The position numbers and the translations under genes were made by a program. From NCBI GenBank assembly GCA_902761755.1, contig CACWLP010000021.1, positions 1 to 38,695 of the forward strand: DNA of 38,695 bases. Reading direction: 5' to 3'. Under the pieces are notes generated by a model. The model saw only the letters and a list, made by a program, of their open reading frames with translations, made no database searches and was not told where the DNA came from. Shown here piece after piece: positions 1 through 38,695 of the stretch; positions within the stretch are counted from its first letter, which is position 1, and the number at the start of each line of letters is the position of its first letter. The stretch is from an uncultured Eubacteriales bacterium (GTDB lineage: Bacteria; Bacillota; Clostridia; Christensenellales; Aristaeellaceae).

Positions 1-65
1 CTTTATCACAGATGCCTTTTTATCTAAAAAAGGCGGCCGCTGACGAGCAGCATCAGACGCCTTTA

Positions 66-91
66 TTAGACGTTGTCTAATCGCTGTCTAA
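66..91. repeat. GTCTAA inverted and direct repeats
   Basis: TTAGAC (66-71) is inverted against GTCTAA (75-80), and GTCTAA recurs at 86-91, exactly 11 bases after the previous copy. Placed near a tRNA attachment site, these resemble recombinase or excisionase arm sites. The repeats are plain; the role is inferred. Confidence 0.5.
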
Positions 92-101
92 TTTTGGTGC
101 G

Positions 102-215
102 ATTTTCGCGGATTTTCACGAATTTTCGCGGAACTTCACAGAACAGCGCATCGGCCGCATCCGTTAGAAAATAAGCCTTCCGGGCACTTCGCAAAACTTC
201 GCGGAACTTCAAAAA
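102..215. repeat. Helically phased 10-bp direct repeats
   Basis: ATTTTCGCGG, ATTTTCACGA, ATTTTCGCGG and AACTTCACAG follow one another at 102, 112, 122 and 132, a period of exactly 10 bp. A second set, ACTTCGCAAA, ACTTCGCGGA and ACTTCAAAAA, sits at 186, 196 and 206 with the same period. All units share a (T/C)TTC(G/A)C core on one face of the helix. They may be binding sites for an integrase or accessory protein beside the attachment site. Confidence 0.55.
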
Positions 216-231
216 AAGCCGATCTCCCCAA

Positions 232-276
232 CTCCTAAGCGAAAGGCCGCGCGTTCGAATCGCGCCAGGCGCGCCA
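232..276 (+). other. att site: 3' part of tRNA-Arg(CCU)
   Basis: The segment fits tRNA geometry from the anticodon loop onward: loop C-T-CCT-A-A (232-238), anticodon 3' strand GCGAA (239-243), 5-nt variable loop (244-248), T-arm GCGCG/CGCGC (249-253, 261-265) around TTCGAAT, 3' acceptor strand CAGGCGC (266-272), discriminator G and encoded CCA (274-276). The 5' strand before the loop (CCCAA) cannot pair with GCGAA, and no D-arm or 5' acceptor strand precedes it. It is therefore a duplicated tRNA 3' end, not a working gene. The anticodon CCU would read AGG (Arg). Confidence 0.75.
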
Positions 277-280
277 GACA

Positions 281-324
281 GCCCGGTTTTCAGCGCAAGC
301 GTGCCGCTGAAAGCGGGCTTTTTT
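281..324 (+). terminator. Native terminator of the tRNA-Arg gene
   Basis: GCCCGGTTTTCAGCG (281-295) pairs with CGCTGAAAGCGGGC (305-318) and is followed by six T. It lies five bases after the CCA end, which supports the view that the right side of the att site is the original chromosome. Confidence 0.85.
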
Positions 325-388
325 CTGTAAAACGGCGCTTTTTCAAAAAATTTTCAGAAAAAATCAAAAAATCCCCCTGCGTCAGGTA

Positions 389-419
389 TTGCTCGTGACG
401 CTGCGTCATGTGCTATAAT
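389..419 (+). promoter_or_regulatory. MerR-type promoter with dyad operator
   Basis: TTGCTC (389-394) and TATAAT (414-419) are separated by 19 bp, the long spacer typical of MerR-activated promoters. The spacer holds the perfect inverted repeat TGACG-CTG-CGTCA (396-408), with further matches at its outer edges. CTGCGTCA at 401-408 also occurs at 378-385. The regulator encoded directly downstream is the likely ligand of this site. Confidence 0.75.
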
Positions 420-443
420 GACGGCGAAAGGAGGCGCAAGACT

Positions 444-1169
444 ATGTCACGCTACACCACCGGAGAGTTGGCGAAGATTTGCGGAGTGACGGTGCGTACG
501 GTGCAGTTCTACGATCAGAAGGGCATCCTGGTCCCCAGCGCGCTGAGCGAGGGCGGCAGAAGGCTGTATTCCGAAGAGGATCTGAAAAAAATGAAGATCG
601 TCTGTTTCCTGCGGGATACGGGCCTGTCCCTGGATACCATCGGCCGCCTCATGGCGGAGGAGGACCCGGGCAGCGTGATCTCCGTGCTGCTGGAGCAGCA
701 GACGCTGGCGCTCAAAGACGAGATCACGGAGCGCCAGGATCGGCTGGCCCGGCTGGACGAACTGAAGGAGGGCATCCGCACGGCCTCCCTGTTCTCCATG
801 GAAACCATCGGTGACATAGCGTTCATTATGGAAAACAAAAAGAAGCTCAGTGCCCTGTACCGGCGGATGATCCTGCCCGCCATCGCCCTGGGGATCCTGG
901 AGTGTACGGGCATCCTGCTGTGGATCCTCAGGGGCGTCTGGTGGCCGTTCGCCGTCTGGGCCGCGCTGGCGGTGCTCTTCGGCGTCGTCGCCAGCCGGTA
1001 TTACTATCGGAACGTCGCTTACATCTGCCCGCAGTGCCACGAGGTATTCCGGCCCACGTTCAAAGAAATGCTTTTTGCAAGGCATACGCGCAAGACCCGG
1101 AAGCTCACCTGCGTCAAGTGCGGGCATCACGGCTTCTGCGTGGAAACCTGGGGAGGAGATCTGAAATGA
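444..1169 (+). CDS. MerR-family regulator with two membrane helices and zinc ribbon
   Basis: The 241-residue protein starts at the ATG after AAAGGAGG; an upstream in-frame ATG at 408 lies inside the operator and is rejected. Residues 1-70 form a MerR winged helix (TTGELAKICGVTVRTVQFYD), followed by a helical dimerisation segment to about 115. Unusually for the family, residues 142-161 and 165-184 are hydrophobic helices, and the tail carries CPQC (195-198) and CVKC (223-226), a probable zinc ribbon. It is first in a five-gene operon and overlaps the hydrolase gene by ATGA. I infer a membrane-tethered regulator that senses an envelope or metal-linked signal and controls its own operon; the signal is unknown. 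Confidence 0.85.
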   Translation: MSRYTTGELAKICGVTVRTVQFYDQKGILVPSALSEGGRRLYSEEDLKKMKIVCFLRDTGLSLDTIGRLMAEEDPGSVISVLLEQQTLALKDEITERQDRLARLDELKEGIRTASLFSMETIGDIAFIMENKKKLSALYRRMILPAIALGILECTGILLWILRGVWWPFAVWAALAVLFGVVASRYYYRNVAYICPQCHEVFRPTFKEMLFARHTRKTRKLTCVKCGHHGFCVETWGGDLK

Positions 1170-2524
1170 AAAGAATGAAGAAACTGCTCGCCGCGCTGCT
1201 GGCCGCGGTCCTGGCGCTGACCGTTTCCGCCGCGGCGGAGCAGGAAGCGCGGAAAATCGAAAATGCCGCGGACGCGGAGGAATGGCTCGGCATTTTTCTG
1301 GGCGAAGCCCCGGAAACGCTGGACGGCGTCTGGGCGATGACCGCGCAGATGCAATCGGCGGCGGACCGGATGGGCGGCATGAAGGGCCTGGCCGCTTCCC
1401 TGTCCGCATTGGGCGCGGTGCAGGAAATCGGCGCCGCTTACGAGGAAGAGATCCAGGGCTACCGGGCGTTCCGCATCCCCTGCGTTTTCTCCGCCATGCC
1501 CCTGGACCTGGTGCTGGTCACGGATCAGGGCGCCGTGGCGGGGCTCTCCACCGCGCCTTACACCGGCGGAGACAAGCGGGAAGAAGACAGCGCGGCCTTC
1601 GACAGCATCGAGCTGGCGCTGCCGGTGCCCGCCCTGCAGGGCGAATTGCCGGGCACGCTGCTAATTCCCAAGGGCGAAGGCCCCTTCCCGGCGGTGGTGC
1701 TGGTGCAGGGCTCCGGCCCCAGCGACCGGGATGAGACCGTGATGAACCTCAAGCCCTTCCGGGATCTGGCGGAGGGCCTGGCGGTCCAGGGCGTGGCTGT
1801 CTATCGCTTCGACAAGCGCACCTATGTGTACGGGGAGGAAATGGCGGCCGACACGCAGGGCACCCTGGTGGACGAATCCATCGAGGACGCCGTGAACGCG
1901 GTGCAGCTGCTGGCCCGGCAGGACAGGATCGACCCCGCCCGGATCTGGGTGCTGGGCCACAGCCTGGGCGGAAACGCCGTTCCCGCCATCGCCCGATCGC
2001 TGCGGGAGCAGCCTGTGGACGCCTGCGGCTTCATCCTGATGGCCGCGTCTCCCCGTCCCCTGGACGTGCTGATCCGGGAACAGTACGATTTCCTGTATTC
2101 CCTGCTGCCGGAGGTGACCCCGGAGCTGCAGGCGGAAAAGGACGCGCTTTTTGCCGAGCTGGATCGGCTGCAGGATCCGGACGCCCTCGCCGACGATGAA
2201 ACGGTGGCCGGGGCCTACGCGCCCTACTGGAAATGGCTGGCGGCTTACGACATCCTGCAGGCCGCCCAGGAGATCTCCCAGCCCTGCCTGCTTTTGCAGG
2301 GAGAAGAGGATTACCAGGCGACCATGGAGGACTTTGCCATCTGGCAGAGCGCCCTGGGAGAAAAGGCCAACTGGCGTCTGATCTCCTTCCCGGGACTCAC
2401 CCACGTCTTCACCGCCGGACAGAAAGCCGAGGGCAACGCCATCTATGCCCGGACGGATACCGTGGACGCCGCCGTGATCCGGACCGTCGCCGATTTCATT
2501 CTTCACAATGGCACCAACCCCTGA
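1166..2524 (+). CDS. Secreted alpha/beta hydrolase
   Basis: The 452-residue protein opens with a signal peptide (KRMKKLLAALLAAVLALTVSA). Residues about 35-135 form an N-terminal domain of the kind that precedes hydrolases with a DUF3887-like module. The hydrolase fold follows: oxyanion region VQGSGPSDRDE near 180, nucleophile elbow GHSLGG at 264-269 (Ser266), acid in GEEDYQ near 382 and His in THVF near 412. It probably acts outside the membrane as an esterase, lipase or peptidase; the substrate cannot be told. The start overlaps the MerR stop (ATGA), so translation is likely coupled. A hydrolase between a regulator and an ABC exporter suggests a detoxifying or envelope-stress role. Confidence 0.85.
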   Translation: MKRMKKLLAALLAAVLALTVSAAAEQEARKIENAADAEEWLGIFLGEAPETLDGVWAMTAQMQSAADRMGGMKGLAASLSALGAVQEIGAAYEEEIQGYRAFRIPCVFSAMPLDLVLVTDQGAVAGLSTAPYTGGDKREEDSAAFDSIELALPVPALQGELPGTLLIPKGEGPFPAVVLVQGSGPSDRDETVMNLKPFRDLAEGLAVQGVAVYRFDKRTYVYGEEMAADTQGTLVDESIEDAVNAVQLLARQDRIDPARIWVLGHSLGGNAVPAIARSLREQPVDACGFILMAASPRPLDVLIREQYDFLYSLLPEVTPELQAEKDALFAELDRLQDPDALADDETVAGAYAPYWKWLAAYDILQAAQEISQPCLLLQGEEDYQATMEDFAIWQSALGEKANWRLISFPGLTHVFTAGQKAEGNAIYARTDTVDAAVIRTVADFILHNGTNP

Positions 2525-2547
2525 ACCGAAATAGGAGGCTTTCCACC

Positions 2548-2751
2548 ATGGAAAATATCAGCGAATACCTGCCGTTTCTGATCCCCCTGGCCGCCGCGCA
2601 GCTGGCGCTGCTGGGCTACGCGCTGCACCACATCCTCACCCACGATACCTATAAGCGCGGAAGCCGCGGGCTGTGGCTGGCTGTGGTCATCGTGCTGATG
2701 GGCTTCATCGGCCCGATCCTTTACTTCCTGCTGGGCAAGGAGGACGCATGA
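2548..2751 (+). CDS. PLDc_N-type small membrane protein (YxlE-like)
   Basis: This 67-residue protein starts after TAGGAGG. It has two membrane helices (residues about 8-28 and 43-62) and ends in the pattern GPILYFLLGKED, characteristic of the phospholipase D N-terminal membrane domain found alone in small proteins. In Bacillus subtilis the equivalent YxlE sits directly before the ABC pair YxlF-YxlG of the sigY operon, and the order is the same here. It overlaps the ATPase gene at ATGATG. It is probably an accessory subunit of the transporter or a regulator; no enzymatic residues are present. Confidence 0.85.
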   Translation: MENISEYLPFLIPLAAAQLALLGYALHHILTHDTYKRGSRGLWLAVVIVLMGFIGPILYFLLGKEDA

Positions 2752-3650
2752 TGGACATGCTGCGCATCACCGGCTTGCGCAAGCGTTTCGGCAGCAAGGA
2801 GGTGCTCCGCGGGCTGGACCTCGCCGTGCCGGAGCACAGCGTATTCGGCTTTCTGGGCAAGAACGGCGCCGGGAAAACCACCACCATGAAAACCGTCCTG
2901 GGCCTGCTGCGGGCCGACGGCGGCGAAATCGCGGTGAACGGCGAAAAGGTGCTTTACGGGCAGACCGCCACCAACCGCTGGATCGGCTACCTGCCGGACG
3001 TGCCGGAATTCTATCCGTTCATGACCGCGGCGGAATACCTGCGCTTCTGCGGCGAGATCAGCGGCATGGCGAAAGCGGACATCGGCCCGCGCAGCCGGGA
3101 GCTGCTGGCCCTGGTGGGCCTGCAAAACGAAAAACACCGGATCCGGGGCTATTCCCGGGGCATGAAGCAGCGGCTGGGCATCGCCCAGGCCCTGCTGAAC
3201 CGCCCGAAGCTGCTCATCTGCGACGAGCCCACCTCCGCCCTGGACCCCGTGGGCCGCAAAGAGATCCTGGATCTGCTTCTCACCGTGCGGGAGCAAACCA
3301 CGGTGCTGTTTTCCACCCACATCCTCTCCGACGTGGAGCGCATCTGCACAGACGTGGCGTTCCTGGATCAGGGCACAGCGAAAATCCAGGGAACGCTGAA
3401 TGAAATCCGGGCCCGGTACCGCAGCGAGGAGTACCTGGTGGAAACGGACAGCGAAGCGGGGCTGCAGGCCCTGCAAACGGCTTTCCCCGCCCTGCACAAA
3501 ATCGGGAAGAACCAGCTCTCCTTCCGCGAAAAAGACTGCCCCGCCGCGGATGTCCTGCGCTTCCTGGCGGATCAGGCCGTTCCGCTGCTCCGGTTCGAGC
3601 GGGCGGAGCCGTCCCTGGAAAGCCTGTTCATGGAGGTGGTGGAGCAATGA
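2748..3650 (+). CDS. ABC transporter ATP-binding protein (ABC-2 type)
   Basis: The 300-residue ATPase starts at ATGATG with AAGGAGG upstream. Walker A is GKNGAGKTT (37-45), the signature is YSRGMKQRLG (about 135), Walker B with the D-loop is LLICDEPTSALD (about 155), and the switch His is in STHILSD. The C-terminal 80 residues form the extension usual in antibiotic, bacitracin or lantibiotic-immunity type ATPases. It pairs with the permease that overlaps it by four bases. Substrate is unknown; yxlF-like context and the MerR control favour export of, or protection against, a membrane-active compound. Confidence 0.93.
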   Translation: MMDMLRITGLRKRFGSKEVLRGLDLAVPEHSVFGFLGKNGAGKTTTMKTVLGLLRADGGEIAVNGEKVLYGQTATNRWIGYLPDVPEFYPFMTAAEYLRFCGEISGMAKADIGPRSRELLALVGLQNEKHRIRGYSRGMKQRLGIAQALLNRPKLLICDEPTSALDPVGRKEILDLLLTVREQTTVLFSTHILSDVERICTDVAFLDQGTAKIQGTLNEIRARYRSEEYLVETDSEAGLQALQTAFPALHKIGKNQLSFREKDCPAADVLRFLADQAVPLLRFERAEPSLESLFMEVVEQ

Positions 3651-4417
3651 AAGCCCTGGGCGCCTTCCTCAGAAAAGAGCTTATGGAGCAGGTGCGTTCC
3701 GGCCGGCTGCTGATCCTGGGGATCCTGTTCATCCTGTTCGGCATCATGAACCCCGCCGTCGCCAAGCTCACCCCCCGGCTGATGGAAATGCTGGCGGATT
3801 CCATGACGCAAATCGGCATGACCGTTTTCCCCGTCCCCGTCACCGCCCTGGACGCCTGGGCACAGTTCTTCAAGAACATCCCCATGGCCCTGATCGCTTT
3901 CGTGCTGCTGGAGAGCGGCGTTTTCACCCGGGAATATCAGACGGGCACGCTGGTGCTGTCCCTCACCAAGGGGCTGGATCGCCCCAAGGTCGTGATCGCC
4001 AAGGCCGCCGTGCTGCTGGCGCTGTGGACGGCGTGCTACTGGCTGTGCGCCGGCATCACCTGGGGCTACAGCGCCTACTACTGGGATAATTCCGCGGCGC
4101 GGCACCTGGTTTTGTCCACGGTGTGCTGGTGGGCGTTCGGCGTGTGGGTGCTGGCGCTGACGGTCCTGTTCTCCGTCATGGCCAGGGCGAATACCGGCGT
4201 GCTGGCGGGCGTGGGCGGCGCGGTGCTGCTGTGCGTGCTGCTGGGCATGCTGCCCACAGCCGGCAAATACCTGCCCACCCGGCTCATGGACGGGACCGCC
4301 CTGATTTACGGCACGGCGGAAGCCGGCGCTTATACCGCGCCCCTCCTCGTCGCTGCGGCTACGGCGGCGGCCTGCTTCGCCGCAAGCATCCCCATCTTCA
4401 ACAGAAAACAGCTGTAA
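3647..4417 (+). CDS. ABC-2 type permease (YxlG-like)
   Basis: The 256-residue protein is largely hydrophobic with about six membrane helices: a first helix near 22-40, then a large loop, and paired helices to the C terminus. The segment after helix 2 (EYQTGTLVLSLTKGLDRPKVVIAK) is typical of ABC-2 permeases. Its ATG overlaps the ATPase stop (ATGA), so the two subunits are likely made in fixed ratio. It is the last gene before a strong terminator, closing the MerR operon. Confidence 0.9.
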   Translation: MKALGAFLRKELMEQVRSGRLLILGILFILFGIMNPAVAKLTPRLMEMLADSMTQIGMTVFPVPVTALDAWAQFFKNIPMALIAFVLLESGVFTREYQTGTLVLSLTKGLDRPKVVIAKAAVLLALWTACYWLCAGITWGYSAYYWDNSAARHLVLSTVCWWAFGVWVLALTVLFSVMARANTGVLAGVGGAVLLCVLLGMLPTAGKYLPTRLMDGTALIYGTAEAGAYTAPLLVAAATAAACFAASIPIFNRKQL

Positions 4418-4427
4418 ACGGCAAAGC

Positions 4428-4459
4428 AAAACCGCAAGGGCTTTTCCCTTGCGGTTTTT
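4428..4459. terminator. Terminator shared by convergent genes
   Basis: AAACCGCAAGGG and CCCTTGCGGTTT form a stem around CTTTT, with five T on the plus side and four T on the minus side. It separates the ABC permease gene from the convergent cyclase gene. Confidence 0.9.
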
Positions 4460-4485
4460 GATTGTAACCGGATCAGTTCGGCGTG

Positions 4486-5070
4486 TTATTCCGTCATCAG
4501 GTACGCGCGGCAGGGCGCTCCGTCGCAGCCGCCCAGGTTCAGCGGCGCCGCGCTGAGGAAATACCGTCCCTCCGGCACGCCCGCCAGCACGATCCCCTCC
4601 AGCAGCGTCACCTCCGCCCCCAGCAGGATCAGGTGCACCTCCCGGGGCGCGTCCTCGGGCCCCACGGTCTGGCTTTCGTTGCCCAGCAGCCACAGCCCGC
4701 CTTCGGCGAACACCCGGGCCGCCTCCGCCGTCACCGTGGCCCGCCCCGCGATGAGCAGCCGTTTTTCCGCGCCCGCCGCCCGGGCGCGGTCCAGCATGCG
4801 GGCGGCGTCCGCCGCCGTCACGTTCCCGCTGTGGCGCGTCAGCAGACACGGCCCCACGTAGGGCGTCAGGCCCATTTGATCCACGGTTTTTCCGCCGTCC
4901 ACAAAATGGAAGGGTGCGTCCACGTGGGTGCCGTTGTGGGCGCACATGGAAAAGGCGGTCAGGTTGCACGCGCCGCCTTCCCGAATGCTCATGATCCGCC
5001 GCTTTTCCGGCGCGGGGTCCCCCGGGAAAACGCGGCAGGAAAACACCTCCTGGGTAATATCGTAGATCAT
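4486..5070 (-). CDS. Cyclase / kynurenine formamidase-like hydrolase
   Basis: The 194-residue protein starts at the ATG at 5070, preceded by GGGAGGGC; longer open frame upstream has no fitting ribosome site. The motif HNGTHVDAPFH (45-55) is the metal-binding signature of the cyclase family (bacterial kynurenine formamidase KynB, isatin hydrolase), with His45, His49 and Asp51 as expected zinc or manganese ligands. The family hydrolyses N-formyl or cyclic amides. No other tryptophan-degradation gene is nearby, so the natural substrate is uncertain. It follows a 70-residue protein by 14 bases in one operon. Confidence 0.85.
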   Translation of the reverse strand: MIYDITQEVFSCRVFPGDPAPEKRRIMSIREGGACNLTAFSMCAHNGTHVDAPFHFVDGGKTVDQMGLTPYVGPCLLTRHSGNVTAADAARMLDRARAAGAEKRLLIAGRATVTAEAARVFAEGGLWLLGNESQTVGPEDAPREVHLILLGAEVTLLEGIVLAGVPEGRYFLSAAPLNLGGCDGAPCRAYLMTE

Positions 5071-5084
5071 GGTATGCCCTCCCG

Positions 5085-5297
5085 TCAGTAAATCACGCGG
5101 ACTTCCTCCGCGCCGGCCGCCCGGCGGAATTCCTCCAGGCCCCGGTCGTCCACCAGCATCCATTCCCGGAATTTTCCCGTTTTTTTGTTCAGAAACCCCG
5201 CCGTCCTTTCCCCGGTGCAGATGCTTTTGCGCACTGCGGGCTGCTCCGTTTCCGGATCGTAAGGGAGGCGCGGGGGCTTGCGTGAAAACAAAGGCAT
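5085..5297 (-). CDS. Small conserved protein of unknown function
   Basis: The 70-residue protein begins at ATG 5297 behind AAGGGATCGGA and has no membrane segment. It resembles small proteins of anaerobic Bacillota that start with F-x-K-P-P-x-L-P-Y-D-P-E and carry a short Cys motif followed by GxxxxxTGKF; public databases often name these 'aspartate dehydrogenase' without support, and I do not adopt that name. Here the first part of the usual CSxC pair is reduced to a single Cys (KSICTGE). It is the first gene of the cyclase operon, but no functional link can be read from the sequence. Confidence 0.7.
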   Translation of the reverse strand: MPLFSRKPPRLPYDPETEQPAVRKSICTGERTAGFLNKKTGKFREWMLVDDRGLEEFRRAAGAEEVRVIY

Positions 5298-5325
5298 TCC
5301 GATCCCTTCCCGTTCCTTTTTTCCC

Positions 5326-5355
5326 AGTATACCGCGCTTTCCCCCGTCCCGTCAA
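5326..5355 (-). promoter_or_regulatory. Promoter of the cyclase operon
   Basis: On the minus strand TTGACG (5355-5350) and TATACT (5331-5326) are separated by 18 bp, about 30 bases before the start codon at 5297. Confidence 0.7.
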
Positions 5356-5390
5356 GGCGTCCCGTGGCGAAGGCCGTCGACGGGCCGCGC

Positions 5391-5419
5391 TTGTATATTT
5401 CCCGCGGGCATGCTATAAT
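5391..5419 (+). promoter_or_regulatory. Promoter of the lipoprotein gene
   Basis: TTGTAT (5391-5396), 17-bp spacer, TATAAT (5414-5419) with an extended TG one base upstream. It is divergent from the cyclase operon promoter. Confidence 0.8.
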
Positions 5420-5465
5420 TGAAGCGAAAATATGCCGGATCTGCCCGACGGGAGGTGCCTGGAAA

Positions 5466-6299
5466 ATGCGCAAGCGCGTCTTATGCTGCCTGCTGATCAT
5501 GACGCTTGTTTTGCTGTGCGGCTGCGGAGGCCCGGAAAAAAGCGCCGACGCGCCCGCCGAAGCATTGCCCGCCGCGGCGCCCACGGCAGCACCGGCCGGC
5601 CCCGCCGCCCAGGCTGTGGAAAAGCTGCTTTCCCGCTATCGGGCGGAAACCGCCCGGGTGTCCGCCCAGGCCGTCGGCGACGCGGCCTGCCTGATCCCTT
5701 CCCAGGTGCTTGCCCAGTTCGCCCGGGACGCCCAGACCGCGCAAGCCAAGGCCGAAGACGGCCGCTGGGTTTTTTCCGTCCGGGAAACGGGCGACCACAC
5801 CTACGAATCCACCGCCATGGACCTGTATAAAAGCGATCCCTCCCTCCTCTCCGCCACGCCGGACCCGGCGGACGAAACGCCCCAGGATCATCAGCTCATG
5901 GGCGATTACGACGTCACCGGCGGCGGCCTGTTCGTCCGGGTGCGGGCGTACGACGCGGCGGAAAGCCTGTCCGCCGGCAGCGCGGAATTCACCGATACCC
6001 TGAACGGCGAAACCACCGGGCACGAACTGTTTTCCTTCTCAGTGCGGGATGGGAAGCTGTATTTCACCGACGCCGCCATGATCCTCACCGCGGGGCTGGA
6101 CGGCCTGGAGGACCACGGCAAATACCTGGTGGCCGCCGGCTGGATTTCCCCGGACGGCCTGGACGTGATCGAATACGAATCGGACGGCGCCGAGGGCCTG
6201 CCCGATCCGGCCACCCTGGAGATCGCGGCGCTGCTCACCGCCGTTACGCCCCTGACCCGCGTGCAGGACGCCCAGGGCCGCATTTCCGTTTCCCCGTAA
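5466..6299 (+). CDS. Putative lipoprotein of unknown function
   Basis: The 277-residue protein starts at ATG 5466 behind GGGAGG. The leader MRKRVLCCLLIMTLVLLCGC ends in a lipobox with Cys20 as probable lipid-attached residue. Residues 22-48 are a low-complexity Ala/Pro linker. The remaining part is acidic, soluble and rich in beta-strand patterns, beginning with a helical stretch (QAVEKLLSRYRAET) and including a GGGLFVRVRAYD segment; I recognise no catalytic motif. It is a single-gene unit between its own promoter and terminator. It may be a surface-exposed binding or structural protein. Confidence 0.75.
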   Translation: MRKRVLCCLLIMTLVLLCGCGGPEKSADAPAEALPAAAPTAAPAGPAAQAVEKLLSRYRAETARVSAQAVGDAACLIPSQVLAQFARDAQTAQAKAEDGRWVFSVRETGDHTYESTAMDLYKSDPSLLSATPDPADETPQDHQLMGDYDVTGGGLFVRVRAYDAAESLSAGSAEFTDTLNGETTGHELFSFSVRDGKLYFTDAAMILTAGLDGLEDHGKYLVAAGWISPDGLDVIEYESDGAEGLPDPATLEIAALLTAVTPLTRVQDAQGRISVSP

Positions 6300-6321
6300 G
6301 CCCCGGATCGCTCCGTTTTTT

Positions 6322-6350
6322 CCCGCCCTGCGCTTGTAAGGCGGGTTTTT
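6322..6350 (+). terminator. Terminator of the lipoprotein gene
   Basis: CCCGCC (6322-6327) pairs with GGCGGG (6340-6345), followed by five T. The loop contains the -35 box of the next promoter. Confidence 0.85.
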
Positions 6351-6362
6351 GCATGGTATAAT
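6334..6362 (+). promoter_or_regulatory. Promoter of the methyltransferase gene, nested in a terminator
   Basis: TTGTAA (6334-6339) lies in the loop of the upstream terminator; after 17 bp comes TATAAT (6357-6362) with an extended TG. The -10 box forms the left edge of a dispersed repeat (6355-6419). Confidence 0.7.
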
Positions 6363-6419
6363 AAGCCGTGTCGGCGGCGCCCGAAGGGAAAAACGCCGAC
6401 AATTCCGGTATGATAAAAA
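6355..6419 (+). repeat. Dispersed hairpin repeat with TATAAT edge, copy upstream of methyltransferase
   Basis: Order of parts: GGTATAATAA, then GTCGGCGGCGCCCGAAGGG, then AAAAACGCCGAC, then CCGGTATGATAAAAAT. GTCGGCG pairs with CGCCGAC and CCC-GAA-GGG forms the tip. The same order and nearly the same sequence occur on the minus strand in the tandem array at 33944-34118 before the aquaporin gene. Confidence 0.75.
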
Positions 6420-6457
6420 TGATTCATGCCCGCCAAGCGTGCGAGAGGGGGACCCCC

Positions 6458-7318
6458 ATGTTTCTGGCCGATGGATGGAAGGATTTCGAGGTGCTGGATA
6501 CCGGCGGCGGCGAAAAGCTGGAGCGCTGGGGGGAGTATATCCTGGCCCGGCCGGACCCCCAGGTGATCTGGCCCCGGGCGGACGAGGCGCTGTGGCAGAA
6601 GGCCCACGCCCATTATATCCGCAGCGACCGGGGCGGCGGCGCGTGGGAATTCAAAAAAGCGCTGCCGGACAGATGGACCGTCCGCTACGGCCCGCTTTCC
6701 TTCTACGTGCGGCCCACCGGCTTCAAGCATACCGGCCTGTTCCCGGAGCAGGCTGCCAACTGGGACGCCATGGCCGCCCTGCTGAAAACGCGGCCCGGCG
6801 CGCGGGTGCTCAATCTCTTCGCCTACACCGGCGGCGCTTCCCTGGCCTGCGCCGCGGCGGGGGCCCACGTCACCCACGTGGACGCCGCCAAGGGCATGGT
6901 GCTCTGGGCCAAGGAAAACCGCGAGCTTTCCCGCCTGCCCGAAACGTCCTTCCGCTTCATCGTGGAGGACGCGCTGGCCTTCGTCCGCCGGGAGATCCGC
7001 CGGGGCAGCCGGTACGACGGCGTGGTGATGGACCCGCCCAGCTACGGCCGCGGGCCCAGTGGCGAGGTATGGAAGCTGGAAAATGAGCTGTACGGCCTGG
7101 CGGACACCTGCGCCCAGGTGCTGAGCGACGATCCTCTGTTCTTTTTCATCAACAGCTACACCACCGGCTTCCAGCCCGCCGTGCTCCACAACATCCTGGA
7201 AAGAACCGTCTGCGCCCGGCGGGGCGGGCGGATCGACAGCCGGGAGCTGTGCCTGCCCGTCCGCTCCGGCGGAGTGCTGCCCTGCGGGGCCACGGGCCGG
7301 TGGATGAGGGACGAATAA
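6458..7318 (+). CDS. Class I SAM-dependent methyltransferase (RlmI-like catalytic domain)
   Basis: The 286-residue protein starts at ATG 6458 behind GAGAGGGGG; an earlier in-frame ATG at 6368 lies inside a repeat and would add residues unlike the family. Motif I is VLNLFAYTGGASLACAAAG (117-135), followed by VDAAKGMVLWAKEN, and the catalytic-site motif is DPPSYGRGPSGEVW near 190. These match the methyltransferase domain of the RlmI/RlmK rRNA cytosine or guanine methylases, but the N-terminal PUA domain is missing. RNA is the likely substrate, supported by two RNA-modification genes downstream; the exact target is unknown. Confidence 0.85.
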   Translation: MFLADGWKDFEVLDTGGGEKLERWGEYILARPDPQVIWPRADEALWQKAHAHYIRSDRGGGAWEFKKALPDRWTVRYGPLSFYVRPTGFKHTGLFPEQAANWDAMAALLKTRPGARVLNLFAYTGGASLACAAAGAHVTHVDAAKGMVLWAKENRELSRLPETSFRFIVEDALAFVRREIRRGSRYDGVVMDPPSYGRGPSGEVWKLENELYGLADTCAQVLSDDPLFFFINSYTTGFQPAVLHNILERTVCARRGGRIDSRELCLPVRSGGVLPCGATGRWMRDE

Positions 7319-7328
7319 AAAAACAGAC

Positions 7329-7386
7329 GGGGAACCCGCTTTTGCGTCACGGGTTCCCCGGACCCCTCCCGAAAACCGATTCGGGA
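7329..7386. repeat. Two-hairpin intergenic repeat, copy A
   Basis: GGGGAACCCG (7329-7338) pairs with CGGGTTCCCC (7350-7359), followed by GGACCCCT and a second hairpin CCCGAA-aaccga-TTCGGG (7369-7386). The same order, hairpin, ACCCCT tail, hairpin, recurs at 9327-9392. On the minus strand a run of seven T follows the first stem, so it might also end transcription. Confidence 0.65.
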
Positions 7387-7442
7387 ATCAAATGAATCAT
7401 CACTGATCAGCGGGTTTGCCCGTGAAGCAAAAGAGGGAGAAC

Positions 7443-9315
<1,873 letters not shown>

Positions 9316-9326
9316 GGGAAGATTTT

Positions 9327-9392
9327 GCGGGGGAAACCCATTCTTTGCGGCCCAAAGAATGGGTTTCCCCCGCACCCCTTTCCGAAGAAAGG
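9327..9392. repeat. Two-hairpin intergenic repeat, copy B
   Basis: A perfect 21-bp stem (9327-9347 with 9353-9373) closes on CGGCC; its inner part reads GGGGGAAACCC against GGGTTTCCCCC. It is followed by ACCCCTTTC-CGAA-GAAAGG, a second small hairpin. The design matches copy A at 7329-7386. Both copies flank the rluA-tgt pair. Confidence 0.75.
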
Positions 9393-9453
9393 CTCCTGGG
9401 GATTTTTTTATCGTATGTTTTTCATGGATCCCGGGCATCCTGATACCGGGACA

Positions 9454-9545
9454 GGGAGCGCGCCGCCGGCAGCCGAATCCGGCACAGCCAACGCGCTGCC
9501 ATGTGTCTCAGGAGAGCACACCGAACGCGGCGCGCTCTCCTTTTT
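9454..9545 (+). ncRNA. Candidate structured RNA ending in a terminator
   Basis: A 12-bp closing helix can form between GGGAGCGCGCCG (9454-9465) and CGGCGCGCTCTC (9528-9539, one wobble). Inside it, GGCAGC pairs with GCTGCC, and TGTG-t-CTC pairs with GAG-CACA over an AGGA loop. A run of five T (9541-9545) follows. A separate pairing, GGAGAGC (9511-9517) with GCTCTCC (9534-9540), would form a plain terminator instead. It may be a small RNA, a processed 3' end of the tgt transcript, or simply a complex terminator; I recognise no RNA family. Confidence 0.4.
9511..9545 (+). terminator. Terminator after tgt
   Basis: GGAGAGC and GCTCTCC form a stem directly followed by five T. It ends the rluA-tgt unit, or alternates with the larger fold described for 9454-9545. 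Confidence 0.75.
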
Positions 9546-9551
9546 CAAATT

Positions 9552-9584
9552 AAAAAAGCCGCCGGATGATTCCGACGGCTTTTG
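9552..9584. terminator. Terminator of rny (works on both strands)
   Basis: AAGCCGCCGGA and TCCGACGGCTT form a stem with one mismatch around a short loop. On the minus strand six T follow, 12 bases after the rny stop; on the plus strand four T follow. Confidence 0.9.
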
Positions 9585-9596
9585 CTTTTCCTTCGG

Positions 9597-11159
9597 TTAT
9601 TTGGCGTACTCCGTGCTGCGGGTCTCGCGGATCACGTTCACGCGGATCTGGCCGGGATACTCCATTTCCTTTTCGATCCGCTTGGCGATCTCCTTGGCCA
9701 GCACCTTCGTGCCCTCGTCGGTCACGTCCTCGGGCTTGACCATGATACGCACCTCGCGGCCGGACTGGATGGCGAAGCACTTTTCCACGCCCTTGAAGGA
9801 ATTGGCGATCTCCTCCAGCTTGGTCAGGCGCTTGATGTAATTTTCCAGGGATTCGCGGCGGGCGCCGGGGCGCGCGGCGCTGATGGCGTCGGCGGCCTGC
9901 ACCAGCACGGCTTCCACCGTCTGGGGCTCCACGTCGTTGTGGTGGGCCAGGATGGCGTGGATCACGTCCGGGCTCTCGTTGTACTTCCGGGCCAGCTCGC
10001 CGCCCAGGGACACGTGGGTGCCCTCCTGCTCGTGGTCCACGGCCTTGCCGATATCGTGCAGCAATCCGGCGCGCTTGGCCAGGGCCACGTCGGCCCCCAG
10101 TTCGGCGGCCATGAGGCCCGCCAGGTGGCTCACTTCGATGGAATGTTTCAGCACGTTCTGGCCGTAGCTGGTGCGGAACTTCATCCGGCCCAGCAGCTTC
10201 ACCAGCTCCGGATGGATACCGTGCTGGCCGGTTTCGAACACGGCCTGCTCCCCGGCTTCGCGGATCTGGTTGTCCACTTCCTTCTTGGCCTTTTCCACGC
10301 ACTCCTCGATGCGGGCGGGGTGGATGCGGCCGTCCATGATCAGCTTTTCGATGGCGATGCGGGCGATCTCACGCCGCACGGGATCGAAGGCGGATACGAT
10401 CACGGCCTCGGGGGTATCGTCGATGATCAGGTCCACGCCCGTGGCGGTTTCCAGGGCGCGGATGTTCCGGCCCTCGCGGCCGATGATGCGGCCCTTCATA
10501 TCGTCGTTGGGCAGATTGATGACGGACACCGTGGATTCGGCCACGTGGTCCGCGGCGCACTTTTGAATGGCCAGGGCGATGATGTTCCGGGCTTTCTTTT
10601 CGCCCTCCTCCTTGGCGCGGCTTTCGATCTCCCGCACCGTGGCGGCGGCGTCGTGGAAAGCTTCCTTCTGCACCCGGTCGATCACCAGCTGCCGGGCTTC
10701 GTCCTGGGTCATGGTGGCGATGCGTTCCAGTTCGTTGATCTGCTTCTGGCGGATCTCCTCGGTTTCGGCTTCCAGCTTCTGCACGTCCGCGAATTTTTCT
10801 TCCAGGCTTTCTTCCCGGGCGGCGATCATGTCCTTGCGTTTATCCAGCTGGGCTTCGCGCTTGTCCAGGGTTTCTTCGCGCTGCTCCATCCGGCGTTCGG
10901 ACCGCTGCAGTTCCGTGCGGCGGGCGCGGCTTTCCTTGTCCAGCTCGCTCTTCATCTGCAATATTTCTTCCTTGGCAGCCAGGATCATTTCTTTTTTGCT
11001 GTCCTCCGCCTTGCGGGTGGCGTCGTCCAGCAGCTTCTTGGCATATTCTTCCGTGCGGCCGATTTTCTTTTCAGCCACGTTTTTGCGGTACATATACCCG
11101 ATGCACGCGCCGATCACAGCGGTCACCAGCGCGATAAGTATTCCCATCCATGGTTCCAT
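9597..11159 (-). CDS. rny: Ribonuclease Y
   Basis: The 520-residue endoribonuclease starts at ATG 11159, 11 bases after AGGAGG; an in-frame ATG at 11195 lies before that ribosome site and is rejected. Order of parts: one N-terminal membrane helix (about 5-22), a long charged coiled coil (30-200), a KH RNA-binding domain with [15 protein letters not shown] near 225, and an HD domain with [10 protein letters not shown] and [12 protein letters not shown] near 368 holding the metal ligands. It starts mRNA decay in Bacillota at the inner membrane face. It is a single-gene unit behind a near-perfect promoter and a structured 280-base leader. Confidence 0.98.
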
Positions 11160-11440
11160 GGTTTTTGCGTCCTCCTTCCTTTCTTTTTTCTTCAAGCTTC
11201 ATTTTCTTTTTTACAGGCCAAAAACCGCGCGGAAAAACCACCGTTTTCCGCACGGCAAAGCTGTATTCTGATACCGCGCGCTTCCGCGCGCACGCCAACA
11301 CACTTAATCGCACACAGGCACACGCCTTCCGACCGTGCCTCTATGGGGAAGCGGCAAACGCCTGCAACAAAACCAGAAAGCAAATGTATCCGAAAACAGC
11401 TCCCCAACGCTGCCAGGCAGCGCCGGTTTTCAGCCGATCA
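11160..11440 (-). other. Long structured 5' leader of rny
   Basis: No gene is visible in the 386 bases between addA and rny. The transcribed part can form three separated hairpins: CGCTGCC/GGCAGCG (11408-11422), GCGCGC-GGAA-GCGCGC on the minus strand (11276-11291), and GCGGAAAA/TTTTCCGC (11229-11251). The last is followed at a short distance by GCGGTTTTT, so weak attenuation is possible. A purine-rich stretch with AGGAGG ends the leader. Confidence 0.55.
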
Positions 11441-11445
11441 GATAT

Positions 11446-11474
11446 ATTTTACACGCCATGTCCCCGTCTGTCAA
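11446..11474 (-). promoter_or_regulatory. Promoter of rny
   Basis: On the minus strand TTGACA (11474-11469), 17 bp, TAAAAT (11451-11446). It lies in the gap after addA, so rny is transcribed on its own even though both genes run the same way. Confidence 0.88.
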
Positions 11475-11545
11475 GGGAAAATACGCCATCTATAAGAAGG
11501 AAAATCTCCGGACCCGCCTGTTTTTCCCGGCGTTCCGCCCGATTT

Positions 11546-14500
11546 TTACTCCTCCGGCGGCACGGCGTACGCTTTCCCCGACCGCAGGGAAAAGATCAGC
11601 GCCTCCCGGACGGGACGGCCCGTGATGCGCTCCAGGGCCCGGGCGTACCAGCGCAGCTGCTCCGTGTAGCGCCGCAGCAGCTCTTCCCCGTCCGCCCGGT
11701 CCGTCTTGTAGTCCACCAGCACCCACGCCCCCTCCTCCAGGAAGCACAGGTCGATCACGCCCTGCACCAGGGTATCCGCCCCGGGATCGGGGCGCAGGTT
11801 GAAGGCCCACTCCCGGTGCGTTTCGTCGGCCGCCAGCGCCCGGCGGCCCAGGGGCGAAGCAAAGAAGCCCCGCAGCCAGTCCGCCCGGACGGCCCGGCGC
11901 TCGGCCCCGGTGAGCAGCCCTTTTTTCTCCAGCGCGTCCAGCGCGCCTTCGTAATCCCCCCGGCGCGCCGAAGCGTAGTCCATCAGCCCCAGCACCCGGT
12001 GGGTCACGGTGCCCCGGCGGGCGGCGGAAAGCGCTTCGTCCTCCATGAACACGGGCACGCTGCGATTCTCCTCCATTGTGCGGCGCTTGTCCTCTGGGGA
12101 TTCCCAATCGTCCCCCTCTTCCTTGGTCTTTTTGGCGACGGCGGTAACGGAGGTTTTGAGCACCGGCTGGGGCGGCAGCACCCGGGACAAACGCCGGGCC
12201 GTCCTTTCCTCCGCCGGGCCGGACATTTCCGGCAGCGCCGCCGCCGCCCGGGGCAGCGTATCGTTCAGTTCCTCCGCGGGATGGACTTGCACCTGCCATG
12301 CGCTGCCGTTTTTTCCGGTGAATTCCCCTTCCCGCAGGCCGCCCAGGGCGGTCATCACCCAGTCCAGCATGCAGGAGGCAGCCCCGGCGGCATAGGCGCT
12401 GGCGGGCCGCGCCCATTCGCGGGCGGCGTCCTCCAGCTTCCGGGGCGAGCCCAGCAGGATCAGCTTTTCCCGAGCCCTGGTCATGCCCACGTACAGAAGC
12501 CGCGCTTCCTCGGCCACCGCTTCCCTCCGGATCCATTCTCCCAGCGCCCGGAAGGCACAGGTCGTCCGGGTGACGCGGTTTTCCCCGTCTACGTACTGCA
12601 GCGCCATGCCGTGGCCGGCGTGGAGGCGCAGGGGGCCGGGATCGCCCTTGCGGAAGGCCCGGGCGGTCTCCATCAGGAATACCACCGGGAATTCCAGGCC
12701 TTTGGATTTGTGCAGCGTCAGGATACGCACCACGTCTTCATTCTCCCCCAGGGTCTTGGCGCTTTTTCCGTCGTCCCCGGCCCGCAGCCGGCCCGTCTGC
12801 CGCAGAAAAGCGTTCAGGCCTTCCCGGGCGCTCTCCCCCTGGGCGCGCTCCGCCAGCAGGCGCAGATTGGCCTGGCGCTGCTCGCCGTCCTCCCGGGCTC
12901 CGGCGATCATGTACAGCCCGCTTTCCTCCAGCACCCGCCACACCATTTCGTCCACCGGCAGGCTCCCGGCCAGGAAGCGCCATTCCTCCAGCTGCGCCCA
13001 GGCCTGCCGCGCTTTTTCCGCCACGCTGCCTTCCTTTTCCATCACCGAAAGGAATGCATCGTAAAACGCCTGGCCCGGGGCGCGGTCCACCAGGCGGATG
13101 CGGGCCAGCTCCTCCTCGGTGAAGGCGAAGCAGGGGCAGCGCAGGGCGGACAGGAGGGGGATATCCTGCAGGGGGTTGTCGATCACCTGCAGCAGATACA
13201 TCAGATCCTTCACTTCCGGCAGATCGTAAAACTGGGCGTCGGCGTCGCTGTACACCGGAATGCCCTCCGATTGCAGCATCCGGGCGATGAAGGGCGCCCG
13301 GCCGGAGGCGTTGCGGGTCAGGATGGCGATGTCCCGGAAACGCAGCGGGCGGCTGCCCTCTCCGTCCCGGACGCTGAAAAACCGCATCAGTTCCTTGATC
13401 CGTTTGGCCACAAACGCAGCCTCATACCGATAGCCGCGGGTAATCTCGCCGCCCTCCTCCCCGTCCTCGCCGGTGATCAGGTGGATCTCCGCCGGCGCGC
13501 CGAAGGGCTGGCCGCCGCCGGGCCGCAGCATGGCCTGTTCGTCATAGGCGATTTCCGTTTCCTTTTCCCGCATGGCGTGGGCAAACACCTGGTTCACCGC
13601 CAGCAGGATGTTTTCATCCGAGCGAAAATTCTGCTGCAGCAGGATCTTCCTTTCCGGCGCGTCTTTTTCCAGGGAATAGGCCTGATACTTGCGCAGGAAC
13701 AGCGTGGGGTCCGCCAGGCGGAAGCGGTAAATGCTCTGCTTCACGTCCCCCACCATGAAGGCCATGTTCTGCCCCGTTTCGTGCAGCGCCCGGAGCACGG
13801 CCTCCTGGATGCCGGAAATATCCTGGTATTCGTCGATAAACAGCGCGTCGAACTGGCCGGCCACCGCCTTTCTCACCTTTTCCTCCCGCAGCGCTTTCAG
13901 GGCCAGGTGCTCCAGATCGTTGTAATCCAGATAATTCTTCGCCTGCTTGAAGCGATCGTACGCCTCCGCCGTTTTTTTCGTGAGGGCGCACAGCCCCCGC
14001 AGCGCCGGCAGGGTATGCAGAATCTCCCGCTCCGCCCGGGCCGCGTCCTCCGGCAGCAGCTCCCGGGCTTCCCGGACGCGCTCTTTCCAATCCTCCCGCA
14101 GCGCCTTGTACGCTTCCGCAGCGCCGGGATCCTCCTCCGGCGGCGCTTTCTTGGTGCTGAGCCGGGCGAAGGCGGTTTTCCCCCCGGTGAGCGCGCCCTC
14201 CTCCGCCGCTTTGATCAGCGCTTCCGTGAGGGCGGCGTCCTCCTGCAGCGTGGGAGCGTACCTTTCCGGCCCGCCCGGCCCCTCCAGCACCGCCCGCATA
14301 TCCGGCAGCAGCTCCGCCGCGCCTTCCAGACGGCTGCGGCACAGCTCCTCCAGCAGGGGCATCCAGGCATCCGCCCCGGCGGCGTCCGGGCCGGTGTGCC
14401 TCTCCGCCCAGCCCCAGGGATCCTCCTGGGCCATGAGGAACTGATACAGCCTGTCCATCATGTCCACGATCTGCCCGTCCTCGAACTGGGAAAACAGCGC

Positions 14501-14944
14501 CTGCTCGTCCTCCGTGGGGGCGGCGTAGGCTGCCTCCAGCACCGTATCCCGGGCTTTCGCGCGCAGGGCGTTCAGCCGGTCCTCCTCCGCCACCCGGCTC
14601 ATAGGGTCGATGCCCGCGGCCTCAAAATGCTGGCGGAGCAGGCGCAGGCAGAAAACATGCAGGGTGGAGATGGCGGCGCGGCCGATGCGCATGGCCTGGC
14701 GGCGCAGATGGGCGTCGAAGGCCCCTTCCTCCTCCAGCCGGCGGCCGATGCGCTCCCGCATTTCCCCCGCCGCCGCCCGGGTGAAGGTGACGATGAGCAT
14801 CCGGTCGATCTCGCCGCCTTCCCGCAGCAGCGACAGCACCCGTTCCACCAGCACCGCGGTCTTGCCCGATCCTGCCGCCGCGCTGACCAGCACGCTGTCG
14901 TTCCTGGCATCGATGGCCGATTGCTGCCCCGGCGTCCACCGCAT
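11546..14944 (-). CDS. addA: AddA helicase-nuclease subunit
   Basis: The 1132-residue protein starts at ATG 14944 after GGAGGAGGAGG. Walker A is SAAAGSGKTA (21-30); further UvrD-type motifs include FIDEYQD near 355, GDVKQSIYRFR and LTLHKSKGLEFPVV. The C-terminal RecB-like nuclease domain keeps GVIDLCFLEE and DYKTD (about 1078-1082). AddAB processes DNA double-strand ends for recombination. AddA normally sits beside addB; here the upstream neighbour is the divergent mreB and the downstream neighbour rny, so addB must lie elsewhere. The protein itself looks complete. Confidence 0.93.
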   Translation of the reverse strand: MRWTPGQQSAIDARNDSVLVSAAAGSGKTAVLVERVLSLLREGGEIDRMLIVTFTRAAAGEMRERIGRRLEEEGAFDAHLRRQAMRIGRAAISTLHVFCLRLLRQHFEAAGIDPMSRVAEEDRLNALRAKARDTVLEAAYAAPTEDEQALFSQFEDGQIVDMMDRLYQFLMAQEDPWGWAERHTGPDAAGADAWMPLLEELCRSRLEGAAELLPDMRAVLEGPGGPERYAPTLQEDAALTEALIKAAEEGALTGGKTAFARLSTKKAPPEEDPGAAEAYKALREDWKERVREARELLPEDAARAEREILHTLPALRGLCALTKKTAEAYDRFKQAKNYLDYNDLEHLALKALREEKVRKAVAGQFDALFIDEYQDISGIQEAVLRALHETGQNMAFMVGDVKQSIYRFRLADPTLFLRKYQAYSLEKDAPERKILLQQNFRSDENILLAVNQVFAHAMREKETEIAYDEQAMLRPGGGQPFGAPAEIHLITGEDGEEGGEITRGYRYEAAFVAKRIKELMRFFSVRDGEGSRPLRFRDIAILTRNASGRAPFIARMLQSEGIPVYSDADAQFYDLPEVKDLMYLLQVIDNPLQDIPLLSALRCPCFAFTEEELARIRLVDRAPGQAFYDAFLSVMEKEGSVAEKARQAWAQLEEWRFLAGSLPVDEMVWRVLEESGLYMIAGAREDGEQRQANLRLLAERAQGESAREGLNAFLRQTGRLRAGDDGKSAKTLGENEDVVRILTLHKSKGLEFPVVFLMETARAFRKGDPGPLRLHAGHGMALQYVDGENRVTRTTCAFRALGEWIRREAVAEEARLLYVGMTRAREKLILLGSPRKLEDAAREWARPASAYAAGAASCMLDWVMTALGGLREGEFTGKNGSAWQVQVHPAEELNDTLPRAAAALPEMSGPAEERTARRLSRVLPPQPVLKTSVTAVAKKTKEEGDDWESPEDKRRTMEENRSVPVFMEDEALSAARRGTVTHRVLGLMDYASARRGDYEGALDALEKKGLLTGAERRAVRADWLRGFFASPLGRRALAADETHREWAFNLRPDPGADTLVQGVIDLCFLEEGAWVLVDYKTDRADGEELLRRYTEQLRWYARALERITGRPVREALIFSLRSGKAYAVPPEE

Positions 14945-14973
14945 GGCTCCTCCTCCTCCCGCGCTTTTTCTTT

Positions 14974-15002
14974 ATTGTATCTCAACTTGCCCCCGTTGGC
15001 AA
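14974..15002 (-). promoter_or_regulatory. Promoter of addA
   Basis: On the minus strand TTGCCA (15002-14997), 17 bp, TACAAT (14979-14974), about 30 bases before the addA start codon. Confidence 0.75.
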
Positions 15003-15023
15003 GGCGGGGAAAAAACGGGAAAG

Positions 15024-15052
15024 TTGCAAATTTCCCGAAAGCGTGGTATGAT
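15024..15052 (+). promoter_or_regulatory. Promoter of mreB
   Basis: TTGCAA (15024-15029), 17 bp, TATGAT (15047-15052) with extended TG. The resulting leader of about 170 bases holds no gene; GGCGTG-aaaa-ACGCC forms a small hairpin near 15112. Confidence 0.78.
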
Positions 15053-15228
15053 GTACCTGCACATTTTCAGGCATGGGTTTCGACAAAAAGTGGCGGTTTT
15101 CACCCTGAACGGCGTGAAAAACGCCGCGAAAGTAGAGAACCGTTCCCACGAACGGGGCAAAAAAGAGGATTTTCAGGCCCGCCGTCGAATATATGCACGG
15201 AAAACAGCCAAACGAAGGAGAAGCAGCC

Positions 15229-16260
15229 ATGGCATCGGTTCTGGATATCGGCGTCGATCTGGGCACGTCCAGCGTCGTCATTTACGGCAAAGGGAAAAAC
15301 GTGGTGCTCAACGAGCCCGCGGTGATCGCCTATGACCGGGACACCCGGAACGTACTGGCCGTGGGCGAAGAGGCGCACCGGATGATCGGCCGCACGCCCA
15401 GCAATATCGTGGCCATGCGCCCGCTGCAAAACGGCATGATCGCCGATTTTGAGCTGGCCAGCGCCATGCTGCGCTATTTCGTGGCGAAGGTCGTGGGCAA
15501 GCGGCTGCTGGGCGGGCCGCGGATCCTGATTTCGATGCCCTCCGGCGTCAACGACACCGAGCGCCACCGGATCATGACCAGCCTGTTTGAAACCGGCGCC
15601 CGCCGCACCCAGCTGATGGAGCGGCCCATCGCCGCCGCCATCGGCGCGGGGCTGCACGTGGGCGAAGCCTACGGCGAAATGATCGTGGATATCGGCGGGG
15701 GCACCGCGGACATCGCCGTGGTTTCCCAGGGCCGCATCATCGCCAGCAACAAGGATTTCGCCAGCCAGATCGGCGGGGATTACTTCGACGAGGCCATCAT
15801 CAAGTACATCCGCCGCAAGCATAATCTTCTGATCGGCGAGCTCACCGCCGAGGATTTGAAGATCAACATCGGCTCTGCCCTCCCCCGGAACGAGCAGTAC
15901 TATATGGAGATCACCGGCCGCAACCTGCTCACCGGGCTCCCCCGGGTGATGCGCATCACCAGCGATGAGATCACCGAAGCCCTGGACGAGCCCCTGCACG
16001 CCCTGCTGGAAGCCATCCAGGCTGTGCTGGAGCAGACCCCAGCGGAGCTGCTGGCGGACATTTTTGAATCCGGCATCATCCTCTCCGGGGGCGGCGCGCA
16101 GCTGGCCGGGCTGTGCGAAGCGGTGGGCATGCAGCTGAAGCTGGACTGCCGATTGGCGGACGCGCCTCAGGAATGCGTGGCCCGGGGCTGCGGTATGACG
16201 CTGGAAAAATGGAGCGAGTTCGGCCAATTCCTCTCCGACCGCCGCCGGCGGAGAAGCTGA
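15229..16260 (+). CDS. mreB: Rod-shape determining protein MreB
   Basis: The 343-residue protein starts at ATG 15229 behind AAGGAGAAG; the earlier in-frame ATG at 15193 has no ribosome site. It is an actin-like ATPase that guides cell-wall synthesis along the membrane. Phosphate 1 motif is DIGVDLGTSSVVIYGKGK, the second phosphate loop is VDIGGGTADIAVVS near 155, and the adenosine motif is GIILSGGGAQLAGL near 285. It stands alone, without mreCD, so it may be the Mbl/MreBH-type paralogue; the symbol follows the family. A strong terminator follows. Confidence 0.93.
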   Translation: MASVLDIGVDLGTSSVVIYGKGKNVVLNEPAVIAYDRDTRNVLAVGEEAHRMIGRTPSNIVAMRPLQNGMIADFELASAMLRYFVAKVVGKRLLGGPRILISMPSGVNDTERHRIMTSLFETGARRTQLMERPIAAAIGAGLHVGEAYGEMIVDIGGGTADIAVVSQGRIIASNKDFASQIGGDYFDEAIIKYIRRKHNLLIGELTAEDLKINIGSALPRNEQYYMEITGRNLLTGLPRVMRITSDEITEALDEPLHALLEAIQAVLEQTPAELLADIFESGIILSGGGAQLAGLCEAVGMQLKLDCRLADAPQECVARGCGMTLEKWSEFGQFLSDRRRRRS

Positions 16261-16275
16261 CGGGGACAAAAAATA

Positions 16276-16307
16276 CGCGCCGCGGAGCTTGCCGCGGCGC
16301 GGTTTTT
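16276..16307. terminator. Terminator between mreB and a convergent gene
   Basis: CGCGCCGCGG (16276-16285) pairs perfectly with CCGCGGCGCG (16292-16301), with five T on the plus side and six T within TATTTTTTG on the minus side. Confidence 0.92.
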
Positions 16308-16357
16308 ATTTCGTTCGCAACGGAGAGAAACGCAAGCCGGGATCCCCGTTTTCAGCA

Positions 16358-17566
16358 TCAATAGAACCCCAGCTCCGTCAGGGCCATGACGTACCTGGTC
16401 TCGCCTCCGCCCGGGTAAAAGTCCTCAAAATACACGTCGATCTGCTGAACGCCGTCGTAGGTGCGGCTCATGGCGAAGTACTGATAATCCCGCACATACC
16501 TGTCCGGCACCTGGAGGTGCTCCTCGTACGTCCCGTAGGAGGTATGCACCCGCAGCGTCACATGGGCGGCCCTGGCATAATTGGCAAACTGATCGGAAGA
16601 AGCAATTTTGCCGTTGACGATCCGGAAGCCGCTGACGGAAGCGCCGTTGAAATACGCCGTGAACTCCGGCGTATCGTCCGTTCTGTCGCTCTGCCAGATG
16701 ACATAGGTCAATCCGGTGACCGTGTTGCCGTCAAACAGCTTGGACAGCGATTGCTCAATGGATTGATCGTAGGAATTCATCCCGCGCCTGTACTGGGTAT
16801 CCCAGGCGTAAGGCGCCGCGCCATACGAGGGGGAAACGGGCGCCGGCGTGACGGTCTGCGTCGCGGGCCTCGATGTAGGCGCCGCGTTCTTCCTGTACTC
16901 GAACACCACCGGATTTTCCGAAGCGGCGCCCGAGGAGTAAACGTACACCTGGCGCTGGGAGGCGTCCGCCAGGGTATATCCCCCGGGCGTGCTTCCTGCG
17001 TAGACGGTATTGTATCCGCTGTACAGCCGCTCCGTCCGCTGGGCCAGCAGGCGGCCGGTGCTCGCGTCCACCTGTTTTACCGTCACGTCGCACCAGATCC
17101 GGTCCACGCAGCTGCAGCGGTATGTGCCGGAAACGCGCCACTGGGGCAAGCTTTCCCAGCACACGAAATGGTCCAGCGTCCAGGACGCGGTCATCTCGTC
17201 GGCGGTGAAGGGCGTCACCCGGATCGTGTACGTTCCGGCCTGCGGAAGATTCAGCGTGTAATCCGATCCGTTGAAAGTTTTGTTCCAGTCTTCCCGGTAT
17301 TGGAAACCCGCGGGCGTCGTCACGTCAAGATGATACTTGCCCCATTCTTCTTCCTGTCCCAGGATGCCGTCAACCAGATGGGTATAGCTCAGCTCGGTGC
17401 ACAGCCCTTCCGTCTGGTAGAAGGAAATGCTGGCGTTCCCCTGTGAAATCACATAGAACGTGCAGACCGAACCGGCGTCGTCAAAAATCGTGCCGCCGTC
17501 GGCATATGCCGGCAGCACGGTCATCAGCAGCGCAGCCATCAGCAGAATCCCGAGTATTTTTTTCAT
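16358..17566 (-). CDS. Secreted protein with C-terminal NADase-type glycan-binding-like domain
   Basis: The 402-residue protein starts at ATG 17566 behind GGAGGGG and has a signal peptide (MKKILGILLMAALLMTVLPAYA). Residues about 25-150 form a beta-rich domain with several Trp and Tyr. Residues 150-235 resemble a MucBP-like repeat (VDASTGRLLAQRTERL, then GGYTL). A Pro/Thr linker leads to a domain with LFDGNTVTGLTYVIWQSD, FRIVNGKI and VYFEDFYPGG, the pattern of the discoidin-like NADase-type glycan-binding domain. It is probably an extracellular carbohydrate-binding or adhesin-like protein. No sortase motif is seen. Domain assignments are from pattern only. Confidence 0.7.
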   Translation of the reverse strand: MKKILGILLMAALLMTVLPAYADGGTIFDDAGSVCTFYVISQGNASISFYQTEGLCTELSYTHLVDGILGQEEEWGKYHLDVTTPAGFQYREDWNKTFNGSDYTLNLPQAGTYTIRVTPFTADEMTASWTLDHFVCWESLPQWRVSGTYRCSCVDRIWCDVTVKQVDASTGRLLAQRTERLYSGYNTVYAGSTPGGYTLADASQRQVYVYSSGAASENPVVFEYRKNAAPTSRPATQTVTPAPVSPSYGAAPYAWDTQYRRGMNSYDQSIEQSLSKLFDGNTVTGLTYVIWQSDRTDDTPEFTAYFNGASVSGFRIVNGKIASSDQFANYARAAHVTLRVHTSYGTYEEHLQVPDRYVRDYQYFAMSRTYDGVQQIDVYFEDFYPGGGETRYVMALTELGFY

Positions 17567-17695
17567 GAAAGCCCCTCCGTTCGCATGTGTTCTCCGATCT
17601 GTCCGGAAGCGCATCCGTTCCGCGCCCCGGCCTCGTTCGTCAACCATACAACGAAGGGGAATTGCCGATTCATCCCTGTTTTTCCAGATATTCCT

Positions 17696-18778
17696 TTATT
17701 CCATCCATCGGTCGATCCGGTCCGTCATCGGCGCCAGCTTCCGGAGCAGCGGCCCTTCCAGATACCGCCGCCGCAGCCAGTCGATCCCCGCGCAGGCCAG
17801 ATACAGCCCCGTGGGCAGCAGCACCGCCGCCAGGAGAAAGCTTTCCCCCTGGGCGTACTGCCATACCCGGCCCCAATCCCGCCAGAGGAAGGCCCGCAGC
17901 AGATTGTGATCGTGGATCAGATAGGCCCCGAAGCTGGCGGAGGAAAGGAACAGCAGCGTTTTTGTCGCCCGCACCCGCAGCCCCGCGAAAAACCGGAACA
18001 GCGCGACCGAGCAGATCAGCTGTGGGAGGGTGTTCTTGTCCGCGAAGAAATTCTGCCGGCTGCCCACCCGCTGGAACAGCTCCGTATGCCCATCGCCCCA
18101 CAGGGTGGACGCCGCGATGAAGGCGATCATCAGCAGGAACAGCCCGCCGTGCACCGGCAGCCAGGCATCCCCCCGGGAAGGGAATTTTTTGAAATATGCG
18201 CCCAGCACATAGAGGTAAAAGAACCAGGTGATCTGGTGGAAAAACTGGCTGGACGGATCCTGGAACGTGAAGGTCGGGATCAGACACAGATATACTGTGC
18301 CCGCCGCCAGCACCCACCGGTGGGCGTTCCGGCTCAGGGCTTTCACCCCCGGCTGCAGAAGCGGCAGCACCGCCGTGAGCCCCAGGTACATCACCACGAA
18401 CCAGTAGGGGCTGCGGCTGACCACCAGCGCGGCGTTTTTCAGCGTATCCCAGGTAATATCTTTGTTCAGGCCCGTGAGATACAGGATCAGGGTGATCCCC
18501 ACGGAATACAGCAGCGTTTCCAGCAGGATGGAAAGCAGCCTTTTCGCCCGGAAGGGCGCCAGGAAATACCCCGTGATCATCACGAAGCAGTTGACCCCCG
18601 TCATGCCCCCGGCAAACAGCACCCGGGCAATCACCCGGTTGACCGGATGGGCCGTTTGTATGGCGGCGGAATGATAGACCATGTGGTGCGCCATAATGAG
18701 CAGCATGCACACGATCCGCAGCAGCTCAAAATTGCCCTCCCGGCGGCGTGCGGAAGGCGCGGGCTCCGCAATGCTCAT
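17696..18778 (-). CDS. Acyltransferase family 3 membrane protein
   Basis: The 360-residue protein has about ten membrane helices. The N-terminal FELLRIVCMLLIMAHHMVYH holds the His pair that is conserved in the acyltransferase-3 family (OafA, WecH types), and NCFVMITGYFLA follows in helix 2. Such enzymes transfer acetyl or other acyl groups to sugars of the cell wall or exported polysaccharides. Its ATG overlaps the serS stop codon (ATGA), so it is read from the serS transcript and would also feel T-box control. No terminator hairpin is seen after it. Confidence 0.88.
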   Translation of the reverse strand: MSIAEPAPSARRREGNFELLRIVCMLLIMAHHMVYHSAAIQTAHPVNRVIARVLFAGGMTGVNCFVMITGYFLAPFRAKRLLSILLETLLYSVGITLILYLTGLNKDITWDTLKNAALVVSRSPYWFVVMYLGLTAVLPLLQPGVKALSRNAHRWVLAAGTVYLCLIPTFTFQDPSSQFFHQITWFFYLYVLGAYFKKFPSRGDAWLPVHGGLFLLMIAFIAASTLWGDGHTELFQRVGSRQNFFADKNTLPQLICSVALFRFFAGLRVRATKTLLFLSSASFGAYLIHDHNLLRAFLWRDWGRVWQYAQGESFLLAAVLLPTGLYLACAGIDWLRRRYLEGPLLRKLAPMTDRIDRWME

Positions 18779-20052
18779 CGGATTTCGTCGCAGCGCATGT
18801 AGGGGCGCAGCGGCTCGGGGATGCGGATGCTGCCGTCGGATTGCAGGTTATTCTCCAGGAAAGCAATCAGCATCCGGGGCGGGGCTACCACGGTGTTGTT
18901 CAGGGTGTGGGGCAGATATTTTTTGCCGTCGGCGCCCTTCACCCGGATGCCCAGGCGGCGGGCCTGGGCGTCGCCCAGGTTGGAGCAGCTGCCCACCTCA
19001 AAGTACTTCTGCTGCCGGGGGCTCCAGGCTTCCACGTCGCAGGATTTCACCTTCAGGTCCGCCAGGTCCCCGCTGCAGCATTCCAGGGTGCGCACCGGGA
19101 TATCCAGGCTGCGGAAAAAGTCCACCGTGTTCTGCCACAGCCGGTCATACCACATCATGCTGTCCTCCGGCTTGCACACCACGATCATTTCCTGCTTCTC
19201 GAACTGATGGATGCGGTATACGCCCCTTTCCTCGATGCCGTGGGCGCCCACCTCCTTGCGGAAGCAGGGGGAATAGCTGGTCAGGGTCTGGGGCAGCTCG
19301 TCCTCATTGAGGATCTGGTCGATAAACTTGCCGATCATGCTGTGCTCGCTGGTGCCGATCAGGTACAGGTCCTCGCCCTCGATCTTGTACATCATGTTTT
19401 CCATTTCGGAAAAGCTCATCACGCCGTTCACCACCGCGCCGCGGATCATGAAGGGCGGCACGTAATAGGTGAAGCCCCGGTCGATCATGAAATCCCGGGC
19501 GTAGGAGAGGATCGAAGAATGCAGCCGGGCGATATTGCCCTTCAGGTAATAGAAGCCGTTGCCGGAGGTGCGGCGGGCGGCGTCCAGGTCAATGCCGTTC
19601 AGGCGTTCCATAATGTCCACGTGGTACGGGATCTCCCATGCCGGCACCACGGGCTCGCCGAAGCGCTCGTTTTCCACGTTTTCGCTGTCGTCCCTGCCGA
19701 TGGGCACGCTATCGTCGATGATCTGGGGAATCACCATCATCCGCTTGCGGATCTCCTCGGCGTACTCGGCTTCCTTTACTTCCAGGGCCGCCAGCTCGTC
19801 CTGCATGTCCTTGACCTGCTGCTTCGCTTCTTCGGCTTCGTCCTTTTTGCCCTGGCCCATCAGCGCGCCGATCTGCTTGCTGATCTTATTGCGCTGGGAG
19901 CGCAGGTAATCCGCACGCTGAATGGCCTCACGGTTCTTTTTGTCCAGTTCCAGCACCTCGTCCACCAAAGGCAGCTTCTGATCCTGGAATTTCTTTCTGA
20001 TGTTTTCCCGCACGAACTCCGGGTTGGTCCTGATGAGGTTTAAGTCGATCAT
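18775..20052 (-). CDS. serS: Seryl-tRNA synthetase
   Basis: The 425-residue enzyme starts at ATG 20052 (MIDLNLIRTNPEFVRENI); the open frame extends upstream through the T-box leader but has no ribosome site there. Residues 25-110 form the tRNA-binding coiled-coil arm. Motif 2 is CFRKEVGAHG with GVYRIHQFEKQE. In motif 3 the usual LNGSGLAVGR reads LNNTVVAPPR, keeping the class II Arg; this variant is known in some Clostridia. It attaches serine to tRNA-Ser. A T-box riboswitch precedes it and an acyltransferase gene follows with overlap. Confidence 0.97.
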   Translation of the reverse strand: MIDLNLIRTNPEFVRENIRKKFQDQKLPLVDEVLELDKKNREAIQRADYLRSQRNKISKQIGALMGQGKKDEAEEAKQQVKDMQDELAALEVKEAEYAEEIRKRMMVIPQIIDDSVPIGRDDSENVENERFGEPVVPAWEIPYHVDIMERLNGIDLDAARRTSGNGFYYLKGNIARLHSSILSYARDFMIDRGFTYYVPPFMIRGAVVNGVMSFSEMENMMYKIEGEDLYLIGTSEHSMIGKFIDQILNEDELPQTLTSYSPCFRKEVGAHGIEERGVYRIHQFEKQEMIVVCKPEDSMMWYDRLWQNTVDFFRSLDIPVRTLECCSGDLADLKVKSCDVEAWSPRQQKYFEVGSCSNLGDAQARRLGIRVKGADGKKYLPHTLNNTVVAPPRMLIAFLENNLQSDGSIRIPEPLRPYMRCDEIR

Positions 20053-20076
20053 GGTCTCTCTCCCTTTCCTGAAAAT

Positions 20077-20300
20077 AAAAAATCTTCCTGTCCCATCAGT
20101 CCGGGACGGAAGGTATCCGCGTTGCCACCCAGCTTGCGCGGGATCGTCCGCGCCGCTTTCCTGCGCTGTATGGGGCGCGCCCCGGCGATTCATCGTCGCC
20201 CGCTCCCGGGCGGAAAACGGCCCTTTCCCTCTGCCTTGCACCAACCGGCATTTCTCTTCCCGGAAAGCGGCGCCGCATGTTCCCGTTCCTCGCGGTATGC
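20077..20300 (-). promoter_or_regulatory. T-box riboswitch of serS
   Basis: On the minus strand the leader holds the T-box core GGGTGGCAACGCG (20130-20118), a stem I stretch GAGAAATGCCGGTTGGTGCA (20256-20237) with the AG bulge and TGGTGCAA loop, and a terminator CTTCC-GTCCC / GGGAC-a-GGAAG followed by six T (20112-20077). Uncharged tRNA would bind the leader and block the terminator. A candidate serine specifier codon UCC is at 20214-20212, but its place in the specifier loop was not proven by folding. Confidence 0.9.
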
Positions 20301-20304
20301 TGGT

Positions 20305-20333
20305 ATCATAGCACCATTCGCCGCAAAATGCAA
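20305..20333 (-). promoter_or_regulatory. Promoter of serS
   Basis: On the minus strand TTGCAT (20333-20328), 17 bp, TATGAT (20310-20305) with extended TG, just upstream of the T-box leader. Confidence 0.82.
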
Positions 20334-20353
20334 GGGCAAAACGTTTTTTCCCC

Positions 20354-20382
20354 TTGCCGGATGCGCCGGGGCGGGGTATAAT
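20354..20382 (+). promoter_or_regulatory. Promoter of the rpiB-like gene
   Basis: TTGCCG (20354-20359), 17 bp, TATAAT (20377-20382), about 33 bases before the start codon. It is divergent from the serS promoter. Confidence 0.78.
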
Positions 20383-20414
20383 GAAACCATCCTATGGAAA
20401 CGGAGGAAAAAGCC

Positions 20415-20867
20415 ATGAAATTCGCCATTGCCTGCGACCCCGCCGGAGAGGTGCTCAAGCAGCCCGTCAAGGATATCCTCACCGAGCTGGGCATTGAATA
20501 TGAAGATTTCGGCATGAACGAGGGCGATCCCCGGGATTACCCCGTTTTCGCCGTCCGCGCCGCCAACGCCGTGGTCCGCGGCGAGTGCGACCGGGGCATC
20601 ATCCTGTGCGGTACCGGCGTGGGCATTTCCATTGCCGCCAACAAGGTCCGGGGCATCCGCTGCTGCTGCTGCTCGGACTGTTACAGCGCCAAAATGAGCC
20701 GCGCCCACAACGACGCCAACATGCTGGCTCTGGGCGGCCGGGTCATCGCGCCGGAATTGGCCAAAATGATCGTGGAAACCTGGGTGAAAGCCGGGTTCGA
20801 GGGCGGCCGCCATCAGCGCCGGGTAGACATGTTCGCGCTGATCGAAGACGGGAAGCCGCTGGAGTAA
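20415..20867 (+). CDS. RpiB/LacA/LacB family sugar-phosphate isomerase
   Basis: The 150-residue protein starts at ATG 20415 behind GGAGG. It has the family pattern: ACDPAGEVLK at the N terminus, GIILCGTGVGISIAANKVRG with the catalytic Cys (about 50-70), SRAHNDANMLALGGRV, and FEGGRHQRRV. RpiB interconverts ribose 5-phosphate and ribulose 5-phosphate; LacAB and allose-type enzymes use related sugars, so the substrate is not certain. Four consecutive Cys (IRCCCCSDCYSA) stand where most members have AALC-type residues. It shares a transcript with a ybaK-like gene; the hairpin in between has no T run. Confidence 0.88.
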   Translation: MKFAIACDPAGEVLKQPVKDILTELGIEYEDFGMNEGDPRDYPVFAVRAANAVVRGECDRGIILCGTGVGISIAANKVRGIRCCCCSDCYSAKMSRAHNDANMLALGGRVIAPELAKMIVETWVKAGFEGGRHQRRVDMFALIEDGKPLE

Positions 20868-20924
20868 AACGAAAGGCCCGCCCTTCCGCTTTCCCGGAAG
20901 GGAATCAGGGGCAGCGAGGCTATC

Positions 20925-21401
20925 ATGGGCAAGCAGGAAAAAACCAACGCCATCCGCACCCTGGAGCGGTTCAAGGTGCCCCACCGCATCCACGATTACA
21001 CCGCCTCCGGCGCAGTCAGCGGCGTGGACGTGGCTGCCGCCCTGGGCGAGGACCCGGCCCGCGCCTTCAAAACCCTGGTGACGGTGGGAAAAAGCAGGCA
21101 GCATTACGTGTTCATGATCCCCGTGGCCGAGGAGCTGGACCTGAAAAAGGCCGCCGCCGTCTGCGGGGAAAAGGCCGTGGAAATGATCAAAAGCAAGGAT
21201 CTGCTTCCCCTCACCGGCTACGTGCACGGCGGCTGCAGCCCCATCGGAATGAAAAAGCCCTTCCGCACCTTCATCCACCGCACCGCCGAAGGGTTTGACA
21301 CCGTCCTTTTCAGCGCCGGGCGCATCGGCCTCCAGGCGGAATGCAGCCTGGACGGGCTGCGCAAAGTGCTTCCCGTGGAAAGCGCCGATCTGACCGTGTG
21401 A
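20925..21401 (+). CDS. ybaK: Cys-tRNA(Pro) deacylase, YbaK/EbsC family
   Basis: The 158-residue protein matches the YbaK editing fold: TNAIRTLE at the start, HDYTASGAVSGVDVAAALGEDPARAFKTLV, the conserved substrate-pocket Lys region TVGKSRQHYVFMIP, and GCSPIGMKKPFRTFI near 105. The enzyme clears cysteine mis-attached to tRNA-Pro by prolyl-tRNA synthetase. Its length is standard. It lies 57 bases after the isomerase gene and before a clear terminator. Confidence 0.9.
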   Translation: MGKQEKTNAIRTLERFKVPHRIHDYTASGAVSGVDVAAALGEDPARAFKTLVTVGKSRQHYVFMIPVAEELDLKKAAAVCGEKAVEMIKSKDLLPLTGYVHGGCSPIGMKKPFRTFIHRTAEGFDTVLFSAGRIGLQAECSLDGLRKVLPVESADLTV

Positions 21402-21420
21402 TTTTTTCCGCTTTCCTTCG

Positions 21421-21441
21421 CCGCCCTCGGGCGGTTTTTTT
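21421..21441 (+). terminator. Terminator after ybaK
   Basis: CCGCCC-TC-GGGCGG directly followed by seven T. Confidence 0.92.
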
Positions 21442-21457
21442 GTTACAATCCGCCGCC

Positions 21458-21505
21458 TTGACAGGCCGCCGTGCCCGTGTTATAGTTTAGTTGACATCTG
21501 TCTAC
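21458..21505 (+). promoter_or_regulatory. Promoter with BlaI-type operator before a secreted protein gene
   Basis: TTGACA (21458-21463), 17 bp, TATAGT (21481-21486) with extended TG. Four bases on is the dyad GTTGACATCTGTCTAC (21490-21505), which covers the expected transcription start. Its right half is identical to the left half (GTAGACAG) of both operators before the blaI-like gene at 22374. Confidence 0.8.
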
Positions 21506-21530
21506 ATCTTCGCCCGAGGAGGCTGCTTCC

Positions 21531-22271
21531 ATGAAACGATATGCCGCGCTGTTCCTTTTGCTGCTGTTTACGTTTTCCGCAGCCCGGGCAGACCAATACT
21601 TTCCCAAGCGGGCGCCGGTGCCCGACGTATCGGCGATCAAAGCGCCGGAAAAAGCCCTCACGGAAGGATACGAAGCGGAAGACGCCGTTGCCTGGGCCGA
21701 CGCCTTCGTGCTGTCTCCCCTGGTGGGGTGGGATCTTGAGGACGCCCGGCTGTGGACGGAGCCGGATACGACCTGGCAGGGCTGGGAGCGGGTGCGCATC
21801 GTGCATTACAGCTTCCCCGGCGATCCGCGGCAGGATCCGGACGGCCATTTACTGGGCTGCATGAACCGGGACGGCTGCCTGGCCTTCCGCCTGGACGGCA
21901 CCCTGCGCAATTTCCAGCTGGACTGGAAAAACGATTCCTACGTCCGCCTCATCGACCTCGAAATCGACGAGGAGTCCCTCTCCATTGACGGAGAGGGGCT
22001 TCCCCGCGACGCGGATTATGTCGCCTGGGAACAGGCGCTGTTCGCCTTCATGCAGAAATGGGAGGAATTTGCCGAGCCTGCAGCCGTTCCCCACATGATC
22101 GGCCTGCAGCTGACCAACGTCAAATTTCTGCTGGATGAGGAACAGGATATCGAGATACTGATCCTGGATTATAAACTGGAAACGGACGATGGCTTTGATC
22201 ATGACCCCTATCTGGTCGTGCAGGCCGCGCCGGAGTTCCGCGTGCTGGAATACGGTGAAAGCGTGGGTTGA
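21531..22271 (+). CDS. Secreted protein of unknown function under BlaI-type control
   Basis: The 246-residue protein starts behind GAGGAGG and has a signal peptide (MKRYAALFLLLLFTFSAARA) without lipobox. The mature part is acidic and rich in Trp and Tyr, with no known catalytic motif. Its last 80 residues, from FAFMQKWEEFAEPA to PYLVVQAAPEFRVLEYGESVG, resemble the end of the BlaR1-like sensor encoded two genes later (FVYAFAEQAEPG to KTIVVQIQPEVRIVDYYDGVG). Since both genes also share an operator, I infer that this protein belongs to the same signalling pathway, perhaps as a ligand-binding partner or response product. Confidence 0.8.
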   Translation: MKRYAALFLLLLFTFSAARADQYFPKRAPVPDVSAIKAPEKALTEGYEAEDAVAWADAFVLSPLVGWDLEDARLWTEPDTTWQGWERVRIVHYSFPGDPRQDPDGHLLGCMNRDGCLAFRLDGTLRNFQLDWKNDSYVRLIDLEIDEESLSIDGEGLPRDADYVAWEQALFAFMQKWEEFAEPAAVPHMIGLQLTNVKFLLDEEQDIEILILDYKLETDDGFDHDPYLVVQAAPEFRVLEYGESVG

Positions 22272-22302
22272 TCCGCCGGCAGAGTTTTTACAATTTCAGG
22301 GG

Positions 22303-22351
22303 TTGACATTTTTGGTAGACAGCTGTATACTGATGGTAGACAGCTGTCACC
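22303..22351 (+). promoter_or_regulatory. Promoter with two BlaI-type operators
   Basis: TTGACA (22303-22308), 17 bp, TATACT (22326-22331). Operator 1, GTAGACAGCTGTATAC (22315-22330), covers the spacer and -10 box; operator 2, GTAGACAGCTGTCACC (22336-22351), covers the start of transcription. Their centres are 21 bp apart, two helix turns, as expected for two dimers side by side. Confidence 0.87.
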
Positions 22352-22373
22352 ACGATGGAAAGGAGTCCTTCTC

Positions 22374-22748
22374 ATGCCCGAACGTCAGTGCACCGAAGCG
22401 GAATGGAAGATCATGGAGCTTTTGTGGGACCGCGCGCCCCGGCCCATGAGCGAAATCACCAAAGAACTGGAGCCCGCCACCGGCTGGAGCCGCCATACCG
22501 TGATTACCCTGCTCAAGCGCATGCAGGAAAAGCACACGGTGGCGGTGGACGAAAGCGGGGACGTGAAAATGTATTCCCCCCTGATCACCCGGGAAGAGGC
22601 CAGCCAGATGCAGACGAAAAAGCTGCTGAACCGCGTCTTTTCCGGCAAGGCCTCGCTGCTGATCAACCATCTGGTGGACAGCGGCGAAATCACCCTGAAG
22701 GAAATGGACGAGCTGATGGAAATGCTGCACAAAAGCGAAAAAAGATAA
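22374..22748 (+). CDS. BlaI/MecI-family repressor
   Basis: The 124-residue protein starts behind AAAGGAG. The winged helix spans residues 5-75: CTEAEWKIMELLWDRAPRPM, then WSRHTVITLLKRMQEKH as recognition part and wing, VAVDESGDVKMYSPLITREE. The C-terminal helices (RVFSGKASLLINHLVDSGEI) form the dimerisation domain, which in BlaI and MecI contains the cleavage site used for induction. It most likely represses its own promoter and that of the secreted protein gene at 21531. The BlaR1-like gene follows after 12 bases. No beta-lactamase gene is present. Confidence 0.95.
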   Translation: MPERQCTEAEWKIMELLWDRAPRPMSEITKELEPATGWSRHTVITLLKRMQEKHTVAVDESGDVKMYSPLITREEASQMQTKKLLNRVFSGKASLLINHLVDSGEITLKEMDELMEMLHKSEKR

Positions 22749-22760
22749 CGGAGGTGTACC

Positions 22761-24401
22761 ATGCGTACCGCCACGGTCTATAATTTTCTCATCGAGGCCA
22801 ATATCATGGCCTCCCTCGCCATCCTGCTCATGATCCCCATCCGGAAATTCCTGCGCCCTCGCCTGGGCAGCCGGGCGCTGTGCTTCGCCTGGCTGCTGGT
22901 GGCCGTCCGGCTGCTGTGCCCCGTCGCCCTGCCCAATCCCTGGATCAGCGAGATCAAATCCCCCTACAACTTTGATCCCACGGCCATCCGCCCCATCGCC
23001 GGGCAGGTGAAGGTGCGCCTGGAGGACGCGGTGGACGACGTGTGGATGCGGGCCTACGACCCCCAGGGCGGCATGGAAAGCATCCGGAACGACCCCTGGC
23101 TGCGGGGCTTGCATGAAATACGCAGCGGCTTCCCGGACGGGCGCAGCGCCCATTTCTTCATGGGCATATACCTGGCCGGCGTAACCGGCGTGACAGGCTG
23201 GTTCGCCGTCGCCAATCTGCTGTACCGCAGGCGCCTCAAAAAGCGCCGGGTGGAGCCCCTGTCCGGGGAACTGCTGGAAACGTACCAGGCGCTGTGCGCC
23301 GAGAAGGGCGTCCGGCCCCTGCCGGTGTATTACGCCGATCCCCTGAACAGCGCGTGTCTGGCGGGCCTCATCCGGCCCTGGATCGCCCTGCCCCTGGCAG
23401 CGGACCGGGAGCAGGCGGAGCAGATGCTGCGCCATGAGATCTGCCACCAGAAGGCGCGGGACCCCTTCTGGACGCTGGTGAGCCTGGTGTGCTGCGCGGT
23501 GCACTGGTTCAATCCCCTGGTGTGGATCGCTGCAGCCATGGCCCGCACGGACCGGGAGCTGCGCTGCGACGGCAGCGTGACCCGGGGCATGGACGAAACG
23601 GGCCGGAAACGGTACGCCGAAACCCTGATCTGCGCCGTTTCCAGGCATCCCGCGCCGGGCATGCCCATGCTGGCCACCGGCATGAGCATGACGGGCCGGA
23701 AGATGAAAACCCGGGTGAAAAGCATCCTGCAAAGCGGGCGGCGGATCCCCGCCCTGGCCATCGCCTTCTGCCTCACCGCCGCCGTGCTGCTGGCAGGGGC
23801 CTTCGCCACGGCGGAGATGCCCTATCCCCGGAGCGCCATTCCCAATGTCGGGACGGCCGACGCCCTGACGGCGGCCCGCTCCGCCGCAAACGCCGTAAAA
23901 ACCGAAGCAGAGGCCATCGCCATCGCGAAGGAGGCCTGGAAGCTCCCGGCCCTGGGGGCGGACGCGGAAGGCGCGGAATGGCGCGCCGAAATCGACCCGG
24001 GGGACAGGACCGATCCGCCCGTCTACCGGGTCACCGCGGCGCTTCCGGACGGAAATGAGCTGATCTGCTCCGTCCGGGTGGACGGAAGCGGCGTATGCGT
24101 CTTTGAAAACGCCGCCGTCCTGGCCCTGCGGGACGGCATGGACGCGCCCCAGGCCCTGGTTAAGTACGATCCCTATCGCAGGGAATTGAAAGATTTCGTC
24201 TATGCCTTCGCCGAGCAGGCCGAGCCCGGCATCACCGCCCGCTTTACGGAATGGGTGGATTACGGCAACGAAACGGACGGCGCCAACACCTTCGCCCTGT
24301 TCGAAGCCTGGTATGAAGACCCCGGCCCGGACAGCAAGACGATCGTGGTCCAGATCCAGCCCGAGGTGCGCATCGTGGACTATTACGACGGCGTGGGCTG
24401 A
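22761..24401 (+). CDS. BlaR1-like M56 membrane metalloprotease sensor
   Basis: The 546-residue protein starts behind GGAGGTG. Helices lie near 12-28, 38-56, 133-153 and 235-258; the last membrane helix is 328-350. The zinc protease motif HEICH (225-229) and the ELRCD segment (266-270) match M56 proteases, which cleave the BlaI-type repressor. The extracellular part (353-546) lacks the SxxK, SxN and KTG motifs of the penicillin-binding sensor of BlaR1. Instead it has an acidic PepSY-like stretch (EAEAIAIAKEAWKLP to YRVTAALPDGNELICSVRVDG) and a tail like that of the secreted protein at 21531. I infer a sensor for a signal other than beta-lactams. Confidence 0.9.
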   Translation: MRTATVYNFLIEANIMASLAILLMIPIRKFLRPRLGSRALCFAWLLVAVRLLCPVALPNPWISEIKSPYNFDPTAIRPIAGQVKVRLEDAVDDVWMRAYDPQGGMESIRNDPWLRGLHEIRSGFPDGRSAHFFMGIYLAGVTGVTGWFAVANLLYRRRLKKRRVEPLSGELLETYQALCAEKGVRPLPVYYADPLNSACLAGLIRPWIALPLAADREQAEQMLRHEICHQKARDPFWTLVSLVCCAVHWFNPLVWIAAAMARTDRELRCDGSVTRGMDETGRKRYAETLICAVSRHPAPGMPMLATGMSMTGRKMKTRVKSILQSGRRIPALAIAFCLTAAVLLAGAFATAEMPYPRSAIPNVGTADALTAARSAANAVKTEAEAIAIAKEAWKLPALGADAEGAEWRAEIDPGDRTDPPVYRVTAALPDGNELICSVRVDGSGVCVFENAAVLALRDGMDAPQALVKYDPYRRELKDFVYAFAEQAEPGITARFTEWVDYGNETDGANTFALFEAWYEDPGPDSKTIVVQIQPEVRIVDYYDGVG

Positions 24402-24417
24402 AAGCCGCGCATGAAAA

Positions 24418-24456
24418 ATCCCGGCTGCTTCTTCGCAGCCGGGATCGTTTGTTTTT
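24418..24456. terminator. Terminator between convergent operons
   Basis: ATCCCGGCTGC and GCAGCCGGGAT pair perfectly around TTCTTC. On the minus side five T follow directly; on the plus side CGTTTGTTTTT follows. Confidence 0.92.
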
Positions 24457-24462
24457 CCGGGT

Positions 24463-25392
24463 TTATTGCAGCGCTTCCTGAAAAGCCTCGAAAAACTCCG
24501 GGCAGGCCCAGGTGCCGCAGGCGATGAGGCGCTCGCCATTCACCGCCATCTGGATCACGACGCCGTTTTCCAGCTGGATCAAAAGCGACCGGTTGCTTTC
24601 CCCGCCGCCGGAGCGCAGGAGCTGGGCGTTTTCGGTCAGGATCCCGATCAGCCGCCGGGCTTCGGCGGGATCGTTCACCGTGCCCATGCCGCTGAGCTCC
24701 AACGCCACCGCAGAATCCGCCCGCAGGGTGTCCGCCAGGGTCTCCCGGCCCATCAGCGCCCAATCGCCGAAGGATACCCGCTGGAACACTCGCATTTTCC
24801 CCTCCACCTTCGCGGCGGCCAGGGCGCCCTCCATGCCGCGGACGGCGTAAACGGTTTCCCCCTGCGCCGCCGTGTTGGAGCAAATGCCGCCGGTGCCCGC
24901 CAGGGCGGGCTCGCTGGTGAAGGTATCCACCGTGCCCAGCGCTTCGCCCAGCAGATCATCGGAAATGGCGGTGGGGTTCGTCAGCAGCCGGTAATAGCTG
25001 CCCTTCACGCCCACCAGCGGAAAATTCCCGCCGGAGGCCGGGGCCCAGATGCTGCGGTAAGAAGGATTTTTGCTGGCCTTGATGCTGATGCTGCCCTGGG
25101 GCACATCCCACGCCAGCTTTTCCCCCACCTGCACCTGCCCGGCGGGCTGGGAGGTCAGCAGCGGCGCTTTCTTCTGCCCGCCGATCCGGGGCACGAAATA
25201 AGCCGCCGCTCCCGCCAGGATCACCAGCGCGCACAGCGCCGGGGCCAGCCGGCGCAGGGCAAAGCCGCCCGCGCGGCCCTGCTTTGCCTGCGCGGCCCGC
25301 AGGATTTTTCTCTTCAGCTGTTCATCCGCCTGAAGGCCGGTGGATTCGGCCAATTCCGGCAGTTTTCTCAGCCTTTCCTCCACGCTCTTCAT
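24463..25392 (-). CDS. Membrane anti-sigma factor (probable)
   Basis: The 309-residue protein starts at ATG 25392, overlapping the sigma factor stop (ATGA). Residues 1-48 are a charged cytoplasmic part (EERLRKLPELAESTGLQADE), residues about 50-68 a single membrane helix, and the rest an extracellular domain with no family I can name. It lacks the zinc anti-sigma HxxxCxxC motif. One membrane helix, cytoplasmic N terminus and overlap with an ECF sigma gene are the usual marks of an anti-sigma factor. The extracellular part is likely the sensor; the signal is unknown. Confidence 0.8.
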   Translation of the reverse strand: MKSVEERLRKLPELAESTGLQADEQLKRKILRAAQAKQGRAGGFALRRLAPALCALVILAGAAAYFVPRIGGQKKAPLLTSQPAGQVQVGEKLAWDVPQGSISIKASKNPSYRSIWAPASGGNFPLVGVKGSYYRLLTNPTAISDDLLGEALGTVDTFTSEPALAGTGGICSNTAAQGETVYAVRGMEGALAAAKVEGKMRVFQRVSFGDWALMGRETLADTLRADSAVALELSGMGTVNDPAEARRLIGILTENAQLLRSGGGESNRSLLIQLENGVVIQMAVNGERLIACGTWACPEFFEAFQEALQ

Positions 25393-25907
25393 TGGGCGCC
25401 ACGCTCCTTCAATATCTCTTCCAGTTTCTTCCGTCCCCGGCTGAGCCGGCTGGAAATCGTGCCCTCCGGCACCTTCATGATCTGCGCGATCTCGCTGATG
25501 CCGTAGCCCTGATAGTAATGCAGCAATATCACATCCCGGAAATCCGTAGGCAGCCGGCGGATCGCCTCCATCAGCTCCTGCCTTTCCAGCCTTTCGTCCA
25601 TCCGGTCCGGGGCGGGAGTCAGCTCCATGGCCGGGCTGCCCAGCACCACGCGCTTCACCCACGCGGCGCGCCACAGATCCCGGCACCGGTTCAGCGCCAC
25701 CTTCAGCAGCCATGCCTTTTCCTTGCCTTCCACCAGCTCCGGCGTGCTCTGCAGCAGGCGGACGAAAACATCCTGGGTCACGTCCTCGGCCTGCTGCCGG
25801 TCGCCCAGGTAAAAGTAGCTGACCCGGAGCACGTCGTTGGCGTATTTTTCATACAGCGCCTCAAACTGCTCGTCGCTCATGCGGCTTCCATGGATCCGCT
25901 CACTCAT
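25389..25907 (-). CDS. ECF-family RNA polymerase sigma factor
   Basis: The 172-residue protein starts at ATG 25907 behind GGAAGGG; an in-frame ATG ten codons earlier lacks a ribosome site. Region 2 spans about 12-75 (FEALYEKYANDVLRVSYFYLGDRQQAEDVTQDVFVRLL) and region 4 about 115-165 (LPTDFRDVILLHYYQGYGISEIAQIMKVPEGTISSRLSRGRKKLEE); the 1.1 and 3 regions are missing, as in ECF factors. It directs polymerase to stress-type promoters when released from the anti-sigma factor encoded next. Confidence 0.95.
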   Translation of the reverse strand: MSERIHGSRMSDEQFEALYEKYANDVLRVSYFYLGDRQQAEDVTQDVFVRLLQSTPELVEGKEKAWLLKVALNRCRDLWRAAWVKRVVLGSPAMELTPAPDRMDERLERQELMEAIRRLPTDFRDVILLHYYQGYGISEIAQIMKVPEGTISSRLSRGRKKLEEILKERGAQ

Positions 25908-25944
25908 ACAACGACGTTCCCTTCCCATTTCTTGCACGGTTGCG

Positions 25945-25971
25945 AAAAAATTCGCGGCTTTTCCAGCCGCG
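25945..25971 (-). terminator. Hairpin with T run at the 5' end of the sigma factor transcript
   Basis: On the minus strand CGCGGCT-ggaaa-AGCCGCG (25971-25953) is followed by AATTTTTT. It lies right at the expected transcription start of the sigma-factor operon, between promoter and gene, so it may work as an attenuator or a 5' stabiliser. Confidence 0.55.
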
Positions 25972-25975
25972 TTTC

Positions 25976-26005
25976 ATTATACCCCACCAGGCCGCCCCGG
26001 GTCAA
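25976..26005 (-). promoter_or_regulatory. Promoter of the ECF sigma operon
   Basis: On the minus strand TTGACC (26005-26000), 18 bp, TATAAT (25981-25976). It looks like a housekeeping promoter; I found no clear ECF-type promoter. Confidence 0.72.
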
Positions 26006-26021
26006 GGCCCGGACGGACGCG

Positions 26022-26057
26022 AAAAAAGGCCGTCCGGGCGAAAAACGCCGGACGGCC
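26022..26057 (-). terminator. Terminator of the FMN-flavoprotein gene
   Basis: On the minus strand GGCCGTCCGG (26057-26048) pairs with CCGGACGGCC (26037-26028), followed by six T. Confidence 0.93.
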
Positions 26058-26071
26058 GTGAGGAAACCGGT

Positions 26072-27970
26072 TTATTCCTGACTGAGAACGTAGAGCGCAG
26101 CCACTTCGCCGGCGATCTTGCCGAACACCACGAAATCCGCCACGGCGTTGCCGCCCAGGCGGTTGCCGCCGTGGACGCCGCCGGTGACCTCGCCCGCGGC
26201 GAAGAGGCCGGGGATGGGCTGGCCGTCCGCGTTCAGCACATGGGTCCCGCTGTCAATGCACAATCCGCCCATGGTGTGGTGGATGCCGGCGGTGACCTTC
26301 ACCGCGTAGAAAGGCGCGGTATCCAGGGGCGCGGCGAAGCTGGTGCGGCCGAAGTCCGGATCGTTCTTTTCCGCCACGAAGCCGTTCCATTTCTCCATGG
26401 TGGCCCTGAAGGCGTCGGCGGGGATGCCCAGCTCTTCCGCCAGGGCTTCATAGGAATCGCCCTGCAGCATCAGGCCGCGGGAAATGTAGCCCTGGATGAC
26501 GGAGGAAGCGTCCACCATCTTCTGATCCACCACCAGCCAGGAGAAGGAGCCGGGCTGGGCGATCTCGGCGGCGGAAACCACGTCGCGGGTGCCCACTTCG
26601 TCGATGAAGCGCTCGCCGTTGGCGTTCACCAGGATGGCGCCGTCGCCCCGCAGGCCTTCGGTGATCAGGGAGGCGGTGTCCGCCTGCACGGTGGGATGGA
26701 TCTGGATCTGGTCCATATCCACGGTGGCGGCGCCCAGCGCCTGGGCCATCAGGATGCCCTGGCCCTGGATGCCGGAGGCGTTGGTGGTCATGAAGCCCGC
26801 CAGTTCGGGCTTGTACTGCACCACCATATCCAGGTTCGCGCCGAAGCCGCCGGTGGCCAGGATCACGGCCTTGGCGCTGACGGTGACTTTATTGCCGGTC
26901 TTGCCCTCTGCCTCGATGCCCAGGGCCGCGCCGGTATTGTCGGTGAGGATTTTGGTGGCGGTGGTATCCAGCAGCAGGGTGATGTTCTCCCGCTCCGTCA
27001 GGGCCTTTTCCAGCCGCGGCACCACGTACGCGCCCACGGAAACCACCTTGCCCTCGTCGTTCACCGGGCGGTGGATGCGCTTCACCGACGCGCCGCCGAA
27101 GGCCGCCACGTTGTTCAGGTCGATGCCCAGGGTGGCCAGGTATTCGATGGCCGCTTCGCTGTTGCATACCAGCGTATTCACCAGATCCGGGTCGTTCAGC
27201 CCTTTGCCCCCGATGAGGGTGTCCAGCTCGAACAGCTCGGTGGAATCGAAATAGCCTTCCGGCTTCTCCTGATACGCCGTCCACTGCTCCCGCACCGTTT
27301 CGGCCAGCATCTGGATCTTTTCGTTATCGGAATAGGCTTCAGCGGCTTTCAGGGTCTTTTCCACGCCGGCGGCTTCGCCGAATTCATTCTTGTCCTGATA
27401 GACGGTTTTCGCGGCGTTCATGCCGCCGGTGGATTTGACGGAGTTGCCGCCCACGGCGGGCTGGCTTTCGATTACAACCACCTTGCACCCCATGTCCGCG
27501 GCCACGATGGCGGCGGTCATGCCCGCGCCGCCGGCGCCCACGACCACCACGTCCGCTTCCAGCGCCACGTCCTCGGCCTGATCGGAAACGTATTCCCGCA
27601 TGTAGTCGTTGGCGTTCACGCCCGCCGCGGTCAGGGCGGCGAGGGCGGCCTCGATGACGGCTTTGCGGGTAATGGAGGCGAAGGTGGCCCCGGTGTAGGT
27701 GTCCACAATGCCATTGGCCTCCACGAAGGCTTCCGGCCATTCCGCCACGATGTTGCTGCCGATGCCCTGGGTTTCATTGGGGCCCTCGATGTCCACGATG
27801 GTGATGACGCCGTCCGCCAGGGTGACGGTGACGGTCACGTCCCCGCCGAAGCCCTTGGCCGTGCCGGTGCCGGTGACGGAAGTGACCTCGGTGGTTTCCG
27901 CCAGCGCGGCGGACAGGCCGCCCAGCAGCATCACCGCCGCGATGAAGAATGCCAGTATCCGTTTTGCCAT
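26072..27970 (-). CDS. Exported fumarate reductase-like flavoprotein with FMN-binding domain
   Basis: The 632-residue protein has a signal peptide (MAKRILAFFIAAVMLLGGLS). Residues about 30-115 form an FMN-binding domain with the flavin-attachment motif DTYTGAT (90-96; Thr96 is the expected acceptor). The FAD domain starts with VVVGAGGAG (142-150). Active-site parts match fumarate reductases: IHPT near 425, EGLRGDGAILVN with the catalytic Arg near 440, ERFIDE, and HHTMGG near 563. No CxxCH haem motif is present. Such proteins receive electrons at the outer membrane face in flavin-based extracellular respiration; ApbE, which attaches FMN, is not in the window. Fumarate or a similar enoate is the likely acceptor. 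Confidence 0.92.
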   Translation of the reverse strand: MAKRILAFFIAAVMLLGGLSAALAETTEVTSVTGTGTAKGFGGDVTVTVTLADGVITIVDIEGPNETQGIGSNIVAEWPEAFVEANGIVDTYTGATFASITRKAVIEAALAALTAAGVNANDYMREYVSDQAEDVALEADVVVVGAGGAGMTAAIVAADMGCKVVVIESQPAVGGNSVKSTGGMNAAKTVYQDKNEFGEAAGVEKTLKAAEAYSDNEKIQMLAETVREQWTAYQEKPEGYFDSTELFELDTLIGGKGLNDPDLVNTLVCNSEAAIEYLATLGIDLNNVAAFGGASVKRIHRPVNDEGKVVSVGAYVVPRLEKALTERENITLLLDTTATKILTDNTGAALGIEAEGKTGNKVTVSAKAVILATGGFGANLDMVVQYKPELAGFMTTNASGIQGQGILMAQALGAATVDMDQIQIHPTVQADTASLITEGLRGDGAILVNANGERFIDEVGTRDVVSAAEIAQPGSFSWLVVDQKMVDASSVIQGYISRGLMLQGDSYEALAEELGIPADAFRATMEKWNGFVAEKNDPDFGRTSFAAPLDTAPFYAVKVTAGIHHTMGGLCIDSGTHVLNADGQPIPGLFAAGEVTGGVHGGNRLGGNAVADFVVFGKIAGEVAALYVLSQE

Positions 27971-28085
27971 ATCGGTTCCCTCCCATGATTTGTATTGGCG
28001 ATCCGATCCCGAAACGTCCGGAAAGGGACGGTAAAAAACGCCTGGTCACGCAGCAACCGGGGTTCCTCGCCTTTCTGAAGCATTT

Positions 28086-28103
28086 GGATCTGATCACAGA
28101 TCC
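28086..28103. promoter_or_regulatory. Perfect dyad at the flavoprotein transcription start
   Basis: GGATCTGATCACAGATCC has perfect 7-bp arms around ATCA and lies directly after the -10 box on the minus strand, covering the start of transcription. It is a candidate operator; no regulator can be assigned. Confidence 0.55.
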
Positions 28104-28132
28104 ATTATACCGAACAATGCGAAAAAGCGCAA
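28104..28132 (-). promoter_or_regulatory. Promoter of the FMN-flavoprotein gene
   Basis: On the minus strand TTGCGC (28132-28127), 17 bp, TATAAT (28109-28104). It starts directly after the T run of the rpsR terminator. Confidence 0.75.
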
Positions 28133-28159
28133 GAAAAAAGCGCCGAAAATATCGGCGCT
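28133..28159 (-). terminator. Terminator of the rpsF-ssb-rpsR operon
   Basis: On the minus strand AGCGCCGA (28159-28152) pairs with TCGGCGCT (28146-28139), followed by six T. Confidence 0.93.
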
Positions 28160-28176
28160 TGCGGATGCGGTTTTTG

Positions 28177-28343
28177 TCAGTCCACCGTGTAGGGCAGCAG
28201 CGCGATGGCACGGGCGCGCTTGATGGCCTCGCTCAGCTGACGCTGATGCTTGGCGCAGTTGCCGGTCATACGGCGGGGCATACTTTACGGCGGGGGCGCT
28301 TGCCGCGGGGACGCGGGCGCTTTTCGCCACGATCTTCAGACAT
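28177..28343 (-). pseudogene. rpsR: rpsR (ribosomal protein S18) with internal deletion
   Basis: From ATG 28343, behind GGAGG, the frame reads [20 protein letters not shown], then VCPAV and a stop at 28266, 25 residues in all. In the next frame the S18 C terminus is intact: [20 protein letters not shown] and ending ALLPYTVD, stop at 28177. About 25-30 residues of the middle of S18 (the part with the IDYKD and GKIL segments in other species) are missing and the two ends are out of frame. TGC at the junction fits a microhomology deletion. S18 is normally essential, so a second rpsR, a mixed population or an assembly error must be considered. Position after rpsF and ssb is the standard one. Confidence 0.88.
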
Positions 28344-28380
28344 GATTGTTTCCTCCTTCATTCAAGATTTCCGTAAGGCA

Positions 28381-28833
28381 TCAGAAAGGCAGATCCTCAT
28401 CCTCCACCTGCACAAAGCCGCCGCCCTGGGGCGCGGAGCCCACGTTCGCGTTCTGCTGACGGGGCGCGGCCGCCGCGGGGGCGTTATAGGCGGGCGCTTC
28501 GCCCGCTTCCCCCCGGGGAGTCAGGAATTCCACGTCGTCCGCCTGTACCTCCAGGCTGGCCCGGGCAGTGCCGTCGTTGGCCGTATAGGCGCTGGCGCTG
28601 ACCGTGCCCACCACGGCCACCTTGCGGCCCTTGGCGAGATACTTGGCGCAGATATCGCCCAGCTGCCGCCAGGCGGTGATGCGGAAGAAATCCGCTTCCG
28701 GCTGGCCGGCCTCGGCGTTATTGCTGCGGCGGCGGTTCACGGCGATGGTGAAGGAGCACACGCTGACGCCGCTCTGGGTGGTGCGCTGCTCCGGATCGCG
28801 GGTGAGATTGCCGATCAAAAAGACCTTGTTCAT
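28381..28833 (-). CDS. ssb: Single-stranded DNA-binding protein
   Basis: The 150-residue protein starts MNKVFLIGNLTRDPEQRTT, a typical OB-fold start, and continues with SFTIAVNRRR and DFFRITAWRQLGDICAKYLAKG to about residue 107. A flexible Ala/Gln/Gly tail leads to the acidic tip EDEDLPF used to recruit DNA repair partners. It binds single-stranded DNA as a tetramer during replication. It lies between rpsF and rpsR as in most Bacillota, with AGG-rich ribosome sites in both gaps. Confidence 0.97.
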   Translation of the reverse strand: MNKVFLIGNLTRDPEQRTTQSGVSVCSFTIAVNRRRSNNAEAGQPEADFFRITAWRQLGDICAKYLAKGRKVAVVGTVSASAYTANDGTARASLEVQADDVEFLTPRGEAGEAPAYNAPAAAAPRQQNANVGSAPQGGGFVQVEDEDLPF

Positions 28834-28848
28834 GTTCGCTCCTCCCGT

Positions 28849-29283
28849 TTACTCAGCGGCAGGGGTTTCCGCGGGCGCTTCTTCAGCGGCAGGGGCAGCT
28901 TCAGCAGCGGGCGCGGCATCGGCGGCGGGAGCTTCCTCTGCCACGGGGGCAGCAACGGGAGCGGGCCGCACGGCGCGGGGCTTGATGCCCACCTTGCGCT
29001 CGATCTGCCGAATCACCTGATAGCGAATGACGCTTTCGGAAATCTGAAGGTTGCGCTCCAGTTCCTTGGGAAGCTCAGCCTCGCCCTGGAAGTTCACCAG
29101 CACATAGTAGCCCTCGGTTTTGTAGTCGATGGCATAGGCCAGGCGGCGCTTGCCCCATTCCTCCACCTTGTCCACGCTGCCGCCGTTGTTGGCGATCAGA
29201 TCGTTGAACTTGGCGATCAGGGCCTTGCGCTCATCTTCCTCCACAGCAGGATCGATGATGTACACCACTTCATACTTGTTCAT
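28849..29283 (-). CDS. rpsF: Ribosomal protein S6 with Ala/Glu/Pro-rich tail
   Basis: The 144-residue protein starts at ATG 29283 behind AGGAGGTG. Residues 1-98 are the S6 fold: MNKYEVVYIIDPAVEEDER, WGKRRLAYAIDYKTEGYYVL, and VIRYQVIR. S6 pairs with S18 on the platform of the 30S subunit. From about residue 105 a low-complexity tail follows (VAAPVAEEAPAADAAPAAEA and on), longer than the usual S6 end. The gene opens the rpsF-ssb-rpsR operon. Its partner S18 gene in this operon is broken. Confidence 0.96.
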   Translation of the reverse strand: MNKYEVVYIIDPAVEEDERKALIAKFNDLIANNGGSVDKVEEWGKRRLAYAIDYKTEGYYVLVNFQGEAELPKELERNLQISESVIRYQVIRQIERKVGIKPRAVRPAPVAAPVAEEAPAADAAPAAEAAPAAEEAPAETPAAE

Positions 29284-29351
29284 TCTTTTCACCTCCTCAT
29301 GGACGTATGGCGTCCCGACGTTGGCAGGACGCAAGGATGTGCCAATTAAGA

Positions 29352-29380
29352 ATTATAATCGAACCCGAAAGAATTTGCAA
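29352..29380 (-). promoter_or_regulatory. Promoter of the rpsF operon
   Basis: On the minus strand TTGCAA (29380-29375), 17 bp, TATAAT (29357-29352). The leader of about 65 bases can form GGCA/TGCC and GGACG-ccata-CGTCC hairpins; I could not confirm an S6:S18 binding motif. Confidence 0.85.
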
Positions 29381-29530
29381 GGGTTTTTTCAGAAAAATCA
29401 GGGCATCTTTCCATTTTTTCCGGCCATTTTTCCCTGTTTGTTTCCAAAACTGGCCGTTGCCGGCGCCGGCCCCGGGCCCATCAGCGCCCAGGGCGCCGCC
29501 GCCCGAAGGAAATTCGGCGCGCAGAGAGCG

Positions 29531-30037
29531 TCACTCATGCAGCAGCCGCTCCTTCTCCAGCGCTTCCTTTTTCCCGTGGATGCGGCCCAGGGCGTAGGCA
29601 AGCGCCGTGGCAGCCAGCAGGTTGATCCAGCCGATCCGGGAAGGATTGAAAGAATTCAGGAGGCCGATGAGCAGATTGGCCCCGCCGATAACCGCCAGCA
29701 TTTTCCCGATCCGGTCCAGATGCCTGATCCGGGAATCAATATCGGAAAACAGATCGAAAGGCCCGTCCGCAGTCTTTTTGCGGAAGTAGACCCAGGCGAT
29801 CATCCGGCCCACGTATTCCGCCCCGGTCTCCTGCATGAACTGAACGTAGCTTTCATCGTAGGGATGCATCTCCAGCCGCACGGCGTATTCCCCCGGCTCG
29901 CACCGCACGAAATGATAGGAGCAAAAGCCCACGCTTTCCAGCACCCAGCCGTTCATGGCCATTTCGTTCAGCCAGTCCTCTTCTTTTTCAAAGCTCCACA
30001 CACAGAAGAATTTCCGGATCGTTTTCCTGTTTTCCAT
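29531..30037 (-). CDS. DUF2812 membrane protein, partner of PadR regulator
   Basis: The 168-residue protein begins with KFFCVWSFEKEEDWLNEMAMNGW, the mark of DUF2812, a domain found almost only next to PadR-type regulators. Two membrane helices follow near 110-128 and 135-150. Its function is unknown; it may inactivate or sense for the regulator. Its ATG is one base after the padR stop, so the two are coupled. The 196 bases after it up to the rpsF promoter are GC-rich with no gene and no clear terminator. Confidence 0.88.
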   Translation of the reverse strand: MENRKTIRKFFCVWSFEKEEDWLNEMAMNGWVLESVGFCSYHFVRCEPGEYAVRLEMHPYDESYVQFMQETGAEYVGRMIAWVYFRKKTADGPFDLFSDIDSRIRHLDRIGKMLAVIGGANLLIGLLNSFNPSRIGWINLLAATALAYALGRIHGKKEALEKERLLHE

Positions 30038-30038
30038 C

Positions 30039-30356
30039 TTACATGTCCTCCCCCAGGATCTTTTCCCCGTTCCGCGCCAGTTCCCGCAGGCGCTTCACTT
30101 CGTTTTTCAGGATGCCCTTTCCTTTTTCCGTCAGCCGGTATTCCTTCCGGCGGCTGCCGTCGTCCACCGGCAGCTGAATGATCCAGCCCTTGTCGCACAG
30201 CGTGTTCAGCGCCCCGTACAGCGTCCCCGCCGCCAGGCGCACCCGCCCGCCGGACATTTCCTCCGTCTGCTGCATGATGCCGTAGCCGTGCCGCGGCGCA
30301 TACAGGGACAGCAGGATATAATACGTCGCTTCCGTCAGCGCCAATGTATCCGGCAT
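30039..30356 (-). CDS. PadR-family transcriptional regulator
   Basis: The 105-residue protein starts at ATG 30356 behind GGAGGTGAGG. The winged helix reads LTEATYYILLSLYAPRHGYG, then LAAGTLYGALNTLCDKGWI, then DDGSRRKEYRLTEKGKGIL as wing; a single C-terminal helix follows, as in the short PadR-s2 type. Its own promoter is covered by palindromes (30379-30431), so autorepression is likely. Such PadR-DUF2812 pairs often control transporters, but no target besides itself is visible here. Confidence 0.94.
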   Translation of the reverse strand: MPDTLALTEATYYILLSLYAPRHGYGIMQQTEEMSGGRVRLAAGTLYGALNTLCDKGWIIQLPVDDGSRRKEYRLTEKGKGILKNEVKRLRELARNGEKILGEDM

Positions 30357-30378
30357 CTTCCTCACCTCCATCGGTTTC

Positions 30379-30439
30379 CGATATATCGTCGTTCGATATA
30401 TCGTAGCTTGATTATATCGTATCCCGATATAGTTGTCAA
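30379..30439 (-). promoter_or_regulatory. Consensus promoter covered by PadR-type operators
   Basis: On the minus strand TTGACA (30439-30434), 17 bp, TATAAT (30416-30411). The dyad TATATCG-tatcc-CGATATA (30413-30431) fills the spacer and enters the -10 box. Two perfect CGATATATCG palindromes follow at 30394-30403 and 30379-30388, 15 bp apart, inside the leader. Confidence 0.85.
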
Positions 30440-30463
30440 CCCTTTTTTCAAAAAATTTCACAC

Positions 30464-30496
30464 AAAAAAACCGGGGCAGGATTTCTCCCGCCCCGG
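30464..30496 (-). terminator. Terminator of the double-FMN flavoprotein gene
   Basis: On the minus strand CCGGGGC (30496-30490) pairs with GCCCCGG (30477-30471), followed by seven T. Confidence 0.93.
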
Positions 30497-30515
30497 CTGG
30501 GTGCCGATGATGCGA

Positions 30516-33023
30516 TTATTTGTTGTCCTCGGTGACGGCCTGGGCCGCGGTCCGGCCGGAGACGAAGATCTCCACGATGGCGTTGCCGCCCAGACGGTTG
30601 CCGCCGTGGATGCCGCCGGTGACCTCGCCCGCCGCATACAGGCCAGGGATGATGTCGCCGTCCGTGTTCAGCACGTGACGGTTCACATCCACCTTCAGGC
30701 CGCCCATGGTATGGTGGGTGGAGGGAGCCATGAGACGGATGGTCAGCACAGTGTTGTCCAGATCGTAGGTATCGGGCAGATACTTGCCGTTCTCATCCTT
30801 CTCCACATTGCCCACCGTACGGGAAGCGATGCCCTTGCCCACGTCTGGATATTCGCCCAGGCCCATGACCGCGGCGTCGTAATCCCGGATGGTCTGGATC
30901 ACCACGTCGGGATCGGCGGCGATGCCCAGCTCGGCGAAGAGCGCGGGCAGGTCGGCGATGGTGCGGCGATAGTAACGGCCGGGATAATCGCCCTCGGCCA
31001 GCTGCATGGGCGCAGGCATGAGCTGTTCCTTATTGTAGAACTCCAGGAACACGCCGGGCGTGCCGTTGACCACCATGCCGTTGCGGAATTCGGCCAGGGA
31101 CAGCACGTCGCGTTCGCTGCCTTCATCCACGAAACGGTGGCCGGTGTTGGGGTTGATCCAGCAGGCGTAGTTGCCGCCGCCGAAGGCCAGGTTGCCGTTG
31201 TCCACCCAGGAAATGGGCATCAGCTGGGTGAAGCCCATGCCGGTCACGTCCGCGCCCACAGCCTGGGCCATGCGGATGCCGTCGCCCACCAGGGCGGAAC
31301 GGTTGGTGGTCTTGGTGGAAGCGGTCAGGTATTCCTCGGACCAGTACACGTTGTTTTCCAGCACCATGGGGATATTGGCGGCATAACCGCCGGTGGCCAG
31401 GATGACGCCCTTGGTCGCCCGGGCGGTCACTTCCGTGCCGTCGTACCGGGTGGCCTTCACGCCCACCACGCGGCCGTCTTCCACGATCAGCTCGTTGGCG
31501 GTGGTGCGCAGCATGATTTCATTCTGCTCGTTGGCCTTGATGGTGCTCATGGGCGCCATGAAGTAAGCGCCCCAGCGGCCCTGCTCCCTGGTGAATTCGT
31601 TTTCACGATACCACAGCGCGCCGATCAGGGTCTGCTGCGAATCCTCGTAGAACGCGGCGCCCTGGGCTTCCAGCCATTCCTTCAGGCCCTGGCCGCCCAG
31701 GATGAACTGCTTCACCAGATCCACGTCGCCGTAGATCCATTCGCTGCCGTCGGCAGAGGGACGCAGGCCGCCGTAGTAGGTCTGGAAGATGTGCAGGTTC
31801 AGGGTGGAGAACAGCGTGAGCTTGCTTTCGTCCATGCCGGAAGCCAGCTTGGGCGCGGCCCAGGCGAAGTATTCCTTGATTTCCGCCTTCAGGGCCTGCA
31901 GCGTGGGCAGGTATTCGGCGTGCACGCCGTGCTTGCTCAGCTCTTCCGCGTCGCCCGCCACGAACTCGTGGGTCTTGTAGTATTCTTCGTCGAAGGGCTC
32001 CTCGCTCCAGTGCAGGATGATGTTGAGCTCCTTGATGCAACCCTGGACGGACTTGACCTTATCGTAGGTTTCGCCGGTGAATTCGTACACGCCGGTGGTG
32101 GCGTCGGGATCATCGGGATTCCAGACCAGGTAGGGCATCACGCTCTGATACTGGCCGCCGGACACCAGGGTGTTGCCGCCCACTTCGGCGTTCTTTTCGA
32201 TGACCAGCACGGTGTTGCCGTCCTGGGCGGCCTGGGCCGCGGCAGCGATGCCGGCGCCGCCGGCGCCTACCACCACCACATCGAACGTCACGTCAATGGG
32301 ATCCTGGGCCGTATGCTCCACCTTGGCGGCCTTGAAGGCTTCCAGGTTGGTACATTCCGCCTGCTGGGCGGCGTCGTTCACCGCGCTGCGCAGGGCGCGG
32401 GCGGAGAAGGTGGCGCCGGAAACGCCGTCCACGCCGGAGCCGCCCGCTTCGATCATTTCGGGGATCATGATGTCAAAGGCCACGTCGCCCACGTGGGCGG
32501 TTTCGGTGCTGTTCACCACTTCGATGTTCTCCAGCTTGCTGTCGCTGAAGGTGACCTTGAAGGTGCTCACGCCGTTGTAGCCTTCGCCGGAGACTTCGTA
32601 TTCGCCGGCCTTGAAGCCGATCTCAGCTGCAGGCTCGGCCGTGCCTTCGCCCTTGGCCTTGGCGAACGCGGCGGTGAGGCCTTCCTTCACGGCGCCGCGG
32701 GTCACGGCGGCGAAGGTGGCGCTGGTCATTACATCCGCGCCCAGATCGTCCACCTTGGCGATGGCTTCTTCTTCGCTCAGGCCGATGAGCTGCTCCTTCA
32801 CGGCATCGGCGATCACGCCGCCGATGCTGGGCGTCTCGTCATGGGATACTTCCAGCGCGGTGATGGCCTTGTCGTCCACCGTCACCGTCACCTTCACGCC
32901 GCCCATGAAGCCGTCGCCGGAGCCTTCGTACGTGCCGGGAACAAGCGCGCCTTCCGCGGACGCGATCCCCATCACGCCCAGGGCCAGGCACAGCGCAAGG
33001 AACAGAGCAACGAGTTTCTTCAT
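30516..33023 (-). CDS. Exported flavoprotein reductase with two FMN-binding domains
   Basis: The 835-residue protein starts behind GAGGAGGAG and has a signal peptide (MKKLVALFLALCLALGVMGI). Two FMN-binding domains follow: the first holds DVMTSAT (97-103), the second DGVSGAT (199-205). The FAD domain begins VVVGAGGAG (250-258). Compared with the 632-residue paralogue, the IHPT position reads LMPISW (near 603) and the RGDGAILVN stretch reads FGGGNYACWINP (near 615), so the catalytic Arg of fumarate reductases seems absent; HHTMGG is kept (near 770). I infer a reductase for another acceptor, with two flavins as a possible electron relay. The first FMN site has Ser for the usual Gly. Confidence 0.92.
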   Translation of the reverse strand: MKKLVALFLALCLALGVMGIASAEGALVPGTYEGSGDGFMGGVKVTVTVDDKAITALEVSHDETPSIGGVIADAVKEQLIGLSEEEAIAKVDDLGADVMTSATFAAVTRGAVKEGLTAAFAKAKGEGTAEPAAEIGFKAGEYEVSGEGYNGVSTFKVTFSDSKLENIEVVNSTETAHVGDVAFDIMIPEMIEAGGSGVDGVSGATFSARALRSAVNDAAQQAECTNLEAFKAAKVEHTAQDPIDVTFDVVVVGAGGAGIAAAAQAAQDGNTVLVIEKNAEVGGNTLVSGGQYQSVMPYLVWNPDDPDATTGVYEFTGETYDKVKSVQGCIKELNIILHWSEEPFDEEYYKTHEFVAGDAEELSKHGVHAEYLPTLQALKAEIKEYFAWAAPKLASGMDESKLTLFSTLNLHIFQTYYGGLRPSADGSEWIYGDVDLVKQFILGGQGLKEWLEAQGAAFYEDSQQTLIGALWYRENEFTREQGRWGAYFMAPMSTIKANEQNEIMLRTTANELIVEDGRVVGVKATRYDGTEVTARATKGVILATGGYAANIPMVLENNVYWSEEYLTASTKTTNRSALVGDGIRMAQAVGADVTGMGFTQLMPISWVDNGNLAFGGGNYACWINPNTGHRFVDEGSERDVLSLAEFRNGMVVNGTPGVFLEFYNKEQLMPAPMQLAEGDYPGRYYRRTIADLPALFAELGIAADPDVVIQTIRDYDAAVMGLGEYPDVGKGIASRTVGNVEKDENGKYLPDTYDLDNTVLTIRLMAPSTHHTMGGLKVDVNRHVLNTDGDIIPGLYAAGEVTGGIHGGNRLGGNAIVEIFVSGRTAAQAVTEDNK

Positions 33024-33086
33024 AATACTCCTCCTCTACTATTTGAAATGGACGCACGCGCGCCCTATTCAGGTTCTCCGCTTTTT

Positions 33087-33115
33087 ATCATACCAGAATT
33101 GCTAAAAGATTGCAA
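33087..33115 (-). promoter_or_regulatory. Promoter of the double-FMN flavoprotein gene
   Basis: On the minus strand TTGCAA (33115-33110), 17 bp, TATGAT (33092-33087) with extended TG. Confidence 0.82.
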
Positions 33116-33182
33116 TAGATTTTCCGTATTCCCCCCGGCCCCGGCGCAATTTTTGATGCGTTTTCCCGCCGGTTTTCTCCGC

Positions 33183-33214
33183 AAAAAAGGAAGGCTCCTG
33201 GCGGGGCCTTCCTT
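33183..33214 (-). terminator. Terminator of the aquaporin gene
   Basis: On the minus strand AAGGAAGGC (33214-33206) pairs with GCCTTCCTT (33195-33187), and the T run continues to 33183. Confidence 0.92.
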
Positions 33215-33231
33215 TGATTTCCAGTCCGATC

Positions 33232-33918
33232 TTATTTTTCCAGGGCCTTGTAGGTGCAGGCGGCCAGCGCCGCGCCCACCAGGGGACCCACGATGAACAC
33301 CCACAGGCTGGCCAGCGGCGCGGTGTTGCCGCTGATGGCGGCGGCCACGGCGGGGCCGATGGAGCGGGCGGGGTTCACGGAGGTGCCGGTGAGGCCGATG
33401 CCCAGGATGTGCACCACCACCAGGGTCAAGCCGATCACCAGCCCGCCGAAGGAGCCGTGATTGCCCTTCTTGCTGGTAACCCCCAGGATGGCGATGACGA
33501 AGATGAAAGTCAGCACGATTTCCACGATCAGGCCGGCCAGTACGTTGCCGCCCACGCCCGCAAGCCCGTTGGCGCCAAAGCCGCCCGTCATGTCCGTCAC
33601 CTTGCCCAGGCCGAAGATCAGCGCCAGGATGCCGCTGCCGGCGAAGGCGCCCACGCACTGGGAGATCACGTAGCCCACGAATTCCTTCACGTCCATGCCG
33701 CCGGTAAGCAGCACGCCCAGGGATACCGCGGGGTTGATGTGGCAGCCGGAAATATTCCCGATGGAATACGCCATCGCCACGATGGTGAGGCCGAAGGCCA
33801 GCGCCGTGAGCAGATACCCGCTGCCCGCCGCCGCGTCGCAGCCCACCAGCATGGCGGTGCCGCAGCCCAGGATCACCAGCGTGGCCGTGCCGATGCACTC
33901 AGCCAGATACTTTTTCAT
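33232..33918 (-). CDS. Aquaporin (MIP family, AqpZ-like)
   Basis: The 228-residue protein has six membrane helices and the two half-helix motifs HINPAVS (60-66) and SVNPARS (near 183). The stretch VVVHILGIGLTGTSVNPARS keeps the His and Arg of the water-channel selectivity filter of AqpZ rather than the glycerol type, in which His is Gly and NPARD is usual. It likely passes water or small neutral solutes across the cell membrane. It is a single-gene unit; its upstream region is unusual, with three tandem repeats (33944-34118). Confidence 0.93.
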   Translation of the reverse strand: MKKYLAECIGTATLVILGCGTAMLVGCDAAAGSGYLLTALAFGLTIVAMAYSIGNISGCHINPAVSLGVLLTGGMDVKEFVGYVISQCVGAFAGSGILALIFGLGKVTDMTGGFGANGLAGVGGNVLAGLIVEIVLTFIFVIAILGVTSKKGNHGSFGGLVIGLTLVVVHILGIGLTGTSVNPARSIGPAVAAAISGNTAPLASLWVFIVGPLVGAALAACTYKALEK

Positions 33919-33943
33919 AGGAATTGCCTCCTTTGTTTTTTAT

Positions 33944-34118
33944 ATCGTCGGCGTCTTTCCCTTCGGGCCCGTCGCCTGATTATTATGCCATAATCGTCGG
34001 CGTCTTTCCCTTCGGGCCCGTCGCCTGATTATTATACCATAATCGTCGGCGTCTTTCCCTTCGGGAGCCGCCGACCCGGCCGACGGCCCTCCGGGCCCGT
34101 CGCCTGATTATTATACCA
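33944..34118 (-). repeat. Three tandem hairpin repeats with TATAAT boxes before the aquaporin gene
   Basis: Copies begin at 33944, 33993 and 34042, a period of 49 bp; each reads ATCGTCGGCGTCTTTCCCTT, CGGG and on to CGCCTGATTATTAT on the plus strand. The third copy carries an extra stretch of about 28 bp (around 34067-34094) rich in GCCGAC/GTCGGC. On the minus strand each unit gives TGGTATAAT (CATAAT in the first copy), the -10 part of a promoter. The 302 bases between the aquaporin and acetyltransferase genes hold no gene. Confidence 0.88.
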
Positions 34119-34138
34119 CGGCATCCAATCGCTGGCAA
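34110..34138 (-). promoter_or_regulatory. Main promoter of the aquaporin gene with AT-rich upstream tract
   Basis: On the minus strand TTGCCA (34138-34133), 17 bp, TATAAT (34115-34110). Upstream (34140-34190) are repeated A/T tracts such as AAATATT, GAAAAATATT and AAGAAAAT, in a locally AT-rich stretch, a possible UP element. The leader runs through all three repeats. Confidence 0.75.
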
Positions 34139-34189
34139 TAGGAAAATTCATATTTTCGTAATATTTTTCAACATTTTCTTAATATATGC

Positions 34190-34216
34190 AAAAAGCGCCG
34201 GCAGCCCGAAGCAGCG
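34190..34216 (-). terminator. Probable terminator after the acetyltransferase gene
   Basis: On the minus strand CGCTG (34216-34212) pairs with CGGCG (34200-34196) with one wobble, followed by CTTTTTG. It is a weak stem but stands directly after the stop codon. Confidence 0.5.
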
Positions 34217-34220
34217 TCCC

Positions 34221-34781
34221 TCATTCGCCTTCTTCCAGCAGGCACGGATACAGGCTGTAATCCACGGTGCCGCAGATGCCGTCCAATCCGCCGGGAACCA
34301 GGGGCGCAGCCATCAGGCAGTCGATGTGGGGCAGGTGCACGGTGGGCCCGGGCAGGATGCCGTGATCCGCCGCCGTTTCAAAGCCCCGGGCACGGTAGTT
34401 GCGGGGGTCTCCCTCCACGATGGCCGCCCGGAAGCCCATCCCCGCAGCCTTCTGCATGCCGTATTCCAGCAGATCCCGGGAAATGTGCCGGCGCTGCAGT
34501 TCCGTTTTCACCGCCACGGGCGTCAGCAGCAGCAGCTCGTTTTCGTGCTTCCCCTCCAGGGGGAACCGGGAAAACATGGCGTAGCCGATGATCTCGTCCG
34601 TTTCATCGGCCATCATCAGCTCCAGCTCAGCCACATAATATCGCCCCGTCCGGATCTCCTCCGTCAGCCGCCGCACGAACCGCCCTTCCCGGGCGGAATC
34701 GTGCTCGGTAAACACCCGCTCCACGAAGTCCAGGGCGGCGGCGCGGTGCTTTCCGGACACCGTTTTGATGATCCTTTCCAT
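34221..34781 (-). CDS. GNAT-family N-acetyltransferase
   Basis: The 186-residue protein starts at ATG 34781 behind GAAGGAGGG. The GNAT core is visible: EIIGYAMFSRF (strand 3-4), LLLTPVAVKTELQRRHISRD with a modified acetyl-CoA loop (QRRHIS for the usual Q/RxxGxG/A), LLEYGMQKAAGMGFRAAIVEGDPRNYRARGFETA near 95-135. It resembles YhbS-type acetyltransferases. It follows a 54-residue membrane protein by 15 bases. The substrate cannot be told. Confidence 0.88.
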   Translation of the reverse strand: MERIIKTVSGKHRAAALDFVERVFTEHDSAREGRFVRRLTEEIRTGRYYVAELELMMADETDEIIGYAMFSRFPLEGKHENELLLLTPVAVKTELQRRHISRDLLEYGMQKAAGMGFRAAIVEGDPRNYRARGFETAADHGILPGPTVHLPHIDCLMAAPLVPGGLDGICGTVDYSLYPCLLEEGE

Positions 34782-34796
34782 GCGCAGCGCCCTCCT

Positions 34797-34961
34797 TCAG
34801 CCGTCCCGGAACACCCGGTCCCGCTTGACTTCCTTTTCCTCGATCTCGATCCCGTGCCGGGTGCTCCGCCGGGTGGTGACCCGGGCCAGCAGCCGGTAAA
34901 CCATCACGATCATAAACACCGGGATCAAAATGATCAGGATAAACGGCAGGATCACATCCAT
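34797..34961 (-). CDS. Small single-pass membrane protein
   Basis: The 54-residue protein starts at ATG 34961 behind GAGGAGAGG; a second possible ATG four bases on is out of frame. Residues 4-26 (ILPFILIILIPVFMIVMVYR) form one membrane helix, followed by a highly charged tail with basic and acidic residues (RRSTRHGIEIEEKEVKRDRV). I recognise no family. A clear ribosome site, codon use like its neighbours and the short gap to the acetyltransferase gene support it as real. Confidence 0.7.
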   Translation of the reverse strand: MDVILPFILIILIPVFMIVMVYRLLARVTTRRSTRHGIEIEEKEVKRDRVFRDG

Positions 34962-34996
34962 GCTTTCCTCTCCTCTCGTTCCTCCGCGCCGCCCTG

Positions 34997-35030
34997 AACA
35001 AACGCCCCGCCAGTTACCCGGCGGGGCGTT
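34997..35030 (-). terminator. Terminator after rplA
   Basis: On the minus strand CGCCCCGCC (35028-35020) pairs with GGCGGGGCG (35011-35003), followed by TTTGTTC. rplJ and rplL, which often follow rplA, are not present after it. Confidence 0.85.
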
Positions 35031-35044
35031 TGCTTGAAGTGCGA

Positions 35045-35734
35045 TCAGAACTTCAGGCTGTTGATCTTGATGGCGGGGCCCATGGTGCTGCTCATGTACA
35101 GCGATTTGATGTAGGTCCCCTTGGCGGTGGCGGGCTTGGCCTTGATCACCGCTTCCATCAGGGTGGTCATGTTCTCCACCAGCTTATCGCTGTCGAAGGA
35201 GACCTTGCCGATGGGGCAGTGCGCGATGGCGGTCTTGTCGATGCGGTACTCCACTTTACCGGCTTTGATCTCCTGGATCGCTTTGGTCACGTCCATGGTC
35301 ACGGTGCCGGATTTGGGGTTGGGCATCAGGCCCTTGGGGCCCAGCAGACGCGCGATGCGGCCGATGGTGCCCATCATGTCGGGCGTCGCAACGCAGACGT
35401 CAAAGTCAAACCAGTTCTCGCTCTGGATCTTGGCCACCAGATCGGCTTCGCCCACGATATCGGCGCCGGCGGCTTCGGCTTCCTTGGCCTTTTCGCCCTT
35501 GGCGAACACCAGCACGCGCACCTTTTTGCCCGTGCCGTGGGGCAGCACCACCGTGCCGCGGACCTGCTGGTCGGCGTGCCGGGGGTCGACGCCCAGGCGG
35601 ATGCTCAGCTCGATGGTCTCATCGAACTTCGCTTTAGCGGTCTGCTTCACCAGCTCGATGGCCTCGGCGGGATCATACAGCTTGGTAGAGTCGATCAGCT
35701 TTTTGCTGTCGGTATATTTCTTGCCGTGTTTCAT
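35045..35734 (-). CDS. rplA: Ribosomal protein L1
   Basis: The 229-residue protein starts behind GGGAGGAATG. Family hallmarks are [20 protein letters not shown] at the start, [20 protein letters not shown], and the signature [20 protein letters not shown] followed by SGTVT. L1 builds the mobile stalk at the E site of the 50S subunit and in many bacteria represses its own operon. It is the last gene of the cluster here. Confidence 0.98.
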
Positions 35735-35806
35735 CTTTCATTCCTCCCTGTGGTATTAGCGGCGCTATGTCCTCCCACAAATAATCCTTGAGGGTTGTTC
35801 CTTCTT

Positions 35807-36235
35807 TTACTCGTCGGCCACGGTGACGCCCATGCTGCGGGCGGTGCCCTTGACCATGCTCATGGCGGCCTCGATGGAGGCGGCGTTCAGGTCGGGCATT
35901 TTGGTGGTGGCGATTTCGCGCACCTGCGCCTGGGTCAGCTGGCCCACCTTGTCGCGGTTGGGACGGCCGGAGGCGGTGTCGATGCCCAGCGCCTTCTTGA
36001 TCAGCACGGGGGCCGGAGGCGTCTTGGTGATAAAGGTGAAGGAACGGTCGGAATACACCGTGATGACCACGGGAATGATGAGACCTTCCTGCTTGGCGGT
36101 GCGGGCGTTGAATTCCTTGCAGAAGCCGGGAATGTTCACGCCGTGCTGGCCCAGCGCGGGGCCGATGGGGGGCGCGGGAGTCGCCTTGGCGGCGGGCACC
36201 TGCAGCTTGATGAACGCGGTGATTTTCTTTGCCAT
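35807..36235 (-). CDS. rplK: Ribosomal protein L11
   Basis: The 142-residue protein starts at ATG 36235 behind AGGAGGTG; a GTG inside that ribosome site is rejected. It reads [61 protein letters not shown]11 binds 23S rRNA at the GTPase centre and takes part in the stringent response. The 113-base gap to nusG can form a small AGCGTC-ttaa-GACGC-type hairpin just before the gene, a possible control site; nothing else is seen in it. Confidence 0.98.
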
Positions 36236-36348
36236 GTTGGATGGCACCTCCTTAACAAATGTGGTAATGGCGGCGGCGTCTTAAGACGCTGCCTCCCACT
36301 GGAAACGGGAGCAGGGCGGAAAAAGGCGCCAGGCCCTTTGCCGGCCCG

Positions 36349-36888
36349 TCAGTCGATCTTCTCGACCTGATCGAGGTCCACCTCGATCTGCATTTCACGG
36401 CCCAGGAACATTTTGACGGTGACGCGCAGCTTCTGCCGCATGATGTCGATCTCCTCGACGATGCCGGTGAAATTGGCCAGCGCGCCGGAGAGGATGCGCA
36501 CCTCGTCGCCCACGTTGATGCGGAGCTGCACCTTGCCGGCGGAGGAATTGAGCATCCGGTCCAGTTCGTCCTGGGTCAGGGGAATGGGCTTGCTTTCCGG
36601 GCCCACGAAGCCCGTAACGCCCCGGGTGTTGCGCACCACATACCAGCTTTCGTTGGTGATGATCATGTGCACCAGCACATAGCCGGGAAAGGTCTTGTGC
36701 TGGCTGGTCACCCGCTTGCCGTTGCGGATCTCCACAACCTCTTCGGTGGGAACCACGACCTCCTGGATCAGGTTCTGCATGCCGTTGTTTTCCACCGCTT
36801 TTTCCAGGTTGTCCTTGACCTTGTTCTCATAGCCGGAATACGTATGGACCACATACCATTCCAGGGTGCCCGGTCTGTCTTCGGACAT
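36349..36888 (-). CDS. nusG: Transcription elongation/antitermination factor NusG
   Basis: The 179-residue protein starts behind AGGAG. The NGN domain covers about 8-115 (WYVVHTYSGYENKVKDNLEK, FPGYVLVHM, WYVVRNTRGVTGFVG) and the KOW domain about 125-175 (VGDEVRILSGALANFTGIVE). It binds RNA polymerase and links it to the ribosome or to Rho. Its place between secE and rplK is the standard one. Confidence 0.98.
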   Translation of the reverse strand: MSEDRPGTLEWYVVHTYSGYENKVKDNLEKAVENNGMQNLIQEVVVPTEEVVEIRNGKRVTSQHKTFPGYVLVHMIITNESWYVVRNTRGVTGFVGPESKPIPLTQDELDRMLNSSAGKVQLRINVGDEVRILSGALANFTGIVEEIDIMRQKLRVTVKMFLGREMQIEVDLDQVEKID

Positions 36889-36955
36889 TTTTGGTATCTC
36901 CTATCTGCGCTGTGCTGTTCCACACCGCGCCGCTTTTACGCAGCGCGTGCTTTGA

Positions 36956-37210
36956 TTACACGATCAGATTCACCAAAGCGATGGAGCCCAGGTCCAGCAG
37001 GCGGATCACCACGCCCATGAACACCAGGAAGGCCAGCACGATGAGCGAATAGCTGATCAGATCCTGACGGGTGGGCCATGTCACTTTCTTCAGCTCGCGC
37101 CACATGTTTTTGAAGGGACGAGCGATGTTGGCGGGAAGATTCTTGAAGAACTTGACGAACTTCGATTCTTCCTTCTCCTTGCCCTTCACGACATTCTTTT
37201 CATCTGCCAT
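36956..37210 (-). CDS. secE: Preprotein translocase subunit SecE
   Basis: The 84-residue protein starts at ATG 37210 (MADEKNVVKGKEKEESKFVK). A charged N-terminal part is followed by the SecE signature WRELKKVTWPTRQDLISYSL and one membrane helix near 57-78. It stabilises SecY in the translocon. Length and single helix are typical for Gram-positive SecE. Confidence 0.96.
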   Translation of the reverse strand: MADEKNVVKGKEKEESKFVKFFKNLPANIARPFKNMWRELKKVTWPTRQDLISYSLIVLAFLVFMGVVIRLLDLGSIALVNLIV

Positions 37211-37229
37211 GATCGTCACATCCTTGCGT

Positions 37230-37394
37230 TTATCGGGTTTCGCGGTGAGCGGTATGCTTCTTGCAGAAACGGCAGTACTTCATCAGCTCGATGCGGTCCG
37301 GGGTGTTTTTCTTGTTCTTCTTTTTATTGTAGTTGCGCTGTTTGCACTCGGTGCAGGCCAGCACGATGCTTTGCCGCGCTTCCTTGGCTGCCAT
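37230..37394 (-). CDS. rpmG: Ribosomal protein L33
   Basis: The 54-residue protein starts at ATG 37394 behind AGAGGTG and reads [20 protein letters not shown] and on to HTAHRETR. The pairs CTEC (14-17) and CRFC (41-44) are the four zinc-binding Cys of the zinc-dependent L33 form. Its place between tuf and secE is standard. Confidence 0.96.
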
Positions 37395-37426
37395 GTGAAA
37401 ACACCTCTTTCTTGGGGTCGTTTCGC

Positions 37427-37465
37427 CTTCGCCCCGGCGGGGAGGCCTCCCCGCCGGGAGCGAAA
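37427..37465. other. Long GC palindrome between tuf and rpmG
   Basis: A perfect 26-bp palindrome (37433-37458, centre AGG|CCT) is extended by TTCGC/GCGAA after a mismatch. No T run follows on either strand, so it is not a standard terminator. It may slow polymerase, protect the tuf mRNA end or mark a processing site. Confidence 0.6.
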
Positions 37466-37477
37466 GTTATTCTTGGA

Positions 37478-38692
37478 TTATTCCACCATGCGAACCACGG
37501 CGCCGGCGCCCACGGTGTGGCCGCCTTCGCGGATGGCGAAGCGGAGGCCCGCTTCGATGGCGATGGGGGTGATCAGTTCCACTTCCATTTCCACGTTGTC
37601 GCCGGGCATCACCATCTCAACGCCCTCGGGCAGCTTGATGGAGCCGGTCACGTCCGTGGTGCGGAAGAAGAACTGCGGACGGTACCCGTTGAAGAACGGG
37701 GTGTGACGGCCGCCCTCTTCCTTCTTCAGCACGTACACCTGGCCGAAGAAGTGGGTATGGGGCTTGATGCTGCCGGGCTTCGCCAGCACCTGGCCGCGCT
37801 CGATCTCGTTCCGCTGCACACCGCGCAGCAGCGCGCCGATGTTGTCGCCCGCCTGCGCGTCGTCCAGCAGCTTGTGGAACATTTCCACGCCCGTGACCAC
37901 CGTGCTCCTGGGCTTATCCATCAGGCCCACGATTTCCACGGTATCCGACACCTTCACCATGCCGCGCTCGATACGGCCCGTCGCCACGGTGCCGCGGCCC
38001 GTGATGGAGAACACGTCTTCCACAGGCATCAGGAACGGCTTATCCTTGTCGCGTTCCGGCGTGGGAATGTAGTTGTCCACTTCCTTCATCAGCTCGTAAA
38101 TGCACTGGCACTCCGGCGCGTTCTTCGGATCGCTGCCGTCGTTCTGCATGTATTCCAGCGCCTTGAGCGCAGAGCCCTTCACGATCGGAATGTCGTCGCC
38201 CGGGAAGTCGTAGCTGCTCAGCAGATCACGCACTTCCATCTCCACCAGCTCCAGCAGTTCCTCGTCGTCCATCAGGTCGATCTTGTTCAAGAACACCACG
38301 ATGTAAGGCACGCCCACCTGACGCGCCAGCAGGATGTGCTCGCGGGTCTGCGGCATCGGGCCGTCCGGAGCAGACACCAGCAGGATCGCGCCGTCCATCT
38401 GCGCAGCGCCCGTGATCATGTTCTTCACGTAGTCGGCATGGCCGGGGCAGTCCACGTGTGCATAGTGACGGGTCTCCGTCTCGTATTCCACGTGCGCCGT
38501 GTTGATGGTGATTCCGCGCGCCTTCTCTTCAGGCGCCTTGTCGATTTCGTCGTACTTCATCGCCTGGGCATGTCCGCCCGCCGCCAGCACCATCGTGATG
38601 GCCGCCGTCAGCGTCGTCTTGCCGTGGTCCACGTGCCCGATCGTGCCGATGTTCACGTGCGGCTTATTGCGCTCAAATTTCTCCTTTGCCAT
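37478..38692 (-). CDS. tuf: Elongation factor Tu
   Basis: The 404-residue GTPase is complete; its start codon lies three bases before the window edge, so its promoter is not seen. G1 is GHVDHGKTT, the switch I region holds [10 protein letters not shown]3 is DCPGHADY, and G4 is NKIDL. It brings aminoacyl-tRNA to the ribosome. A short insert near 180-200 ([10 protein letters not shown]) is present between the G domain end and domain 2. It opens the tuf-rpmG-secE-nusG-rplK-rplA series on the minus strand. Confidence 0.99.
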
Positions 38693-38695
38693 GGG

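Follow-up and report, generated by a model that had tools for sequence, protein, structure and literature searches.

The broken rpsR gene of an uncultured Aristaeellaceae genome is most probably a local assembly error

Results

The rpsF-ssb-rpsR operon and its contig

The stretch of DNA analysed here (the window, 38,695 nucleotides) is an entire contig, C21, of a 2.2-Mb draft genome that comprises 46 contigs and is 73.27% complete. It carries the genes for ribosomal protein S6, single-stranded DNA-binding protein and ribosomal protein S18 in the order rpsF-ssb-rpsR (Table 1). This order is native, as judged by Pfam matches to the neighbouring genes, and DNA matches place the same genes in the same order in congeners. 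The two operon partners of rpsR had been called intact from the sequence alone, and this is confirmed by Pfam matches that cover both profiles in full. For rpsF we took the ATG at 29283 as the start; the listed open reading frame (ORF) extends to a TTG at 29334.

Two genes for FMN- and FAD-binding flavoproteins (26072–27970 and 30516–33023) flank the operon, the second lying beyond a DUF2812 gene. Among the ORFs tested at 34000–35045, we recognised no rplJ-rplL pair following rplA; this region holds a GNAT acetyltransferase ORF (34221–34781) and an ORF without a Pfam match (34627–35001). At its far end (38692–38695) the contig stops 3 bases short of the tuf ATG, so that here too a contig edge falls at a very conserved gene. 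Searches of the window genome for rplB and rpsS found neither gene.

Table 1 Features of the rpsF-ssb-rpsR region and of the contig end in the window
Feature	Position	Strand	Description
rpsR 3' part	28177–28280	-	PRRMTGNC...YTVD stop, codons from 28278; 104 bases identical to G006
rpsR junction	28278–28280	-	TGC can belong to either side; site of the 88-bp gap relative to congeners
rpsR 5' part	28281–28343	-	Codons 1–21 (ATG...KV); codon 22 is the junction TGC
ssb	28381–28833	-	Intact; Pfam SSB 2.1e-32, positions 1–104 of 104
rpsF (S6)	28849–29283	-	Intact; Pfam Ribosomal_S6 4.7e-34, positions 1–90 of 90, tested on 28849–29286
tuf (EF-Tu)	37478–38692	-	Identified by Pfam; ATG 3 bases from contig end

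The break in rpsR

We aligned the window rpsR (28177–28343) with the genes of five congeners, of which two (G004 and G006) are also broken. The window gene lacks 88 bp relative to congeners, or 29 codons plus one base, which correspond to residues 23–51 of 84. Read from 28343, the 5' frame encodes the first 22 codons followed by PAV and a stop, 25 residues in total. A different frame holds the final 33 codons of S18, which run from 28278 to the stop at 28177–28179, and the window as assembled contains no full-length single open frame for bS18. An initial sequence-only reading had described a gene without its middle third and with its frame lost, and had put the missing part at 80–95 bases; the alignment bears out each of these points. 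The Pfam S18 profile (PF01084) matches the 3' half with 51.1 bits (cut-off 21), over columns 24–52 of 52 only.

Neither half has decayed: there are zero amino-acid differences from the commonest congener sequence, and residues 1–22 are the same as in 21 of the 22 intact congeners, with G044 differing at one residue. The window contains no Ns. At the junction, where DNA matches to congeners such as G003, G042 and G044 overlap at query positions 289–291 and leave a subject gap of 85, the TGC fits either side, just as had been noticed at first. The idea of a microhomology deletion, proposed on that basis, is weak, since the match is only 3 bases long and no microhomology is apparent in the alignment at the deletion junctions of G004 and G006. 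The break in the window is not due to chance.

rpsR across the genus

The comparison covered 29 genomes of the genus, the window genome (G000) included. In 22 of them rpsR is intact. Internal frameshifting deletions occur in three, and all are different: 88 bp in the window genome, 7 bp in G004 and 16 bp in G006. In two more a contig end lies inside the gene; the G009 contig starts at GCCCCGCCGTATG within rpsR, and the G012 contig carries only the C-terminal 48 codons. We did not find rpsR in the last two, of which one (G017) has a contig that breaks inside rpsF and the other (G021) yielded neither rpsF nor ssb. Three of the five breaks share their right edge: those of the window genome and G004 and the start of the G009 contig fall within about three bases, at (T)GCCCCGCCGTATG. 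Upstream of rpsR, G006 with its rpsR deletion shares 99.0% identity with G042, in which rpsR and rpsL are both whole. In 16 relatives that belong to other families of the same order, the S18 match runs free of stops from profile position 1–3 to position 52.

DNA shared up to the junction

Window positions 28177–28280 match G006 exactly and positions 28179–28280 match G020 exactly, both matches ending precisely at the junction, although upstream, over up to 800 bp, identity between the window and G006 is only 77.5%. The 3' block has an exact run of at least 60 bases in common with 17 of the 26 congeners compared, and within 28180–28278 the longest match reaches at least 86 bases in 8 of the 26. 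Congeners with an intact rpsR likewise have exact runs of at least 60 bases in common, both with the window and with each other. Across the 22 intact congeners rpsR averages 93% identity; exact runs of at least 77 bases are found in 53 of 231 pairs, and 30 of these 53 start at positions 160–175 of the gene. The whole 102-base block compared is common to only 2 of the 277 genome pairs with an upstream identity below 86% (25 genomes, 300 pairs). In the other two genes of the operon, the longest exact runs between the window and 24 congeners (the 26 minus G009 and G012) measure 16–41 bases in ssb and 33–62 bases in rpsF.

Other conserved genes

We looked at three further ribosomal protein genes, with rpsL as a control. 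None of the 26 genomes with rpsF shows an internal break in the gene, and contig ends cut two copies (G017 and G024). Internal breaks thus number 3 in the 27 genomes with any rpsR versus 0 in 26 for rpsF, counts too small for significance by themselves. By profile match rpsL, which encodes S12, is whole in 22 of the 29 genomes and was not found in four; the window's own rpsL is whole. The gene is damaged in three genomes, with 20 bp missing inside it in G006, a cut by a contig end in G002 and a split between two contig ends in G012, so that G006 and G012 are damaged in both rpsL and rpsR. The missing 20 bp in G006 (G006:C82:2800–3417) lie in the middle of the gene by comparison with G042 and shift its frame. 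Along the aligned stretch, G006 and G042 differ at two bases after the break and at none before it, and the part after the break looks as if it might come from another strain. The third gene, rpsS, points in the opposite direction: it is whole in all 17 genomes in which it was found and was not found in 12 of the 29.

Search for a second or missing S18

Profile and protein searches found no other S18 in the 46-contig, 73%-complete draft of the window genome and no further S18 in G004 or G006. A DNA search of the window genome with the middle of the gene of one congener returned the two known edges and chance-level matches, the best with E = 0.02. Across 25 genus genomes, a profile search gave no second S18 match above the cut-off save the two halves in G004. 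G015 has a weak second S18-like match, interrupted by two stops (G015:C61:542–676; 19.8 bits, cut-off 21). Because about a quarter of the window genome is missing, the absence of a second rpsR is not final. No other assembly of the window's species was found among the 29 genus genomes, in which the main congener matches to the window are 76–82% identical, or among 80 of the 571 loci of a contig scan that may omit records of the window's own genome.

Hairpins and contig chimerism

Two further origins of the break were tried and set aside. The first was a sequencing or library deletion caused by a hairpin: the intact rpsR region of G020 (261 bases) folds little better than its shuffles (z -0.91), 34 of 200 shuffles being at least as good. 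The second was a chimeric contig that joins two genomes, on which the gene order downstream of rpsR is uninformative, varying as it does among most of the congeners compared. We compared window positions 28123–29300 with the congener loci L163–L172 and L181, in which the order rpsF-ssb-rpsR is kept. Downstream of rpsR, in 12 genomes (11 congeners and the window), genes are shared only among G015, G019 and G043, and the sole other match is between the window genome and G007 (32–33%). The flavoprotein gene that adjoins rpsR (26072–27970) is on a different contig from rpsR in all 18 congeners that have a match to it (E up to 1e-60) and one to rpsR, but given this variable gene order the difference says nothing about chimerism. 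Homology to G005 and G015 continues past the rpsR stop codon to about 28123–28134, which places the 3' arm in an rpsR locus. The flavoprotein homologue of G004 (G004:C111:1809–3673) is in two adjacent, slightly overlapping pieces, residues 1–459 and 462–627, and looks frameshifted.

Discussion

A second rpsR, another way of meeting the need for S18 and a wrong assembly had been put forward side by side in the sequence-only reading. Of these, a wrong assembly has the best support; our searches revealed no second rpsR, although about 27% of the genome is missing. Our comparisons make it very probable that rpsR was broken by a local error during assembly of this draft, metagenome-type genome and that the gene was not really lost.

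How might such an error arise? Several species of the genus with nearly the same rpsR DNA would share one sample, and reads from the shared block could not be assigned to a species. The assembly graph would therefore branch at the edge of the block. There the assembler or scaffolder would either stop, leaving a contig end, or join the flanks and drop or mis-size the less conserved middle; the step that makes the false join is one that we infer. The cells themselves would carry an intact rpsR. Simple joining by overlap cannot account for every one of the three deletions, since the overlap is 3 bases here and none was seen in G004 or G006.

The draft status of the genome, with its 46 contigs, its undetected rplB and rpsS and its contig end at the start of tuf, points to an error of assembly. 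The recurrent and different rpsR breaks, together with the like damage to rpsL in congeners, appear to point the same way: different breaks at two indispensable, very conserved genes are what one would expect if the shared DNA of co-occurring relatives tangles the assembly graph, and they are unexpected if S18 and S12 are needed. The exact block that runs up to the junction, in spite of the 77.5% upstream identity to G006, likewise seems to support an assembly error. So do the right edge common to three of the breaks, the undecayed halves of the window gene and the intact rpsR of G042, which upstream is 99.0% identical to the broken G006. Several observations count against it. The gene rpsS, whose protein is very conserved, is unbroken in 17 of 17 genomes; exact runs of at least 60 bases also link congeners with an intact rpsR to the window and to one another; the internal breaks in rpsR are few; and not every assembler would normally produce a gap-free join with an overlap of 0–3 bases. 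According to the cited parts of PMC7111523, local assembly errors and gaps that are not removed make protein-coding sequences in databases incorrect, and sequences that are composites of related strains may be chimeric; k-mer graphs, according to a passage of PMC8172020, can hold paths that match no real sequence.

The gap-free join without Ns, the otherwise undecayed halves of rpsR and the junction TGC, which fits a short-homology deletion, would also agree with a real and very recent 88-bp deletion in part of the population, the rest keeping an intact rpsR and the assembler taking the broken version. We consider this unlikely. S18 is expected to be needed, and cells with the deletion should therefore not reach consensus depth. 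Junctions often show a 3-base match by chance, and if the congeners are read in the same manner, independent deletions are required in the rpsR of G004 and of G006, plus one in the rpsL of G006.

It is also very doubtful that a second, intact rpsR lies in the missing ~27% of the genome and that the window copy is a duplicate drifting freely. The incompleteness of the genome leaves room for such a copy, but the window copy shows no decay and keeps its native place in the rpsF-ssb-rpsR operon. In the 25 genus genomes, the two halves in G004 are the only instance of a second S18 match above the cut-off (the nearest other one, in G015, scores 19.8 bits). S18 is reportedly among the mycobacterial ribosomal proteins that have zinc-independent paralogues. 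Paralogues of this kind, standing beside zinc-dependent ribosomal proteins, are known in mycobacteria from the cited part of PMC8866557.

That the species lives without a full-length S18, or makes a shortened one by frameshifting over the junction, strikes us as highly improbable. No full-length S18 is encoded by the sequence as given, and the assembly yielded no further copy, yet the gene is whole in 22 of the 29 genus genomes, a frameshift product would be without residues 23–51 of 84, and the 3' half is identical in DNA to a congener that is only 77.5% alike upstream. The literature on whether S18 can be dispensed with is a mixed witness. In the cited part of PMC9035817, rpsR was left out of a first, endosymbiont-based minimal gene set, which means that the gene is not kept everywhere by that method; it is present in JCVI-syn3.0, and the authors added it to their own minimal set afterwards. 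A still bolder reading, to which we give hardly any credence, is that the intact rpsR was lost independently in several species of a single gut genus, whose ribosomes would work with no S18 or with a split or shortened one.

Biologically, the break is most likely of no consequence. It does call for caution: where a draft genome seems to have lost an indispensable, highly conserved gene, the cause can be damage from assembly. The caution applies to closely related species that may share samples, in which such damage can turn up repeatedly within a genus, in several of its genomes, and resemble a trait of the lineage.

Set beside known bS18 genes (PF01084), the window gene is alike in that both halves are clearly S18 and stand in the native rpsF-ssb-rpsR order, and it differs in being unreadable as assembled, with residues 23–51 absent and the frame lost. 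It also resembles the local assembly errors of PMC7111523 in that a contig which is otherwise sound contains a short erroneous stretch and so yields an incorrect protein-coding gene, and the cited parts of that paper have related strains in a sample confusing de Bruijn graph assemblers, much as we propose here. Those errors were identified by missing read support, whereas the present case rests on comparison across 29 genomes.
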